Source: an uncultured Pelagibacteraceae bacterium
Lineage (GTDB): Bacteria; Pseudomonadota; Alphaproteobacteria; Pelagibacterales; Pelagibacteraceae
Assembly: GCA_902619495.1 (NCBI GenBank)
Contig: CACNEM010000002.1
Location: 62,001 to 126,000, forward strand
Length of the DNA: 64,000 nucleotides
Reading direction: 5' to 3'
How positions within the stretch are numbered: the stretch's first letter is position 1; the number at the start of each line of letters is the position of its first letter. The position numbers and the translations under genes were made by a program. This document shows, in pieces, positions 1 to 64,000 of the stretch. The notes under the pieces are model-generated. The model did no database searches and was not told where the DNA came from. It was given only the letters and a program-made list of their open reading frames with translations.

Positions 1-232
1 AGATGATGAAAAAATAAAATTTATAAAATCTAAGATAAGAAAAAACTGTTCTCCCAAGCACGTTCCTGCAATAATCATTAAAGTTCCAGAAATTCCAAGG
101 ACAAAAAGTGGAAAGATTGTAGAGTTAGCAGTAAGACAAATAATAAATGGTGAAAAAATCAATAATAAAGAGGCGATTGCTAACCCTGAGTCTCTTCAAT
201 TTTTTGAGAAACTGCCGCAGTTAAAATTGTAG
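1..232 (+). CDS. aacS: Acetoacetyl-CoA synthetase, C-terminal end (partial)
   Basis: The window opens inside this gene, and the last 76 codons are visible before a TAG stop. The residues 'SPKHVPAIIIKVPEIPRT' followed by 'KSGKIVELAVRQIING' match the C-terminal lid of acyl-adenylate-forming enzymes. That lid carries the catalytic lysine in the 'TKSGK' segment, and the wording is closest to acetoacetate-CoA ligases. Known family role: ATP-dependent activation of acetoacetate to acetoacetyl-CoA in the cytoplasm. A thiolase that could split the product lies about 1 kb away on the other strand, which fits ketone-body or C4 assimilation (inference). Another acyl-CoA ligase of the same superfamily cannot be excluded from the tail alone. 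Confidence 0.72.
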   Translation, partial: DDEKIKFIKSKIRKNCSPKHVPAIIIKVPEIPRTKSGKIVELAVRQIINGEKINNKEAIANPESLQFFEKLPQLKL

Positions 233-286
233 CGCGTCAGTTTTAATTATTATCTTAAAGCTTAAAAACAATTAATTTTAGTTCAA

Positions 287-330
287 GTCTTGACTTTAGT
301 CCCTAAGTTTAGTCCATCTAAAGTCAAGAC
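287..330. terminator. Perfect 13-bp inverted repeat between convergent genes
   Basis: The arm GTCTTGACTTTAG (287-299) is perfectly complementary to CTAAAGTCAAGAC (318-330), with an 18-nt loop. It fills the gap between the convergent acetoacetyl-CoA synthetase and histone-deacetylase-family genes and ends two bases from the latter's stop codon. A shared transcription terminator is the simplest reading. Neither side has a clean T-tract, so intrinsic termination is not proven. Confidence 0.5.
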
Positions 331-332
331 CA

Positions 333-1226
333 TCAAAAATATTCTGCACAATTTTTGTGTAGCATTGAGTGAAGCTCTATAAGTTTTTCAAAGCTTTTAT
401 TATAACCACCACCAAGCACACCACATAATGGAATATTTTTTGAATAAAAGTTTTCAATAACTATTTGATCTCTTTTATTAATACCTTCATCAGTTATTTT
501 TAGTTTACCAAGTCTATCCTCATGATGAATGTCAACTCCTGCTACATAGAAAACAAAATCATAAGTGTTATTGTTCAGCTCTTTAAGATTTTTGTTTAAA
601 ATGTTAATGTATTCATTATCCTCCATATTATCGTAAAGCTCGATATCTATATCGCTTTTAGATTTTTTTGCGGGATAATTTGAAGCACAATGCATACTAA
701 AAGTTAAAACATCTTTATCGTTTTGAAATATTTCTGAATTCCCATTACCTTGATGCACATCTAGATCTAATATTAAGATTTTTTTTGAGTATCCTTTGTT
801 TTTCAAATAATTTGCTGCAACAGCAGTGTCATTAAAAACACAATATCCTGCCCCGAAATCAAAAGTGGCATGATGACTGCCGCCGGCAGTGTTGCAAGCA
901 AGTCTTGACTCTAACGCAAGTTTGCTCGCCAGAACTGTTCCTCCTGTAGCAACAAAAGATCTTCTCACTACACTATCGTTAATTGGAAAACCAATCTTTT
1001 TCTGCGCTTTAATATCAAGGGTTTTATTTTTAATATCATTAATATACTTTAAAGAATGAGAGGTTTTCATTGTTTCTACAGAACATTCTTTTGGAATATG
1101 AAATTTATTTACAACTTTTTTTTCTAATAAATGATTTGCCAATGCACCAAATTTTTTTATAGGAAATTTGTTATCATCATTTATTTTTGCGACATAATCA
1201 GGATGATTTACTATAGGTAATTCCAT
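333..1226 (-). CDS. Histone deacetylase family protein (zinc amidohydrolase)
   Basis: This 297-residue protein has the arginase/deacetylase fold signature. The paired histidines are at 118-119 in 'GGSHHATFDFGAGYCVFND'. The zinc ligands Asp156 and His158 sit in 'DLDVHQGNG', and the later 'GVDIHHEDRLG' holds the third metal aspartate region. Bacterial relatives include acetoin-utilisation (AcuC-like) proteins and acetylpolyamine amidohydrolases, so the substrate is probably a small acetylated amine or an acetylated protein, not a histone. The length is normal for the single-domain family. It is read on the minus strand just after the thiolase, 14 bp away, so the two probably share a transcript. 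The substrate cannot be read from sequence. Confidence 0.85.
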   Translation of the reverse strand: MELPIVNHPDYVAKINDDNKFPIKKFGALANHLLEKKVVNKFHIPKECSVETMKTSHSLKYINDIKNKTLDIKAQKKIGFPINDSVVRRSFVATGGTVLASKLALESRLACNTAGGSHHATFDFGAGYCVFNDTAVAANYLKNKGYSKKILILDLDVHQGNGNSEIFQNDKDVLTFSMHCASNYPAKKSKSDIDIELYDNMEDNEYINILNKNLKELNNNTYDFVFYVAGVDIHHEDRLGKLKITDEGINKRDQIVIENFYSKNIPLCGVLGGGYNKSFEKLIELHSMLHKNCAEYF

Positions 1227-1240
1227 TAAAAGATAATATT

Positions 1241-2419
1241 TTATCTTTCAATACACATTGCAATACCCATTCCACCACCGATACAAAGAGTCGCTAAACC
1301 TTTATTTACGTCTCTTTTAATCATTTCATGAATGAGAGTAACAAGAATCCTGGTTCCAGAAGCTCCAATTGGGTGGCCTAAAGCTATTGCACCTCCATTA
1401 ACATTTACTTTTTCTTCTGGTATAGAGAGCGTTTTTAAAACAGCTAAACTTTGAGCGGCAAATGCCTCATTAATTTCAAAAAGATCAACATCTTTTACAG
1501 ACCAACCTGCTAAGTCTAATGCTTTTTTTGATGAAGGGATAGGTCCTGTTCCCATTAAAGCTGGATCAACACCACAGCTAGCCCAAGATTTTATAGAAAC
1601 AAGTTTTTTAACATCATGTTTCTTTGCTTCTTCACCGATCATAAGAGTTACAGCAGCAGCACCATCATTAATTCCAGATGAATTACCAGCTGTCACTGTA
1701 CCATCATTTTTAAAAACAGGCTTTAATCTTGATAACACCTCCAAACTAACCGCCTCTCGTGGATGCTCATCTTTGTTAAAGTCAATCTCCGAATTTTTTG
1801 ATTTAATCTTAAAATTAATAATTTCGTCTTTGAATTTATTCTGCTTTTGAGCATTAATAGCTTTCTCTTGAGAATTTAAAGCAAATTTATCTTGTTCTTC
1901 TCTAGTAACTTGAAATTTTTCAGCGACATTTTCTGCTGTATTACCCATATGATAACCATGAAAAGCATCCCAAAGCCCGTCCTTAATCATAGTATCAATT
2001 AACTCAGCATCTCCTAATTTTTTTCCACTTCTAATATTTATTGCGTGAGGAGCTAAAGACATGTTTTCTTGGCCTCCCGCAATAATTATTTTTGAGTCTC
2101 CGGCTTGCAAACTTTGAAATCCTGAAACTACAGATCTTATCCCTGATCCACAAACTTGATTAACTACATAAGCCGGTTTCTCTTTTGGTATGCCGGCTTT
2201 TATGGATGCTTGACGTGCAGGATTTTGACCTGCGCCACCGGTCAAAACTTGTCCCATAATCACTTCATCAATTTCGTCTACTTTTAGTTTTGAGTCTTTA
2301 TAGGCATTTAGAATTACATGTGAGCCTAATTCATCAGCAGATATATCTTTTAATGATTTCCCTAATGAACCAACAGCTGTTCTTAAAGCAGACGTGATGA
2401 TTATTTCATTTGATTTCAT
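1241..2419 (-). CDS. Acetyl-CoA acetyltransferase (thiolase)
   Basis: This full-length thiolase has 392 residues, the usual family size. The nucleophilic cysteine is Cys90 in 'NQVCGSGIRSV'. The C-terminal catalytic His is in 'GGAIALGHPIGASG' near residue 350, and the second catalytic Cys is in 'CIGGGMG' near 380. It condenses two acetyl-CoA to acetoacetyl-CoA or runs the reverse cleavage. With an acetoacetyl-CoA synthetase just upstream on the other strand, cleavage of acetoacetyl-CoA to acetyl-CoA is a reasonable role (inference). No other polyhydroxybutyrate genes are visible nearby. It is probably the first gene of a two-gene unit with the deacetylase-family gene. Confidence 0.92.
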   Translation of the reverse strand: MKSNEIIITSALRTAVGSLGKSLKDISADELGSHVILNAYKDSKLKVDEIDEVIMGQVLTGGAGQNPARQASIKAGIPKEKPAYVVNQVCGSGIRSVVSGFQSLQAGDSKIIIAGGQENMSLAPHAINIRSGKKLGDAELIDTMIKDGLWDAFHGYHMGNTAENVAEKFQVTREEQDKFALNSQEKAINAQKQNKFKDEIINFKIKSKNSEIDFNKDEHPREAVSLEVLSRLKPVFKNDGTVTAGNSSGINDGAAAVTLMIGEEAKKHDVKKLVSIKSWASCGVDPALMGTGPIPSSKKALDLAGWSVKDVDLFEINEAFAAQSLAVLKTLSIPEEKVNVNGGAIALGHPIGASGTRILVTLIHEMIKRDVNKGLATLCIGGGMGIAMCIER

Positions 2420-2450
2420 TTTAATAATTTATATTTGTAAATCATGTTAT

Positions 2451-3800
2451 TCAACGAATTTTTTTTTGAGATAATGATACTAAAATTGATAAAATTAAGA
2501 AAATATAAGTAGCGTTGGAAGTAGTAAAAAAACTTCCAGTGCTCTTCAGTGGAAATATTTCTGCAAAAAATAAAAATATAAAAGGGGTAATTAGACTATA
2601 ATCGTTTAAATAAGAATTAAAAAAATATTTTTTTAAAAAAGTTTTATAGAAAAGCAGACTAAATAAAATAAATATTAAAGTAAAACCCAATAATCCTAAA
2701 ACTGCTAAAATTTCCAAATAGTAATTATGTGGGTGACTACTGCAATTTAAAAACTTATTCTTAATACATGTTATACCTAAAGATTTCATACCCCCACCAA
2801 AATATTTATTTTTCTGCCATGAGATAACTCCAAAATTAAATTCTTTAAGATGTGTATTACCAAGTTTATATTTCTTTCCATTAAATTCAAATGTGTAAAA
2901 CATATCTTCAGGAGTATAAATTTCTTTAGCCTCCTTTTCAGTTAAGATGTTATCCGGTGATAAAATAGAAAAAATTTGTAAAGTTTTTGTTTTAAAATTA
3001 GATAGATGAAAAAAAACTGAATCTTTTTCAGATGAAATTAAATATATAATTGCTGGACCAATAATTAAAAAAGGAAGAAAAAATTTTCTTAAATTTTTTT
3101 CAAAAATAGAGATTAAAAATATCAAAGTCACAAAAAGTAAAAGCGGTATTCTATTACCTGCAAGAACCAAAGAAATTAGAAGTATAGAAATTAAGAGCGC
3201 TATTAAAAAATACTGGATGTACTTCTTTCTAAGATTAAAAAAAATTGGCAAGATAAATAATGCAAACAGAGAAAATCTTTGAATATAAGATCCAGCAATA
3301 ATTTCATCTCCAAAAGGACCAGATAATCTTCTTTCAATACCTTCAAATCCAAAGATATCTTGGCCAAAAATAAATTGATAAATTATATCAAGGGCAACAA
3401 ATAAAACAGCAAATGATGATGAAATAAAAAATATCTTTAAACTTAATAAATCATTTTTTATTAAAAACTTTATTATAAAATAAAATATTAAAAATCTTAT
3501 AAATAAAATAGACTTTAAAAAAATTTCAAAGTCATCAGTAAAATTGTTGAGTTTATAATCAATATTTTTAATTAAAGTTAAAGATAAAGTATAAAAGAAA
3601 AATAAAATTATCATTTTATCGATTAAATCTAATTTATGTGTAAAGATTTTTTTCCCGAAGAAGAAAAAAGATACTAGAATAATCAATGCTAAATTTAAAT
3701 TTACAACTAAATTTCCAGCTATAAAACTAAATATCAGAGTAGAAAAAAGTAAATTTATAATAGTAGATTTATCTGTAATTTTTGTGAGATAAGAGTACAT
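2451..3800 (-). CDS. O-antigen ligase / polymerase-like membrane protein
   Basis: The 449-residue protein is very hydrophobic, with roughly ten to twelve predicted membrane segments. One large hydrophilic loop (roughly residues 260-355) holds 'SHPHNYYLEILAVLGLLGF'. The H-x-H-N-x-Y-L-E pattern in that loop is the hallmark of the O-antigen ligase/polymerase (Wzy_C, WaaL-like) superfamily, which joins or polymerises lipid-linked glycans on the periplasmic face. WaaL and Wzy cannot be separated by sequence alone. It stands 31 bp after the thiolase start and upstream of tRNA-Arg on the opposite strand. No polysaccharide cluster surrounds it, though single glycosyltransferases occur elsewhere in the window. 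Confidence 0.78.
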   Translation of the reverse strand: MYSYLTKITDKSTIINLLFSTLIFSFIAGNLVVNLNLALIILVSFFFFGKKIFTHKLDLIDKMIILFFFYTLSLTLIKNIDYKLNNFTDDFEIFLKSILFIRFLIFYFIIKFLIKNDLLSLKIFFISSSFAVLFVALDIIYQFIFGQDIFGFEGIERRLSGPFGDEIIAGSYIQRFSLFALFILPIFFNLRKKYIQYFLIALLISILLISLVLAGNRIPLLLFVTLIFLISIFEKNLRKFFLPFLIIGPAIIYLISSEKDSVFFHLSNFKTKTLQIFSILSPDNILTEKEAKEIYTPEDMFYTFEFNGKKYKLGNTHLKEFNFGVISWQKNKYFGGGMKSLGITCIKNKFLNCSSHPHNYYLEILAVLGLLGFTLIFILFSLLFYKTFLKKYFFNSYLNDYSLITPFIFLFFAEIFPLKSTGSFFTTSNATYIFLILSILVSLSQKKIR

Positions 3801-3863
3801 TATTATTTATATTAAATATTATTTGTTTATCTTCAACGATAATTTGTTTATATAACAAACTAT

Positions 3864-3940
3864 GCGCCTGTAGCTCAACTGGATAGAGCGCTTGGCTACG
3901 GACCAGGAGGTTCTGGGTTCAAATCCTAGCAGGCGCACCA
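3864..3940 (+). tRNA. tRNA-Arg (anticodon ACG)
   Basis: A complete cloverleaf is visible. The acceptor GCGCCTG pairs with CAGGCGC, the D-arm contains GCTC...GAGC, and the anticodon stem CTTGG/CCAGG encloses loop CTACGGA, giving ACG. The T-arm contains the normal TTCAAAT loop, and ACCA is encoded at the 3' end. The anticodon ACG is normally edited to ICG by TadA and reads CGU/CGC/CGA codons. No 3' duplicate of this tRNA was found in the window, unlike the Ser and Phe tRNAs. Confidence 0.96.
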
Positions 3941-3982
3941 TTATTTTCTTGAAATTTATTTAAAAAATTATAAAACTTCATT

Positions 3983-4078
3983 ATGAAACTTTTAAGCAAT
4001 GTTTCTTTGCAAAAATCTGTAATTATCTTTTTTATTATAGTTTTCATTATTTTGATATTTCTTACTTTAGTATTGTGA
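3983..4078 (+). CDS. Possible 31-residue hydrophobic small protein
   Basis: An ATG-to-TGA reading frame of 31 codons begins 42 bp after tRNA-Arg. It encodes a short basic start ('MKLLSNVSLQKS') followed by an almost purely aliphatic and aromatic stretch of about 18 residues, as in a single-pass membrane peptide. Its last 12 bases overlap the 3' end of the convergent uppP gene. There is no obvious ribosome binding site, and AT-rich DNA makes short hydrophobic frames easily by chance. I do not recognise it. It could be a real membrane microprotein or noise. Confidence 0.25.
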   Translation: MKLLSNVSLQKSVIIFFIIVFIILIFLTLVL

Positions 4079-4831
4079 GTAAGCTAAAGTTAAAAGAATA
4101 ATTCCTAAAATAACCCTATAAATAACAAATAAGCTTAAGCTAAAACTTTTAATATAATTTAAAAAATATTTAATTGTAATTAATGAAAAAATAAATGAAA
4201 AAGTTATAGAAAATAAATTAAGAGTAGAAAAGTTTAAATCTCCACTAAAAATAATATTTTTTACACCAAATACTGAAACAGCTCCTAAGGTTGGAATAGA
4301 GAGCAAAAAAGAAATCTTAGCTGCATCGAATCTTTTAAAATTAAGTAATCTAGCTGCTGTTATAGTTATACCTGATCTACTGACTCCGGGTATTAATGAT
4401 AATATCTGACATAATCCAATTATTATTGCAGTCTTGAATGTAAAATCATTATTTATATTTTTATTAAGTTTGAACTTATCACTTATAAAAAGTAAAATTC
4501 CAAAAATTAAGGTCATCATTCCAATTATTTTTATATTTCTAAGAGCATCAATTAAGTTAGTTTCTATTAAAATTATTCCAAAAATTATCACTGGTAACGA
4601 TGAAACTAATATTTTAAAAAAAAGCTCCTTGTTATATATAAAGTTAATAATATCTTTGTAAAAATAAGTAATTACAGCAATAAACGAACCAATATGTACA
4701 CTTACATCTATAGAAAGATTTTGCTCATTAAATTTTAAATATTCTGAAATTATAATTAGGTGGGAAGATGAACTTATTGGCAAGAATTCAGTAACACCTT
4801 GAATTATAGAAAGAATCAGGATTTCAAGCAT
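4067..4831 (-). CDS. uppP: Undecaprenyl-diphosphatase (UppP/BacA)
   Basis: This 254-residue integral membrane protein recycles undecaprenyl pyrophosphate to the monophosphate carrier needed for peptidoglycan and surface glycans. Both family motifs are present. 'GVTEFLPISSSSHL' is near the N-terminus (about residues 12-25) and 'PGVSRSGITITAARLL' is near 150. The rest is a series of hydrophobic helices, and length is close to the usual 265-270. It is a single gene, divergent from gltD across a 165-bp gap that contains a nested inverted repeat. Its 3' end overlaps a doubtful small frame on the other strand. Confidence 0.94.
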   Translation of the reverse strand: MLEILILSIIQGVTEFLPISSSSHLIIISEYLKFNEQNLSIDVSVHIGSFIAVITYFYKDIINFIYNKELFFKILVSSLPVIIFGIILIETNLIDALRNIKIIGMMTLIFGILLFISDKFKLNKNINNDFTFKTAIIIGLCQILSLIPGVSRSGITITAARLLNFKRFDAAKISFLLSIPTLGAVSVFGVKNIIFSGDLNFSTLNLFSITFSFIFSLITIKYFLNYIKSFSLSLFVIYRVILGIILLTLAYSQY

Positions 4832-4858
4832 TTTTAAGAATTAAAGGTGAAGGATGTT

Positions 4859-4912
4859 TTTTTAATGACATTCTGAAATGCATAACAGGTATGCAAAAAA
4901 TATCATTAAAAA
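4859..4912. other. Nested inverted repeat between uppP and gltD
   Basis: A 10-bp outer stem (TTTTTAATGA at 4859-4868 with TCATTAAAAA at 4903-4912) encloses a 6-bp inner stem. The inner arms are TGCATA (4879-4884) and TATGCA (4890-4895), with a 5-nt loop. It lies 27 bp upstream of the uppP start and about 30 bp upstream of the proposed gltD -35 box. It could be an operator palindrome or a structured leader of uppP. The outer stem is mostly A/T and may be partly chance. Confidence 0.35.
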
Positions 4913-4943
4913 TAAAGGAATTATAAATTTTAGGTAATTACTA

Positions 4944-4971
4944 TTGACCTTTTATTTCTATTAATTATAAG
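4944..4971 (+). promoter_or_regulatory. Candidate sigma70-type promoter for gltDB
   Basis: TTGACC (4944-4949) and TATAAG (4966-4971) are separated by 16 bp and lie 26 bp upstream of the gltD start. Both hexamers are one base from consensus, which stands out against the flanking sequence. No nitrogen-regulator site was recognised. Confidence 0.5.
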
Positions 4972-4996
4972 AATACTTAACTATTTTGACTTGCTT

Positions 4997-6442
4997 ATGA
5001 AAAAAAAAATGCTCCAGTTCGTTGATGTAAAACAGGAAACACCGGTTAAAAGAAGTACATCCAATAGAAAGGGTGACTTTAATGAGATATACAATGAATT
5101 TATTACTGATAAAGCAAAAGAGCAATCTAGCAGATGTTCACAATGCGGAGTTCCCTTTTGTCAAATTCACTGTCCATTAAGTAATAATATTCCAGATTGG
5201 CTTAAACTTACAGCTGAGGGAAGATTAAAAGAAGCATATGAAATATCTCAAAGCACTAATAACATGCCAGAAGTTTGTGGAAGAATTTGTCCTCAAGACA
5301 GACTTTGCGAAGGGAATTGTGTAATAGAACAATCTGGTCATGGAACTGTCACTATAGGATCAGTAGAAAAATATATAAATGATACTGCTTGGGAGAAAGG
5401 TTGGGTAAAACCAATCAAAGTAAAAAAAGAACTTAAACAATCAATAGGTATTATCGGAGCAGGTCCTGCAGGAATGGCTTGTGCTGAAGAACTTAGGAAA
5501 TCAGGTTATCAGGTAACAATTTATGATAGATACGATAGGCCAGGTGGGCTTTTAATTTACGGAATACCAAACTTTAAACTTGAAAAATTTGTCGTAGAGA
5601 GAAGAACAAAACTTTTAAAAGATAGTGGTATAAAATTTATTCAAAACTTCGAAGTTGGTAAAGATAAAACACTTTACGATTTAAAAAATAAACACGATGC
5701 AATTTTAATAGCTACAGGAGTTTACAAAGCAAGAGAAATCGATATTCCAGGAAAAAATCTTAAAAATATTTTTCCTGCAATGGAATTTTTGACTGCCTCA
5801 AATAGAAAAGGATTAGGTGATAAAGTAGAGTTATTTGATGATGGAACTTTAAACGCTGAGGGAAAAGATGTGATAGTAATCGGTGGTGGAGACACAGCTA
5901 TGGATTGCGTGAGAACATCTGTAAGACAAAAAGCGAAGTCAGTAAAATGTTTGTATCGAAGAGATAGAGAAAATATGCCAGGCTCAGCTAGGGAAGTTGG
6001 AAACGCCATTGAAGAAGGAGTAGAATTTGTTTGGCTAACAAGTCCAAAAAAGTTTTTAGGTAACATGAAAGTTGAAGCTGTAGAAGTCGTTAAAATGAAA
6101 CTCGGAGAACCAGACTCATCAGGCAGAAGACGACCTGAAATAGATATTGGTTCGGATTACAAAATAAAAGCAGATTTAGTAATTAAATCTTTAGGATTTG
6201 ATCCAGAAAATTTACCTAAATTATTTAATGCCGACGAATTAGTAGTTTCTCAATGGGGAACGATCAAAATTGACTTAAAATCTATGCAAACAAATTTAGA
6301 TGGAGTGTTTGCTGCAGGAGATATTGTCAGAGGAGCATCTTTAGTGGTCTGGGCTATTAGAGATGGTAGAGATGCAGCAGCACAAATAGAAAAATACTTA
6401 AAGTTAAAAATTAGTAAGGTCAAATCTGAAGAGGCAGCTTAA
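4997..6442 (+). CDS. gltD: Glutamate synthase (NADPH) small subunit
   Basis: The beta subunit of glutamate synthase passes electrons from NADPH through FAD and iron-sulfur clusters to the large subunit. Cysteine-rich N-terminal motifs 'CSQCGVPFCQIHCPL' and 'CGRICPQDRLCEGNC' bind the 4Fe-4S clusters. 'GIIGAGPAGMACAEELRK' is the FAD-binding dinucleotide fold and 'IGGGDTAMDCVRT' the NADPH-binding one. The frame is open from a TTG at 4991, but ATG at 4997 or 5009 is a better start. I place it at 4997, giving 481 residues, typical of the family. gltB begins at the base after the stop codon, so the two are surely co-translated. The order gltD-gltB is the reverse of the enterobacterial operon. Confidence 0.95.
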   Translation: MKKKMLQFVDVKQETPVKRSTSNRKGDFNEIYNEFITDKAKEQSSRCSQCGVPFCQIHCPLSNNIPDWLKLTAEGRLKEAYEISQSTNNMPEVCGRICPQDRLCEGNCVIEQSGHGTVTIGSVEKYINDTAWEKGWVKPIKVKKELKQSIGIIGAGPAGMACAEELRKSGYQVTIYDRYDRPGGLLIYGIPNFKLEKFVVERRTKLLKDSGIKFIQNFEVGKDKTLYDLKNKHDAILIATGVYKAREIDIPGKNLKNIFPAMEFLTASNRKGLGDKVELFDDGTLNAEGKDVIVIGGGDTAMDCVRTSVRQKAKSVKCLYRRDRENMPGSAREVGNAIEEGVEFVWLTSPKKFLGNMKVEAVEVVKMKLGEPDSSGRRRPEIDIGSDYKIKADLVIKSLGFDPENLPKLFNADELVVSQWGTIKIDLKSMQTNLDGVFAAGDIVRGASLVVWAIRDGRDAAAQIEKYLKLKISKVKSEEAA

Positions 6443-9400
6443 GTGAGTAACTATAAAAAAAATAAATTACTTTTACAAAAAACATTTAACTATAATCCTG
6501 ATATGGAGCACGACGCTTGCGGTGTAGGATTAATTGCTTCTACAAATGGAAAAAAATCTAGAAAAGTTGTTGAGTATGGTATAGAAGCGCTCAAAGCCAT
6601 TTGGCATAGAGGTGCCGTAGACGCAGATGGAAAATCAGGTGATGGAGCTGGAATACAAATTGAAATTGCTCCAGATTTTTTTAAAGAAAAAATTTTAGCT
6701 ACTGGCCATACACTGGATGATCAAAAAAGAATTTGTGTAGGTATGGTTTTCTTACCAAGAACTGATTATTCAGAGCAAGAGAAATGTAGAGAGATAATCG
6801 AGTCAGTATTACTTGAAGGAAACTACTATATATATGGATGGAGACAAGTTCCAATTAATTCTAGTGTTCTTGGTAAAACTGCAGACCAGAGTCGACCTGA
6901 AATTGCTCAGGTAATGTTTAAAAAAAATGATAATTTAGAAACAAATGATCTTGAAAGAGATCTTTTTGAAACAAGAAAAAAAATTGAGAAAATAGCAAGA
7001 GATAGTCAATTAAAAGAATTTTATATTTGTTCATTCAGCTCTAGATCGATTGTGTACAAAGGCATGTTCTTAGCTGAAATGTTGTCCGAGTTTTATCCAG
7101 ATCTTAATGATAAAAAACTTACTTCAAGATTTGCGGTATTTCACCAAAGATATTCTACAAATACTTTTCCAAGTTGGGATCTAGCTCAGCCATTTAGAAC
7201 TTTGGCTCATAACGGTGAAATTAATACTCTTAAAGGAAATATTAATTGGATGAAAATTCACGAACAAGACATGTCTAGCTCTTTGTTCAAAAATGTTAAG
7301 GATCTCAAACCAGTTATACGAAGTTCCTCTGACTCTGGAGCTCTTGATAATGTTTTTGAACTTTTGGTGCATTCTGGAAAACTTGCACCTTTAATTAAAT
7401 TAATGATGATCCCAGATGCCTGGTCTAAGAGAAGCAAAACTGTTCCAAAGAATCATCAAGACCTTTTTAATTTCTTAAATAGTACTATCGAGCCTTGGGA
7501 TGGACCGGCTGCTATTTGTGCGACAGATGCAAAATGGGTTTTAGCTTCATCAGATCGAAATGGACTTAGACCCCTAAGATATACTATTACCTCTGATGAT
7601 TTATTTTTTGCAGGTTCAGAAACCGGAATGATAAAAATTTCTGAAGAAAAGATTATTGAAAAAGGAAAACTAGGACCGGGTCAAATTATTGCGATAGATC
7701 TCAAAAAAGGAAAATTATATAAAGATAAAGCTATTAAAGATTTATTAGCCAAAGATTATAAAAAATATAGCAAACAAATTATTGATCTAGAGAAGAAAAT
7801 TTCTAGTGAAAATGAAAAACCAAGTTTTATAAATGAAGAATTAAGAAAAAGACAATATTTGTCGGGGATGAGTATTGAAGATCTTGAATTAATTCTTCAT
7901 CCAATGGCAGAAGAAGGAAAAGAGGCTTCCGGTTCAATGGGAGATGATACACCTGTTGCTGTATTATCAAGTCATTTTAGACCTGTATCACATTATTTTA
8001 GACAAAATTTTAGTCAAGTTACAAACCCTCCTATCGACTCCTTAAGAGAAAATAAAGTAATGAGTTTGAAAACGAGATTCGGTAATTTAGGTAATATTTT
8101 GGATTTTGATAACTTAACTGAGGAAAACATTTATGTTTTAGATAGTCCAGTGCTAACTAATTCTCAATTTAAGAAATTTAAAAAATTTTTTTCTAAGAAA
8201 ACAAAAGTTATTGACTGCACATTTGATATAAATTCATCTTTAAAAGACAGAATAGAAAAAATAAGAGAAGAGGCAGAAACATCTGTAAGAGAAGGTAGTA
8301 CTTGTTTAATATTATCTGATAAAAATATTACTAATCAAAAAGCTAGTATTCCAAGTATATTAATTGTTGGAGCGGTCCATTCTCACCTAGTAAAACTTGG
8401 TCTAAGAGGATACTGTTCTCTGAACGTTGAATGTTCAGATGCTATGGACACCCATTCTTTTGCAGTCTTAATAGGTGTTGGTGCAACTACAATTAATCCT
8501 TATCTCGCTATAGATAGTATTTATCAAAGATTTGAGAAAAAATTGTTCGGCAAATCAGATTTTGAAAGTTGTGTAGTAAAATTTAAAAAATCAATCGATG
8601 CAGGTCTATTAAAAATTATGTCTAAGATGGGAATTTCAGTAATTAGTTCATATAGAGGTGGATGCAACTTTGAAGCTGTTGGTTTAAGTAGAGGCATCGT
8701 TTCAGACTATTTTCCTGGTATGTCATCAAGAATTTCCGGTATCGGTGTAATCGGTATCGAGAAAAAAATTAAAGAATTACATTCAAAGTTTAATTCTAAA
8801 AATGTATTCACACTGCCAATCGGTGGACTTTATAGGTATAGAAAAAGCGGGGAAGATCACCAGTATCAAGGGAAATTAATTCATCTTTTACAAAGTGCCG
8901 TAGGAAGTGGATCTTACGAACAATACAAAAAATACTCTGCTGGCATAAATAATTTACCGCCAATTAATATTAGAGATCTTTTAGAATTTAAAAAACCAAA
9001 AAAAGCTATAAATGTTAATGAAGTTGAGCCGATTGAAAATATTTTAAAAAGATTTGGAAGTGGGAGCATGTCACATGGCGCCCTTTCCGCTGAAGCACAT
9101 GAAACTCTTGCAACTGGTATGAATAGAATCAAAGGCGCATCGTGCAGTGGTGAAGGAGGTGAAGATGCTAAAAGATTTAAAGTTCTTCCAAACGGCGATA
9201 GCGCAAATTCAAGGGTAAAGCAGATTGCTTCTGCAAGATTTGGTGTTACTGTAGATTATCTTAATAATGCAAATGAAATTGAAATAAAGATTGCTCAAGG
9301 TGCAAAACCAGGTGAGGGTGGTCAGCTTCCAGGATTTAAAGTTACTAAAGAAATAGCTAGATTAAGACATTCTACGCCCGGTGTTACATTAATTTCACCA

Positions 9401-10939
9401 CCTCCTCATCACGATATTTATTCGATAGAAGATTTAGCCCAGTTAATTTATGATCTTAAACAAGTAAATCCTAAAGCAAGGGTTGGTGTTAAACTTGTTG
9501 CTTCTACTGGGATCGGAACAATTGCAGCCGGAGTTGCAAAGGCAAAAGCTGATATTATTTTAATTTCTGGACACTCAGGAGGAACAGGAGCTAGTCCTCA
9601 AACAAGTATTAAATATGCTGGTATACCATGGGAAATGGGATTAACAGAAGCAAACCAAATCCTGACTTTAAATAATTTAAGACATAATGTTACACTTAGA
9701 ACTGACGGAGGATTAAAAACTGGAAGAGATGTAGTGATTGCAGCAATGATGGGTGCAGAAGAGTATGGTATGGGAACATCATCTTTAGTTGCTATGGGAT
9801 GTATAATGGTTAGACAGTGTCACTCTAATACTTGCCCAGTAGGTGTGTGTAGTCAAGATCCAACCCTAAGAGAAAAATTTACCGGCACCCCAGAAAAAGT
9901 TGAAAACTTATTTAAATTTGTAGCAACTGAAGTAAGAGAAATTTTGGCTTCACTAGGTTTTAAAAGTATAAACGAAATTATTGGTCGTTCTGACTTATTA
10001 TCTCAAGTAAATAAAGGTGCTTCAAATTTAGATGATTTAGATTTAAATCCTTTATTAGTTCAGGCAGATCCAGGTGAAAACTTAAGATATTGTAAAAATA
10101 ATCATATTAATAAAGTTCCCGAAACCCTGGATGAAAAAATATGGTCTGATATTAAAGATGAGATTAATATCTCAGGTAAAAATAATTTTGAGTATGAAAT
10201 TGAAAATACATTTAGATCAGTTGGCACTAGGCTTTCTCATCATATTTATAAAAAGTATGGAAATGAAAAACTTAATGATGAAACTATTAATATAAAATTA
10301 TCAGGCTCAGCCGGTCAATCTCTTGGAGCATTTTTGACAAAAGGAATATGTCTTACAGTCGAAGGTGATTGTAACGATTATGTCGGAAAAGGTCTATCAG
10401 GAGGAAAAATAATTGTAAGGATTTCAGATAAAAGCAATTTAACTGCTGATCAAAATATAATCATAGGCAATACCGTTTTATATGGGGCAACATCTGGAAG
10501 ACTGTACGCCTCTGGTCAAGCAGGGGAAAGGTTCGCAGTAAGAAATTCAGGTAGCTTTGCAATTATAGAAGGCTGCGGTGCACACGGGTGCGAATACATG
10601 ACAGGAGGGACTGCGATTATATTAGGACCTGTAGGAGATAACTTTGGAGCTGGAATGACTGGAGGCATGGCTTTTATTTATGATGAAAAAAATGACTTTG
10701 AAAAATTTGCTAATCCTACATCAATTATTTGGCAGGAAGTTGAGACTGACTATTGGAAAAAATTTTTAAAAGATAGCATTAAAGAATTTGAGACTAAGAC
10801 TTTTTCTGAAAAAGCAAAAAGAATATTAAAAAATTTCGATTCTGAAATAAAAAATTTCAAACAAGTTTGTCCAATAGAAATGCTCGATAAATTAGAAAAT
10901 CCAATAAGTTTAAATCCTAGTGTTAAGAGAGCAAGTTAA
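6443..10939 (+). CDS. gltB: Glutamate synthase (NADPH) large subunit
   Basis: The alpha subunit converts glutamine and 2-oxoglutarate to two glutamates, the main ammonium-assimilation step after glutamine synthetase. It has 1498 residues, the normal size. The class II amidotransferase nucleophile is Cys26 in 'MEHDACGVGLIAS', so a 25-residue propeptide would be removed. 'EGGEDAKRF' and 'SGHSGGTGASP' mark the FMN synthase domain. 'CIMVRQCHSNTCPVGVC' holds the 3Fe-4S cysteines. The C-terminal glycine-rich beta-helix repeats (about residues 1260-1440) are intact. The start is GTG, directly abutting the gltD stop. Its TAA stop overlaps the ATG of the next gene by one base, so the downstream SDR gene is probably translationally coupled. 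Confidence 0.97.
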   Translation: MSNYKKNKLLLQKTFNYNPDMEHDACGVGLIASTNGKKSRKVVEYGIEALKAIWHRGAVDADGKSGDGAGIQIEIAPDFFKEKILATGHTLDDQKRICVGMVFLPRTDYSEQEKCREIIESVLLEGNYYIYGWRQVPINSSVLGKTADQSRPEIAQVMFKKNDNLETNDLERDLFETRKKIEKIARDSQLKEFYICSFSSRSIVYKGMFLAEMLSEFYPDLNDKKLTSRFAVFHQRYSTNTFPSWDLAQPFRTLAHNGEINTLKGNINWMKIHEQDMSSSLFKNVKDLKPVIRSSSDSGALDNVFELLVHSGKLAPLIKLMMIPDAWSKRSKTVPKNHQDLFNFLNSTIEPWDGPAAICATDAKWVLASSDRNGLRPLRYTITSDDLFFAGSETGMIKISEEKIIEKGKLGPGQIIAIDLKKGKLYKDKAIKDLLAKDYKKYSKQIIDLEKKISSENEKPSFINEELRKRQYLSGMSIEDLELILHPMAEEGKEASGSMGDDTPVAVLSSHFRPVSHYFRQNFSQVTNPPIDSLRENKVMSLKTRFGNLGNILDFDNLTEENIYVLDSPVLTNSQFKKFKKFFSKKTKVIDCTFDINSSLKDRIEKIREEAETSVREGSTCLILSDKNITNQKASIPSILIVGAVHSHLVKLGLRGYCSLNVECSDAMDTHSFAVLIGVGATTINPYLAIDSIYQRFEKKLFGKSDFESCVVKFKKSIDAGLLKIMSKMGISVISSYRGGCNFEAVGLSRGIVSDYFPGMSSRISGIGVIGIEKKIKELHSKFNSKNVFTLPIGGLYRYRKSGEDHQYQGKLIHLLQSAVGSGSYEQYKKYSAGINNLPPINIRDLLEFKKPKKAINVNEVEPIENILKRFGSGSMSHGALSAEAHETLATGMNRIKGASCSGEGGEDAKRFKVLPNGDSANSRVKQIASARFGVTVDYLNNANEIEIKIAQGAKPGEGGQLPGFKVTKEIARLRHSTPGVTLISPPPHHDIYSIEDLAQLIYDLKQVNPKARVGVKLVASTGIGTIAAGVAKAKADIILISGHSGGTGASPQTSIKYAGIPWEMGLTEANQILTLNNLRHNVTLRTDGGLKTGRDVVIAAMMGAEEYGMGTSSLVAMGCIMVRQCHSNTCPVGVCSQDPTLREKFTGTPEKVENLFKFVATEVREILASLGFKSINEIIGRSDLLSQVNKGASNLDDLDLNPLLVQADPGENLRYCKNNHINKVPETLDEKIWSDIKDEINISGKNNFEYEIENTFRSVGTRLSHHIYKKYGNEKLNDETINIKLSGSAGQSLGAFLTKGICLTVEGDCNDYVGKGLSGGKIIVRISDKSNLTADQNIIIGNTVLYGATSGRLYASGQAGERFAVRNSGSFAIIEGCGAHGCEYMTGGTAIILGPVGDNFGAGMTGGMAFIYDEKNDFEKFANPTSIIWQEVETDYWKKFLKDSIKEFETKTFSEKAKRILKNFDSEIKNFKQVCPIEMLDKLENPISLNPSVKRAS

Positions 10940-11817
10940 TGAGCAAACTTAAAGTCTTTTGTTTTGGCTTTGGCCAAGTTGCAGAAAGTTTTGTTAAAAA
11001 ATTAATTCTTGAAAAAAAGGATTTAGATATAAGTATAACTTCTAGACAAGAAACTCATCAGATTGAATTATACGATTTGAAAATAAAATCATATTTATTC
11101 AATAATGATAAATTTGATCGTTCTATAAAAGAAAAAATAAAAGATGCACATTTAATTTTAGTTTCTATCCCTCCAATAAACGGCAAAGATATAGTCGCGA
11201 GTTATCTGGATGTACATTTCGAAAATATGAAAAATTGTAGATGGATTACTTATCTTTCAGCAACCAGCGTATATGGAGACCATCATGGAGATTGGGTAAA
11301 TGAGGAGAGTATTACTAAACCAACATCACAAAATGGTATCAACAGATTAAAAGCGGAAAACACATGGAAAAGTTTATCTAATAAAATAAATTTTCCTCTG
11401 CAAATATTTAGATTAGCCGGGATATATTCTAATGAGTTCAATATTTTAAAAAGATTGAAACTTGGTAAAGTACAATTAATAAATAAAAAGAATCACTTTT
11501 TTTCAAGAATTCATGTTGAGGATATAGGTAACATTTTATTCAAGTCAATTAGTCTTTTCAAAAACAAAGAAGTTTATAATATTTGTGATGATAAGCCAGC
11601 ATCTCAAAATGACGTAGTTGATTATGGCGTAAAATTATTAAAAATAGAAAAACCGAGTCCTATCAAACTGGAGGAAGTTGAAAGCGAGATGTTAAAAAAT
11701 TTTTACCAAGACTCGAAAAAAGTTGATAATAAAAAAATGAAATTTTCTTTCAAATATAATTTAAAATATCCGTCTTACAAAGAAGGTTTAAGCTATATTT
11801 TTGATAATAACATTTAA
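10939..11817 (+). CDS. NAD(P)-dependent epimerase/dehydratase-like SDR (YeeZ type)
   Basis: This 292-residue protein has an N-terminal nucleotide-binding turn 'FGFGQVAESF' and a later 'LSATSVYGDHHGDWVNEES' segment. The latter carries the serine and tyrosine region of extended short-chain dehydrogenases. Conserved wording such as 'FRLAGIYS', 'RIHVEDIG' and 'YNICDDKPAS' matches the YeeZ-like group of sugar-nucleotide epimerase homologues. The substrate is unknown. The ATG overlaps the gltB stop codon, so it rides on the glutamate synthase transcript. Its last 30 bp overlap the 3' end of the convergent hydrolase gene. Confidence 0.8.
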   Translation: MSKLKVFCFGFGQVAESFVKKLILEKKDLDISITSRQETHQIELYDLKIKSYLFNNDKFDRSIKEKIKDAHLILVSIPPINGKDIVASYLDVHFENMKNCRWITYLSATSVYGDHHGDWVNEESITKPTSQNGINRLKAENTWKSLSNKINFPLQIFRLAGIYSNEFNILKRLKLGKVQLINKKNHFFSRIHVEDIGNILFKSISLFKNKEVYNICDDKPASQNDVVDYGVKLLKIEKPSPIKLEEVESEMLKNFYQDSKKVDNKKMKFSFKYNLKYPSYKEGLSYIFDNNI

Positions 11818-12543
11818 TTCCTTAATTATCTTTTTTAACTGGCCGCGATTTGAAAGACTGTGGTCACCATTTTTAATAATTAGCATTTTCTTTTCAGCCT
11901 TAGTAAATAATTTAAGTATATATCTTGAAAAAATAACAGGCACCACGTTATCTTTTTGACCATGTATCATTGTGACATTAATTTTGGAATTTATCTTTTT
12001 ATTCAAAACTTTATTTTTTTGCCCATCTCGAATTAGTTGTAAAGTTATAGGATATTCGTAATTTCCATTATTAATTAAAATTTTACCTTTTTTTAGTAAA
12101 TCTTTTTTTGTTTTTTTAGGAAATTTATCCCACATCAGTCTTGTTAGAAATTCTGGAGCAGATCCTATTCCAATAAACCCTCTGATTTTTGATTTGAAAT
12201 ATCTAAATTGATTTAGAGCAATCCAGGCCCCCATACTAGAACCTATTAAAATAAAGTTATTTTTCTTTACAATCTTGTTTATTACTTTTTTTGTATCGTT
12301 CGACCAAATACTAATGTTTCCCTTTGTGAAAACCCCTGAGGATTTTCCATGTCCAGAATATTCTAAACTTAAAAAACCTAATTTGTTCTTTTTTGCAAAT
12401 CTAAAAAGAGCTTGAGGTTTTTTTCCCTCTATATCAGACATAAAACCTGGAAGAAAAATTATATATAGTTTTTCTTTAAAATAATTGTTTAAATATCTAA
12501 GTTTTTTAGTATTTGAAATTTTGAGGTACTTAAATTTTTTCAT
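11788..12543 (-). CDS. Alpha/beta hydrolase, serine hydrolase type
   Basis: A 251-residue alpha/beta-hydrolase fold protein. The nucleophile elbow is 'LIGSSMGAW' (serine near residue 104). The acid is in 'MIHGQKDNVVP' near 200 and the histidine in 'NGDHSLSNRG' near 230, so the catalytic triad is complete. No signal peptide is visible, so a cytoplasmic esterase or thioesterase-like role is likely, with unknown substrate. It is a single minus-strand gene convergent with the SDR gene (30-bp overlap) and divergent from the glycosyltransferase that follows. Confidence 0.8.
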   Translation of the reverse strand: MKKFKYLKISNTKKLRYLNNYFKEKLYIIFLPGFMSDIEGKKPQALFRFAKKNKLGFLSLEYSGHGKSSGVFTKGNISIWSNDTKKVINKIVKKNNFILIGSSMGAWIALNQFRYFKSKIRGFIGIGSAPEFLTRLMWDKFPKKTKKDLLKKGKILINNGNYEYPITLQLIRDGQKNKVLNKKINSKINVTMIHGQKDNVVPVIFSRYILKLFTKAEKKMLIIKNGDHSLSNRGQLKKIIKELNVIIKNIA

Positions 12544-12576
12544 ATAACGATAAGTTAATTGTTATTATATATAAAG

Positions 12577-13737
12577 ATGATGACAACTAAAATAAATGTT
12601 TTACAGGTAATTCCTAAACTTGGTTATGGAGGTGCAGAAACTGGTTGTTATGATATAGCGCATTATCTTGCAGAGAAAGAATGCGGCTCTTATATTGTTA
12701 CTTCAGGAGGTGAGCTACTAAAATTTGTAAAAAAGAAAAAAGTCGGAATAATTAAATTACCTGTTCATTCAAAAAATCCAATTATAATTCTTTTTAATGT
12801 AATTTTATTATCAATTTATATACTCCTAAAAAAAATTAATATTGTTCACGCAAGAAGTAGAGCTCCAGCGTGGTCTTGTTATATAGCTTGTTTATTGACT
12901 AACACAAAACTTGTTACAACATTTCATGGTACTTACAATTACAAAAATAGATTTAAAAAATTTTACAACAGCATTATGCTTAGATCGAAGTTAACAATCG
13001 CAGGATCTAATTTTATATTTAATCATATAAACGAAAATTATAATGAATATTTGAATAAAAAAAAAAAATTAAGAGTAATATTTCGAGGAATAAATGTTGA
13101 TTACTTCAGTCAAAAAAATATATCAATTTTAAAACAAGAAAAATTGAAACGAGAATGGAATTTAGAAGCTAATAAAATAATTATTTTAATGCCAGGGAGA
13201 TTAACATATTGGAAAGGCCAAGAAAAATTAATAGAAGCATTAAATATTTTATCAGAAGACTATAATTTTACTAATTTTCAAGCAATCTTACTTGGTTCTG
13301 ACCAAGGTAGAAAAGTTTATACAAAAAAATTATTTAGCTTAGTTGAAAGATATAGTTTAACTAAAAAGATTAAATTTATAAGTCACTGTAATGAGATGCC
13401 ATTAGCTTACTCTTTAGCTGATGTAGTCGTTTCTGCTTCAATTGAACCAGAAGCTTTTGGTCGCGTAGCCGTAGAAGCTCAATCCATGGGTAAACCAATT
13501 ATAGCAAGTAACATTGGAGGATCAAAAGAAACAATTTTGAATAAAAAGTCAGGTTTTTTATACAAACACGATGATCCAAGAGAACTTGCTAAATATTTAA
13601 ATATTGTTATTCAATTGAGTCAAGAAGAGTTGAAATTAATTGGAAACGAGGGTAGAAAAAACATTACAAAAAAATTTGATGTTGAAGTAATGTGTGATTC
13701 TAATTTAAGAGAATATAAAAAGTTATTAAAAAATTAA
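12577..13737 (+). CDS. Family 4 glycosyltransferase
   Basis: A GT-B fold retaining glycosyltransferase. The N-terminal 'LQVIPKLGYGGAETG' is the acceptor-domain opening. 'LMPGRLTYWKGQEKLIEAL' begins the donor domain near residue 205, and 'EPEAFGRVAVEAQSMGKP' is the E-x7-E donor-binding motif. The frame is open from a TTG at 12559, but the ATG at 12577 (or the adjacent one at 12580) gives a normal N-terminus of about 386 residues. It lies immediately before thrS, whose ATG starts one base before this gene's TAA is complete, so the two are coupled. It probably acts in lipopolysaccharide or another surface glycan; donor and acceptor are unknown. Confidence 0.88.
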   Translation: MMTTKINVLQVIPKLGYGGAETGCYDIAHYLAEKECGSYIVTSGGELLKFVKKKKVGIIKLPVHSKNPIIILFNVILLSIYILLKKINIVHARSRAPAWSCYIACLLTNTKLVTTFHGTYNYKNRFKKFYNSIMLRSKLTIAGSNFIFNHINENYNEYLNKKKKLRVIFRGINVDYFSQKNISILKQEKLKREWNLEANKIIILMPGRLTYWKGQEKLIEALNILSEDYNFTNFQAILLGSDQGRKVYTKKLFSLVERYSLTKKIKFISHCNEMPLAYSLADVVVSASIEPEAFGRVAVEAQSMGKPIIASNIGGSKETILNKKSGFLYKHDDPRELAKYLNIVIQLSQEELKLIGNEGRKNITKKFDVEVMCDSNLREYKKLLKN

Positions 13738-15656
13738 TGCCCCAAATACAACTTTTAGATGGTAAAAAAATTTCATTTACAAACTCAATAAGTGGATTTG
13801 AGTTAACAAAAAAAATTAGTAAGTCCCTTGAAAAATCTGCTTTAATAATGGAGGTCAATGGAGAGCTCAAGGATTTGAGCCATGAAATTAACAAAGACTC
13901 AAAAGTAAAAATCATCACATCAAAAGACAAAGAGGGTTTAGATGTAATCAGACATGATGCAGCTCACATAATGGCAATGGCGGTACAAGAATTATATCCA
14001 GGAACACAAGTAACAATTGGACCAGTAATTGAAAACGGATTTTATTATGATTTTGCCAGGAAGGAACCATTCACAAGCGATGATTTAAAAAAAATTGAAA
14101 AAAAAATGTCTGAAATCATTGATAGAGATGTGAAAACAAAAAGAGAAGTATGGAAAAGAGAGAAAGCAATATCCCATTTTAAAAAAATTGGAGAAAAGTA
14201 TAAAGCTGAAATTATTGAAAGCATACCTGTAAAAGAGGAACTTTCTATTTACCATCATGGGGATACTTGGCACGATTTATGCAGGGGGCCACATTTATCT
14301 TCTTCAGGTAAAATAGGTAAAGCCTTTAAACTGACAAAAGTATCTGGAGCTTATTGGAGGGGGGATTCAAATAATGAGATGTTACAAAGGATTTATGGTA
14401 CTTGTTGGGGTTCAAAGAAAGAACTTGATGAATATCTTCATAGGCTTGAAGAGGCTGAAAAAAGAGATCATAGAAAACTAGGAAAAGAAATGAATTTGTT
14501 CCATTTCAGAGAGGAAAGTCCCGGATCAGTATTTTGGCATGAAAAAGGGTGGTTATTATTTCAAAGATTAGTTGAATACATGAGAACCAAGCAAAGATTA
14601 GCAGGTTACAAAGAGATAAATACCCCAGAACTTTTAGATAAAACATTATGGGAAAAATCAGGTCACTGGGAAAAGTTTGGGGAGCATATGTTTACTTCTG
14701 AAACACCGGATGAAAAAACATTTGCTGTTAAACCTATGAATTGCCCTGGTTGTGTTCAAGTTTTTAATCAGGGGCTTAAAAGTTATAGAGATTTACCTTT
14801 GAAACTTTCAGAGTTTGGAAAAGTCCATAGATACGAGCCATCAGGTGCATTACATGGATTATTAAGAGTTAGAGCTTTTACACAAGACGATGCTCATATT
14901 TTTTGTACTGAGGACCAAATCACTCAGGAGTCTTTAACAGTTACAAATTTAATTTTGGAAATTTATAGAGACCTAGGGTTCAAAGATGTAATATTAAAAT
15001 ATTCTGATAGACCAGAAAAGAGAGTCGGAGACGATAGCATTTGGGATAAATCTGAGGAAGCACTTTTAACTGCTATTAAAAGATCTGAACTAAAATATAC
15101 AATTAATAAAGGCGAAGGAGCATTTTATGGTCCAAAAATTGAATTTGTTTTAAGAGATGCAATTGGCCGAGATTGGCAGTGTGGTACTCTACAAGTAGAT
15201 TTGAATTTACCAAGTAGGTTAGGTGCATCATACATAGCAAAAGATGGTAATAAAAAAGTTCCTGTAATGTTACATAGGGCTTTATTCGGATCACTTGAAA
15301 GATTTATAGGAATTTTAATTGAAAATTATGCTGGCAAATTACCTTTTTGGTTATCTCCAGCACAAGTAGTAGTATGTGCTATAGCTGAAGAAAACAATAA
15401 TTACGTAAAAAAGTTATTTGAAGATTTGTTTAAAGAAGGTATAAAATGCGAAATGGACTTAAGGAACGAAAAAATAAATTATAAAATAAGGGAGCATTCA
15501 CTTGCTAAAATTCCATACATAGCTGTTTGCGGTAAGAAAGAAGTCGCTAATGATACAGTTACAATTAGAAAATTAGGTTCCGATAAGCAAGAAACTATTA
15601 AAAGAGTAGATTTAATTAAAAATATGTTAGATTTAAATAAGTTGCCTTTAAATTAA
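13737..15656 (+). CDS. thrS: Threonyl-tRNA synthetase
   Basis: Class II aminoacyl-tRNA synthetase of 639 residues, the normal length. The order is an N-terminal TGS domain (about residues 1-60), then an editing domain with 'HDAAHIMAMAVQELYPG', then the catalytic core. The core has the zinc-binding cysteine in 'PMNCPGCVQVF' and 'RVRAFTQDDAHIFC' (motif 2), and motif 3 lies in 'HRALFGSLERFIG'. The anticodon-binding domain is C-terminal. It heads the translation block thrS-infC-rpmI-rplT-pheS-pheT-lepA, and infC starts at the base after its TAA. Confidence 0.98.
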   Translation: MPQIQLLDGKKISFTNSISGFELTKKISKSLEKSALIMEVNGELKDLSHEINKDSKVKIITSKDKEGLDVIRHDAAHIMAMAVQELYPGTQVTIGPVIENGFYYDFARKEPFTSDDLKKIEKKMSEIIDRDVKTKREVWKREKAISHFKKIGEKYKAEIIESIPVKEELSIYHHGDTWHDLCRGPHLSSSGKIGKAFKLTKVSGAYWRGDSNNEMLQRIYGTCWGSKKELDEYLHRLEEAEKRDHRKLGKEMNLFHFREESPGSVFWHEKGWLLFQRLVEYMRTKQRLAGYKEINTPELLDKTLWEKSGHWEKFGEHMFTSETPDEKTFAVKPMNCPGCVQVFNQGLKSYRDLPLKLSEFGKVHRYEPSGALHGLLRVRAFTQDDAHIFCTEDQITQESLTVTNLILEIYRDLGFKDVILKYSDRPEKRVGDDSIWDKSEEALLTAIKRSELKYTINKGEGAFYGPKIEFVLRDAIGRDWQCGTLQVDLNLPSRLGASYIAKDGNKKVPVMLHRALFGSLERFIGILIENYAGKLPFWLSPAQVVVCAIAEENNNYVKKLFEDLFKEGIKCEMDLRNEKINYKIREHSLAKIPYIAVCGKKEVANDTVTIRKLGSDKQETIKRVDLIKNMLDLNKLPLN

Positions 15657-16202
15657 GTGTCAAATTCAAAACCAAATTATTTTCAAAGAAGAACAAAACC
15701 TCAAGGGCCAAGAGCTAATGAGCGAATTAAAGCGTTAGACGTTCAAGTCATTGGAAGTGAAGGGAATAATCTTGGTACTATGCCACTTAATAAAGCGATA
15801 GAGCTAGCTAAGCAAGAAGATCTAGATTTAATTGAAATATCACCAAATACAAATCCCCCCGTTTGTAAAATTATGGATATGGGTAAATATAAGTATGATT
15901 TACAAAAAAAAGCCAATCAAGCTAAGAAGAAACAAAAAACTGTGTCATTAAAAGAAATAAAATTAAGACCAGGCACTGAAACGCATGACTACAATTTTAA
16001 AATTAAAAATGCAAAAAAATTTATTACAAAAGGAGATAAAGTAAAATTTACCGTCAAATTTAAAGGAAGAGAAATGCAACATACAGAACTAGGTAAAGAA
16101 TTAATGAATAAAATTATTGAGGAAACAAAAGATATAGCAAAAGTTGAAAGCCAGCCTAAATTTGAAGGCAAACAAATGGTGATGATTATTCAGCCCATTT
16201 AA
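15657..16202 (+). CDS. infC: Translation initiation factor IF-3
   Basis: This 181-residue protein binds the 30S subunit and checks start-codon/initiator pairing. 'GPRANERIKALDVQVIGSEG' marks the N-domain. A lysine-rich linker (about residues 85-105) is followed by the C-domain 'KEIKLRPGTETHDYNFKIKN' and 'KFTVKFKGREMQHTELG'. The start is GTG directly after the thrS stop. Many bacteria use a rare AUU or AUC start here for autoregulation, but this copy uses a more ordinary codon. A promoter-like element between infC and rpmI suggests the ribosomal genes can also be transcribed independently. Confidence 0.96.
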   Translation: MSNSKPNYFQRRTKPQGPRANERIKALDVQVIGSEGNNLGTMPLNKAIELAKQEDLDLIEISPNTNPPVCKIMDMGKYKYDLQKKANQAKKKQKTVSLKEIKLRPGTETHDYNFKIKNAKKFITKGDKVKFTVKFKGREMQHTELGKELMNKIIEETKDIAKVESQPKFEGKQMVMIIQPI

Positions 16203-16220
16203 ATCAATCATATTAGTGAC

Positions 16221-16249
16221 TTGCTAAGATTAGATATTGCCTATATAAA
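16221..16249 (+). promoter_or_regulatory. Candidate promoter for rpmI-rplT
   Basis: TTGCTA (16221-16226) and TATAAA (16244-16249) are spaced by 17 bp and lie 13 bp before the rpmI ATG. This fits a sigma70-type promoter feeding the L35-L20 pair, but the predicted start would leave only a very short leader. No L20-binding leader structure like that of E. coli is recognisable in this 59-bp gap. Confidence 0.4.
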
Positions 16250-16261
16250 ACCGAGATATTT

Positions 16262-16468
16262 ATGCCAAAATTAAAAACCAAAAGCTCAGCAAAAAAAAGA
16301 TTCAGATTTACTGCTTCAGGTAAAATCAAGATGCCTCAAGCTGGAAAACGTCATGGCATGATTAAAAGAACAAATTCACAAATTAGAAAACAAAGGGGCA
16401 CTACGATAATGACAAAGCAAGACTCAAAAATTGTAAGATCGTATATGCCATATAACTTAAGGGGATAA
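16262..16468 (+). CDS. rpmI: Ribosomal protein L35
   Basis: A 68-residue basic protein of the large ribosomal subunit. '[19 protein letters not shown]' and '[18 protein letters not shown]' are the standard L35 segments. It is followed after one base by rplT, the usual pairing. Confidence 0.97.
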
Positions 16469-16469
16469 T

Positions 16470-16826
16470 ATGGCTAGAACAAAACGTGGTGTTGTAAGCA
16501 GAGCAAAACATAAAAAAGTTTTAAAATCTGTCAAAGGTCAGTATGGGAGAAGAAAAAATACAATTCGTATTGCACGTCAAGCTATGGAAAAAGCAATGCA
16601 ATACGCTTATCGAGACAGGAAAACAAAGAAGAGGGAATTTCGATCATTGTGGATCCAAAGGATAAATGCAGGAGTGAGAGCAGAAGGTTTAACTTATTCA
16701 AAATTTATTAATGGCTTAGCTAAATCAAAAATTAAATTAGACAGAAAAGTTTTAGCAGAATTGGCTTATAACAATCCAGAAGCCTTTAAATCTGTGGTAA
16801 AAAAGGTTCAATCCTCCCTTGGGTAA
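16470..16826 (+). CDS. rplT: Ribosomal protein L20
   Basis: A 118-residue large-subunit assembly protein. '[19 protein letters not shown]' opens the long basic N-terminal helix, and '[20 protein letters not shown]' is the conserved globular part. Length is typical. A weak 5-bp hairpin (16816-16831) spans its stop codon. The hairpin lacks a following T-run, so transcription probably continues 49 bp into pheS. Confidence 0.98.
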
Positions 16827-16875
16827 AAGGGTCTTTGATTTAAAGCAAACTTTAATATAAAAAATCAATTACCTA

Positions 16876-17943
16876 ATGAGTGATTTGGATAAAATAAATT
16901 CTATTTTTAATGCTAAAATTGACTCTGTTAAATCTAAAGAAGATTTACAAAATATTAAAACAGAGTTTTTTGGAAAAAATGGTCAAATTACTCAACAATT
17001 CAAAACTCTTGGCTCATTGGAACAAGACAAGAGAAAGGATTTTGCTTCAAGATTAAATAAAATTAAAGATGATTTATCGAATCAGATTGAACAAAAAAGT
17101 TTTGAAATAAAAAATACAGAAATAAATGATAAATTAAAAAATGAAAAAGTTGATGTAACTTTACCGATTAGACCTTACAGACAGGGAAAAATACATCCAG
17201 TTTCACAAGTCATAGATGAGATTTCTTCTATCTTTTCTGAAATAGGTTTTTCAGTTGCAGAGGGACCAGATGTTGAGACTGAGTATAACAATTTTACAGC
17301 TCTTAATACTCCTGAAGACCATCCAGCAAGAGATATGCATGATACATTTTATTTGGAAAAAAATAAAAAACTGCTATTACGGACACATACTTCCCCAGTG
17401 CAAATTAGAGCAATGCTTAATGGAAAACCACCATTCAAAATTATTGTTCCTGGAAGAACCTACAGATGTGACAGTGACCAAACTCATGCCCCAATGTTTC
17501 ATCAGTTGGAAGGTCTCCACATTGACAAAAACATATCTATGGGACACTTAAAGGGGTGTTTAGACTATTTTATTAAAGAATTCTTTGAAGTCAAAAATGT
17601 AAAAATGAGATTCAGACCAAGCCATTTCCCCTTTACCGAACCATCAGCTGAAGTAGATATCGGTTATAAAATTGAAAATGAAAAAATTGTTATTGGAGAA
17701 GGAAATAAATGGTTAGAAATTTTAGGTTGTGGGATGGTCCATCCTAATGTTTTAAAAAATGCCAAAGTCGATACAAAAAAGTATCAGGGATTTGCTTTTG
17801 GGATGGGTATAGATCGATTGGCAATGTTAAAATATGGAATTAATGATTTAAGAGCTTTTTTTGATACAGACTATCGTTGGCTTAGTCATTTCGGTTTTGA
17901 CCCTCTAGATGTACCTACAAATTATAGAGGTCTTAGCAAATGA
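16876..17943 (+). CDS. pheS: Phenylalanyl-tRNA synthetase alpha subunit
   Basis: The catalytic subunit of the alpha2-beta2 enzyme, 355 residues. An N-terminal coiled coil (about residues 1-85) contacts tRNA. Class II motif 2 is visible in '[21 protein letters not shown]' and motif 3 in '[17 protein letters not shown]'. It overlaps pheT by four bases (ATGA), so the two subunits are translationally coupled. The matching tRNA-Phe gene lies 38 kb away at 56245 and has unusual core bases. Confidence 0.98.
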
Positions 17944-20342
17944 TTATTACTTTCCCTTGGTTAAAGGAACATTTAAAAACCAAAGCTAATGAAAATGAAA
18001 TTATAGAAAAACTTACAAGCATTGGTTTAGAAGTTGAAAATATTAAAGTAAATTCAGGAGAACTAGGAGCATTTAAGATCGCGAAAATTATTAAAACAGA
18101 AAAACATCCTAATGCAGATAAATTAAAAATCTGTGATGTAAGTATTGGTGGAAGAGAAATTTTAAAGGTTGTCTGCGGAGCACCTAATGCAAGAGATGGA
18201 TTAATAACAATTTATGCACCACCAGGTTCTGTTATACCAAAGACAAATTTTCAATTAAAAATTGCTAAAATTAGAGGTGTTGAGTCCAAGGGAATGTTAT
18301 GCTCCGAGAGCGAATTAAACTTATCGAATGAAAGTCAGGGAATTATAGAATTAAATGTAAGTGAACAAGAAATTGGCAAAAGTTATTTTAAAAATAAATC
18401 AGAAAAAACTATTGATATTGCAATTACACCAAATAGACCTGACTGCTTAGGTGTAAGAGGAATCGCAAGAGATTTATCTTCTACTGGTATAGGAAAATTA
18501 ATATCTTTAAAAAAAAAAAAATTAAAACAAACCTCTAAACATCTCATTAAGACCTCAGTAACTAAAGACAAACATCAAGGATGTCTAGCCTTTGGAAGCT
18601 GTTATATAACAAATATAGTTAATAAAGAAAGCCCAGAGTGGTTAAAGAAAAAACTTCATGCATTAGGTTTAAAACCAATATCAGCCGTTGTTGATATTAC
18701 TAATTATATTATGTTCGATTTGAACCGTCCTTTACACGCATACGATGCTGATAAAATCGATAAAGAAATTATTATTAGAGATGCAAAAGATGGTGAAGAA
18801 TTTGAGGCTTTGGATAATAAAAAATATAAACTAAAAAAAGGAATGTGCGTTATTGCTGATAAGTCCAGTATTTTAGGTCTAGGAGGAATTATTGGGGGAA
18901 CAAAAACTTCAACTGAATTGGATACCAAAAATATTTTAATTGAATCTGCTTATTTTTTACCTTCCTCTATTAGGAAAACATCTCGTGAATTAGCCATTAA
19001 TACTGACGCTAAATATAGATTTGAAAGGGGTATCGATCCAAATTCTATCTTTGAAGGTCTACAAGTTGCTACTGAATTGATATTAGAAATATGCGGCGGA
19101 CAAGCTAGCAAATTTTTGATTGCAGGAAAAAATTCTCAAAAAAATAAAGTTATAAAATTTGAGATCGATAATTTTGAAAATTTGATCGGCATACCAATAT
19201 CAATCAACGAGGCTCAAAAAATTCTCTCTTCCCTAGGTTTCATTTGTAAAAAAAGAAAAAAAGATATCACAGTAGAAATTCCTTCATGGAGACCTGATAT
19301 TAAACAAGATGTTGATTTAATTGAAGAACTTATAAGGATCAAAGGGTTCGAAAATATAAAATTAGTTACTCCAGAAAGAAAAAGAGAAAATGAAACTTTG
19401 AATTTTAAGCAAAAATTATTTCACTTATCTCAAAGATCTCTTGCTTCAAAAGGATTTCTCGAAGCAGTCACATGGTCGTTCACTGACTCAAAAATTGATA
19501 ATCAATTTTCTAAAGGAGAAAAGGAAATTTCAATTTTAAATCCGATTTCTTCTGACCTTAATGTTTTGAGAAGATCGATTTTTTCAAATCTATCGATACA
19601 TCTTAAAAAAAATCAAGATAGAGGTTACGAAGATGTTTCTTTATTTGAAATTGGTCCAGTATTTTTTGGAAAAAATCCTGGCGAACAACAAATTGTAGTT
19701 GGTGCTTTAAAATCTGGAAAAGTTGGTAGAAAAAGTTGGATTGAAAAAGAGAGAAATATAGATGTTTTTGATATTAAAGGTGACGTAATTAAAACTTTAA
19801 TCGAACTCGGAATTTCTGAACAAGATCTTTTTATAAGTGATAACACAAAACAGAGTTATCACCCAGGTAGATCAGGCTCTATTACTTTAAAATCAGAGAA
19901 GGGCCCACATTTAGCTTATTTTGGAGAAATACACCCAGCAATAATTAATAAAATAGATTTTAAAGAATCAAATATATATGGTTTTGAAATATTCTTAAAA
20001 AACATACCTGAACCAAATAAAAAAATCAGACAAACAAAGAAAAGCTTTCAACCATCGGACTTTCAAAAATCTCAAAGAGATTTTGCTTTTGTAATAGATA
20101 AAATTTTTAAAATAGGATTATTAGAAAAAATTATAAAAGAAATAGATAGTTCTATTATTCAAGACGTAACTACTTTTGATATTTATGAAGGTGAAAATAT
20201 TCCGAAAGATAAAAAATCAGTCGCAATTAATGTCACTTTACAGTCAACAAATAAAACCTTGAGCGAAAAAGATTTAGATCAGATAAGTAAAAAAATCATT
20301 GATATCGTTAAAGAAAAAACCGGCGCTATAATTAGGTCCTAA
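17940..20342 (+). CDS. pheT: Phenylalanyl-tRNA synthetase beta subunit
   Basis: An 800-residue beta subunit of normal length. It has an N-terminal EMAP/tRNA-binding-like domain (about residues 40-150, '[20 protein letters not shown]'), a B3/B4 editing domain (about 205-395), B5 DNA-binding-like folds, a catalytic-like core, and a C-terminal ferredoxin-like anticodon-binding domain (about 705-800, '[16 protein letters not shown]'). The lepA ATG follows its TAA directly. Confidence 0.98.
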
Positions 20343-22151
20343 ATGTCAGATATAAAAAGAATACGTAATTTTTCTATAATTGCGCATATTGATCACGGAA
20401 AATCAACTATTGCAGACAGAATTATACACAAGTGTGGAGGATTAACTGAACGTGAAATGAAACAACAAGTTTTGGACTCAATGGATATTGAAAGAGAACG
20501 AGGTATAACAATTAAAGCTCAAACGGTTAAACTTAATTACAAAGCAAATGATGGTCACAATTATACACTAAATATTATTGATACACCTGGTCATGTAGAT
20601 TTTGGTTACGAAGTGAGCCGATCATTATCCGCGTGTGAGGGCTCTCTATTAATTGTTGATAGTACTCAAGGTGTAGAGGCTCAGACGTTAGCTAATGTTT
20701 ACCAAGCATTAGAAATTAATCACGAAGTCATTCCTATTTTAAACAAAATTGATTTGCCAGCTTCAGACATCGATAAGACAAAAAAAGAAATCGAGGATGT
20801 GGTCGGAATTGAAACCACAGATGCAATACCCTGTTCAGGAAAAACTGGTGAGGGTATAGACAATATTTTAGAAGCAATTATAAATAAATTACCTGCACCA
20901 AAAGGAATTTCTAATGAAAAATTAAAATGTTTATTGGTAGATAGCTGGTATGACAGTTATTTAGGCGTGGTTATACTTGTACGTATTATCAATGGAAAAT
21001 TAAAAAAAGGGATGAAAATTAAATTAATGTCTAATAATCAAGAACATGTAATCGAAAAAGTTGGAGTTTTTACACCCAAACCTAATGACATAGATGAGCT
21101 TAATTCAGGTGAGATAGGATTTATTATAACAGGTATAAAATCTTTGTCTGAAACAAAAGTAGGTGATACGATATGTGATGCTTCCAACCCTATTCAAGAG
21201 CCTCTTGCAGGTTTTAAACCAAGCAAGCCAGTAGTATTTTGCGGTTTATTTCCAGTAGATAGTTCAGAGTATCAAAAATTAAAAGATGGCTTGGCTAAAT
21301 TAAAATTAAATGATGCGAGTTTTTCCTATGAACCTGAGAGTTCTAGTGCTTTAGGATTAGGTTTTAGATGTGGATTTTTGGGATTATTACATCTTGAAAT
21401 AATTACTGAAAGACTAGAGAGAGAATTTGACGTAAATCTAATCACCACAACTCCTGGTGTTATATATAAAGTGCATACAACAAAAAATGAAACACTCGAT
21501 TTGCAAAATCCATCAAATATGCCTGATCCATCTCAAATAGAAAAAATCGAGGAACCCTGGATTAAATCTACCGTAATAACGCCAGATGAATATTTAGGTT
21601 CAATAATAAAGATTTGCCAAGATAAAAGAGGAATACAAACTAATCTTTCTTATTCAGGAAATAGAGCAGTTCTTTCATACGACTTACCTCTTAATGAGGT
21701 TGTGTTTGATTTTAATGACAGATTAAAATCTGTTTCTAGTGGTTACGCGAGTTTCGATTATGAAATTTCTGGTTATAGAGAGGGAAATCTAGTGAAGTTG
21801 GGTATCCTAGTTAATTCTGAACCAGTAGATGCTTTAGCAATGATTATTCATAAAGATTTCGCTCAAAAAACTGGAAGGCAGGTCTGTGAAAAATTAAAAG
21901 ATTTAATTCCTAGGCATAATTTTATGATACCAGTACAAGCTGCCATTGGCGGTAAAATTGTTGCAAGAGAGTCCATAAAAGGATTTAAAAAAGATGTATT
22001 GACTAAAATTCATGGTGGAGGGGCAACAGATAGGAAAAGAAAGCTTTTGGAAAAGCAAAAAAAAGGAAAAGCAAGGTCTAAACAATTTGGAAAAGTTGAA
22101 ATACCCCAAGAAGCTTTTATAGGTGTCTTAAAAATAAATAAAGAATCATAA
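20343..22151 (+). CDS. lepA: Elongation factor 4 (LepA)
   Basis: Translational GTPase of 602 residues. G-domain motifs are 'AHIDHGKST' (G1), '[12 protein letters not shown]' (G2 region), 'DTPGHVDFG' (G3) and 'NKIDLPASD' (G4). EF-G-like domains II, III and V follow. The diagnostic C-terminal domain ends with '[19 protein letters not shown]'. Known role: remodelling stalled or mis-translocated ribosomes. Its TAA overlaps the next ATG by one base, coupling it to a glycosyltransferase. Confidence 0.98.
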
Positions 22152-23173
22152 TGAAAAAAAAATTATTTATTTTTTCTAATGAAAGTGTTCATTGTCAGGA
22201 TGGAAAATTTTATTGCGACAATATTGATTTAAAATCAACTCCGGAGGGTCTCAATAAAAAATTTGAAATTTATTTATTTGGTAGAAAATCTTCAAAAAAA
22301 AGAACCCATGAAATAAAAATAAAAAAAATAAGAATATTTTCAAATATATTTTCTTTTATTTTAGAAGCAATTCGATCTACAAAAATTGAAGATGCAAAAT
22401 TTTTAATAATTTCTATTTCTCCTTACACTTTTATAATTTCCTTATTTCTTAAGATTTTTGGCAGAACACCGATAATTTATCTAAGAAGTGATGGCTATGG
22501 AGAATACAAAGCTATTTTAGGTAGATTTGGAGTATTGATTTACCATTTAATGTTTAATATTTCTTCGTTGTTTTCAAACTTTATCAGCTGTAGAAAATAT
22601 ATATTAAGGGAAAAGAAGGGAAAATTAGTCCACCCGTCTCAATTAGACTCAGTATGGCTGAGAAAACCAAAAAAATTAGAAATTAAAAGTTTTAAATTAT
22701 TGTACGTGGGTAGAATTAGAGTTGAAAAAGGAATTTTTTCTCTAGCCAGTTTAATTAAAAATAAACGTAATATATCTCTGACTATAGTCGGTGCAGAAAA
22801 ACAAACTTCTTATAGAATAAACCAAAGCAATATTAAAATACAACTTACTCAAAGTAACAAAGTTAGACTTATAAAATATTACGATGATCATAATATATTT
22901 GTATTGCCCTCGTTTACAGAAGGTCACCCCATGGTACTTCTAGAGGCGCTTTCAAGGAGAAGGCCTGTTATAGTCTTTGATGAAATAGAACATGTAATTG
23001 GTGATAAAAAAGGTATTTTTGTTGCTAAAAGAAACTTCTTAAACTTTTTTGGAATATTAAATCATATCAAAAAAAATTATAAGAAAATTCAAAAAGATAT
23101 GATGAAAAACAAATTACCTACCAACAAAGAATTCATTGAAGAATTTGTTAAATCAATTGATGATTTTAAGTAG
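22151..23173 (+). CDS. Group 1 glycosyltransferase
   Basis: A 340-residue GT-B glycosyltransferase with a compact N-terminal half. Donor-domain motifs are '[17 protein letters not shown]' near residue 190 and '[21 protein letters not shown]' near 255, which contains the E-x7-E pattern. It is coupled to lepA by a one-base overlap although the functions are unrelated. Its TAG stop shares its final G with the first base of tRNA-Ser, so gene and tRNA must be on one transcript or overlap in control. The acceptor is unknown; a surface glycan is likely. Confidence 0.85.
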
Positions 23174-23262
23174 GAGAGGTGGCCGAGTGGTTGAAGGCGC
23201 ACGCTTGGAAAGCGTGTAAACGGGAAACCGTTTCGAGGGTTCGAATCCCTCTCTCTCCGCCA
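23173..23262 (+). tRNA. tRNA-Ser (anticodon GGA), intact copy
   Basis: The acceptor GGAGAGG pairs with TCTCTCC. The anticodon stem CACGC/GCGTG encloses TTGGAAA, giving GGA. The long variable arm (AAACGGGAAACCGTTT) is the class II hallmark of Ser tRNAs. The T-arm GAGGG/CCCTC encloses TTCGAAT, and CCA is encoded. The first G doubles as the last base of the preceding gene's stop codon. The 3' 74 bases recur at 25263, marking this tRNA as the attachment site of an integrated islet. Confidence 0.97.
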
Positions 23263-23265
23263 TTT
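23189..23265 (+). repeat. Left attachment repeat (attL-like) inside tRNA-Ser
   Basis: This 77-bp stretch runs from the D-loop of tRNA-Ser through CCA and three T residues. It is identical, base for base, to 25263-25339. Such 3'-tRNA duplications are the standard scar of tyrosine-recombinase integration, which restores a working tRNA on one side. Confidence 0.93.
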
Positions 23266-23307
23266 TTAACAGTCTTGCACAACTAGGGATTTATATTAAA
23301 ATGAAAC

Positions 23308-23329
23308 GGTCGTCGTATGGTCGTCGGTA
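23308..23329 (+). repeat. Inside-end repeat of islet 1, left copy
   Basis: A GC-rich 22-bp element containing two GGTCGTCG octamers, 12 bp apart start to start, lies 46 bp inside the left attachment repeat. It matches 25180-25201 at 19 of 22 positions in the same orientation. Location and design resemble arm-type binding sites of tyrosine recombinases. It stands out sharply from the AT-rich surroundings. Confidence 0.6.
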
Positions 23330-23431
23330 AATTAAATCACGCTAATAAAAGCTGATATAAATTTATTAACCCAAATGGGACATTAAAAGTTTTCATTGAA
23401 ATTTTTTAAATTTATAACTGATGAATAATTA

Positions 23432-25171
23432 ATGAAATTTTTAAAAAAACTTACAATCCTGATTTATCTAATATCTTTAAAGCATGTATATGCCGCCGAT
23501 GTTGAAATTTCTGGAACGCAAGCAACTAGGGAAGATCTTCAAGCAAGCTCAACACTAACTATAAGTGGTACGCTCGATGGTGATCTAAATAATATTGTAA
23601 GAGGTTACATTGCTGCAGGCAATGAAATTGATAGTGCAACCGTTGTAGTAGAGTCCGGCGGAACCATACAAGGTAAAAGTAATGCTATAATGGGTAGGGA
23701 GACAGATAGTTTAACAGTCATCAATTCCGGAACTATTGAAGCAACTTCATCTAAAGCTATTCAATTACTTGATGCACAGAATGCTACAATTACAAATAAA
23801 TCTGGCGGAACTATATTTGCTAATACAAATGCTATCGTGCAACAATCTGCTGGCACAGAGGATGCAGAAAACACTACAATCACTAATGCAGGAACAATTT
23901 ATAGTGTAAACGATAGAGCGATTTATTTTTATGACGGAGCAACAAACGCAACTCTTACAAATGAGTCAGGTGGAATTATTTATAACACAGCCTCAGATGC
24001 TACGGTGCAAATAGATACTAGCTCTACTTTAGTTAATAGCGGAACTATTGATAATAGAAACAGTCCCTCAAATATAGGTATAGCTATAGTTGGTAACGAC
24101 AACACTATTACACTTAAAGGTAAAAGTATTTTAGTTGGTAAAATTGACGGGGGAACAACAACTGGAAACACATTAAAGTTTCAACATGGTGTTGGTCAAG
24201 GTTACTTTTATGAAACTACAGGAAGCTTTACTTTACAAGATTTAGATGGGAACCAAGTAGTAAAAGGATCAGCAGGATCAGTAGGTCAAGGTGGAAGTGA
24301 AACGTTAGATGAACTTTTAAGTTATAAATCACTAAACATAAGACAATTTATAAACAGATACAAAGACTCAGAAAATTTTTATGATGGTAATGGCTGGGGA
24401 GAAACTTATACCTCTCTTTTAAATCGAAAAGAACATGCCACAAATTTGGCTTTAGAGTACGATTTACTTAATGTGGGAGCTAATTTAATTTCACCTTTAG
24501 AAAATTCAGATTTCATTCTTGCTTTTGAAGCTGGAGTTCAAGATTTTGAAAAAGATCATAAAATAACATATCAAAATGTTTCTGCTGGATTGTATCTTCC
24601 AAGCAATAAATATCTTTTAAACTTAGATTCTTTTATTTTAGGTGGAATTACTTTAAAAGAGGGTGAGAGAACAATTTTAACAAACACAACATCATCAGGT
24701 AAATTAGATATAAACAGTAATTACCAAACTTTCGAAGTACATACTGGTGTAACAAAAACTAACTCCAAGCTTATTCCAAATGTTGGATTAACTGGAAGTT
24801 TTTCAATCACACCAAGTTATGACGAGAGCAAATATTATTCATGGAGAAATAGAAAAGTGGGAAACGTGTCTGTATTTTTTTCTGATAAATACAATCTTAT
24901 AAATAATGATAATAATAATTTTAATCTAGGTTGGTTATTAGATTTTAGAAATTTGGTAGGAGACAAATCTCAAGTTTATTCAATTAATGGCACAAGCGCC
25001 ACGTACAAACAAGATAATGCTCTTACAAGAGAGATTTCATTAGTTGCTAATTTAGGTTACGAAAAAAAGATTACAGATAATGGAAAATTTACTGCTGGTA
25101 TTTCTGCAAAAAATACTAATCAGGATGTTAAAAGCTTAAGTGGAAATTTAGGATTTAAACTAAATTTTTAA
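23432..25171 (+). CDS. Autotransporter-like outer-membrane/surface protein
   Basis: A 579-residue protein with a signal peptide (basic start, hydrophobic core, likely cleavage after 'HVYA' near residue 21). Residues about 23-270 form a repetitive passenger with at least six irregular units, each ending in variants of 'NSGTI' or 'SGGTI', as in beta-helical adhesins and autotransporters. Residues about 310-579 alternate polar and hydrophobic strands and end in Phe ('GNLGFKLNF'), as expected for a beta-barrel recognised by BamA. It is the only clear gene of the tRNA-Ser islet. Known family role: self-translocating surface proteins in adhesion or shielding. The target is unknown. Its base composition looks richer in G/C than the neighbours, by eye. 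Confidence 0.72.
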   Translation: MKFLKKLTILIYLISLKHVYAADVEISGTQATREDLQASSTLTISGTLDGDLNNIVRGYIAAGNEIDSATVVVESGGTIQGKSNAIMGRETDSLTVINSGTIEATSSKAIQLLDAQNATITNKSGGTIFANTNAIVQQSAGTEDAENTTITNAGTIYSVNDRAIYFYDGATNATLTNESGGIIYNTASDATVQIDTSSTLVNSGTIDNRNSPSNIGIAIVGNDNTITLKGKSILVGKIDGGTTTGNTLKFQHGVGQGYFYETTGSFTLQDLDGNQVVKGSAGSVGQGGSETLDELLSYKSLNIRQFINRYKDSENFYDGNGWGETYTSLLNRKEHATNLALEYDLLNVGANLISPLENSDFILAFEAGVQDFEKDHKITYQNVSAGLYLPSNKYLLNLDSFILGGITLKEGERTILTNTTSSGKLDINSNYQTFEVHTGVTKTNSKLIPNVGLTGSFSITPSYDESKYYSWRNRKVGNVSVFFSDKYNLINNDNNNFNLGWLLDFRNLVGDKSQVYSINGTSATYKQDNALTREISLVANLGYEKKITDNGKFTAGISAKNTNQDVKSLSGNLGFKLNF

Positions 25172-25179
25172 TTAAGATT

Positions 25180-25201
25180 GGTCGCCATATGGTCGTCGCT
25201 A
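25180..25201 (+). repeat. Inside-end repeat of islet 1, right copy
   Basis: This 22-bp element starts 8 bp after the autotransporter stop codon and 62 bp before the tRNA-Ser remnant. It differs from the left copy (23308-23329) at three positions and keeps the central ATGGTCGTCG-like core. The two copies sit just inside the two islet ends, in direct orientation. Confidence 0.6.
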
Positions 25202-25262
25202 GACCAATTTTTTTAAAGTCTTAAAAATAAATTGAAAGTTAATCAACGATTCTAAGCCGCTA

Positions 25263-25339
25263 GGTTGAAGGCGCACGCTTGGAAAGCGTGTAAACGGGAA
25301 ACCGTTTCGAGGGTTCGAATCCCTCTCTCTCCGCCATTT
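25263..25339 (+). repeat. tRNA-Ser 3' remnant (attR-like)
   Basis: This perfect 77-bp copy of the tRNA-Ser 3' part includes the anticodon arm, variable arm, T-arm and CCA. It lacks the 5' acceptor strand and most of the D-arm, so it cannot fold as a tRNA. It marks the right end of the islet. On the minus strand it creates a spurious reading frame. Confidence 0.93.
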
Positions 25340-25400
25340 ATATCCACATTCAACTAAAAAGAGTCTTAAGTTAATTACACGAATCAATTAAATTGCATCT

Positions 25401-25432
25401 AAGGGCAGTGGAGGGAGACTGAAGCTGCCTTT
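25401..25432 (-). terminator. GC-rich hairpin after the NlpC/P60 gene
   Basis: AAGGGCAG (25401-25408) pairs with CTGCCTTT (25425-25432), extendable by one G-U pair, around a purine-rich loop. It begins 6 bp after the stop of the minus-strand NlpC/P60 gene, so a terminator for the trkH-ampG-nlpC unit is likely. No long T-run follows, so an RNA structure of another kind is possible. Confidence 0.4.
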
Positions 25433-25437
25433 ACTTT

Positions 25438-26178
25438 TTACAGTCTTTTAATTCCGATCACTTTTAATTTAGCTGTCTGTTCAATTCTTTTAATTGTTTG
25501 ATTAACTCCCATAATAACAGTTTTTTTCATAGGCCCGTAGGCATGAATAAGTTTTTTACTTGAAAGAGCTAAAGCCACGTGACCTTTCCAATAAATAATG
25601 TCATTTTTCTTTATATTCTTAAATTTTGTATTTTTTTTAAAAAATTTAAACTGATCCTTAGCGTCTCTTGGACAAAACTTATTATTAAAGTTAAGAAAGA
25701 CCTGTATTAAAGCTGAACAGTCAATGCCTTTAAAAGATTTTCCACCCCATTTATATTTAATGTTTTTAAAAATGTTAATTTTTTTAAAAGGATTTTTTTC
25801 TTTAAATGATATTGGTTTTACATTACTTTTATGTATCCATCCTTTTGAAAATTTATAGAATTGACCTTTTGTGCCTTCAACTTTAATTTTTGAACCAAAT
25901 GATAACTGATTAAATTTACCTCCTTTATTTGGTTTTTTATAAATTTTTGATTTTAAAATACTTATTTTATGAGTCGGATCTAAATAATTAGGAAAATTTT
26001 TATTTTGTATATAACCTTTATAACCATCTTCTTTAATTTTAATCTTAAGCCATTTTTTACTTTTTCTAGAAATCAAGAAACTTTCTCCATAAATCATTTG
26101 TGTGACTACTTCTGACCTTGTAGATGGCTTTTTGTGAAGATTAATAATAGGAAAATTATTTGTAAGGAGTCTAGTCAT
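25438..26178 (-). CDS. NlpC/P60-family peptidase with SH3-like domains
   Basis: A 246-residue protein. Bacterial SH3-like domains occupy about residues 1-125 ('INLHKKPSTRSEVVTQMIYG', 'SKIKVEGTKG'). The C-terminal cysteine peptidase has its nucleophile in 'FKGIDCSALIQVF' near residue 151 and the histidine in 'WKGHVALAL' near 200. The architecture resembles gamma-D-glutamyl-L-diamino acid endopeptidases (dipeptidyl-peptidase VI type). No signal peptide is visible, pointing to a cytoplasmic enzyme. It overlaps the AmpG-like permease gene by eight bases, which fits muropeptide recycling: AmpG imports, this enzyme trims the peptide (inference). Confidence 0.86.
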   Translation of the reverse strand: MTRLLTNNFPIINLHKKPSTRSEVVTQMIYGESFLISRKSKKWLKIKIKEDGYKGYIQNKNFPNYLDPTHKISILKSKIYKKPNKGGKFNQLSFGSKIKVEGTKGQFYKFSKGWIHKSNVKPISFKEKNPFKKINIFKNIKYKWGGKSFKGIDCSALIQVFLNFNNKFCPRDAKDQFKFFKKNTKFKNIKKNDIIYWKGHVALALSSKKLIHAYGPMKKTVIMGVNQTIKRIEQTAKLKVIGIKRL

Positions 26179-27544
26179 TAAGCTTAAGTTTATCTTTGAT
26201 AAGGTAGAGAAAAATGAGAGATGGAATTACCATCAGTGCAGTTAGTATAAAAAATATACCCCAGTCCCCATTTAACCAATCAACTAAAGCTCCCGAAGAA
26301 GCTGCTAAAGTGGTCCTGCCTGCAGTTCCTATTGAAGACAAAAGGGCATATTGCGTTGCTGTATAAGTCCTATCGACCAGCATTGAGATGAAAGCCACGA
26401 AAGCTACAGTTGCAAAAGCTGCTGCTATGTCATCAAATATTACAGCTATTGCAAATAACAATTCTGATTTTCCGTACCAAGCTAGTAAAGAAAAAAGTAA
26501 ATTTGTAGAGGCCATTAAGATACCCGAAAGAAACATTGCTTTAATTACTCCTGAACGTATTGCAAACAATCCACCTAATAAAGTAAATATTACAGTTGTT
26601 ACCCAACCTAAGCCTTTTGAATAAAGTGCAATATCAGACTTTGTGAAACCTATCTCTTTATAAAATATAACTGACATTCTTCCTAAAAATGCCTCTCCAA
26701 TTTTAAAAAGAAAAACAAAACCTAAGATTGCCAAGGCTATATTAAAACCATTTTTCTTAAAAAAACTGATTACTGGACCAACAATAGTTCCCGTTAACCA
26801 CGCAATGATTTTGGTCATTATATTTGAAGAACCTAACTTATCTTCTATCATTTTGTCTGTTTGATTTTGATTTTCTTTTCTATCTATCGTTTGGGGTTCA
26901 TTTACAAACATTAAGCCAATATTACATCCGATAATAACCATACCTAAAACCAAAAAAGTTATTTGCCAGTAGTTGTTAAATCCTATTTGTTGAAAAAACT
27001 CAGCTGTATTTAAAGCTATGACGCCACCTAATTTATATCCTGTCCACCAACCAACCACTGCCATAGCTGCGCCAGCTTGCATCGATTTACCCTCATTCTC
27101 ACCAATTTGTTCTATTCTTAACGCATCAACAGTTATATCTTGAGTGGCAGATGCAATTGCAATTATTAAACCAACACTAATTACAAGTGCAAGATTAGTA
27201 GTCGGATTGATTAAACTCCAGCAAAATAAACTAATCAAAATTATAGTTTGCATAGATATAATCCAACCACGTCTATGACCAACTTTCTGTGTGAGCCATG
27301 GAATTCTTATTCTATCGATAATTGGTGCCCACAAATAATTAAATGCATACACAGCGAAAATTAAACCTGCCCAACCAATTGTACTTCTGCTTAGTCCGTC
27401 TTCCTTTAACCAAAGGCTCAAACTACTACCTATGATAACCCAGGGAAAACCACTTATTGCTCCAAGCAAAAGAATTTTTATCATTCTTCCATCGAAGTAA
27501 ACTTTGAAAGTGTCAGATAAAGATTGTCTTTTATAAATTTCCAT
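26171..27544 (-). CDS. ampG: AmpG-like muropeptide permease (MFS transporter)
   Basis: A major-facilitator protein of about 457 residues with 12-14 hydrophobic segments. 'AISGFPWVIIGSSLSLWLKE' and 'AATQDITVDALRIEQIGENE' are characteristic of the AmpG/PAT1 branch, which imports anhydromuropeptides or, in relatives, acetyl-CoA. The frame is open further upstream to 27634, but the ATG at 27544 starts the conserved region and sits two bases after the trkH stop, so it is preferred. Gene order trkH-ampG-nlpC/P60 with tiny gaps implies one transcript. Confidence 0.85.
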   Translation of the reverse strand: MEIYKRQSLSDTFKVYFDGRMIKILLLGAISGFPWVIIGSSLSLWLKEDGLSRSTIGWAGLIFAVYAFNYLWAPIIDRIRIPWLTQKVGHRRGWIISMQTIILISLFCWSLINPTTNLALVISVGLIIAIASATQDITVDALRIEQIGENEGKSMQAGAAMAVVGWWTGYKLGGVIALNTAEFFQQIGFNNYWQITFLVLGMVIIGCNIGLMFVNEPQTIDRKENQNQTDKMIEDKLGSSNIMTKIIAWLTGTIVGPVISFFKKNGFNIALAILGFVFLFKIGEAFLGRMSVIFYKEIGFTKSDIALYSKGLGWVTTVIFTLLGGLFAIRSGVIKAMFLSGILMASTNLLFSLLAWYGKSELLFAIAVIFDDIAAAFATVAFVAFISMLVDRTYTATQYALLSSIGTAGRTTLAASSGALVDWLNGDWGIFFILTALMVIPSLIFLYLIKDKLKLND

Positions 27545-27546
27545 AG

Positions 27547-28995
27547 CTAATTTCTCCAAAAAGAGGGAAAGAATAAAACTAAAACTGCAAAAAGCTCTAA
27601 CCTTCCAAGAAGCATACCAAAAGAAAGGATCCATTTTGAAAGATTTGGTATTTCTTTGTAATTTCCGTTTGGACCTATTATGTCCCCCAAGCCTGGACCA
27701 ACGTTTGAAATTGAACTGGCAGCACCTGAAATAGAAGTTATAAAATCTAACCCACTAATTGATAATAACATTGCTATTATTAAAAAAATGAACAAAAAAG
27801 TAAAAATAAATATTATCACTGAATTAATAAAATTATCGGAAATTTTTTGATTATTGTATTTTGTAATTATAACACTATTTGGTGAAATAAGTTTTTTAAT
27901 TTGATTTTTTAAAAACAATAATAGCATTTGAAGTCTAAATATTTTTATTCCACAAGCTGTTGATCCAGCGCAACCCCCTATAAACATTAATAAGAGAAAA
28001 AAAACTAAAGAGAACTTACCCCAAAGTCCAAAATCATCAGTCACGTATCCGGTACCAGATAAAATTGAAATTACATTAAAAGAGGAAATTCTTATCTTGT
28101 CGAATAAACTACTTTCGTAATTAATAAATAGTAAATAAAAGAACATTATAGTTATTGAAATCACCAATAAATATATCAGACCCTTGATTTGAACATCTTG
28201 AAAAAAAATTTTTTTATTTCCCTGAGCAAATTTTAAATAAGAAATAAAGGGAATGCTTCCTAGTATTATGAAAATACTAGCAACAATTTCTATATTATGA
28301 TTTTTAAAGAAACCAATAGAATCGTTATGAGTTGAAAAACCACCAGTAGCAATAGTTGTCATAGCATGACTGACACTATCAAATACTGTCATTCCAAATA
28401 TCCAATAAAAAAAACCACAAAGAAAAGTAAGAACAACATAGGTAGAAATTATTATAGCAGCTACCTCAATAGTTCTCGGTAAGATTTTTTCAGTGCTGTC
28501 AGGTCCCTCCATTTTAAATAACTGCATACCACCTACTTTTAGAAGAGGTAAAATAGTAATAGCCATAACCACTATTCCTATCCCACCGAGCCATTGCATG
28601 ATTGCTCTCCACAATAAAATACTTTTTGGACTGTTGTCTAAATCGGATATAATTGTTGCACCAGTCGTTGTTATACCTGACATACTCTCAAAAAATGCTT
28701 CACTAAAAGTAAAGTCTTGAGTTGAAAATAAAAATGGCAAACTACCGAAAGTAGCAACCATCGTCCAAGCTAAAGATGAAAATAGAAAAGTTTGTCTCAA
28801 ATTTAATTTAAATTCTTTTTCAAGATTAGCTAATATAAATAATACTCCTATAAAAATAGTAACAAATGATGCTGAAATAAAGCTGTGACTATCCTCGTTA
28901 AAAATTATTTGAAGCACATACGGCCCCAACATCGCCGCACCTAAAACGATTAGTAATATACCAATTAAAAAAAATACTGTTTTATTTGTAGCCAT
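27547..28995 (-). CDS. trkH: TrkH-family potassium uptake protein
   Basis: A 482-residue membrane protein with four K+-channel-like pore loops: 'SGITTTGATI', 'TIATGGFSTHN', 'GGCAGSTACGIKIFR' and 'SNVGPGLGD'. Known role: potassium or sodium-coupled K+ import with a cytoplasmic TrkA partner, which is not present in this window. It heads a unit with ampG and the NlpC/P60 gene, and is divergent from lysS across 93 bp. Confidence 0.93.
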   Translation of the reverse strand: MATNKTVFFLIGILLIVLGAAMLGPYVLQIIFNEDSHSFISASFVTIFIGVLFILANLEKEFKLNLRQTFLFSSLAWTMVATFGSLPFLFSTQDFTFSEAFFESMSGITTTGATIISDLDNSPKSILLWRAIMQWLGGIGIVVMAITILPLLKVGGMQLFKMEGPDSTEKILPRTIEVAAIIISTYVVLTFLCGFFYWIFGMTVFDSVSHAMTTIATGGFSTHNDSIGFFKNHNIEIVASIFIILGSIPFISYLKFAQGNKKIFFQDVQIKGLIYLLVISITIMFFYLLFINYESSLFDKIRISSFNVISILSGTGYVTDDFGLWGKFSLVFFLLLMFIGGCAGSTACGIKIFRLQMLLLFLKNQIKKLISPNSVIITKYNNQKISDNFINSVIIFIFTFLFIFLIIAMLLSISGLDFITSISGAASSISNVGPGLGDIIGPNGNYKEIPNLSKWILSFGMLLGRLELFAVLVLFFPSFWRN

Positions 28996-29088
28996 AAAAA
29001 TTGAGATTATTTAAATAGTTCTAAAATTCAACTTAATATCGTGTAATTATATCTGTATTTTGCGTATAAAATTTAATAAACCATACTT

Positions 29089-30651
29089 ATGCTTGATAAC
29101 AACTTAATTCAATCTACTTCATCCTGGCCATTTGTTGAAGTAAGAAAACTTCTAAAGGATAGAAAAAGCATAATTGATAAAAAGAACAAAATTACTTTTC
29201 AAACTGGATATGGTCCTAGCGGATTACCTCATATAGGAACATTTGGAGAGGTTGCTAGAACAACGATGATGATTAATGCTTTAAATCACATACAAAAAGT
29301 TGATCACGAATTAATTACTTTTTCTGACGATATGGATGGATTAAGAAAAGTGCCAGAAAATATTCCTAATAATGAAGTACTAAAAAACAATTTGGGAAAA
29401 CCTTTAACATCAATCCCAGATCCTTTTAATAAATACAATAGTTTCGGAGAACACAATAATGAGATGCTTAAAGAATTTTTGAATAAGTTTGATTTTAAAT
29501 TTCATTTTAAAAGTTCTACTGAAAATTATAAAAAAGGTGTTTTCAACAATTCTCTTATGAGAGTCATAGAAAAATACGATGATATAATGAATTTAATTCT
29601 TCCTACTTTGAGGGAAGAAAGGCGAAAAACTTATTGTCCGTTTTTACCTTTGTGCCCAAAATCCGGTAAAGTGCTGGAAATACCACTATTAAGTAAAGAA
29701 AAAAAAACAGGAAAAGTTATTTTTGATAACAAAGGTGAAAAAATAGAAACAAACATTTTAGACGGAAATTGTAAATTACAGTGGAAAGTTGATTGGGCAA
29801 TGCGATGGTTTACCTTTGATGTTGATTTTGAAATGTATGGTAAAGATCTTACTGAGAGTGCAATACTATCTAATAAGATTTGTAAAATTCTCGGAAAAAA
29901 TCCTCCCAACGGATTTGCTTATGAACTTTTTTTAGACGAGAAAGGAGAAAAGATTTCGAAGTCAAAAGGTAATGGAATTTCGATTGAGCAGTGGTTAAGA
30001 TATGCTTCTCCGGAAAGTCTTGCCTTATACATGTACCCTAACCCAAAAAGAGCAAAAAAACTTTATTCTGAAGTAGTTCCTAAAACTGTTGACGATTATC
30101 TTTCTAATCTAGAAAAATATCATAAACAAGAAATTAAAGATCAAATTTTAAATCCCGTATGGCATGTTCATAATGGCAAACCACCAAAAGAAAATATAGT
30201 AATGCCTTTTTCAATGTTATTAAATTTAGTTGGATCTAGTAATGCTGACAACAAAGAAATTCTATGGAAGTTTATAAATAGATTTCATAAAGAAATTAAA
30301 CCAAAGGATTATAAAATTCTTGATAGTTTGACAGAATATGCTTTAAATTATTTTAAAGATAAAGTGGAACCATATAAAAAATTTAAAAAACCTAATTCAG
30401 TGGAGAAAAAGGCCTTGGAGAATTTAGTTGCAAAATTAAAAAAAATTGATCATTCCTTAAAACCTGAAGAAATACAAACTCATATTTACACAGTAGGTAA
30501 AGAAAGCGGATACGAAAAAAATTTAAGAGATTGGTTCAAACTTATTTATGAAGTAGTTTTTGGTGATGAGAATGGACCAAGGATGGGATTTTTTATAAGT
30601 TTTTTTGGACTAAATGAAACAATTGAATTAATAAATAGTAAAATAAAATGA
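29089..30651 (+). CDS. lysS: Lysyl-tRNA synthetase, class I
   Basis: A 520-residue enzyme of the class I (archaeal-type, LysK) fold, not the common class II LysRS. The HIGH-type signature is 'GPSGLPHIGTFGEVART' near residue 44. The KMSKS-type loop is 'GEKISKSKGNGIS' near 285. Class I LysRS is known in archaea, spirochaetes and many alphaproteobacteria. A TATAAA at 29065-29070 is a possible -10 box, with no clear -35. It overlaps pyrD by four bases (ATGA). Confidence 0.95.
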   Translation: MLDNNLIQSTSSWPFVEVRKLLKDRKSIIDKKNKITFQTGYGPSGLPHIGTFGEVARTTMMINALNHIQKVDHELITFSDDMDGLRKVPENIPNNEVLKNNLGKPLTSIPDPFNKYNSFGEHNNEMLKEFLNKFDFKFHFKSSTENYKKGVFNNSLMRVIEKYDDIMNLILPTLREERRKTYCPFLPLCPKSGKVLEIPLLSKEKKTGKVIFDNKGEKIETNILDGNCKLQWKVDWAMRWFTFDVDFEMYGKDLTESAILSNKICKILGKNPPNGFAYELFLDEKGEKISKSKGNGISIEQWLRYASPESLALYMYPNPKRAKKLYSEVVPKTVDDYLSNLEKYHKQEIKDQILNPVWHVHNGKPPKENIVMPFSMLLNLVGSSNADNKEILWKFINRFHKEIKPKDYKILDSLTEYALNYFKDKVEPYKKFKKPNSVEKKALENLVAKLKKIDHSLKPEEIQTHIYTVGKESGYEKNLRDWFKLIYEVVFGDENGPRMGFFISFFGLNETIELINSKIK

Positions 30652-31697
30652 TTTATTCAATTTTTAAACCTTATATATTTTCTTTAGACCCAGAAGTTGC
30701 TCATGACTTAGCAATTAAATCTCTTAAATTAAATGTGCTTCCAAAAAGTATTTTTAATGTGGAAGAAGAAGAGTTATTAGAAACTAATTTGTTTAATGAA
30801 AAATTACCTAATCCCATTGGCCTAGCTGCGGGCTTTGATAAAAGTGCTGAAGTATACAATTCTTTATTTAAACTAGGATATGGTTTTGTAGAAGTTGGGA
30901 CAGTGACACCTAAAAGACAACTTGGGAATCCAAAACCTAGAATATTTAGATTAGAAAAAGATCAAGCATTGATAAACAGACTTGGATTTAATAATCATGG
31001 CTCAGAAATAGTCTCTAAGAGAATAGCAGAAAACTTACCTATTGGATTTTTAGGAATAAATGTTGGTCCTAATAAGGATACAAAAAATAAAGAACAAGAT
31101 TACTATCTTTGTTTATCTAAACTTTCATCTCAAGCAAATTATATTACTATAAATATATCCTCACCAAACACTGAGGGACTTAGAGATTTTCATGAACAAG
31201 CTGAATTAGAAAAACTTCTCACTGGATTAAATAAAATTAAAAAAGAAAAAAATATATCGAAACCTTTAGCTTTAAAACTTTCTCCAGATTTAAACAGTGA
31301 TGAAATAAGTAACACGATTGAATTATTAAATAAATATAAAATTGCTGGAATTATTATCTCTAATACGACTGATAGTAATCGTGAAAAATTATTTGACACT
31401 AAAAAAGATGAAATAGGCGGGCTATCAGGAAAACCGCTAAAAAATTTATCGACAAAATTAATTAAAAAATTTTATCGAGAAACCAAGGGTAAAGTGCAAA
31501 TAATCGGTGTTGGAGGCGTAGACTCTGGCCGCTCTGCTTTTGAAAAAATTTGCTCTGGAGCTGACGCTATTCAATTATATACTGGAATGGTCTATAAAGG
31601 ACCAGGTGTTGTCAAAGAGATTAAAAAAGAGTTAATTTCAATTTTAAAAAAGGAAAATATAAAAAATATAAGCGAGGCGGTTGGAATTAATGCTTGA
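30648..31697 (+). CDS. pyrD: Dihydroorotate dehydrogenase (quinone), class 2
   Basis: A 349-residue FMN enzyme of pyrimidine synthesis that passes electrons to the quinone pool. An N-terminal amphipathic helix of about 40 residues suggests membrane association. 'NPIGLAAGFDKSAEVYN' and 'VEVGTVTPKRQLGNPKPR' bind FMN and orotate. The catalytic serine segment is 'YITINISSPNTEGLRD', and the phosphate-binding end is 'IGVGGVDSGRSAFEK'. It is coupled to lysS by a four-base overlap. The promoter proposed for rpmB starts inside its last codons. Confidence 0.96.
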   Translation: MIYSIFKPYIFSLDPEVAHDLAIKSLKLNVLPKSIFNVEEEELLETNLFNEKLPNPIGLAAGFDKSAEVYNSLFKLGYGFVEVGTVTPKRQLGNPKPRIFRLEKDQALINRLGFNNHGSEIVSKRIAENLPIGFLGINVGPNKDTKNKEQDYYLCLSKLSSQANYITINISSPNTEGLRDFHEQAELEKLLTGLNKIKKEKNISKPLALKLSPDLNSDEISNTIELLNKYKIAGIIISNTTDSNREKLFDTKKDEIGGLSGKPLKNLSTKLIKKFYRETKGKVQIIGVGGVDSGRSAFEKICSGADAIQLYTGMVYKGPGVVKEIKKELISILKKENIKNISEAVGINA

Positions 31698-31722
31698 CCA
31701 CTCTTATTAGTGGACTTATATA
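31694..31722 (+). promoter_or_regulatory. Candidate promoter for rpmB
   Basis: TTGACC (31694-31699) and TATATA (31717-31722) are separated by 17 bp, 15 bp before the rpmB ATG. The spacer contains a 5-bp hairpin, CCACT/AGTGG (31698-31713), which could modulate initiation or be coincidental. Confidence 0.4.
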
Positions 31723-31737
31723 GCTGTAGGAAAAATT

Positions 31738-32016
31738 ATGTCTAAAAGATGCGAATTAACTGGAATATCACCTTTAAAAGGTCATAACGTCAGTCATGCA
31801 AAAAACAAAACCAAAAGAAGATTTCTTCCTAACTTAAAAAAAGTTTCTTTTAGAAGCGATATTTTAAAGAAAAATATAAAGTTAAATGTTGCAAACGCTG
31901 CTTTACGAACTGTTGATTTTAAGGGTGGGCTAGATAAATTCCTTCTGTCAGCTAAAAATAAAAAATTATCAAAAAAAGTAAAAAAATTAAAAGCATCAAT
32001 CTCATCTAAATCCTAA
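31738..32016 (+). CDS. rpmB: Ribosomal protein L28
   Basis: A 92-residue protein with the standard L28 opening 'MSKRCELTGISPLKGHNVSH' and the basic segment 'NKTKRRFLPNLKK'. A VUT-family transporter gene begins two bases after its stop codon. Confidence 0.97.
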   Translation: MSKRCELTGISPLKGHNVSHAKNKTKRRFLPNLKKVSFRSDILKKNIKLNVANAALRTVDFKGGLDKFLLSAKNKKLSKKVKKLKASISSKS

Positions 32017-32018
32017 AA

Positions 32019-32591
32019 ATGAATTTATATTACAAACTATCAATTCTGATGGGTGTCGTGGTAGTTATTTCAAACTACTTAGTACAATTTCCAGTTAATC
32101 ATTTTGGTTTAAATGAAATTTTGACTTATGGCGCATTTAGTTATCCCGTCACTTTTCTCATAACCGATATAGCTAACAGAGCCTATGGAAAAGTTGTGGC
32201 TAGAAAAGTTGTTTATGTTGGTTTTTTTATTGGAGTCTTGCTTACTTTATTTGTATCAACTAATTTTTCAGATATTATTTCAATAAGAATAGCAATCGGC
32301 TCAGGACTAGCTTTTTTTGTAGCACAAAATTTAGATATTAAGATATTTGATAATTTAAGAAAAAAAAGTTGGTATATTGCACCTTTAGCCTCATCTACTT
32401 TGGGTTCAATTATGGATACTTTTTTATTTTTTTCAGTAGCATTTTATTCAACAGGTGTTCCATGGATAACTTTAGCTTTAGGAGATTTAACAATAAAACT
32501 AATAATAACATTATTAATGTTAATACCTTTTAGACTTTTGTTGAATAATATTAAGGATTACGCAGATAATCCGATTTCAAAGATGAACTAA
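32019..32591 (+). CDS. VUT family queuosine-precursor transporter (YhhQ-like)
   Basis: A 190-residue membrane protein with about six hydrophobic segments. '[20 protein letters not shown]' is the VUT/YhhQ signature. Characterised relatives import 7-deazaguanine precursors such as preQ0 or preQ1 for tRNA queuosine. No queuosine synthesis genes lie nearby, so a salvage role is inferred from the family only. Its last four bases overlap the 3' end of the convergent cobT-like gene. Confidence 0.85.
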
Positions 32592-34387
32592 TGCAAAGTC
32601 TTTTTATTTTTTTCAACAAATAAATCAGTTAATTGATTTATCATAACATCGCCTAAATCCTGAACATCAGTAATTTTTACTGCTCTAGTATAGTATCTTG
32701 TAACATCGTGACCTATACCTATAGCTAGAAGTTCTATTCCTGATTTATTTTCGATCCATTTTACTGTTTTTTTCAAATTAGTTTCTAAATAATCACTTGT
32801 ATTTGTAGAAAGTGTTGAGTCATCGACTGGAGCTCCATCTGAAATCACCATTAAGATTTTTCTTTCTTCTTTTCTTTTATTCATTTTATTAAAAGCCCAT
32901 TTTAAAGCTTCACCATCGATATTTTCTTTCAGCAACCCCTCTTTAAGCATTAATCCCATGTTATTTTTTGTTTGCCGCCATGGTGTATCGGCAGATTTAT
33001 AAACTATATGCCTTAAATCATTTAATCTACCAGGTAAATTAGGCTTATTATTTTTCATCCATTTTTCTCTAGAGGAACCACCTTTCCAATGTTTTGTTGT
33101 AAACCCTAATATTTCCACTTTCACCATACATCTCTCTAGAGTCCTAGAGAGGATATCTGCACAAATAGCAGCTACTGAAATTGGTTTACCACGCATAGAT
33201 CCAGAATTATCTATAAGTATTGTTACTAGAGTATCTTTAAACTCAATATCCTTTTCTTTCTTAAAAGACAAAGAATTAAACGGATCCATAATTATTCTTG
33301 GTAGTTTTGAAGTATCTAATAAACCTTCCTCTAAATCAAAATTCCATGATCTATTCTGCTTAGCTAAGAGTTTTCTTTGTAATTTATTAGCCAATTTAGA
33401 AATAAAATTTTTTAGCTGTAATAATTGTTGATCTAGATTCTTTCTAAGTCTTGCAAGTTCTTCAATATTTTCAAGATCTTCAGCTTTTATGACTTCATCG
33501 AATTCTTCAGTATAAGTTTTATATTTTAAATCTCCAAAGTTTTTTGTGCCTCTTTTTTTCAAGTCAGGCCTTGAGTTATTTTCTACTTCTATTTCCTCTT
33601 CTGCACTGTCTGACTCCTTAGTTTGATTTTCTAAGTCAGGCATTCCGGTATCTATAGACATTTCCTCATGTTTTTCATCTTTTTCTCTAGTTTTTTGATC
33701 CTGGTTCTCAGGATTTGGCTGACTGTCATTTTTTTCATTTTCATCGTCTCTTTTTTGTTCCTCATCAAAATTTTCATCTAAGCTCAATTCAGATATTAAT
33801 TGAGAAATAAGAGAGTTATATTTTTCTTGATCTAAAGTAAGATCTTTTAACTTTGAAATTTTATTTTTAAATTTTTCGTTTAAATCTTTTTTATAGTTTT
33901 TTAACTTCTTATCAATATGACTTTCATTCTTAAAATCTAAAAACTTTACTCTTAAAAAATTTTCAAAAGACTCAATTATTTTATCCTCGCTACTTTTAAA
34001 ATCTAATCCTGAAATTCTTTTCTGATAAAATTTTTCAATATTACTTTTGACACCTTTGAAATAACTTGTTCCAATTTTTTCACATCTTATTTTTTCTGAA
34101 ATATTGTAGAGTTTTTTTGAAATAGCACCATCTGGCTCATTTTTTTTCAATAATTTTTTGTTAGAAAATCTGAAGTTTAAAGACTTTGAATCTGCTTGTG
34201 CTCTTATTTCATCATAATTAATATTATTGTTTATTCCATTTATCTCCGGTAATTTTATTGAATTTTTATCTGATTTTAGTGATTGATTTCCAAAAGAAAC
34301 TTCAATTTTATTCGAGTTAGAAATAGATCTAACTGTTGAACTTATAGCAACTTTAAAATTCTCTAATTTTTCTTTTTTATTTTCCAC
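32588..34387 (-). CDS. cobT: CobT-like VWA-domain cobaltochelatase subunit
   Basis: A 599-residue protein. The N-terminal half is charged, and an acidic low-complexity linker (about residues 220-290) precedes a von Willebrand A domain (about 385-595). The MIDAS motif 'DNSGSM' is at 393-398. This matches CobT of aerobic cobaltochelatase, the adaptor subunit that works with the AAA+ subunit CobS and, in B12 makers, with CobN. No cobN or corrin pathway gene is in the window. It follows cobS by six bases in a unit with a J-domain gene. It may instead be a general AAA+/VWA metal-insertion or remodelling pair. Confidence 0.88.
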
Positions 34388-34393
34388 TTCGAC

Positions 34394-35371
34394 TTACAAG
34401 ATTACATTAATAGAGGACTCGGGTAAATCTTCACCAAAACATCTTTGGTAGTATTCGGATATTATTTTTTTTTCTAATTCATCACATTTATTTAAAAATG
34501 TAATTCTAAATGAATAACCTTTATCTTTAAAGATTTCTGTATTTTCTGCCCAATGTAAAACTGTTCTTGGACTCATCACAGTTGAGATATCACCATTAAC
34601 AAAACCTTTTCTTGTTAAATCTGCAACTTTGATCATATTTGATAATAATTCTTTACCTTCTTTGTTATTTAAACTTTTATTTTTGGCAAGTGTGATTTCT
34701 AATTCTTTTTCAAAAGGAAGATAGTTTAATGTAGAAACAATATTCCATCTATCCATTTGACCTTGATTAATTTGTTGTGTGCCGTGATAAAGTCCTGTTG
34801 TATCTCCTAAACCAACAGTATTAGTTGTGGCAAAAATCCTAAAAAAATCATGTTGATCTAAAACTTTATTTTTATCTAGTAAAGTAAAATTTCCGCTGCT
34901 CTCAAGAACTCTTTGTATAACAAACATTACATCAGGTCTTCCAGCATCATATTCATCAAATACTAGAGCAACTGGATTTTGAATTGACCATGGAAGAATT
35001 CCTTCTTTAAATTCTGTAATTTGTTTTCCTTCTTTTAAAACAATTGCATCTTTTCCAATCAAATCTATTCTACTTATGTGACTGTCTAAATTTACTCTTA
35101 CACATGGCCAATTTAATCTCGCAGCTACTTGTTCGATGTGAGTAGATTTTCCAGTTCCGTGATAGCCTTGGATTAAAACTCGTTTGTTAAAAGAGAAACC
35201 CGCTAAAATTGCTAACGTAGTATCTTTGTCAAACTTATAATCAGGATCAATTTTAGGAACATATTCATTTTTTTTGGAAAAAGCTCCAACCTTCATATCG
35301 CTGTCAAAACCAAATGTTTGCTTTACTGACAATTTAATATCCGTTTTTTGCAAAAGTTGTTCAGTGCTCAT
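34394..35371 (-). CDS. cobS: CobS-like AAA+ ATPase, cobaltochelatase subunit
   Basis: A 325-residue MoxR-type AAA+ ATPase. Walker A is 'GYHGTGKSTHIEQV' near residue 69, Walker B is 'ALVFDEYDAGRPDVMF' near 130, and sensor residues are in 'FFRIFATTNTVGLGD' near 165. The length is typical of CobS. It overlaps the upstream J-domain gene by four bases, and CobT follows it. The conserved alphaproteobacterial arrangement J-domain/CobS/CobT next to BolA is reproduced here. Confidence 0.92.
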   Translation of the reverse strand: MSTEQLLQKTDIKLSVKQTFGFDSDMKVGAFSKKNEYVPKIDPDYKFDKDTTLAILAGFSFNKRVLIQGYHGTGKSTHIEQVAARLNWPCVRVNLDSHISRIDLIGKDAIVLKEGKQITEFKEGILPWSIQNPVALVFDEYDAGRPDVMFVIQRVLESSGNFTLLDKNKVLDQHDFFRIFATTNTVGLGDTTGLYHGTQQINQGQMDRWNIVSTLNYLPFEKELEITLAKNKSLNNKEGKELLSNMIKVADLTRKGFVNGDISTVMSPRTVLHWAENTEIFKDKGYSFRITFLNKCDELEKKIISEYYQRCFGEDLPESSINVIL

Positions 35372-35883
35372 TTTTTACCCAAGGTTTTTTTTAGTTGACT
35401 ATAAGCTAAAGTAATTTTTTTCAATTTTTCTTCAAATTTTTTATCTCCTTGATTTTTATCAGGATGGTATTTTTTTACAAGTTCTTTAAATTTTGATTGT
35501 ATTTGTTCCCATTTTACATCATCATTTAAATCCATAACTTGAAGCGCATCTTTATCAGTCTGTGAAACTTTTGTTTTTTTAAAATCTTTGAAATTTGAGC
35601 TGTTAAAAATATTTAATTTATCTTCGAGTGCATTATTCCACAAAATATTGAAAAAATTATCACTAGAACCAAATTTCTTAGTCGACTTATGCCATGTCAA
35701 ATCTGATTTTATAAAATATTCTATCTCTTGATCATTCATATTTTCAAAATAATTCCAAGCTTTATTAAAAATTTTAATATGTTTAAGGCAAAGTAATCTA
35801 TATTTCTTGCTATTATCTTTTTCTACAGGTGCTTTGTAAGAACCTAATTCTTTACAATTTTCCCAGTCACATATAATTTTCAT
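35368..35883 (-). CDS. J-domain (DnaJ-like) protein
   Basis: A 171-residue protein. The N-terminal part has paired cysteines ('CDWENC' near residue 5 and 'LCLKH' near 32) that could bind zinc. The C-terminal 50 residues form a J domain with the diagnostic 'KYHPDKNQGDKKFEEKLKKI' containing HPD, so it should stimulate an Hsp70. It lacks the G/F and CxxCxGxG regions of full DnaJ. It is first in the minus-strand unit with cobS and cobT and divergent from bolA across 30 bp. Confidence 0.9.
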   Translation of the reverse strand: MKIICDWENCKELGSYKAPVEKDNSKKYRLLCLKHIKIFNKAWNYFENMNDQEIEYFIKSDLTWHKSTKKFGSSDNFFNILWNNALEDKLNIFNSSNFKDFKKTKVSQTDKDALQVMDLNDDVKWEQIQSKFKELVKKYHPDKNQGDKKFEEKLKKITLAYSQLKKTLGKK

Positions 35884-35913
35884 AATATAGTTCTATATAT
35901 TAAAAATTAAGTT

Positions 35914-36168
35914 ATGAAAAATTATTTTGAAGAAATCAAAAAAAAATTAAAAAATAACATTCAAATAGATAATATTGAAATTATTGATAACTCTCATAAG
36001 CATATAAAACATAAATTTTTTACCCCAGGAAAATTTCACTTACATATTATCATAAAATCAAAACACTTAAGTTCTTTGTCTAAAGTAAATGCACAAAGAT
36101 TAATAATGAATATCCTTAAAGAAGATCTTAAAACAAAAATCCATGCTCTTGAAATATCTATCGAGTAA
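35914..36168 (+). CDS. bolA: BolA-family protein
   Basis: An 84-residue BolA-like protein, with 'SHKHIKHKFFTPGKFHLHII' covering the core and its conserved histidine. Family members pair with monothiol glutaredoxins in iron-sulfur handling. No glutaredoxin lies in this window. It is divergent from the J-domain gene. Its 3' end overlaps convergent aroB by 11 bases. Confidence 0.92.
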   Translation: MKNYFEEIKKKLKNNIQIDNIEIIDNSHKHIKHKFFTPGKFHLHIIIKSKHLSSLSKVNAQRLIMNILKEDLKTKIHALEISIE

Positions 36169-37267
36169 TGTATTTACTAAGTTTCTTAAGTTCTGTAATA
36201 GAAATCTTATTTTTATCTGGAAGGGCAGTTTTTCCAATTCTTTTTATTAATATAAAATTAATTTTTTCATCATTATTTTTTTTATCATTCTTTAAATAAG
36301 GTATTAGTTTTTTCAAATCGTTTTGATTTGAAAATTTTTTGTATGTGTATGATAGTTTATTTTCGTTAAAAATATTCTCAATTTCAATTAAAGTTTTCTT
36401 ACTACAAACTTTCTTTACTTGTGACAATTTAGTTTCTAGCATCATTCCAGCTAATACTGCCTCACCATGTGAGATAAGTTTTGAGTATTTACTTTTAACT
36501 TCCATTGCATGAGCAAATGTATGCCCAAAGTTTAAAATCATTCTTAGATTTTTTTCGTTTACATCTTTTTTTATGAAATATAATTTTATTAAACAACTTT
36601 TTTTAATTGCATAACTCAATTCTTTATCTTTTTTCAATAAAATATTTTTTGAATTTTTCTTAAGCCAATTAAAAAAAATTTTATCTTTTATCAAAGAATG
36701 TTTTAAAATTTCAGCGTAACCACAAACCATTTCTTTTTTTGGCAAAGAGTTTAAAAAATTAGTATCACTTATAACTAATTTTGGTTGGTAAAAAGAACCG
36801 ATTAAATTTTTACCAAATAATGAATTAACTCCAGTTTTTCCTCCTATTGCCGAGTCAACTTGAGCAAGTAAAGTGCTTGGAATATTTATGAAATTAATTC
36901 CTCTTTTAAAAATACTTGCAATAAAACCAGAGAAGTCACCTGTAATACCACCACCTATACTTATTATTAAGTCAGATCTATTAAAATTATTTAATAATAG
37001 TTTATTTAAATAATAATTCACAAAATTAAATGATTTTGTTTTTTCATTTGCATTAAAGTAAAAAATAAAAACTTTATACTTACTTAATTTTTTTTTAATT
37101 AATTCCTTAAATTTTTTTGGAACTTTTTTATCAATTATTAGTCCAATTTTTTTAGTTTTTGGACATACATAATTAATCTCTTTTGACAAAAAACGTAGTG
37201 CGTTTTTTCCAATTATTATAGAGTAACTATTATTTGATGATTTAACCTTTAATTTTTGAACTCTCAT
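36158..37267 (-). CDS. aroB: 3-dehydroquinate synthase
   Basis: A 369-residue enzyme for the second step of the shikimate pathway. NAD-binding 'SIGGGITGDFSGFIASIFKR' and substrate/zinc segments 'GGKTGVNSLFGKN' and 'NFGHTFAHAME' are intact. It overlaps the upstream shikimate kinase gene by 26 bases, the usual aroK-aroB pairing. Confidence 0.96.
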   Translation of the reverse strand: MRVQKLKVKSSNNSYSIIIGKNALRFLSKEINYVCPKTKKIGLIIDKKVPKKFKELIKKKLSKYKVFIFYFNANEKTKSFNFVNYYLNKLLLNNFNRSDLIISIGGGITGDFSGFIASIFKRGINFINIPSTLLAQVDSAIGGKTGVNSLFGKNLIGSFYQPKLVISDTNFLNSLPKKEMVCGYAEILKHSLIKDKIFFNWLKKNSKNILLKKDKELSYAIKKSCLIKLYFIKKDVNEKNLRMILNFGHTFAHAMEVKSKYSKLISHGEAVLAGMMLETKLSQVKKVCSKKTLIEIENIFNENKLSYTYKKFSNQNDLKKLIPYLKNDKKNNDEKINFILIKRIGKTALPDKNKISITELKKLSKYITR

Positions 37268-37763
37268 ATAGTTTGAAAATTTTTTCTATTATATTTTCTT
37301 TAGTTTCAAAATTACATTTAATTCTAAAGTCAGCTTCACTATAGTTTTTCTTACGTTCTAAGTAAATTTTATTGACTGTCTCATTTAAATTACCTTTAAA
37401 CAAAAGTGGTCTTTTATCTGTTTTTTCTAATCTTTTAATTAAAATATCAGTTTTCACATCTATCCAAAAACTTATTGAGGATTGTTTTATCAATCTTCTA
37501 ATCGATTTATTTAAAAATGCACCTCCACCTAAAGCAATAACTAAACCCTTTTTTTTTAACATTTCTAAAGTTATATCCTGTTCAATCTTTCTAAAATAAG
37601 ACTCTCCCTTATTTTTGAAAATTGTTTTTATTGAACTACCTTCTTTTGTCTCAATGAGATGATCTATATCAACAAACGAATATGACAGCTTTTCGGCCAA
37701 ATTTTTTCCGATAGTAGATTTGCCTACTCCCATCATTCCAGTCAATATAAGGTTTTTATTCAA
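37242..37763 (-). CDS. aroK: Shikimate kinase
   Basis: A 173-residue P-loop kinase. Walker A is 'GMMGVGKSTIGKNLAEKL' near residue 8. The shikimate-binding 'DIDHLIE' and 'GESYFRKIE' and the 'LGGGAFL' motif are present. It feeds the aroB-proximal pathway and is co-transcribed with aroB through a 26-base overlap. Confidence 0.95.
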   Translation of the reverse strand: MNKNLILTGMMGVGKSTIGKNLAEKLSYSFVDIDHLIETKEGSSIKTIFKNKGESYFRKIEQDITLEMLKKKGLVIALGGGAFLNKSIRRLIKQSSISFWIDVKTDILIKRLEKTDKRPLLFKGNLNETVNKIYLERKKNYSEADFRIKCNFETKENIIEKIFKLYESSKIKG

Positions 37764-37836
37764 TATTATATCCGATTTAGAATTTGATTTTTCATAAATA
37801 TGTCTTATTTATTGAGTTTAAATTAATTCGTGAAGT

Positions 37837-38016
37837 ATGCAACTTAAATACAATAGAAAGCCGAGCTTAGGAAGTTCAATATTTAAAATTTTAATTAAAC
37901 TTTTATTTGCAATAATTGTTTTTATTATTATTATTTTTTTACTTGAGAAAGTAAAATTTCCATTTCCAGAAAAAAAATTCGAAATTGATATAACTAATGA
38001 AATTAAAAAGCTTTAA
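37837..38016 (+). CDS. Small single-pass membrane protein (59 aa)
   Basis: The 59-codon frame starts at ATG 37837. It encodes a basic N-terminus ('MQLKYNRKPSLGSS'), one strongly hydrophobic helix (about residues 16-36) and a charged tail ('EKKFEIDITNEIKKL'). Its last 20 bases overlap the start of the next gene, which strongly suggests translational coupling. I do not recognise a family. The start, helix and coupling make it a probable inner-membrane partner of the exported protein that follows. Confidence 0.6.
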   Translation: MQLKYNRKPSLGSSIFKILIKLLFAIIVFIIIIFLLEKVKFPFPEKKFEIDITNEIKKL

Positions 38017-39736
38017 TTTTTTACTAGGCTTATTAACATTATTTTTATTTTTTACTCCTTTAAAAACCGAAGAAAAAATAGATATATGGAAAAATAAAGA
38101 AAAAAAAGAAACAACAGAAAAAGAGCAGTTGTCTTCTGAAAAAAAAAATGAACAACTCAATTTAAAGTCTATTAAGACAATCGAAAATAATCAAAATATA
38201 AAAATCGAAGACAATATAAATAACAAAAAAGAAGAAAGTAAAGTTTTTGGTATTTACGACCCTGCCGAAAATGATTTCAACTTAAATATGTGGTCCTCAA
38301 CTAAAGCTGAAGATATTTATTCAAGCTTAAAAAGATTAAAAAAAATTAAACTTTCTAGAACTGCTAATCAAATTTTAGAGACAATTCTACTTTCTTTTTC
38401 TTACGCTCCAGAGGGAATGAAAGACGAAGAGTTTGCAGACATTAAAATAAATTGGTTGATTGAAAACGAAAAAACATCACTTGTAGAGAATTTCTTGAAA
38501 CAAAATAATGAATTTAAGAGCAAAAGTAAAGCGGTCCAATATTTAGTTGATAAGAATATTTCTAAAGCAAATATAGAGGAAGGGTGTAAAAAAATTGAAT
38601 TTATAGATACTAAAATAAAAGATTCTTATTTAGAAAAATTTAAAATTTATTGTTTAGTGTTTAATAATAAAAAATCTGAGGCGCGATTATTATTAGATCT
38701 TCTCAGAGAACAAAAACAGTCAGATAAATTTTACGATGATAAAATTAATTTTCTCCTAGGGATGTCTGATAAAACTACAAATAAAATTAACGAGGATAAT
38801 TTATTGAACTTTTACCTTTCTAGTATAACAGCCAAAGATTTTAGTTACAAACCAACAAAAAGTACAAAAGAGGAGATCTGGAAATATTTAAATGCATCGA
38901 ATCTAATAAGACTTGATGACTTTTCAGATAAAATTAGGTTAAAAGAACTTGAGCAAGCCGCCAATACGGGCCAAGTAGATAGTGAAACAATTTTTAACAT
39001 ATATTCGCAAATTCCATTCAGTCTCAATGAACTAGTAAATGCAAAGAACAATTATAGAAAATTAGATTTTAATGAAGCAAGACCGCTTATTTATCAAAAA
39101 TATTTACTATCTGAAGATAACGATACTAAAATAGAATATTTATTATTATTAGAAGAACTTTTTAAAAAAGATAAATTATTAAATATATACTCTAAATTTT
39201 TAAGTGACAAAATTCTTGAAATAGGAATAGAAAATCTTTCAAAAAAATATCAAGAAGTTGCAAAAAGTAGAGTAATTTCAGAAGAGGAATTCTTGCTAGG
39301 TAAAATTAAATATAATGACAAAATTTTACACCAATCTAAAGTTTTGAAATATTTTCTAGATCAAGAAAATAAAAAGAAAACACAAAAGGATTTTGACAAA
39401 ATTTTTAAAAAAATTAGAAAAAATAAAAAATACTTTTATTCTGCAAAAGACTTAGCACTTATTGAGTCTCTTGAAAAAGATGGCTTTCAGCTACCTGCAA
39501 ATTTTAATTATAAAGAGTTGTCAAAAAAATACGATGTACCAAAAAACTTATTACAACTGATTGATAAAGATCAAAACGCTTTTCTGGCTTTAAAAATTGT
39601 TGAAATTATAGGTGAAGATGAACCATATAACCTAGATCCAGAAACAATATTTTTTATAACCAATCTGTTGAATGAGATGAATTTAATTAAAATAAGAAAT
39701 AAAGTGTTGATTTCGGCTCTACCCCAGAGAATTTAA
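37997..39736 (+). CDS. Exported protein of unknown function (579 aa)
   Basis: A signal peptide is visible: 'MKLKSFNFLLGLLTLFLFF' with cleavage likely near residue 26. A lysine/glutamate-rich linker (about residues 28-85) follows, then a helical body with repeated leucine/lysine patterns and no recognised catalytic motif. It might be an alpha-helical repeat (TPR-like) periplasmic protein, but I cannot assign a family. It overlaps the small membrane-protein gene upstream and is 18 bp from def downstream, so it probably belongs to the same transcript. Confidence 0.65.
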   Translation: MKLKSFNFLLGLLTLFLFFTPLKTEEKIDIWKNKEKKETTEKEQLSSEKKNEQLNLKSIKTIENNQNIKIEDNINNKKEESKVFGIYDPAENDFNLNMWSSTKAEDIYSSLKRLKKIKLSRTANQILETILLSFSYAPEGMKDEEFADIKINWLIENEKTSLVENFLKQNNEFKSKSKAVQYLVDKNISKANIEEGCKKIEFIDTKIKDSYLEKFKIYCLVFNNKKSEARLLLDLLREQKQSDKFYDDKINFLLGMSDKTTNKINEDNLLNFYLSSITAKDFSYKPTKSTKEEIWKYLNASNLIRLDDFSDKIRLKELEQAANTGQVDSETIFNIYSQIPFSLNELVNAKNNYRKLDFNEARPLIYQKYLLSEDNDTKIEYLLLLEELFKKDKLLNIYSKFLSDKILEIGIENLSKKYQEVAKSRVISEEEFLLGKIKYNDKILHQSKVLKYFLDQENKKKTQKDFDKIFKKIRKNKKYFYSAKDLALIESLEKDGFQLPANFNYKELSKKYDVPKNLLQLIDKDQNAFLALKIVEIIGEDEPYNLDPETIFFITNLLNEMNLIKIRNKVLISALPQRI

Positions 39737-39754
39737 TTCGAATATAATCAACTA

Positions 39755-40279
39755 ATGTCAAAAAAAAAAATTGTTATCGAACCAGATCCAATTTTAAGGA
39801 AAAAAAGCCTGCCTTTTGAAAAAGTAGACTCAGAAGTCAAAACTCTTTTAAACGATATGTTAGAAACTATGTATGAAGCACCAGGTATTGGTTTAGCTGC
39901 TGTTCAAATTGGCATATTAAAGCGTGCAATAGTAATAGATATTTCCAAAGAAGATGAAAAAAAAAATCCAATATTTTTAATAAATCCAACAATAAGATTT
40001 AAATCTGATAAGCGATCAATATATGAAGAAGGCTGTTTATCATTACCCGGACACTTTGCGAAAATAGAAAGACCAGCTGAATGTGATTTAGATTATATTG
40101 ATTATGATGGAAAAAAAAGAAATTTAAAAGCAAAAGGGTTAATGGCGACTTGCATACAACATGAAGTCGATCATCTTAATGGAGTTTTATTTATCGATTA
40201 TTTATCTAAATTAAAAAAAGATATGATAATAAAAAAACTGGTAAAACAAAAAAAAGAAATAAATAAAATCGTATTGTAA
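39755..40279 (+). CDS. def: Peptide deformylase
   Basis: A 174-residue metalloenzyme that removes the formyl group from nascent proteins. All three motifs are intact: 'GIGLAAVQIG', 'EEGCLSLPG' (metal-binding cysteine) and 'QHEVDHLNG' (HExxD/H). It is paired with fmt five bases downstream, the usual order. Confidence 0.97.
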   Translation: MSKKKIVIEPDPILRKKSLPFEKVDSEVKTLLNDMLETMYEAPGIGLAAVQIGILKRAIVIDISKEDEKKNPIFLINPTIRFKSDKRSIYEEGCLSLPGHFAKIERPAECDLDYIDYDGKKRNLKAKGLMATCIQHEVDHLNGVLFIDYLSKLKKDMIIKKLVKQKKEINKIVL

Positions 40280-40284
40280 GATTG

Positions 40285-41205
40285 ATGCCATTAAAAATTA
40301 TTTTCATGGGAACACCTGAGTTTGCAGTTCCAATATTAAAGACAATTCACGATTCTAAACATGAGATTTTAGCTGTTTACACCCAGTCTCCAAAAAAAAA
40401 AAATAGAGGGTTAAAAAAATTTTTTTCTCCGGTACAGAGTTTTGCAGAAAAAAATGAACTTAATGTAAGGAGTCCGGAAAAGATAAATAGCGAGAAGGAA
40501 TTAGATTATTTAAAAAAAAGCAATCCAGACGTAATTATTGTTGTAGCATATGGTAAAATTTTACCAAAAAAAATGTTATCAATTCCAAATATTCATTTTA
40601 TAAATATTCATGCGTCCTTGTTGCCAAAATGGAGAGGAGCCGCTCCTATTCAAAGATCTTTAATGAATTCAGAAAAAGAAACTGGGATAAGTATAATGAA
40701 AATAATTGAAGAATTAGACGCTGGCCCCATCATATTGCAGGAGAAATTAAAAGTTGAAAAAGAAGATAATTTTTTATCATTAAGTAAAAAACTTTCACTT
40801 TTGGGTTCCAAATTGATTATAGATACTTTGAATATTCTTGAGTCAGGTAAATATAAGTTTATCAACCAGGATAGTAAAAAGGCCACTTATGCGAAAAAAA
40901 TTTTAAAGTCCGAGTCACAAATTGATTGGAGCAATTCTTCTAATATCATTATTTCTAAAATAAAAGGCTTAAACCCTTTTCCAGGGACCTGGTTTAAACA
41001 CAAAAATAACAGAATAAAAATTATTGATGCAAGCGAAATAAACAAAAATGGAAAAAAAGGTGAAGTTATAGATGATAATTTAACCATAGCTTGTGGAAAT
41101 GGAGCATTGAAGGTTGAAAAAATTCAAAAGGAGGGAAAAAAAATTTTAGATACCAAAAGCTTCTTAGCAGGTTATCAAATAAAAAAAGGGGAAACTCTAA
41201 TTTGA
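40285..41205 (+). CDS. fmt: Methionyl-tRNA formyltransferase
   Basis: About 306 residues. The N-terminal Rossmann domain has 'FMGTPEFAVPIL' and the formyl-tetrahydrofolate site 'NIHASLLPKWRGAAPIQ'. The C-terminal OB-like domain binds tRNA. A TTG at 40282 keeps the frame open, but the ATG at 40285 gives the normal N-terminus 'MPLKIIFMGTPEF'. It overlaps truA by four bases. Confidence 0.96.
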   Translation: MPLKIIFMGTPEFAVPILKTIHDSKHEILAVYTQSPKKKNRGLKKFFSPVQSFAEKNELNVRSPEKINSEKELDYLKKSNPDVIIVVAYGKILPKKMLSIPNIHFINIHASLLPKWRGAAPIQRSLMNSEKETGISIMKIIEELDAGPIILQEKLKVEKEDNFLSLSKKLSLLGSKLIIDTLNILESGKYKFINQDSKKATYAKKILKSESQIDWSNSSNIIISKIKGLNPFPGTWFKHKNNRIKIIDASEINKNGKKGEVIDDNLTIACGNGALKVEKIQKEGKKILDTKSFLAGYQIKKGETLI

Positions 41206-41945
41206 TAAATAATTATAAAATTACTATTGAATATCTGGGGAAAGGATTTGTTGGCTGGCAAATTCAAAAAAAAGGAAGATCAATTCAAGCAATTATTGAA
41301 TCAGCGCTTACAAGAGTTCTTAAAAGTAAAATTAAAATTAATGGGTCTGGCAGAACTGATACTGGTGTGAATGCTGAAGCTCAATGTGCAAATTTTTTAT
41401 ATAAAAAAAAAATTCAAAATAAATTTAAGTTTTTGTCTTCCGTAAATCACTTTCTTAATAAATTTCCAATATCAATTACAAACTTAGAAGCTAAAAAATC
41501 GAATTTTCATGCGAGACATAGCGCAAAAAAACGCTTATACGAATATGTGATATCTAATAGAGCGTCTAAACTAGCTATAGATAAAGACAGAGCTTGGTTA
41601 GTGAAAAAAAAGTTAGAATTTAAAAGAATAAAAAAAGCTATTAAATACTTTAAAGGTACTCATGATTTTTCAGCTTTTAGATCTTCATCATGTTCAGCCA
41701 AAAGCCCAATAAGAAAAATATCTATGATTAGTGTCAAAAAAAAAAAGGACAAAATCATTTTTTTAATTGAGTCAAAATCATTTCTACAAAAACAGGTAAG
41801 ATCAATGGTAGGATGTTTAAAATATGTAGGTGAAAATAAGTGGAGTCCTGAGAAAGTAAAAGAAGTTATCAATTCCAAAAAAAGGGAAAATTGTGCTCCA
41901 CCAGCACCACCAGAGGGCCTTTATCTAAAAAAAATATTCTATTAA
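41202..41945 (+). CDS. truA: tRNA pseudouridine synthase A
   Basis: A 247-residue enzyme that modifies U38-40 in the anticodon stem-loop. The catalytic aspartate is in 'GSGRTDTGVNAEAQ' near residue 52. The C-terminal 'QVRSMVGCLKYVGENKW' and 'APPAPPEGLYLKKI' are standard. It ends the def-fmt-truA unit and overlaps the 3' end of a convergent glycosyltransferase by four bases. Confidence 0.96.
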   Translation: MINNYKITIEYLGKGFVGWQIQKKGRSIQAIIESALTRVLKSKIKINGSGRTDTGVNAEAQCANFLYKKKIQNKFKFLSSVNHFLNKFPISITNLEAKKSNFHARHSAKKRLYEYVISNRASKLAIDKDRAWLVKKKLEFKRIKKAIKYFKGTHDFSAFRSSSCSAKSPIRKISMISVKKKKDKIIFLIESKSFLQKQVRSMVGCLKYVGENKWSPEKVKEVINSKKRENCAPPAPPEGLYLKKIFY

Positions 41946-43087
41946 GCATCAACTATTTTAAAATATTTCTTGCTTATATTCTTCCATTTAAATTTTTTTA
42001 CATAAAAGTAAGATTTCTTAGAAAAAGAGTTCCAGAAATTTTTTTTATTTTTTAATTTAATAATTTTATCGATAAGATCAGAATTTGATTTGTAAGTTAA
42101 AACATTCTTATCAAAATTTTTAGCAACCTGATCGCTACATATTACTGGTAGGCCATAAGTCATATATGTTAAAACCTTTACTTGGACCCCTGTAGCAATA
42201 CTCAAATTTGCAATACCACAAATAGAATTTTTGGCATATTTTGAAATGTCCTTTTTCATTCCTAAAATTTCGACGTTATTATATTTAGATAAGTGACTTC
42301 TATCATTATCTTTTATATCTCCAATTATACAAAATTTTATATTAGGAATTTTGATCCTAATTTTCGGTAAAATATCTTTGATAAAATTTTTACAAGCAAG
42401 AATATTTGGAAGATAATTTAAATTGCCTACAAATAAAATTTTTAATTTTTTAGAGGAAAATGATAATTTTTTGTGTAATTTTTCTACTGACTCATCTATT
42501 TGAATAATTTTTTTAACTGAGTCATATGATTTATTTGCTTTATCTACTTCCTTCTTTGAAAAAAGTAGCACCTCATCAAAAATAGAGAAAATTTTTGCCT
42601 CTACGCTTTTAATTATTAAACTTTCTAAGTAATAAATATATTTTAACGGATTTAAAAAACTCAAATATTTTGATGTTTGGGAATAATTATCAGAGTATAA
42701 ATCTCCCATGTCGAGAATAGTTTTACCATAATAATCTCTTGGCAGAAACTGACTTGACCTTATGTGATGAAAAAATATTACATCATAATTATTTGAATTT
42801 TCTTGAATATAATTTTTCATACTTTCTGAATAAAATAGACCAAATTGAATTGGTTCTAATTTCAATAAAGAGATTATGCAATATAAAATCTTTTTTAAAT
42901 AATTTGGTTGTTCGAACGAGATTATATTTAAATCTTTTATTCTTAAATTATCTTTTCTTCCAAGAAAAACTAAATCAATTTTGTATCGTCTTTTTAACAA
43001 GTTTATAATTTTGAATGATCTTATTACGTCACCTGAGTATCTTCCTGAATATGGATTTCTTGTAGTTATAAATAAAATTCTTTTCAT
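41942..43087 (-). CDS. Glycosyltransferase (GT-B, group 1)
   Basis: A 381-residue protein with 'ITTRNPYSGRYSGDVIRSF' at the N-terminus and donor-domain segments 'LFVGNLNYLPNILACKNFI' near residue 217 and 'VKVLTYMTYGLPVICSDQ' near 320. It resembles the GT4-type sugar transferases that begin with 'GD...R' nucleotide-sugar contacts. It is the last gene of the rpmH-to-glycosyltransferase minus unit, one base after the SET-domain gene. The substrate is unknown. Confidence 0.83.
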   Translation of the reverse strand: MKRILFITTRNPYSGRYSGDVIRSFKIINLLKRRYKIDLVFLGRKDNLRIKDLNIISFEQPNYLKKILYCIISLLKLEPIQFGLFYSESMKNYIQENSNNYDVIFFHHIRSSQFLPRDYYGKTILDMGDLYSDNYSQTSKYLSFLNPLKYIYYLESLIIKSVEAKIFSIFDEVLLFSKKEVDKANKSYDSVKKIIQIDESVEKLHKKLSFSSKKLKILFVGNLNYLPNILACKNFIKDILPKIRIKIPNIKFCIIGDIKDNDRSHLSKYNNVEILGMKKDISKYAKNSICGIANLSIATGVQVKVLTYMTYGLPVICSDQVAKNFDKNVLTYKSNSDLIDKIIKLKNKKNFWNSFSKKSYFYVKKFKWKNISKKYFKIVDA

Positions 43088-43088
43088 T

Positions 43089-43547
43089 TTAAAATTTTTT
43101 TCTCTTCAATCTTTTAATTCTCCACCGAGATCCTTCGCGCACAATATACCCAACACAGTTTTTTGATTTACAATTGCAAGGAAACTGTCTAAAATTTTCG
43201 TCAAAACTAAAACCGTAATCATAAGATAACTCTTCACCTTTTTTAATATTTTTCATTGCATAAACCCAAACTTTTAATCCCTTGCCAAATACCTCACAAT
43301 TGGGATTACAAGAATGATTTATTAATCTCGCAATATTAAAATTATAATTACCGTCAAGGTCAAAGCGCTTATTTAAATTAAAAAGATAAATAGCTTTATT
43401 ATTATCGAATTTAGGATCTGTTTCACTCTGTTTTACTGAAATTATTTTTCCTTTATATTCAATTATTTTTGTACCACTTTTTATGTCACGATTAGCATAA
43501 AGGCCATTTTTATCTATTTTCGATTTTTTTATTTTATATAATTTCAC
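43089..43547 (-). CDS. SET-domain protein (putative lysine methyltransferase)
   Basis: A 152-residue protein that is nearly all SET domain. Cofactor and substrate motifs are 'GLYANRDIKSGTKIIEYKG' near residue 15, 'ARLINHSCNPNCEVFGKG' near 90 (the pseudoknot NHSC motif) and 'KKGEELSYDYGF' near 118. A cysteine cluster 'FPCNCKSKNCVG' follows, as in post-SET zinc sites. The family transfers methyl groups from SAM to protein lysines. Bacterial members are known but the targets are mostly not. It overlaps dapE by four bases, so it is co-translated with lysine-biosynthesis genes, which may be coincidental. Confidence 0.88.
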   Translation of the reverse strand: MKLYKIKKSKIDKNGLYANRDIKSGTKIIEYKGKIISVKQSETDPKFDNNKAIYLFNLNKRFDLDGNYNFNIARLINHSCNPNCEVFGKGLKVWVYAMKNIKKGEELSYDYGFSFDENFRQFPCNCKSKNCVGYIVREGSRWRIKRLKRKKF

Positions 43548-44701
43548 TTAAAATACTCTACTAAAAAATAATTATATATTTTTGTTAGTTTTTTTAAGTC
43601 GGAAATAGAGACGCATTCATCTACTCTATGCATTGTTTTGTTTACTAAACCAAACTCAACACAAGGAGCAATTTTCCTAATAAATCTTGCATCTGAAGTT
43701 CCACCAGTGGTGGAAAATTTTGGATTAATTTTTGTTATTTTCTTAATTATTTTTTTGACCATTAAAATATTTTTTTCAGGTTTTGTTAAAAAAGATTCTC
43801 CATTTGCCATATAATCAATTTTATAGTTACATTTATTTTTTTTACTTATACTTTTTACTAAAGAGTTAATTTTTTTTTTTAAAGAATTAGCATTATGAAA
43901 ATTGTTGTACCGTATATTAAATTGCGCCCTTGCTCTCGCTGGTATCACGTTATGAGCTTTATTATCTACATTAATTGATGTAAATTCTAAGTTTGATGGC
44001 TGGAAATTTTTATTTCCTCTATCTAATTTTTTTTCTTTAAGTTTTTTACAAATAGAAACTAATGTGTTTATCGGATTATTTGAAAGATGAGGATAAGCTA
44101 TGTGACCTTGTGTTCCTGAAATTACAATTTTCCCAGATAAACTTCCTCTTCTTCCAATTTTAATCATTTCGCCTAGTTTTTTTGGGTTTGTTGGTTCACC
44201 CACTATACAAAAATCAATTTTTTCTTTTTTCTTTTTAAGATACTCAACTACCTTTTTTGTACCATTAATTGCATAACCTTCTTCGTCTCCAGTAATTAAA
44301 AAACTTATTGAGCCATTAAATTTTGAATTACTCTGTAAAAATTTGCTAACAGCAGATACAAAACATGCAATTGAACTTTTCATATCATTTGCACCTCTGC
44401 CAATCAGATGATTTTTAATAACTTTAGGTTTAAAAGGATTTATAGACCAATCAGCTGTATTTCCTGGAGGCACAACATCTGTATGTCCCGCGTAACATAA
44501 ATTAGGTCCTTTTCTTCCTAGTCTAGCATAAAGATTTTTAATCGGTTTACTCTTTCTATCTTTAAATTCTAAAATTTTACAATTAAAACCTAATTTTTTT
44601 AATTTTTTACTTAAAAAATTTATTGCACCCGCATCTTTTGGAGTAACACTTGGAAATCTTATCAAGTCTTTTGATAACTGTAATTCGTTTATTATAGTCA
44701 T
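43544..44701 (-). CDS. dapE: Succinyl-diaminopimelate desuccinylase
   Basis: A 385-residue M20-family metalloenzyme in diaminopimelate/lysine synthesis. Metal ligands and base are in 'YAGHTDVVPPGNTADW' near residue 71, 'GRGANDMKSSIACFV' and 'ITGDEEGYAINGTKKV'. The start overlaps the dapD stop by one base. It forms a dap pair inside a long minus-strand unit. Confidence 0.95.
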   Translation of the reverse strand: MTIINELQLSKDLIRFPSVTPKDAGAINFLSKKLKKLGFNCKILEFKDRKSKPIKNLYARLGRKGPNLCYAGHTDVVPPGNTADWSINPFKPKVIKNHLIGRGANDMKSSIACFVSAVSKFLQSNSKFNGSISFLITGDEEGYAINGTKKVVEYLKKKKEKIDFCIVGEPTNPKKLGEMIKIGRRGSLSGKIVISGTQGHIAYPHLSNNPINTLVSICKKLKEKKLDRGNKNFQPSNLEFTSINVDNKAHNVIPARARAQFNIRYNNFHNANSLKKKINSLVKSISKKNKCNYKIDYMANGESFLTKPEKNILMVKKIIKKITKINPKFSTTGGTSDARFIRKIAPCVEFGLVNKTMHRVDECVSISDLKKLTKIYNYFLVEYFK

Positions 44702-45528
44702 CAGTCTCTTAATAAATCGTTAATAGAAGTTTTACTTCTAGTTTTTTCGTCAACTTTTTTAACTATAACCGCGCAATATAATGAAGGCCCATTAGGATTA
44801 GATTTACCAGGTAAACTTCCAGGAACTACAACTGAATAAGCAGGAACTTTACCAAAAAATATTTCTCCAGAAGTTCTGTCTATAATTTTTGTAGAAGCCC
44901 CGATGTAAACTCCCATTGATAATACTGCTCCTTCCTCAACTAAAACTCCTTCAGCAATTTCTGAACGAGCACCGATAAAACAATTATCCTCAATTATCAC
45001 AGGACCAGCTTGAAGTGGTTCTAATACTCCACCTATACCTGCGCCTCCGGAGATATGACAATTTTTTCCAATTTGAGCACATGAGCCAACTGATGCCCAT
45101 GTATCAATCATTGTTCCTTCATCAACATAAGCTCCGAGGTTTACAAAGCTTGGCATCAAAACTACGTTTTTAGCAATGTAAGCTCCTTTTCTAACAACTC
45201 CATTTGGAACATGACGATATCCTGCTTTTTTCCAATCTTTTTCTTTCCACGTCACGGATTTTCCGGGTACTTTATCATACCAAGTAGTGTATGGACCTTT
45301 CATCATCTTCATTTTATTTATTCTAAAGCTTAATAAAATAGCTTTTTTAATCCATTGATTTACAACCCAATTACCATTTTGTTTATTCGCCACTCTAATT
45401 TTTCCACTATCAACTAAATCAATGGTTTCGTTAATAGCTTTAATTAATTTTCTGTCCGATTTCGGACCCACTTTTTCTTTTCTTTCAAAACTTTCGTTTA
45501 TTATCTTTGCTAAATTATCGTAAACCAT
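44701..45528 (-). CDS. dapD: Tetrahydrodipicolinate N-succinyltransferase
   Basis: A 275-residue left-handed beta-helix acyltransferase that forms N-succinyl-2-amino-6-ketopimelate. Hexapeptide repeats are visible across about residues 105-230 ('[20 protein letters not shown]', '[15 protein letters not shown]'). It starts within the last 14 bases of the upstream HAD gene. Confidence 0.96.
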
Positions 45529-46180
45529 TTACCTCCTTTAAAAATTTTGCCAAGTTATCAGTCTTATAATTGATGAAATCCGCATCCGAATATTTTGCCG
45601 CCCAAGGTTCATCATTTTTAATCCAAACAGTTTTCATTCCTAATTCGTATGCTGGTTTTAAATTTCTTGCAATATCTTCAAAGAATATACAATATTGTGG
45701 CTCAATTTTGTAATTTTCAACTAATTTTTTATAAGGTTCTTTCGAAGGCTTTGGAATAAATTCACAATCTCGAATATCAAAAACTCCATCAAAAAGCTTA
45801 TCTATTCCAATTCTTTTTGTCACATTAATAGCATGTGCTCTAGAGCCATTAGTAAAAATAATTTTTTTTCCATCTAATTTTTTAATTTCATCCTGTAAAT
45901 CGTTATCTTTTTTTAAAAAACTAAGATCTACATCATGAACAAACTCTAGAAATTCATCTGCATCAATTTTATGATTTTTTATCATACCGTTCAAAGTTGT
46001 ATTATATTCTTGAAAATAATTTTTTTGAATTTTCCTTGCTTCTTCAATACTTACGTTTAACTTTTCAGATATAAATTTTGACATTTTTTTATCTACCTGA
46101 TCGAAAACTTTCGTTGCTCCGTCATATAACGTATTGTCTAAGTCAAATAACCAAAATTTTATATTAGTTAAGTCTTTCAT
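45515..46180 (-). CDS. HAD-superfamily pyrimidine 5'-nucleotidase-like hydrolase
   Basis: A 221-residue HAD protein. Motif I is '[16 protein letters not shown]' (nucleophile Asp near residue 13), motif II is '[12 protein letters not shown]' and motif IV is '[18 protein letters not shown]'. Relatives of the SDT1/PPM1-like group dephosphorylate pyrimidine nucleotides or phosphosugars. The substrate is not certain. Its ends overlap argB by four bases and dapD by 14. Confidence 0.87.
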
Positions 46181-47046
46181 TCTCTAATTAAAGTTCCAGA
46201 TCCCTTATCTGAAAAAATCTCATGCAATATTGAATGAGGCTTTCTTCCATCCAGAATAACTACACCTCTCACACCATTTTGGACTGCATCAACACAATTT
46301 TCTATTTTAGGAATCATTCCACCTTGAACAACTTTCCATTTTATAAGATTTTCAAGATCGAAAGGTTTTATCTCTGAAATTAATTTTTTCTGATTATCAT
46401 ACACACCCTCAACATTCGTCATTAATATTAGTCTTCTAGATTTCAGTTTTTTTGCAATGGCGCTTGCCGCTGTATCACCATTAATATTATATGTTTGATT
46501 ATGCTTGCCTAAACCTAAAGGAGCTATAATTGGAATTATATTTTTATTTAAAGCGCTTTGAATAAAATTATCATTTATCTTACTAGGTATTCCTACAAAT
46601 CCAAGTTCTTTTCTTTCAGGCTCAACTTCTATTACGTTGTCTGTTTTGGTATGAAATGAAGCTGCTTCGGAACCCAGTTTCTTAAGAGAACTTACTATAT
46701 CTTTATTAAAATCAATTAATACTTCTTCCACGGTATTAATAATATTTTGATCGGTAACTCTCAAACCATTAATAAATTTCGATACAATTTTTTTCTTATC
46801 CAATTCTCTTTTTATTCTTGGGCCACCACCATGAACTACTATTATAGATAGACCCAATTTATTAAGCACATTTATATCAGATATAAAGTTGTTAAAGACA
46901 TTTCTATCAATAAGAACATTTCCTCCATATTTAATTACAATTTTTTCTTTTTCATATTTTTTTACATATTTTTCAACAATATTAATATCTGGAGCTTTTT
47001 CAGGCCAAAATTCTTTTATCTCATCTAGAGAAATATTTTTTGACAT
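46177..47046 (-). CDS. argB: Acetylglutamate kinase
   Basis: A 289-residue amino-acid kinase of arginine synthesis. 'IVIKYGGNVLIDRNVF' is the phosphate-binding start, 'VVHGGGPRIKRELDKK' binds substrate, and 'NINGDTAASAIAKKLK' is near residue 190. It is read directly after yidC with no spacer. No other arginine gene is in the window. Confidence 0.95.
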   Translation of the reverse strand: MSKNISLDEIKEFWPEKAPDINIVEKYVKKYEKEKIVIKYGGNVLIDRNVFNNFISDINVLNKLGLSIIVVHGGGPRIKRELDKKKIVSKFINGLRVTDQNIINTVEEVLIDFNKDIVSSLKKLGSEAASFHTKTDNVIEVEPERKELGFVGIPSKINDNFIQSALNKNIIPIIAPLGLGKHNQTYNINGDTAASAIAKKLKSRRLILMTNVEGVYDNQKKLISEIKPFDLENLIKWKVVQGGMIPKIENCVDAVQNGVRGVVILDGRKPHSILHEIFSDKGSGTLIRE

Positions 47047-48729
47047 TTAGTTTGTTTTCACTGTAGTTTTTTTAACTATTACATACTGCTGTGCAATTGT
47101 AAGAATATTGTTTATTGTCCAATAAACAACTAATCCAGACGGGAAAGATGCAAGTATTATTGTTAAAAATAATGGAAAGAAAGCAAATATTTTTGCCTGA
47201 ATAGGATCAGCGGGAGCAGGGTTTAATTTTTGTTGAACCCACATAGAAGCCCCCATTAATATTGGCCAGATGCCTATAATCATAAACCCTGGCGGATCCC
47301 ATGGAATTAGACCAAATAAATTAAACAAAGAAGTTGGGTCTTGTGCTGACAAGTCTTTAATCCAACCAAAAAATGGTTGATGCCTCATTTCTAAAGAAAT
47401 AAAAAGCATCTTATAAATTGCAAAAAAGAACGGTATTTGAATTAAAACTGGCAAGCAACCTGATGCAGGATTTATTTTTTCTTTTCTATATAAAGCCATC
47501 ATCTCTTGCTGTAATTTAACTTTATCGTCTTTATGCAGTTCTTTGAGTCTCATCATCTCCGGTTGAACTGCTTTCATTTTTGCCATTGACCTGAACGAGA
47601 AATTAGCTAGTGGGAAGAAAATAAGTCTTATAGCAATGGTTAATAGCACTATCGCTGTTCCAAAATTTCCTGAAATTTTAAATAAATAATCTATAACAAA
47701 AAACAAAGGTTTTGTGAAAAAGTAGAACCATCCCCAGTCTATAACTAAATCAAATTTATTTATATTTTGATCTGCAGCGTATCCATCAATTGTCTCAACT
47801 TCTTTAGCGGCAATAAATAATCTGAGTTCATTTGCTCCAGTTGATGATTTACCAATATTTACCGGCTCATTAATAATATAATTTGCTTTAAATCCATTTT
47901 CGTAAAGGAATGTAGATTTAAAATTTTTACCTGACTCAGGGACAAATGCAGTCATCCAATATTTATCTGTTATTCCAAGCCAGCCTTCACTTGACTCTCT
48001 TACTATTTTTTTTTCTTCTACATCATCATAGTCGTCTTCTTTTAATTCATCATCAAATACGCCGATAAACCCTTCATGCTGAATATAAAAATTTTGAATA
48101 TCGTCGGGGATTTTATTCCTTGTCATCTGTGCATACGGATATAGATCAATAGGTGAATTCGAATTATTTTTTACTTGCTGTGATATTTTAAATAAATACT
48201 TGTCATCTAATTCAATTCTTTTTTCAAAAGTAACACCCTCATTATTGTTCCATTGCAAAATAACTGGAGATTTATTGCTTAATATATTATTACCTTTTAC
48301 TTTCCACTCAGTGTCCTTTGTTGGAACTTTAATTTTATTTCCAATACTTGTCCAACCAGTCTCTATGTAAAAACCGTTTTCAGTATCAGATGGGTTTAAA
48401 AAAATTATATTTTTTCCATCCTCAACTTTTTGTTTATGTTTTTTAAAAGATATATCGTCAATTAAAGCACCATTTAAATTAATAGAACCCACTATACTGT
48501 CATTTTCAATTTTAATTCTTTTACTAGAATTAATAGACTCTTCTCTGGTAATTTTTTTTATTATCTGTGGCTGATTAATCGTTGGTGCAATAGAGCCTTG
48601 TTCACTCTTTTGCTCTACTTTTTGATTTGCTTGTTGTTCAGAAGTTTTTTTTGGAGTTTCGAAAAAAGCACCCCAGAAAAGCAAAACAGACATTGAAAGA
48701 GCAATTGCAACAAAAACATTTCTATCCAT
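47047..48729 (-). CDS. yidC: Membrane protein insertase YidC
   Basis: About 560 residues. One N-terminal membrane segment ('MDRNVFVAIALSMSVLLFW') is followed by a large periplasmic beta domain (about residues 50-340) and five C-terminal membrane helices with 'ASGCLPVLIQIPFFFAIYKM'. The frame is open upstream, but the ATG at 48729 gives the normal start and overlaps yidD by eight bases. It acts alone or with SecYEG; SecA is encoded at the right edge of the window. Confidence 0.95.
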   Translation of the reverse strand: MDRNVFVAIALSMSVLLFWGAFFETPKKTSEQQANQKVEQKSEQGSIAPTINQPQIIKKITREESINSSKRIKIENDSIVGSINLNGALIDDISFKKHKQKVEDGKNIIFLNPSDTENGFYIETGWTSIGNKIKVPTKDTEWKVKGNNILSNKSPVILQWNNNEGVTFEKRIELDDKYLFKISQQVKNNSNSPIDLYPYAQMTRNKIPDDIQNFYIQHEGFIGVFDDELKEDDYDDVEEKKIVRESSEGWLGITDKYWMTAFVPESGKNFKSTFLYENGFKANYIINEPVNIGKSSTGANELRLFIAAKEVETIDGYAADQNINKFDLVIDWGWFYFFTKPLFFVIDYLFKISGNFGTAIVLLTIAIRLIFFPLANFSFRSMAKMKAVQPEMMRLKELHKDDKVKLQQEMMALYRKEKINPASGCLPVLIQIPFFFAIYKMLFISLEMRHQPFFGWIKDLSAQDPTSLFNLFGLIPWDPPGFMIIGIWPILMGASMWVQQKLNPAPADPIQAKIFAFFPLFLTIILASFPSGLVVYWTINNILTIAQQYVIVKKTTVKTN

Positions 48730-48976
48730 TATTGCTCTCCTTTTTATCTTTCGGAATTGGAACAAAATCTAAACCGTGACTGCCGCCAAGTTTCTTAAAT
48801 GGATGACATTTAAAAATTCTTGTTACACCTAATTTAATTCCCATTGTTAAACCTTGAGTTTTAAGTGCTCCAATAAAATACTCGGAACAAGTAGGTAAAA
48901 ATCTACATCTACTACCCAGCAGTGGAGAAATTAAATATTGATAAATTTTAATTATGAAAATAAGAATTTTTGTCAT
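48722..48976 (-). CDS. yidD: Membrane protein insertion efficiency factor YidD
   Basis: An 84-residue small protein with the family core 'IKIYQYLISPLLGSRCRFLP' and 'TCSEYFIGALKTQG'. It lies between rnpA (one-base gap) and yidC (overlap), the classical rpmH-rnpA-yidD-yidC order. Confidence 0.93.
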   Translation of the reverse strand: MTKILIFIIKIYQYLISPLLGSRCRFLPTCSEYFIGALKTQGLTMGIKLGVTRIFKCHPFKKLGGSHGLDFVPIPKDKKESNNG

Positions 48977-48977
48977 T

Positions 48978-49328
48978 TTACTTTTTTAATTTACTAAAAC
49001 TTTTCTCCATTAATGGCAAAAGCACATCTTGTTTTTGAGCATAAGCATTAGACTTACCGAAAACTATATAAGTGTAATCCTTATTAATTGCACCCTTTTT
49101 TTTTAATAATTTTTGTACAATTGCTTTTAATTTTCTTCTTATTTTGTTTCTTTTAACAGCATTACCAATTTTTTTTTTCATCACAAAACTAATAAGTAAA
49201 TTAGCTTTGTGTTTAGCTTTGAAAAAGTTTTTGGCAGCAAATACGGAATAATAATCTGTATGAATTTTTTTTTCCTTAAGAGCTTTTCTGAATTGGTTGC
49301 TTTTTTTTAAACTTTCAAGCTTAACCAT
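48978..49328 (-). CDS. rnpA: Ribonuclease P protein component
   Basis: A 116-residue basic protein with the RNA-binding 'GNAVKRNKIRRKLKAIVQKL' segment. It forms RNase P with the catalytic RNA and would process the 5' ends of the tRNAs here, including those overlapping upstream stop codons. It follows rpmH after six bases. Confidence 0.93.
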   Translation of the reverse strand: MVKLESLKKSNQFRKALKEKKIHTDYYSVFAAKNFFKAKHKANLLISFVMKKKIGNAVKRNKIRRKLKAIVQKLLKKKGAINKDYTYIVFGKSNAYAQKQDVLLPLMEKSFSKLKK

Positions 49329-49334
49329 TTAATT

Positions 49335-49469
49335 TTAAGTTGATAGAGTTTTTCTACCTTTAGCTCGTCTACGAGCTATAAGCTGTCTTCCAGTTTTAGT
49401 TGCCATTCTTGCTCTAAAACCATGTCTTCTTTTTCTTACTAAATTGCTAGGCTGATAAGTTCTTTTCAT
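49335..49469 (-). CDS. rpmH: Ribosomal protein L34
   Basis: This 44-codon frame encodes the standard L34 sequence, with '[18 protein letters not shown]', '[10 protein letters not shown]' and 'RRRAKGRK'. It starts the rpmH-rnpA-yidD-yidC unit on the minus strand. Confidence 0.96.
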
Positions 49470-49482
49470 AAATATTTTAAGG

Positions 49483-49511
49483 TATATATTTTAATTGCTG
49501 TCTATTGTACA
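49483..49511 (-). promoter_or_regulatory. Candidate rpmH promoter
   Basis: Read on the minus strand, TGTACA (49511-49506) and TATATA (49488-49483) are 17 bp apart and 13 bp before the rpmH start. The -35 match is only four of six. The site lies in the 50-bp gap to the divergent TVP38 gene. Confidence 0.28.
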
Positions 49512-49519
49512 GGTAAATA

Positions 49520-50245
49520 ATGAGTAAAAATTTGAAAATATTTTTAGGTATTTCCTATTTACTTATATTGTTTGCTTTCCTTTATTTTATTTTTATAGGA
49601 ATAGAAATAAACAGATTAGACGATTTTTCTTACTACAAAGAACTTCAATCAGATTTAGATAATTATATAAGCAAAAATATAGTTATAAATTTAATTTATT
49701 TTTTCATTTTCGCTATTATCTGGATTGCGCTTCTTGGTTTTGGGTCACCAATATTAATAATCTCAGGAATATTATTTGGTCAATGGCTTGGAACTTTAGT
49801 ATCTGTTATTTCGATTTCAATCGGAGCTTTAATTTTATATTCAATAGGTATTTTCTTTTTTAGAGATATAGTAAAGGCAATTTTGGAAAAAAAATTTCAA
49901 AAATACATTCAATTATTTAAAAAAAATGAATTTTTTTATTTTTTTGTTTATAGATTTGTTGGAGGTTTAGGAGTTCCTTTTGGGTTACAAAATTTAATTC
50001 CAGTTTTATTTGATATGAAAAAAATAAATTATTTTTTAGCAAGTTTTTTTGGGTTAATCCCAAGCATGTTTATTATGAATACGATAGGGGCTGGATTAAA
50101 TTCTTATGTTGAGCAAGCAGAAAATTTTAACATGATTGATTTTATACTTACGCCAGAAATATATTTACCAATCTGTATGTTTGCTATTTTAATGATTTTA
50201 TCATTTATTATTAAAAAGAAATTTTTTGATGGTACAAATAAATAA
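49520..50245 (+). CDS. TVP38/TMEM64-family (DedA-superfamily) membrane protein
   Basis: A 241-residue protein with about six membrane segments. The family core 'LLGFGSPILIISGILFGQWL' is near residue 75, and 'YRFVGGLGVPFGLQNLIPVL' near 145 is the re-entrant-loop region of the DedA/VTT fold. Relatives influence lipid or polyprenyl-phosphate distribution, but the function here is unknown. It starts the plus-strand unit that runs to infA and tRNA-Phe, and overlaps the next gene. Confidence 0.85.
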   Translation: MSKNLKIFLGISYLLILFAFLYFIFIGIEINRLDDFSYYKELQSDLDNYISKNIVINLIYFFIFAIIWIALLGFGSPILIISGILFGQWLGTLVSVISISIGALILYSIGIFFFRDIVKAILEKKFQKYIQLFKKNEFFYFFVYRFVGGLGVPFGLQNLIPVLFDMKKINYFLASFFGLIPSMFIMNTIGAGLNSYVEQAENFNMIDFILTPEIYLPICMFAILMILSFIIKKKFFDGTNK

Positions 50246-51959
50246 AAATATTTTATCGAACGATTTAAGCCCATATCTCAAACAACATAAAGATAATCCT
50301 GTTAATTGGCAAATATGGACAAAAGAGACTCTAGAATTTGCAAAACAAAATAAAAAACCAATTTTACTTAGTATTGGATACGCTAGTTGTCACTGGTGTC
50401 ATGTTATGGCTCATGAAAGTTTCGAGGATAATGAAACAGCAAAAATAATGAATAAATTTTTTGTTAATATTAAAGTTGATAGAGAAGAGAGACCGGATTT
50501 AGATTTTATCTTTCAAAGTTCGTTTCAATTATTTAATCAAACTGGTGGAGGTTGGCCTTTGACAATGTTCTTAGATGAAAATGGAGTGCCATTTATGGGC
50601 GGCACATACTTTCCTAAAAACTCCCAACAGGGATTACCATCATTTAAAGAAATTCTTCAGAAAGTATCTGAGGCTTATAAAACCCAGAGAGAAAAAATTA
50701 TTAAACAAAAAGATTTGATTATCAAAAATTTAGATTTAAAAAAAAACTCTGTTTTAAGTCAAGATCTTGAACCTATTTTAGAAACATCACTTAGTCATTT
50801 GGATTCTTTAAAAGGAGGATATAAAGGTGCACCTAAATTCCCTATATTTTATCTTTATGAAACATTGCTTTATTTTTTTAACAAAACAAAAGAAAAAAAG
50901 TATTTAGAACCAGTTGATTTAATAATAAAGCAACTTTGTTCTAAAGGCATATATGACCATGTAGAAGGTGGAATTTCTCGTTACGCTGTCGATGATAACT
51001 GGATTATTCCACATTTCGAAAAGATGCTTTATGACAATACTCAATTTGTTTTACTATTGTCAAAATTTTGTAAAATAAAAAATGAAACCTATTACAAAAA
51101 TAAGTTAGAGCAAACTATTGAGTTTTTAAAAAAAGATTTTTTAAACAAAGACGGTTTTTTAGGATCAGCTTATGATGCTGATAGTGACGGTGAAGAAGGA
51201 AAATATTATGTTTATACTTATGAGGAATTAAAAGAGTTGAAAAATATTCAAAAATATTTTGAAATTAAACCTGAGGGAAATTGGGAAAATAAAATCATAT
51301 TAGTTGAAAAGGAAAAACCTGATAATGAAACTATTAAAAAACTTTTAGAAATAAGATCTAAAAGAAATAAACCATTTTTTGACGATAAAACGCAACTAGA
51401 TTTGAATAGTTTATGGATTAGTTCACTTGTAGCTGCTAACGAGATTTTACCAGATAAGGGATACTTAAAATTAGCTGAAGAGTTTTTTTTAAAAATTGAA
51501 AAAAAATATATAAATAAAAATATGTATCACAGTTATTCTAAAAATATTGTTTTTATAGAAGATTATGCCTTTTTAATTAATGCACTTAATGACCTTTGGG
51601 ATAAAACGATGAAATTTACTTATAAGGATAAAGCAATAAAACTGACTCAAGAAGCAATAAATAAATTTTATTTAAATGATAAAAATATTTTTCAAAAAAA
51701 CCCAATAAGTAACAATGATGTTTTTTTTTCACCGATTGACATAGGCGATAATACAATTCCCAATGGTAATGCTATAATGCTTATTAACCTAATTAGATTA
51801 GGAATTACCGATAAAGCGAAAGAGTTATCTGTTAGTTTAAACGGTTATTTAAATGTTTATAAGAACCATATGATGACTTCATTAAGAGCTATTGATTTTT
51901 ACAACAGTATTAAACAAGGAAAAAATTGTAATGAACACGGTTGTAAAATAGATGCTTAA
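50229..51959 (+). CDS. Thioredoxin-domain protein, DUF255/SSP411 (YyaL-like)
   Basis: About 576 residues. An N-terminal thioredoxin-like domain has the redox motif in 'GYASCHWCHVMAHESFEDNE' near residue 50. A helical barrel-like C-terminal part ('GGISRYAVDDNWIIPHFEKM') resembles glycosidase or N-acylglucosamine-epimerase folds. It is clearly shorter than the roughly 650-700 residues of typical family members, mostly through compact spacing. A TTG three bases upstream is a less likely start. It overlaps the previous gene by 17 bases. Confidence 0.86.
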   Translation: MVQINKNILSNDLSPYLKQHKDNPVNWQIWTKETLEFAKQNKKPILLSIGYASCHWCHVMAHESFEDNETAKIMNKFFVNIKVDREERPDLDFIFQSSFQLFNQTGGGWPLTMFLDENGVPFMGGTYFPKNSQQGLPSFKEILQKVSEAYKTQREKIIKQKDLIIKNLDLKKNSVLSQDLEPILETSLSHLDSLKGGYKGAPKFPIFYLYETLLYFFNKTKEKKYLEPVDLIIKQLCSKGIYDHVEGGISRYAVDDNWIIPHFEKMLYDNTQFVLLLSKFCKIKNETYYKNKLEQTIEFLKKDFLNKDGFLGSAYDADSDGEEGKYYVYTYEELKELKNIQKYFEIKPEGNWENKIILVEKEKPDNETIKKLLEIRSKRNKPFFDDKTQLDLNSLWISSLVAANEILPDKGYLKLAEEFFLKIEKKYINKNMYHSYSKNIVFIEDYAFLINALNDLWDKTMKFTYKDKAIKLTQEAINKFYLNDKNIFQKNPISNNDVFFSPIDIGDNTIPNGNAIMLINLIRLGITDKAKELSVSLNGYLNVYKNHMMTSLRAIDFYNSIKQGKNCNEHGCKIDA

Positions 51960-52143
51960 AAAAATTAATTGGATAATCTGGTTATCATTAGTAATTTTGT
52001 GGAATTATGGATTTCCACAAGCTTCTCCTTTTGAAGATGTTATGGTTGCCGTATTTTTGTCGATTTTGTTTATAATTATTCAGTTGCTTCAATCAAGATA
52101 CTTGAAAAAAAGTAGTTCAGGAAGTAAATTTAAAAAACGATGA
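51952..52143 (+). CDS. Small membrane protein, unknown (63 aa)
   Basis: A 63-residue protein with two hydrophobic stretches ('WIIWLSLVILWNYGFP' and 'VMVAVFLSILFIIIQLL') and a basic tail. Its ATG overlaps the previous gene's stop by eight bases, which supports coupling. I do not recognise a family. Conserved order with neighbours is plausible but not testable here. Confidence 0.62.
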   Translation: MLKKINWIIWLSLVILWNYGFPQASPFEDVMVAVFLSILFIIIQLLQSRYLKKSSSGSKFKKR

Positions 52144-52156
52144 AGGAGCGCTTGTT

Positions 52157-52351
52157 ATGGGAATTCACTATGATTACAAATCAACTCGAGGCGATAAAGC
52201 TATGAAAAAAGAAGCAAAAAGAAAAGCTCGAATTGAACAAAGAAGAGCAAGAAGATCAAGCGCGAGTCCAAAAGAGTCAGAGCAAGAGACAATGCATGAT
52301 ATAAATAAACCTATCACTCTTGAGGATTTAACTAATCCAGACAAAAATTAG
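52157..52351 (+). CDS. Small basic protein, unknown (64 aa)
   Basis: A 64-residue, arginine/lysine-rich protein opening 'MGIHYDYKSTRGDKAMKKEA' and ending in an acidic tail ('PITLEDLTNPDKN'). GAAGGAG at 52142-52148 is one of the strongest ribosome binding sites in the window, with a good 8-base spacing to the ATG. It may bind nucleic acid. No family is recognised. Confidence 0.68.
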   Translation: MGIHYDYKSTRGDKAMKKEAKRKARIEQRRARRSSASPKESEQETMHDINKPITLEDLTNPDKN

Positions 52352-52358
52352 TAAAATA

Positions 52359-52484
52359 ATGAAATCTTTTGTTAAGAAAGATTTTTTACTAAAAAAACGT
52401 GAGGCCGCACTTAAAAAAAACTTAGAAAAAAGAAAGAATAAAAAATCAATAATTAAAAAAAAGAATGTCAGTACTTTCAGATAA
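52359..52484 (+). CDS. Very small basic protein upstream of dcd (41 aa)
   Basis: The 41-codon frame encodes a lysine-rich helix ('[18 protein letters not shown]'). It starts 7 bp after the previous gene and its last 20 bases overlap dcd. Short basic proteins with an 'REAALRxNLKRRK'-like pattern are familiar next to murA in other alphaproteobacteria, from memory, so I think it is real. Function unknown. Confidence 0.6.
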
Positions 52485-53019
52485 ATGGATTAAAAAAAAT
52501 GCACAAACTAGGGGAATGATAAAACCTTTTGTAGGCAAACAAGTAAGAAAGGGAAAAATTTCTTTTGGACTCTCTTCTTATGGTTATGACGCGAGAGTTT
52601 CTAATGAATTTAAAATATTTACAAATGTTAACTCAGGCGTTGTAGATCCTAAAGTTTTTAAAAAAGAAAGTTTTGTTACTAAAAAAGGCAAAGAATGCAT
52701 TATTCCCCCCAATTCTTTTGCACTGGCAAGAACAGTTGAATATTTTAAAATTCCAGAAAATGTTTTAGTAATTTGTTTAGGAAAATCAACATACGCAAGA
52801 TGTGGAATAATTGTTAATGTTACGCCATTAGAGCCTGGCTGGGAGGGACATGTTACTTTAGAATTCTCCAATACTACTCCTCTCCCAGCTAAGATATATG
52901 CTAATGAAGGAGTTGCACAATTTGTATTTATAAAAGGAAATGAAAAACCAAAAGTTTCTTATGCAAAAAGAAAAGGTAAATATATGAAACAAAAAGGTGT
53001 TACTCTTCCAAAGGTATAA
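52465..53019 (+). CDS. dcd: dCTP deaminase
   Basis: A 184-residue enzyme converting dCTP to dUTP for thymidylate synthesis. '[18 protein letters not shown]', '[20 protein letters not shown]' with the catalytic Glu/Arg/Ser region, and '[17 protein letters not shown]' are all present. It starts inside the end of the small basic-protein gene. murA follows after 10 bp. Confidence 0.95.
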
Positions 53020-53029
53020 AATTTCTTTA

Positions 53030-54286
53030 ATGCAAAAACTTTTAATTAAAGGAAAAAAAGAATTATCAGGAAGTATTTCTATTTCTGGCTCAAAGAATGC
53101 TACTCTTCCAATTTTAGCCGCTGCAATTTTAGCCAATGATGTAAAACTTTTAAACGTTCCGTTAGTAAAAGATATTTTTACTATGTTAGATTTACTTAAA
53201 TTTATCGGAATAAAAGTAAAAGTAGAAAATAATAAAAGAATTATTCATTTACAAAAAGAAAAACAAATCAATACCTTAGCACCATACAAATTAGTTAAAA
53301 CTATGCGTGCGGGAGTTTTAGTTTTAGGTCCTTTATTAACAAAATATAAAAAAGCAAAAGTTTCTTTACCAGGTGGCTGCTCAATAGGAACAAGACCTGT
53401 GGACCTTCATTTATTTGCACTAAAAAAACTTGGTGCAAAGATTAAGATAAAAGATGGGTATATTATTGCTGAGGCTAAAAAAGGATTGATAGGTACAAAA
53501 ATAAAATTTCCAACAATTTCTGTTGGAGCAACTGAAAATGCTTTGCTTGCTGCCTTCGGTGCTAAAGGAAAAACAACATTGAATAATTGCGCTATTGAAC
53601 CTGAAATTTTAGATTTGATAATATTTTTAAAAAAACTAGGTTGTAAAATTGAAATTACTGGCAGAAAGATTACGTTAATTAGAAATAACAATAAAAATAA
53701 GAAAAAAATTAATCATAAAGTTATTTTTGATAGAATAGAAGCGGGCACTTATTTAGTTGCAGGTGCATTGATAGGTAAAAAAATTGTGATTAAACAAATA
53801 AATCCAAAAATTCTTAAATGTGAAATAGATATTTTAAAAAAAATGGGAGCTAAAATATTTAAAACCAAAAATTCAATTTCCATTCTTAAAACATCTAGAT
53901 TAAAAACTATAAAAGTTTCTACCAAAGCTTATCCAGGTTTCCCAACTGACTTACAAGCTCAATTGATGGTTTTAATGACTCAGGCGGAAGGTATTTCGAA
54001 AATAAAAGAAAATATTTTTGAAAATAGATTTATGCATGTCCCTGAATTAAAAAGAATGGGAGCCAAAATAGAAATAAGGAAACAAACAGCATTTATCTCT
54101 GGTCCCTCGAAACTAACAGGCGCTGAAGTGATGGCAACTGATTTGAGAGCATCAGTTAGTTTAGTATTAGCAGGATTAATTGCAGATAATAGAACTGTAA
54201 TAAATAGAATTTATCACCTTGATAGAGGTTATGAGCAGCTTGAAAATAAACTTAAAAATTGTAAAGCACAGATCAAAAGGGTTTAA
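53030..54286 (+). CDS. murA: UDP-N-acetylglucosamine 1-carboxyvinyltransferase
   Basis: The first committed enzyme of peptidoglycan synthesis, about 418 residues. 'GSISISGSKNATLPILAAA' binds UDP-GlcNAc. The active-site loop is 'LPGGCSIGTRPVDLH' near residue 115 and keeps the catalytic cysteine that fosfomycin alkylates. A GTG at 52997 keeps the frame open, but the ATG at 53030 gives the normal N-terminus and avoids overlap with dcd. Confidence 0.96.
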   Translation: MQKLLIKGKKELSGSISISGSKNATLPILAAAILANDVKLLNVPLVKDIFTMLDLLKFIGIKVKVENNKRIIHLQKEKQINTLAPYKLVKTMRAGVLVLGPLLTKYKKAKVSLPGGCSIGTRPVDLHLFALKKLGAKIKIKDGYIIAEAKKGLIGTKIKFPTISVGATENALLAAFGAKGKTTLNNCAIEPEILDLIIFLKKLGCKIEITGRKITLIRNNNKNKKKINHKVIFDRIEAGTYLVAGALIGKKIVIKQINPKILKCEIDILKKMGAKIFKTKNSISILKTSRLKTIKVSTKAYPGFPTDLQAQLMVLMTQAEGISKIKENIFENRFMHVPELKRMGAKIEIRKQTAFISGPSKLTGAEVMATDLRASVSLVLAGLIADNRTVINRIYHLDRGYEQLENKLKNCKAQIKRV

Positions 54287-54287
54287 T

Positions 54288-54731
54288 ATGGAGGTAAAAA
54301 ATTTAAAACTTATCGCTAGAACAGAAGAAGACCTTAGAGTAGTTTCTGCTCATCTTCAAGACTCAATAGCTAATGTATCTGACATTGCAAATTTAGAAAA
54401 AAATAAAATTTTTCTTATGCAATTAAATAGGTTTATGTGGGAGGACGTTGAGAAAGGTGTTTTTAGAAAAAACAAGAGAATTAGAACCATACTTAAATTT
54501 GAAAATGTAATTAAAGTCATATCTAAAAATATCAATCAATTAAAACAAGATAAATTTCTTGATTTTCTTACTATTGAAACTAATAGAATGCCTGATAATA
54601 ACTATGAAATGAAAATAGTTTTTGCTGGAGATTCAATAATTAAAGTCGTATCCGAAGTAATTGAAGTAACTCTTGATGATCAAGGAGATGCTTGGGATAC
54701 AAAAAATATGCCAAAACATAAGGTAATATAA
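54288..54731 (+). CDS. DUF2948-family protein
   Basis: About 147 residues. 'LKLIARTEEDLRVVSAHLQD' and 'FMWEDVEKGVFRKNKRIRT' are characteristic of the alphaproteobacterial DUF2948 family. Function unknown. The start at ATG 54288, two bases after the murA stop, is preferred over a longer frame inside murA. It overlaps hisD by one base. The murA-DUF2948-hisD order is a known alphaproteobacterial arrangement. Confidence 0.85.
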   Translation: MEVKNLKLIARTEEDLRVVSAHLQDSIANVSDIANLEKNKIFLMQLNRFMWEDVEKGVFRKNKRIRTILKFENVIKVISKNINQLKQDKFLDFLTIETNRMPDNNYEMKIVFAGDSIIKVVSEVIEVTLDDQGDAWDTKNMPKHKVI

Positions 54732-56029
54732 TGTTGAAATTTTTTAATGCAAATCAAAAAAGTTCTTTAAAAAAACTTGAATTGATTTTAAATAAAAGAA
54801 AATTAAAGCAACAAACTAAGTCTGCAATAGTAAAGAAAATTTTATTTGATGTGAAAAAATATGGCGATAAAGCTGTGATAAAATACGAAAAAAAATTTTC
54901 AAAAATTAAGTCAAGTTCAAATAAAATCAAATTTTCTAAAAATGAAATAAATCAATTTTCAAAAAAAATTGACATAGACTTAAAAAAAGCAATTGATCTT
55001 GCTTATACAAGAATTAAAAAATTTCATTTAAAACAAACTTTTTCAGCGTTTAAATATAAAGATAGATATAATAATATATTATCCTACAAATATTCGCCCA
55101 TTGAACGAGTGGGAGTATATGTTCCTGGAGGAACGGCTAGTTATCCCAGTACAGTTTTAATGAATTGTATTCCTGCAATAGTTGCAGGCGTAAAGAATAT
55201 TTATCTAACGACTCCAGCTTTAGGATCTTTGGTAAATCCTGCGATAATATATGCTGCAAAAAAATGTGGAGTTAAAGAAATTTACAAAACTGGAGGAGCT
55301 CATTCAATTGCAGCTTTGACCTACGGAACGAGAACTTTTAAAAAAGTTGACAAAATAGTTGGTCCTGGAAATGCATTTGTTGCCTCAGCCAAAAAAGAAG
55401 TTTTTGGAGATGTTGGTATTGATATGGTTGCAGGTCCATCAGAAGTAAGTATTGTTGCAGACAATTATGCAAATCCCAATTGGATTGCATCCGATTTAAT
55501 TGCTCAAGCTGAACACGACATTTTTTCTCAATCAATCTTAATTACCAACAGTAGAAATTTGATTAAATCAGTTAATTTAAGTTTAAGATCACAATTAATT
55601 AAATTACCAAAAAAAAATATAGCTTCAAAAAGTTTAAAAAACTATGGGTTAGCAATATATGTTAAAACTAAAGATAGAATTTCTGAAATTATTAATACTA
55701 TTGCACCGGAACACTTAGAAATAAATTTTCAAAGAGGAGAAAATATTATAAAAAAAATTACAAATGCAGGTTCAATCTTTATTGGTAAATTTTCACCCGA
55801 AGCTATGGGCGATTATTTAGCTGGACCCAATCATGTTCTGCCTACCTCGGGTTCAGCCAAATTTTCCTCAGGTTTGTCAGTGAATGATTTTTTAAAGAGA
55901 CATTCTTTAATAAAAATATCAAAATCAGGTATTGAAAGATTAGGGCCATCAGTTATAAATTTAGCAAAGCATGAAAATTTAGATGGTCATGCTAATTCGA
56001 TAAAATTAAGATTAAAAAAGGATAAATAA
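54731..56029 (+). CDS. hisD: Histidinol dehydrogenase
   Basis: A 432-residue zinc enzyme for the last two steps of histidine synthesis. '[18 protein letters not shown]', '[18 protein letters not shown]', '[10 protein letters not shown]' and '[14 protein letters not shown]' are standard. Its stop is followed at once by the TTG start of infA. Confidence 0.96.
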
Positions 56030-56245
56030 TTGGCAAAACAAGAAACTTTAGAATTTAAAGGAAAAGTGACGGAATTGCTTCCCAACGCAATGTTTAGAGT
56101 AAAATTAGAAAATAATCACGAAATTTTAGCACACACTGCTGGAAAACTTAGAAAGAATAGAATAAGAGTTCTGGCAGGCGATAATGTAATGGTTGAAATG
56201 ACACCATATGATTTAACTAAAGGTAGAATAACTTTTAGATTTTAG
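56030..56245 (+). CDS. infA: Translation initiation factor IF-1
   Basis: A 71-residue OB-fold protein with the normal IF-1 sequence ('[19 protein letters not shown]', '[17 protein letters not shown]'). The start codon is TTG, abutting the hisD TAA. Its TAG stop shares its G with the first base of tRNA-Phe, so the tRNA must be cut out of, or compete with, the infA mRNA end. Confidence 0.95.
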
Positions 56246-56319
56246 GCCTTGTAGCTCAGTAGTAGAGCAGTACCCTGAAAAGGTATGTGTCGTAAGTGCG
56301 ATTCTTACCAAGGCCACCA
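56245..56319 (+). tRNA. tRNA-Phe (anticodon GAA), intact copy with unusual core
   Basis: The acceptor GGCCTTG pairs with CAAGGCC. The anticodon stem GTACC/GGTAT encloses CTGAAAA, giving GAA, and ACCA is encoded. Two conserved positions differ. The D-loop AGTAGTA lacks the usual GG pair, leaving A at 18 and G at 19. The T-loop is TGCGATT, with G at 55 instead of U. These two bases normally pair with each other (G18-Psi55). The 3' 53 bases recur at 61546 and bound a type I restriction-modification islet. Confidence 0.93.
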
Positions 56320-56321
56320 CC
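56269..56321 (+). repeat. Left attachment repeat (attL-like) inside tRNA-Phe
   Basis: A 53-bp block from the anticodon stem through CCA plus two bases, identical to 61546-61598. Upstream the match decays to partial identity. This is the second 3'-tRNA duplication in the window. Confidence 0.92.
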
Positions 56322-56356
56322 AATTAACAATTATTTTACGTTAAGAAAAATACAAC

Positions 56357-57682
56357 TCACTTTTGCTCCACGTATGACTCAGTAAAATATTTGTTATAAA
56401 TAGATCTAGATAAACTCATTAAATCTGAATTTATTTTGTCTAATTTTTCCCTCATTAAAAAAAATTTTTTCCTTAATTTTTCTACCTTTTGCACTATTAA
56501 CATCTGTTCCTCCATTGATGTAATTGGAATTTTAAAAGATCTAATTCTACCTAAATTGAAATTTCCCGCCGCGGATCCTTTACTTGAGGTATTTTTATGA
56601 GCATATCTAATTCCATAAGGAGAATTAAATACTATTGCTAAAAATTCAGAAAGAATAAAATTTTTAAATAATTTAATTAACCCTAAACTAACATAGTAAC
56701 TAAATTCTATTTTTTTATCTATTACAGCAGCTTGACCAACATTCCCAACCCTCCCAACCAAAAGATCGCCTACTTCTGGTTTTTTATTTTTAATATTTTC
56801 TTGATAAGCTTTTTCGGTAATAAATTTATGATTTTCAGGCATAAATTTGAAAGGTTTTACATTTTGTGCAGATAAAAAAGGTCTACCTTCCTCAACATAT
56901 TGTGGAGTTTGATGTGTTCCATCAGTTATCAGCTTTGAAACGTCATATAACTCAATAATTCTCCAATTAGCTGGAACCGACAATTTATAATCATCCTGAA
57001 TTGAATTTTGTTTTTTAGCTAATTTATTTTTTACGTTTTTGTGAAAATTATCCTTTTCCTCTTGAAGCTTCTTTAAAATCTCATCAGGGTCAAAATTTTT
57101 TTCAAATTTAACTAACTTTCCCTCTATAGCTTCTTGTAAGACTGATGAACTAAGAGTTTCGATTTCATTATAGTTTAAATAAATTTTCTTGTACAAACTT
57201 TCAAATTTTAATTCAAATTCATTAATGCTATTAGCTATTTTAGATTGTGTGTTGAGGTCAGGAAGATTTATCTGTAATGGCAAAATATGCTTTGCTTTTA
57301 GCTCTTTTTTAATACCACCTGATGTTTGTTCGTTAAGAAGCTTTTTAAATTGATCACTCTTTAGAAAAAATTTTAAGTAATCAATATTTATTTCATTTTC
57401 ATTAAAACTGTACGAAGAATAGTGTATAGATGCTAAAATATCCTCATCACCTTTATAAACAGAAATTGCTCCTTTGTCAGCGTTGATACCCGAAATTACA
57501 AGATCATTTTTTTTTATTCTAATCATATTAGTGTTAGTAGTAGTCTCTTGATCTAGAAAAATATTTCCCTTAAAGTCTATTTTTTTAACTCTTCCTAAGT
57601 TAGAATTGTTTGCTTCAATTGGCTTAAGAACTTCTTTTCTATGAGATAAAATATCTTTAAATCTAATATTTTTAATTTTCAT
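56357..57682 (-). CDS. hsdS: Type I restriction-modification specificity subunit HsdS
   Basis: 441 residues in two halves. Each holds a target-recognition domain followed by a helical spacer: TRD1 about residues 1-150 with helix to 215, TRD2 about 235-410 with helix to the end. The second half starts 'VPANWRIIELYDVSKLITDG' and contains 'GRVGNVGQAAVIDKKIEFSY', both typical of HsdS. It sets the bipartite DNA target, which cannot be read from sequence. It starts inside the last 11 bases of hsdM. It is intact. Confidence 0.94.
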   Translation of the reverse strand: MKIKNIRFKDILSHRKEVLKPIEANNSNLGRVKKIDFKGNIFLDQETTTNTNMIRIKKNDLVISGINADKGAISVYKGDEDILASIHYSSYSFNENEINIDYLKFFLKSDQFKKLLNEQTSGGIKKELKAKHILPLQINLPDLNTQSKIANSINEFELKFESLYKKIYLNYNEIETLSSSVLQEAIEGKLVKFEKNFDPDEILKKLQEEKDNFHKNVKNKLAKKQNSIQDDYKLSVPANWRIIELYDVSKLITDGTHQTPQYVEEGRPFLSAQNVKPFKFMPENHKFITEKAYQENIKNKKPEVGDLLVGRVGNVGQAAVIDKKIEFSYYVSLGLIKLFKNFILSEFLAIVFNSPYGIRYAHKNTSSKGSAAGNFNLGRIRSFKIPITSMEEQMLIVQKVEKLRKKFFLMREKLDKINSDLMSLSRSIYNKYFTESYVEQK

Positions 57683-59108
57683 CTTTTAGATCCTCTTTAA
57701 TTTTTTTAAATTCAGATATCATTTGACTCAAAGAATTTTCCGTATTTTCTAATGCTTCATCAATACTCAAAATCTTTTTATTTTCTACTATATTTGGGTT
57801 TTTAATATCCAAATTAAAATTTTCTAAATCATTAATATTTACTTTCCAAGAAACCTCACTTTCCTCTCTATTTTTCCACCATTTAAAAACTTTATCGAAT
57901 TCATTAAATTGAATCTCTTTGGTTTTTGAATAACTTAATTGTCCTTCAGGTAATTTATGCTGATAGAACCAAATATCTTCTGTGGGCTTACCCTTATCAA
58001 AAAAGACTAAATTAGTAGGAACAGATGCAGGGAAGAAAGTTGTAGTAGGCATTCTTATAATAGTATGTACATTACAATCTTTTAAAAGTTTCTCTCTAAT
58101 CCTAACTCTGTAGCCCTCTCCTGTAATAGAGCCGTCAGGCAAAACTATAGCTGCCCGTCCATTCTTTTTTAAAAGTTTAATCATTAAAACAATAAATAGA
58201 TCAGCAGACTCTCTACATCTATAAGCAGAAGGGAAATTTGTTTCGACACCGTCAGCAATACTGGCACCAAATGGAGGATTTGCTAAAATTACATCGACCT
58301 GATCTTTATTGGAAATTTTGTTATATTCTATTTTTAAGCTATCTATATACTTGAGTCTTGGTTTATTTAAATCATGTAAAATAAGGTTCGTTAAACCAAG
58401 AACATAAGATACAGGTTTTAATTCCCATCCTTCAATTGAATTTTCTAAAACTGTTTCATCTTTAATTTTTTTAATATAATTTTTTCTTACAAAGTCTATT
58501 GCATTAGTTAAAAAACCACCAGTCCCACACGAAGGATCTAAAATCTTTTCTCCTAGCTTAGGTTTAATTATTTGTGTCATAAATTTAGTAATAGCTCTTG
58601 GAGTGTAAAACTCTCCTTTGTTTCCAGCATCTCGAAGTTCACGTAAAATTGATTCGTAAACATTTCCAAATAATTGTTTATCCTCTGAATTTTTAAAATC
58701 AAATCCATTTAGGTGATTAATTACTTTTCTAAGTTCATAACCTGATTTCATATAATTATTTGACCCATTAAAAACACTAGTAACAATTTCTGATAATTCT
58801 TTATTTTCCCTCACGTTAAGTTTTTTTAAATTAGCAAATAATCCTTTTTTTTCGTTGTCAATAAAACTTATTAATTCATCTCCGGTAATTCCCTCAGAAT
58901 TTGAAGCCCAATTTCTCCATTGAAACTTCTTTGGGATAATTGAGTGATAATTTTTATTAACCAATTCTAGTTCCTGATCTTTTTCATCTAAAATTTTAAG
59001 AAATAATAACCATCCTAATTGTTCCAATCTTTGCGCATCACCAGATACACCTCGATCTTGTCTCATTGTATTTCTAACGTTCTTTATTAAAGCAGAAATA
59101 TTACTCAT
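57672..59108 (-). CDS. hsdM: Type I restriction-modification DNA methyltransferase HsdM
   Basis: 478 residues. The N-terminal helical HsdM_N domain (about residues 1-130) is followed by an N6-adenine methyltransferase core. SAM-binding motif I is 'DPSCGTGGFL' (191-200) and catalytic motif IV is 'NPPF' (277-280). Between them, 'GEFYTPRAITKFM' is the usual HsdM lead-in. It overlaps hsdR by one base and hsdS by 11. It methylates the same target HsdS recognises and protects host DNA. Confidence 0.96.
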   Translation of the reverse strand: MSNISALIKNVRNTMRQDRGVSGDAQRLEQLGWLLFLKILDEKDQELELVNKNYHSIIPKKFQWRNWASNSEGITGDELISFIDNEKKGLFANLKKLNVRENKELSEIVTSVFNGSNNYMKSGYELRKVINHLNGFDFKNSEDKQLFGNVYESILRELRDAGNKGEFYTPRAITKFMTQIIKPKLGEKILDPSCGTGGFLTNAIDFVRKNYIKKIKDETVLENSIEGWELKPVSYVLGLTNLILHDLNKPRLKYIDSLKIEYNKISNKDQVDVILANPPFGASIADGVETNFPSAYRCRESADLFIVLMIKLLKKNGRAAIVLPDGSITGEGYRVRIREKLLKDCNVHTIIRMPTTTFFPASVPTNLVFFDKGKPTEDIWFYQHKLPEGQLSYSKTKEIQFNEFDKVFKWWKNREESEVSWKVNINDLENFNLDIKNPNIVENKKILSIDEALENTENSLSQMISEFKKIKEDLKDEN

Positions 59109-61432
59109 TATATTTGTTTATAAAGATTTTTTTTTAGATCGTTCAGAGCCAAATTGAATTTTTCTTTACCCCCGAAATACATCATTATCTCATGTGGAGT
59201 TCCTAATTTATTAATAGGCGCAATAGTGATAACTCTAGCATCTTCGATTTCAATTATTCCTAAATCAGAATATTTTTCCATTAAACAATCTAAAACTTTT
59301 TTTGCTTTATCTCCAAATTTTGTAAAATAATCTGTTTTTTTTACATTGGTTATACGTTCTTGCCTAGTTAGAGGTTTTTTCTCGTAAGCTACGTGACAAA
59401 TTAAATCAAATGGATCATAGTTTTTACCGATCATTTCCTGTAGAGGCTTAAACATAACTCCGTTATTTTCTAATTCATTAATAATAGTTTTCTTTTGATC
59501 TGACTTATTCCAATGATTTAAAAAATTATCTAATGACTTAAATTTTTCCGTTATACAACTTTTTGTATAATCTTTTAAACTTTTAGTAATTAATTTACCA
59601 TTAATGTCTAAATACTGAACACGCTCATTAATTAAAACAACCTCAACACCAGAAACAGTAATTTTTTTCCTTTTTTCTTTAATATCGTCATCTATCATAT
59701 TATCAGAAACGATTTCCCTACTATTAAAATCATTTTCATAATCTCCTATTAATTGATCTTCTGAATATTCAATTTGTTTTATGGGTTCTCCATCAAATTC
59801 TTTATCAGCAAATAATGAGGTTACATTTCTAAAGTCTAATATTGTAAAATAATATTTTTCAAAATCTTCATTAATTCTAGTGCCTCTTCCGATAATTTGT
59901 TTGAACTCAGTCATTGAACCAATGTTGCTGTCTAAAACTATCAATTTACATGTTTGAGCATCTACTCCTGTAGTTAACAGTTTTGATGTGGTAGCAATAA
60001 CAGGATATTTTTCTGATGGATCAATAAAATCATCTAATTTTTTTTTACCTTCATCGTTATCACCTGTAATTTGCATAACGTAGTTACTATTTTTTTTAAT
60101 CTCTTCCACATTGGCATTTACCAGTTTTTCCCTCATGCCTGCAGCATGTTCAATATCAGTACAAAATAGAATTGTTTTAGAGAATTGCCCTATACTTTTT
60201 AAATATTCAGTTATTTTTTTTGCAACTAACTCTCTTCTTTCTTCAATCACGATATTTTTATCAAAATCCAAAACATTATAAATTCTATCTTCTACTAAAT
60301 TTCCACTTTTGTCTTTAAAACCTTTAGGAGGTCTCCAACCTTCTGCATCAACATCCAAAGTAACTTTAACAACTTTATAAGGAGCTAAAAATCCATCATC
60401 TATTCCTTGTTTGAGTGAATAAGTGTAAAGTGGTTCTCCAAAATACTCTATATTAGATACGCTTCGTGTTTCTTTAGGAGTAGCTGTCATTCCTAAATGG
60501 TCAGCATCCTTAAAATATTCTAAAATTTCCCTCCATTTACTATCATCTCTCGCGCTACCTCTATGACATTCGTCAACTACAACTAAATCAAAAAAGTTTG
60601 GAGAAAATTGTTTAAAGGCATCATTATTTTGATTATCTGAAAGTCCTTGGTAAAGTGCTAAATAAACATTATAAGCTTTATCAATTTTTTTATTTTTAAT
60701 AGTCGTCATAGCCTCTTTAAAATGCCTAAAATCTCCACGAACTGTTTGATCTATTAAAGCATTTCTATCCGCTAAAAATAAAATTCTTTTTTTTTTACCA
60801 CTTTTCCATAAACGATAGATTATTTGAAATGCTGTATAAGTTTTACCTGTCCCAGTAGCCATCACCAACAAATGTCTTTTATTGTCAGTTTTTTTAGCTA
60901 TAGACTCCACTGTTTTGTTTATTGCAATTTGTTGATAATATCGAGGTTCTGGAGATTGAGAGTCCGAATAATAATCCTGTTCAACAATTTTATTTTCATC
61001 GTATGTAATATTTTTAAATTTTCTATATTTTTCCCATAAATCTTTAGGAGATGGGAAATTTTTTAAATTTAACGTATGTTCAATTTTATCTTTTGAGGTT
61101 TTGTCGTGAAAATAAAATTCCTCTCCATTAGAACTAAATACAAAAGGTATATCTAAAATTTCAGAGTAATTTAAAGCTTGTTGAATTCCATCTTTAGATG
61201 AAAACTCTTTCCTTTTAACCTCAATAATTGCTATTGGAATACCAGGTTTATAATAAAGAATATAATCTGCTCTTTTTTTTTCACCTCTTCTGTGACTTTT
61301 ACCGTCTACAATAACTTTGCCATTTGTAAATGTCACCTCTTCTCTAATTTGATCATGTAAATCCCAACCAGCTGAAATTAAATTAGGTGTTATATATTTA
61401 GTGCAAATATCTCGTTCGCTCAATTTTTCCAT
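59108..61432 (-). CDS. hsdR: Type I restriction endonuclease subunit HsdR
   Basis: 774 residues, close to the shorter EcoEI-type R subunits. The N-terminal nuclease domain holds Asp56 ('KRADYILY') and 'IIEVKRKEF' with Glu71 and Lys73, a PD-(D/E)xK site. Walker A is 'MATGTGKTYT' (GTGKT at 194-198) and the DEAD-box is 'VVVDECHRGSARDD' (DECH at 287-290). The late helicase motif is 'IGRGTRINEDF'. It translocates on and cleaves unmethylated DNA. It leads the hsdR-hsdM-hsdS transcript, read toward tRNA-Phe. No clear promoter was seen. Confidence 0.95.
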   Translation of the reverse strand: MEKLSERDICTKYITPNLISAGWDLHDQIREEVTFTNGKVIVDGKSHRRGEKKRADYILYYKPGIPIAIIEVKRKEFSSKDGIQQALNYSEILDIPFVFSSNGEEFYFHDKTSKDKIEHTLNLKNFPSPKDLWEKYRKFKNITYDENKIVEQDYYSDSQSPEPRYYQQIAINKTVESIAKKTDNKRHLLVMATGTGKTYTAFQIIYRLWKSGKKKRILFLADRNALIDQTVRGDFRHFKEAMTTIKNKKIDKAYNVYLALYQGLSDNQNNDAFKQFSPNFFDLVVVDECHRGSARDDSKWREILEYFKDADHLGMTATPKETRSVSNIEYFGEPLYTYSLKQGIDDGFLAPYKVVKVTLDVDAEGWRPPKGFKDKSGNLVEDRIYNVLDFDKNIVIEERRELVAKKITEYLKSIGQFSKTILFCTDIEHAAGMREKLVNANVEEIKKNSNYVMQITGDNDEGKKKLDDFIDPSEKYPVIATTSKLLTTGVDAQTCKLIVLDSNIGSMTEFKQIIGRGTRINEDFEKYYFTILDFRNVTSLFADKEFDGEPIKQIEYSEDQLIGDYENDFNSREIVSDNMIDDDIKEKRKKITVSGVEVVLINERVQYLDINGKLITKSLKDYTKSCITEKFKSLDNFLNHWNKSDQKKTIINELENNGVMFKPLQEMIGKNYDPFDLICHVAYEKKPLTRQERITNVKKTDYFTKFGDKAKKVLDCLMEKYSDLGIIEIEDARVITIAPINKLGTPHEIMMYFGGKEKFNLALNDLKKNLYKQI

Positions 61433-61545
61433 ATCAGTTGCATTAACCTACATTATTCTTGACTCTCTGTGGACTCAGTTGAAGGTCTATTTTGGAGATT
61501 TTTTCAAAATAAAATATATAATTTAAGCGGTTTTTACTGTAGCGT

Positions 61546-61598
61546 AGTACCCTGAAAAGGTATGTGTCGTAAGTGCGATTCTTACCAAGGCCACCACC
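61546..61598 (+). repeat. tRNA-Phe 3' remnant (attR-like)
   Basis: A perfect 53-bp copy of the 3' part of tRNA-Phe. It keeps the anticodon loop, the odd TGCGATT T-loop and CCA, but has no 5' acceptor strand or D-arm. It marks the right end of the restriction-modification islet. The photolyase frame can be extended leftwards through it, but this is an artefact. Confidence 0.92.
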
Positions 61599-61647
61599 TG
61601 CAAACAATGCACATCGATATTTGAAAATAAATTTGTTAAAATTTAAT

Positions 61648-63045
61648 ATGATAAATAATATTGGGCTTTTTTGGGTAAAAGATGATTTCAGGCTTAAAAA
61701 CAACTTAGCTTTAATCAAGGCTTCAAATAAACATGATCAAGTAGTTGCCTTTTACTTGTACAAGAAAAAAAAGTTTGAAAATCAGGAGGCTCAGAAATGG
61801 TGGGTTTCTAAATCACTACAAAATTTTAAGAGTTCTTTGAATAATTATAATATTGACCTTGAAATCATTAAAACTGAAACATACAGTTCTTTCTTTGAAA
61901 AACTCTTCACTAAAAAAAATTTTTCAATTTATTGGAATAAGACATATGAACCAAGTTACCTTAAATTCGATAAATATCTCTCAAAAAATTTTAAATTACA
62001 TAACATTGAGTATAAAATACTTAAAGGTAATATTTTAAATGAAATAGAAGATATTAAAAAGGGAGATGGATATCCCTTCAAGGTTTTTACACCTTATTGG
62101 AGAAATGCTGAAAAGTTTTACTTGGAAAAAATTCCAGCTAAAGAAAAAAAAGTAAAAAAAAGCAAAAAAAAAATTTCTTATTTTAAAGATACTATAAATG
62201 AAAACGAAATTTATCCTAAAAAAAAGTGGTTCAAAAAATTTGAAGAATATTGGAAACCATCTGAGGAAAATGCACTGAAAGAGCTTAAAAGTTTTATAAA
62301 AAATAAAATTGAAAATTATTCAGATGCAAGAAATTTTCCTAATGTGATTGGTACTTCAAAATTATCTCCTTATATTAAACATGGCCAGATACACGTAGAG
62401 ACCATATGGCAAGAGTGCATGAAAGTTAAAAAAAAAGGAGTTAATAAATTTTTAACAGAAATAGGCTGGAGAGAATTTAATCATACATTAATAAATAATT
62501 TTCCCCACATGTTAAAGGGGAACTATTCAAAAAAATTCGATCGATTTCCTTGGGAAAAAAACACAAAATATTTATCTGCATGGAAGAAAGGTTTAACGGG
62601 TTATCCAATTGTTGATGCGGGCATGAGAGAACTGTACTCAACTGGATGGATGCACAATAGGGTAAGAATGATAGTTGGGTCTTTTCTTGTAAAACATCTT
62701 CTTATCAACTGGACTGAAGGCGAAAAGCATTTTAAAAACTGTTTGCTTGACTACAACGAAGCAAATAATGTTTCTGGCTGGCAGTGGGTAGCAGGATGTG
62801 GTGCAGATGCGGCTCCTTACTTCAGAATTTTTAATCCAATTTTACAGGGAGAAAAATTTGATAAAGAAGGCAATTATGTAAAAAAATGGGTACCAGAATT
62901 AAAAAATATTCCAAAAAAGTTTTTACACAAACCATGGGAACTCAAAAATGATAAAGTTTTAAAATTGGGATCAGACTACCCAGAACCTATTGTTGTTCAT
63001 GAAAAAGCAAGATTAAAGGCTTTAAATGCATTTAAAAAAATTTAA
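61648..63045 (+). CDS. phrB: Deoxyribodipyrimidine photolyase, class I type
   Basis: About 465 residues. The N-terminal antenna domain begins 'IGLFWVKDDFRLKNNLALIK'. The FAD-binding helical domain includes 'TEIGWREFNHTLINNFPHM', 'YPIVDAGMRELYSTGWMHNR' and 'MIVGSFLVKHLLINWTEGE', typical of light-driven DNA photolyases of class I. A cryptochrome-like role cannot be fully excluded. The start is placed at ATG 61648, since the longer frame runs through the tRNA-Phe remnant. It is convergent with secA and two bases away. Confidence 0.88.
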   Translation: MINNIGLFWVKDDFRLKNNLALIKASNKHDQVVAFYLYKKKKFENQEAQKWWVSKSLQNFKSSLNNYNIDLEIIKTETYSSFFEKLFTKKNFSIYWNKTYEPSYLKFDKYLSKNFKLHNIEYKILKGNILNEIEDIKKGDGYPFKVFTPYWRNAEKFYLEKIPAKEKKVKKSKKKISYFKDTINENEIYPKKKWFKKFEEYWKPSEENALKELKSFIKNKIENYSDARNFPNVIGTSKLSPYIKHGQIHVETIWQECMKVKKKGVNKFLTEIGWREFNHTLINNFPHMLKGNYSKKFDRFPWEKNTKYLSAWKKGLTGYPIVDAGMRELYSTGWMHNRVRMIVGSFLVKHLLINWTEGEKHFKNCLLDYNEANNVSGWQWVAGCGADAAPYFRIFNPILQGEKFDKEGNYVKKWVPELKNIPKKFLHKPWELKNDKVLKLGSDYPEPIVVHEKARLKALNAFKKI

Positions 63046-63047
63046 AG

Positions 63048-64000
63048 TTAAATGTTACCGTGACAATACTTAAACTTTTTTCCTGAGCCACACGGGCACT
63101 TTTCATTTCTACCCACTTTCTGAAATTCATTTTTTTCATTACTTTCAATTTTATTTTTCTTATTTTCTTCAGGAGCAGATATTACAATATTTAAATTTAG
63201 CAGAAGTTTAATAATATCATTCTTAATTTTTATCAATAAACCTTCAAAAAGAACAAATGCCTCTTTCTTAAATTCTGAAAGTGGATCTTTTTGCCCATAT
63301 TGTCTTAAACCAATAACTTGCCTTAATTGCTCCAAATACTGAAGATGAGACCGCCATGAAAAATCAATAATTTGTAGAAAAATTTTTTTTTCAAGTATTT
63401 TATTTTGATCCTCACCTAAAATGCTAATTCTGGATTTTTGTTTTTCACTAAATAAATGATTCATTTCTTTAATAAAATCATTTTTTTCTTTTAATGCTAG
63501 CTTAGACAATCTTTCATCATTTAAAGAATTTCCTGTTATGTTTTTAATTTCAGTCAAATATTTTTCATCATTCGATTTTTTGTAATTATCTATGGACGCT
63601 TCTAAATCTTTTAATACTTCCTCAAAAAAATCACTTAATATCGTACTTATATTATCCTGCTTTAAAATTTTTAATCTTTGCGAAAAAACAACTTGTCTTT
63701 GATCGTTCATAACATCATCAAATTTTATTAAAGTTTTTCTAATATCAAAGTTCCTGCTCTCAACTTTTTTTTGAGCTCTTTCCATCGCTTTATTTATCCA
63801 CGGATGGTCGATTGATTCATTTTCTTTTAATCCAAGCTTTTTCAACATTCCATCTATTGAGTCTCCACCAAAAATTCTCATTAATTCATCTTGTAAGCTT
63901 ATAAAAAAAATTGATGCGCCTGGATCGCCCTGCCTTCCAGATCTCCCTCTTAATTGATTATCAATTCTTCTGCTTTCATGTCTTTCAGTTCCAATAATAT
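63048..64000 (-). CDS. secA: Preprotein translocase ATPase SecA, C-terminal part (partial)
   Basis: The gene runs off the right edge, and about 316 C-terminal residues are visible. 'GTERHESRRIDNQLRGRSGR' and 'QGDPG' are the late helicase motif of nucleotide-binding domain 2. They are followed by the helical scaffold and wing regions and a C-terminal zinc-binding tail 'VGRNEKCPCGSGKKFKYCHG' that binds SecB and lipid. The frame is open at the window edge, so the true start lies outside. With yidC here, much of the membrane-insertion machinery lies in this region. Confidence 0.97.
   Translation of the reverse strand, partial: IIGTERHESRRIDNQLRGRSGRQGDPGASIFFISLQDELMRIFGGDSIDGMLKKLGLKENESIDHPWINKAMERAQKKVESRNFDIRKTLIKFDDVMNDQRQVVFSQRLKILKQDNISTILSDFFEEVLKDLEASIDNYKKSNDEKYLTEIKNITGNSLNDERLSKLALKEKNDFIKEMNHLFSEKQKSRISILGEDQNKILEKKIFLQIIDFSWRSHLQYLEQLRQVIGLRQYGQKDPLSEFKKEAFVLFEGLLIKIKNDIIKLLLNLNIVISAPEENKKNKIESNEKNEFQKVGRNEKCPCGSGKKFKYCHGNI

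What the first reader, a model, noticed from the sequence alone, without database searches (positions are those of the whole stretch)
56245..56319. tRNA-Phe with both partners of the 18-55 tertiary pair changed
The D-loop AGTAGTA gives A18-G19 instead of G18-G19, and the T-loop TGCGATT gives G55 instead of the near-universal U55 (pseudouridine). G18 and Psi55 normally contact each other at the tRNA elbow, so a joint change looks compensatory. The remnant copy carries the same T-loop, so it is not a sequencing slip in one copy. TruB, which makes Psi55, could not modify it.
Basis: partly seen in the sequence, partly recalled or inferred. Interest (0 to 1): 0.55.

Follow-up and report, generated by a model that had tools for sequence, protein, structure and literature searches.

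The report
tRNA-Phe with an alternative elbow pair
The only phenylalanine tRNA found in this ocean bacterium appears to hold its L-shape with an A-G contact instead of the textbook G-pseudouridine contact, and the same paired swap turns up again in unrelated bacteria, archaea and phages, so the "universal" tRNA elbow seems to have a second solution.

Summary
The tRNA-Phe(GAA) at 56245-56319 (68 bits) has A18 in the D-loop and G55 in the T-loop; the other 21 tRNA genes read in its 77%-complete genome are canonical. It lies at the conserved hisD-infA locus. A one-contig genome of the same family (G103) has this type as its only tRNA-Phe.

Every SAR11-family tRNA-Phe I read is G18/U55 or A18/G55, never mixed. 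Scans fixing one partner gave the same rule widely. With A18 fixed, 82 of 94 distinct tRNA genes have G55. With G55 fixed, 66 of 69 parse as A18 and none as G18. Among 906 distinct bystander tRNAs, 73 are A18/G55 and none is G18/G55. Carriers include Patescibacteria, Chloroflexi, Elusimicrobia, Micrarchaeota, Pacearchaeota and phage contigs, some with arrays almost wholly of this type.

The compensatory reading is well supported: A18-G55 is a recurrent, pseudouridine-free replacement for G18-Psi55. The geometry is inferred. No TruB was found in the 103 family genomes assigned A18/G55 tRNA-Phe, but TruB loss is neither sufficient nor, elsewhere, necessary. I found no description in the open-access library searched; older subscription work could not be read.

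The parts
56245..56319 (+). tRNA-Phe(GAA) with A18/G55; CCA encoded
56258..56264 (+). D-loop A14 G15 U16 A18 G19 U20 A21 (A18 at 56261, G19 at 56262; position 17 absent)
56297..56303 (+). T-loop U54 G55 C56 G57 A58 U59 U60 (G55 at 56298)
56030..56245 (+). infA (IF-1); the last base of its stop codon is G1 of the tRNA
   Evidence: Pfam PF01176 4.1e-26
54731..56029 (+). hisD (histidinol dehydrogenase), part of the conserved hisD-infA-tRNA-Phe neighbourhood
   Evidence: Pfam PF00815 8e-161; synteny
61539..61608 (+). 3' duplicate (remnant) of tRNA-Phe at the far end of an inserted restriction-modification island; same T-loop
56357..61432 (-). Type I restriction-modification genes hsdS (56357-57682), hsdM (57672-59108), hsdR (59108-61432) lying between tRNA-Phe and the remnant
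   Evidence: Pfam

Best explanation
This is the working, and as far as found the only, tRNA-Phe of a SAR11-clade bacterium. Its elbow is closed by an A18-G55 contact instead of G18-Psi55. The T-loop U54-G55-C56-R57-A58 keeps the U54-A58 pair, the intercalating purine 57 and the G19-C56 pair. G55 takes the place of U/Psi55 at the turn, and A18 takes the place of G18 as its partner, so the elbow forms without pseudouridine 55 (and without a 2'-O-methyl on G18). The two positions change together because one change alone weakens the D-loop/T-loop contact. The swap has evolved repeatedly, in many isoacceptors, in bacteria, archaea and phages. Shown: the sequences, the joint change, its recurrence in distant lineages, the conserved locus, compensatory changes in the stems, and the absence of truB from its operon in this genome and relatives. 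Inferred: that A18 and G55 actually touch, the geometry, the number of origins, and that the tRNA is charged and used.
For: (1) In the SAR11 family each tRNA-Phe read is G18/U55 or A18/G55. (2) Fixing A18 only: of 94 distinct genes 82 have G55, 8 U55, 4 an irregular T-arm call. (3) Fixing G55 only (viral contigs): of 69 distinct genes in loci new to that scan, 66 parse as A18, two of the other three also read A18 by eye, one is U18, none is G18. (4) Bystander tRNAs matching neither pattern, from the same loci: A18/G55 73, A18/U55 3, G18/U55 734, G18/G55 0 of 906 distinct; Fisher p 4e-101, and 4e-56 without the three converted phage arrays (related sequences, so p is only a guide). (5) Acceptor, anticodon and T-stems change in paired fashion: 11 of 22 pairs with changes on both sides, 99.6% of cells paired against 28-45% in slid controls, so the gene is under selection as a tRNA. 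(6) Same place after infA, with hisD where the stretch reaches it, in A18/G55 and canonical genomes. (7) One tRNA-Phe in one-contig G103, of this type. (8) The T-loop UGCRA fits UGxRA, the printed consensus of one of the two interlocking T-loops in T-box stem I (PMC7583486, passages).
Against: No structure, expression or charging data. The rule is not absolute: A18/U55 occurs (11 distinct genes; 9 with a Watson-Crick 19-56 register), G18/C55 occurs (12), and two Y18/G55 were seen (one is L403). Related sequences inflate the counts. TruB loss, an attractive driver, does not explain the general case: 11 of 17 non-SAR11 genomes with an A18/G55 tRNA have a PF01509 hit. The gene finder also missed one A18/G55 tRNA (tRNA-His of G103), so counts of this type are incomplete.
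Confidence: 0.85

Rival explanations
1. The gene is a decaying or dispensable copy, or a sequencing or assembly slip.
For: There is a real 3' remnant 5.3 kb away, and the locus is an insertion site.
Against: The same gene is in 77 of 101 genus genomes and in named SAR11 records; this type is the only tRNA-Phe of one-contig G103; its stems evolve in a compensatory way.
Confidence: 0.03
2. Loss of TruB (the Psi55 synthase) in SAR11 drove tRNA-Phe to a pseudouridine-free elbow; the A18-G55 pair is a repair of unmodified U55.
For: PF01509 was found in 0 of 103 family genomes assigned A18/G55 tRNA-Phe and in 22 of 65 assigned canonical tRNA-Phe. truB stands between rbfA and rpsO in G105 and is missing there in the five TruB-less genomes looked at, including the window's. 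In TruB-less G103 three of 32 tRNAs have switched: Phe, Val(GAC) and His; in TruB-less G248 Phe and His.
Against: 43 of 65 canonical genomes also gave no TruB hit, and the other 29 tRNAs of G103 and 21 of G000 keep G18/U55. TruB-positive G109 has an A18/G55 tRNA-His. 11 of 17 non-SAR11 carriers have a PF01509 hit (one of the 11 is archaeal). TruB presence is clustered in four of 14 genera, so the association may reflect few events.
Confidence: 0.3
3. The double change arrived in one step by recombination: an element integrating at this tRNA gene replaced its 3' part, carrying positions 18 and 55 together, or a phage tRNA replaced the gene.
For: tRNA-Phe remnants in relatives often span query positions 12-75, which include both sites. 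Phage tRNAs are rich in A18/G55. Some relatives carry a wholly different tRNA-Phe at the same locus (L514, L515, L518, L519). Identical genes occur in two genera.
Against: The anticodon arm and variable loop of one A18/G55 type equal those of canonical SAR11 tRNA-Phe, which favours local change; no integrase was recognised among the island's ORFs.
Confidence: 0.25
4. Positions 18 and 55 covary only through shared ancestry, without contact.
For: Many of the sequences are related, and the two lie in one short gene. No phylogeny-aware test was run.
Against: The combination occurs in 20 amino-acid classes by ARAGORN's labels and in distant phyla; no G18/G55 was seen while G18/C55 and A18/U55 exist.
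Confidence: 0.05

Closest known systems
Canonical bacterial tRNA-Phe (G18-Psi55, G19-C56 elbow)
   Same: Cloverleaf, GAA anticodon, U8, A14, G15-C48, G19-C56, U54-A58, R57, G53-C61, encoded CCA, same locus in relatives
   Different: A18 for G18 and G55 for U55; D-loop one base shorter than in the canonical SAR11 gene
[quoted passage not shown]
   Same: U-G-x-R-A pentaloop; the printed partner loop consensus is AGAGA (PMC7583486, passages seen)
   Different: There the partner is another T-loop of the same RNA; here it would be the D-loop base A18. The A-to-G contact is my inference by analogy
tRNA-Pyl and some mitochondrial tRNAs
   Same: Lack the G18 G19 / T-Psi-C set (PMC7609411, passages seen)
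   Different: They lose the elbow signature as a whole; here G19-C56, U54-A58 and the cloverleaf stay and only 18-55 is exchanged as a pair
Work on the tRNA L-shape by Zagryadskaya, Kotlova and Steinberg (2004)
   Same: By its title it asks which elements keep the L-shape; seen only as a citation in PMC7912444. That it used suppressor-tRNA selections is recalled
   Different: Paper not held, so whether A18/G55 was recovered there is unknown to me

Membership tests
Functional elongator tRNA-Phe | Cloverleaf scoring well above the tRNA cut-off, GAA anticodon in a 7-nt loop | tested here: met
   68.0 bits against a cut-off of 29; anticodon gaa
Functional elongator tRNA-Phe | Stem pairing maintained by selection | tested here: met
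   11 of 22 pairs change on both sides, 99.6% of cells paired, slid controls 28-45%
Functional elongator tRNA-Phe | Only tRNA for UUU/UUC in the genome | tested here: met
   One Phe among 32 distinct tRNA genes read in one-contig G103; the remaining hit of 33 (33 bits, partial) gave no tRNA or tmRNA call. One found in the 77%-complete own genome
Functional elongator tRNA-Phe | Expressed, processed and charged by PheRS | not testable with these tools
   No RNA data
Canonical elbow (G18-Psi55 plus G19-C56) | G18 and U55 | tested here: not met
   A18 and G55
Canonical elbow (G18-Psi55 plus G19-C56) | G19-C56, U54-A58, purine 57 | tested here: met
   Sequence; G19-C56 invariant in 12 of 12 aligned tRNA-Phe
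TruB substrate | U at position 55, and TruB present | tested here: not met
   G55; no PF01509 hit in G000, and rbfA is joined to rpsO there without truB
UGxRA class of T-loop motif | Pentaloop U-G-x-R-A | tested here: met
   UGCGA; 206 of 228 distinct A18/G55 genes have U54 with A58
UGxRA class of T-loop motif | Intercalated adenosine pairing with the second residue | not testable with these tools
   Needs a structure

The most novel reading that the evidence does not exclude
The tRNA elbow has two evolutionary states, G18/Psi55 and a pseudouridine-free A18/G55, and lineages move between them repeatedly. Some phages have moved nearly their whole tRNA set to the second state. This makes their tRNAs independent of host TruB and TrmH, or less recognisable to host enzymes that read the elbow. 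In SAR11 the second state spreads tRNA by tRNA (Phe, His, Val, Thr) after the loss of TruB.
Probability: 0.35. Interest if true: 0.78.

Novelty: new variant of a known kind. Interest (0 to 1): 0.62.

Why it matters
G18-Psi55 is taught as a universal tRNA contact, and Psi55 is called the most universally conserved tRNA modification (PMC7912444, passage). A natural, recurrent, modification-free substitute gives clean material to separate the structural role of the 18-55 pair from the role of the modification. It bears on how the ribosome, RNase P and T-boxes read the elbow, and on why phages carry their own tRNAs. It also touches SAR11, a very abundant ocean group (recalled): TruB was found in only 10 of its 77 near-complete genomes sampled here.

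Tried and rejected

TruB loss as the sole cause: rejected as general and as sufficient.

Named phages as a ready test system: blastn with three phage arrays led to stretches of 7 records (S-CAM7, Alice, Cp1R7A-A1, KVP40, Moab, Bigswole and the uncultured LR756501) with no A18/G55 tRNA. Three single-tRNA searches and stretches of seven more records gave one: tRNA-Met of Erwinia phage Cronus, A18/G55. So in the 14 records looked at it is rare.

Class-wide pattern for the exact SAR11 D-arm: 2 of 289 genomes, both of the SAR11 family; this shows only that the exact D-arm is confined, not the swap.

Literature: ten searches. Four A18-G55 spellings gave 0 papers. Papers not held, so unread. One search was a malformed query. 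Two papers opened for leads gave nothing: PMC4285135 and PMC13270999. One search paired column 18 with 56 by mistake; one search replaces it.

Rows left out of counts: D-loops not classed as G18 or A18, and G18/C55, in the 2x2 tables (96 of 906 bystanders); 4 of 910 bystanders without a 7-nt T-loop; 29 of 197 family genomes whose tRNA-Phe was not assigned; 4 of 1372 tRNAs not parsed; pattern stretches without a parsed tRNA call (92 of 115 genome-contig loci gave one). An earlier count that fixed G55 over all held loci (81 of 84 A18) is not used for the converse, since some of those loci had been fetched for A18.

Full report
Observation. The window holds a well-formed tRNA-Phe(GAA) at 56245-56319 (68.0 bits). 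A18 is at 56261 and G55 at 56298. G19, C56, U54, A58, G57 and the G53-C61 pair are all in place. The gene begins on the last base of the infA stop codon and follows hisD-infA. A second 3' copy at 61539-61608 has the same T-loop; it marks the far end of a Type I restriction-modification island (hsdS, hsdM, hsdR). In a relative (L068) tRNA-Phe is directly followed by the photolyase gene, without the island.

Whose genome. I place it in SAR11 because identical tRNA-Phe genes lie in records named Pelagibacteraceae (for example L130, L142).

Is it the only tRNA-Phe? In the window's genome (870,201 bases, 77% complete) 22 tRNA hits over the cut-off were found; one is Phe, and the other 21 have GG at 18-19 and TTC at 54-56. 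In one-contig G103 (same family, 99% complete) the search gave 33 hits; I read 32 as distinct tRNA genes, of which exactly one is Phe, A18/G55; the last, partial hit gave no tRNA call. In the genus, 59 of 101 genomes have the gene at 100% (one over 74 nt) and 18 at 95%; the other 24 gave no full-length tRNA-Phe, as expected for incomplete genomes. The 95% genes that I read differ only in the T-stem, and in a paired way (GTAAG/CTTAC to GTTTG/CAAAC).

The family. Two A18/G55 types and a canonical 76-nt type occur downstream of infA. Assigning the 197 sampled family genomes by identity to types that I read letter by letter gives 103 with A18/G55, 65 with G18/U55 and 29 unassigned; most were not read individually. 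No mixed tRNA-Phe was seen. Genus g4 holds all states: 19 canonical, 24 of one A18/G55 type and 5 of the window's type or near it. Among the canonical ones are divergent tRNA-Phe genes that look imported. Other SAR11 tRNAs show the same swap: tRNA-His in G109 and in G248; tRNA-Val(GAC) and tRNA-His in G103, both with A54/U58 as well (the His gene was read by eye, ARAGORN missed it); tRNA-His (L163) and tRNA-Thr (L196) in named SAR11 records.

Beyond SAR11. Of these, 92 gave tRNA calls: 84 G55, 4 U55, and 4 actinobacterial tRNA-Gly with an irregular T-arm call. Outside SAR11 the A18/G55 carriers include tRNA-Phe in Nomurabacteria, Kaiserbacteria and Chloroflexi, tRNA-Thr in Elusimicrobia, Vogelbacteria, Micrarchaeota and Pacearchaeota, and tRNA-Met, Pro, Ile and Arg elsewhere; many are metagenome bins, so names are as given in the records. 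The exceptions with A18/U55 are a Rickettsiales tRNA-Asp, two tRNA-Thr(CGT) (L183, Micrarchaeota, and L221) and a Chloroflexi tRNA-Ile.

The converse. Of these, 66 parse as A18; two of the remaining three also read A18 by eye; one is U18; none is G18.

Joint table. Over all distinct tRNAs with a Watson-Crick 19-56 register, G18/U55 has 787, A18/G55 231, G18/C55 12, A18/U55 9, pyrimidine-18 combinations 11, G18/G55 none (54 had no such register). This table includes the tRNAs chosen by pattern. Bystanders alone, which matched neither pattern, give A18/G55 73, A18/U55 3, G18/U55 734, G18/G55 0. Two of those three A18/U55 (L450, L461) have U56 and are better read as G18 A19. Pair 19-56 varies independently: A19-U56 16, U19-A56 6, and one A18/G55 gene with C19-G56. 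In three phage arrays 48 of 51 tRNAs have G55, 44 of them parsed as A18, over many isoacceptors.

Mechanism. The T-loop keeps its U54-A58 pair and intercalating purine, and G19-C56 still caps the elbow. G55 sits where U or Psi55 turns the chain, and A18 where G18 enters. The pentaloop UGCRA matches UGxRA, printed as the consensus of one T-loop of the T-box interdigitated motif whose partner is AGAGA (PMC7583486, passages); this is my basis for an A18-G55 contact. GCRA is also a GNRA-type turn sequence (recalled, not tested). The proposed order, G18 to A first and then U55 to G, rests on A18/U55 being seen and G18/G55 not. The 18-55 pair matters for translocation according to the title of Pan et al. 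2006, seen only as a citation in PMC4810234.

TruB. PF01509 is found in 28 of 197 family genomes, all in genera g5, g7, g9 and g12, and in 10 of 77 near-complete ones. truB lies between rbfA and rpsO in G105. It is missing there in all five TruB-less genomes looked at: rbfA and rpsO adjoin in G103 and in the window's genome, and ORFs of the same sizes adjoin in the other three (sizes only). None of the 103 A18/G55 genomes has a TruB hit, against 22 of 65 canonical ones. TruB loss may therefore have been permissive in SAR11. It is not sufficient (43 canonical genomes gave no hit) and not necessary elsewhere: 11 of 17 non-SAR11 carriers have a hit (21 loci given, the 4 SAR11 ones without a hit; one of the 11 is an archaeon, where this family includes Cbf5, recalled). 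TruB-positive G109 has an A18/G55 tRNA-His.

What is known. Reviews seen in passages describe G18-U/Psi55 as conserved and the terms searched there did not bring up A18/G55 (PMC7912444; PMC4810234; PMC7609411; PMC7566577). Four spellings of A18-G55 gave no paper in the library of 5.39 million. A tRNA-signature study of SAR11 (PMC3937112, passages) has no G55 or T-loop in its text. Two further searches on G55/U55 and on the 18-55 pair listed nothing naming it. Subscription work, including the 2003-2004 Steinberg-group papers and older tRNA compilations, was not readable, so I do not claim that nobody has noted the combination.

Verdict. Observation confirmed, compensatory interpretation supported and much generalised; geometry and physiological use remain inferred.

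Noticed in passing
window 56357-61608: A 5.3-kb Type I restriction-modification island (hsdRMS) sits between tRNA-Phe and a 3' tRNA remnant, with no integrase recognised among its ORFs. Seven stretches from relatives (L060-L063, L066, L067, L122) carry two tRNA-Phe 3' ends 1.6-3.0 kb apart, so the site is a recurrent insertion point.
   Followed up: partly
rpsO loci L503-L507 versus L502: truB is missing between rbfA and rpsO in the five TruB-less SAR11 genomes looked at, the window's included; PF01509 is found in only 28 of 197 genomes of the family.
   Followed up: partly
L269, L300, L457 (IMG/VR contigs): Phage tRNA arrays in which nearly every tRNA, of many isoacceptors, is A18/G55.
   Followed up: partly
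L541, 166-239 (G103 tRNA-His): A tRNA-His with A18/G55 and A54/U58 scores over the Rfam cut-off but is missed by ARAGORN; surveys with that finder will undercount such tRNAs.
   Followed up: partly
L514, L515, L518, L519: In some g4 SAR11 genomes the tRNA-Phe downstream of infA has a wholly different body resembling the tRNA-Phe of a large phage (LR756501, L509), suggesting gene replacement.
   Followed up: no
L489 (G103 tRNA-Val GAC), L099 (tRNA-His), phage loci L269, L281, L345: T-loops AGCGTTA, AGCGTAA or AGCATAA: 54-58 is swapped to A-U together with A18/G55; G54/G58 and C54/C58 variants also occur (L159, L199, L192).
   Followed up: partly
L138, L144, L153, L155, L177: Streptomyces and Streptacidiphilus tRNA-Gly(TCC)-like genes, three in one stretch of L138, with A18, a TGC T-loop and an irregular T-arm; possibly not ordinary elongator tRNAs.
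   Followed up: no
L108, L109 versus L100, L101: SAR11 tRNA-His comes in unrelated-looking bodies within one genus (GCACGGGTAGCTC type and GCCCGGGTGGTGT type).
   Followed up: no
L535, 5000-5074 (Erwinia phage Cronus, NC_055743.1): A tRNA-Met(CAT) of a named T4-like phage is A18/G55, the only such case in the stretches of 14 phage records read.
   Followed up: yes
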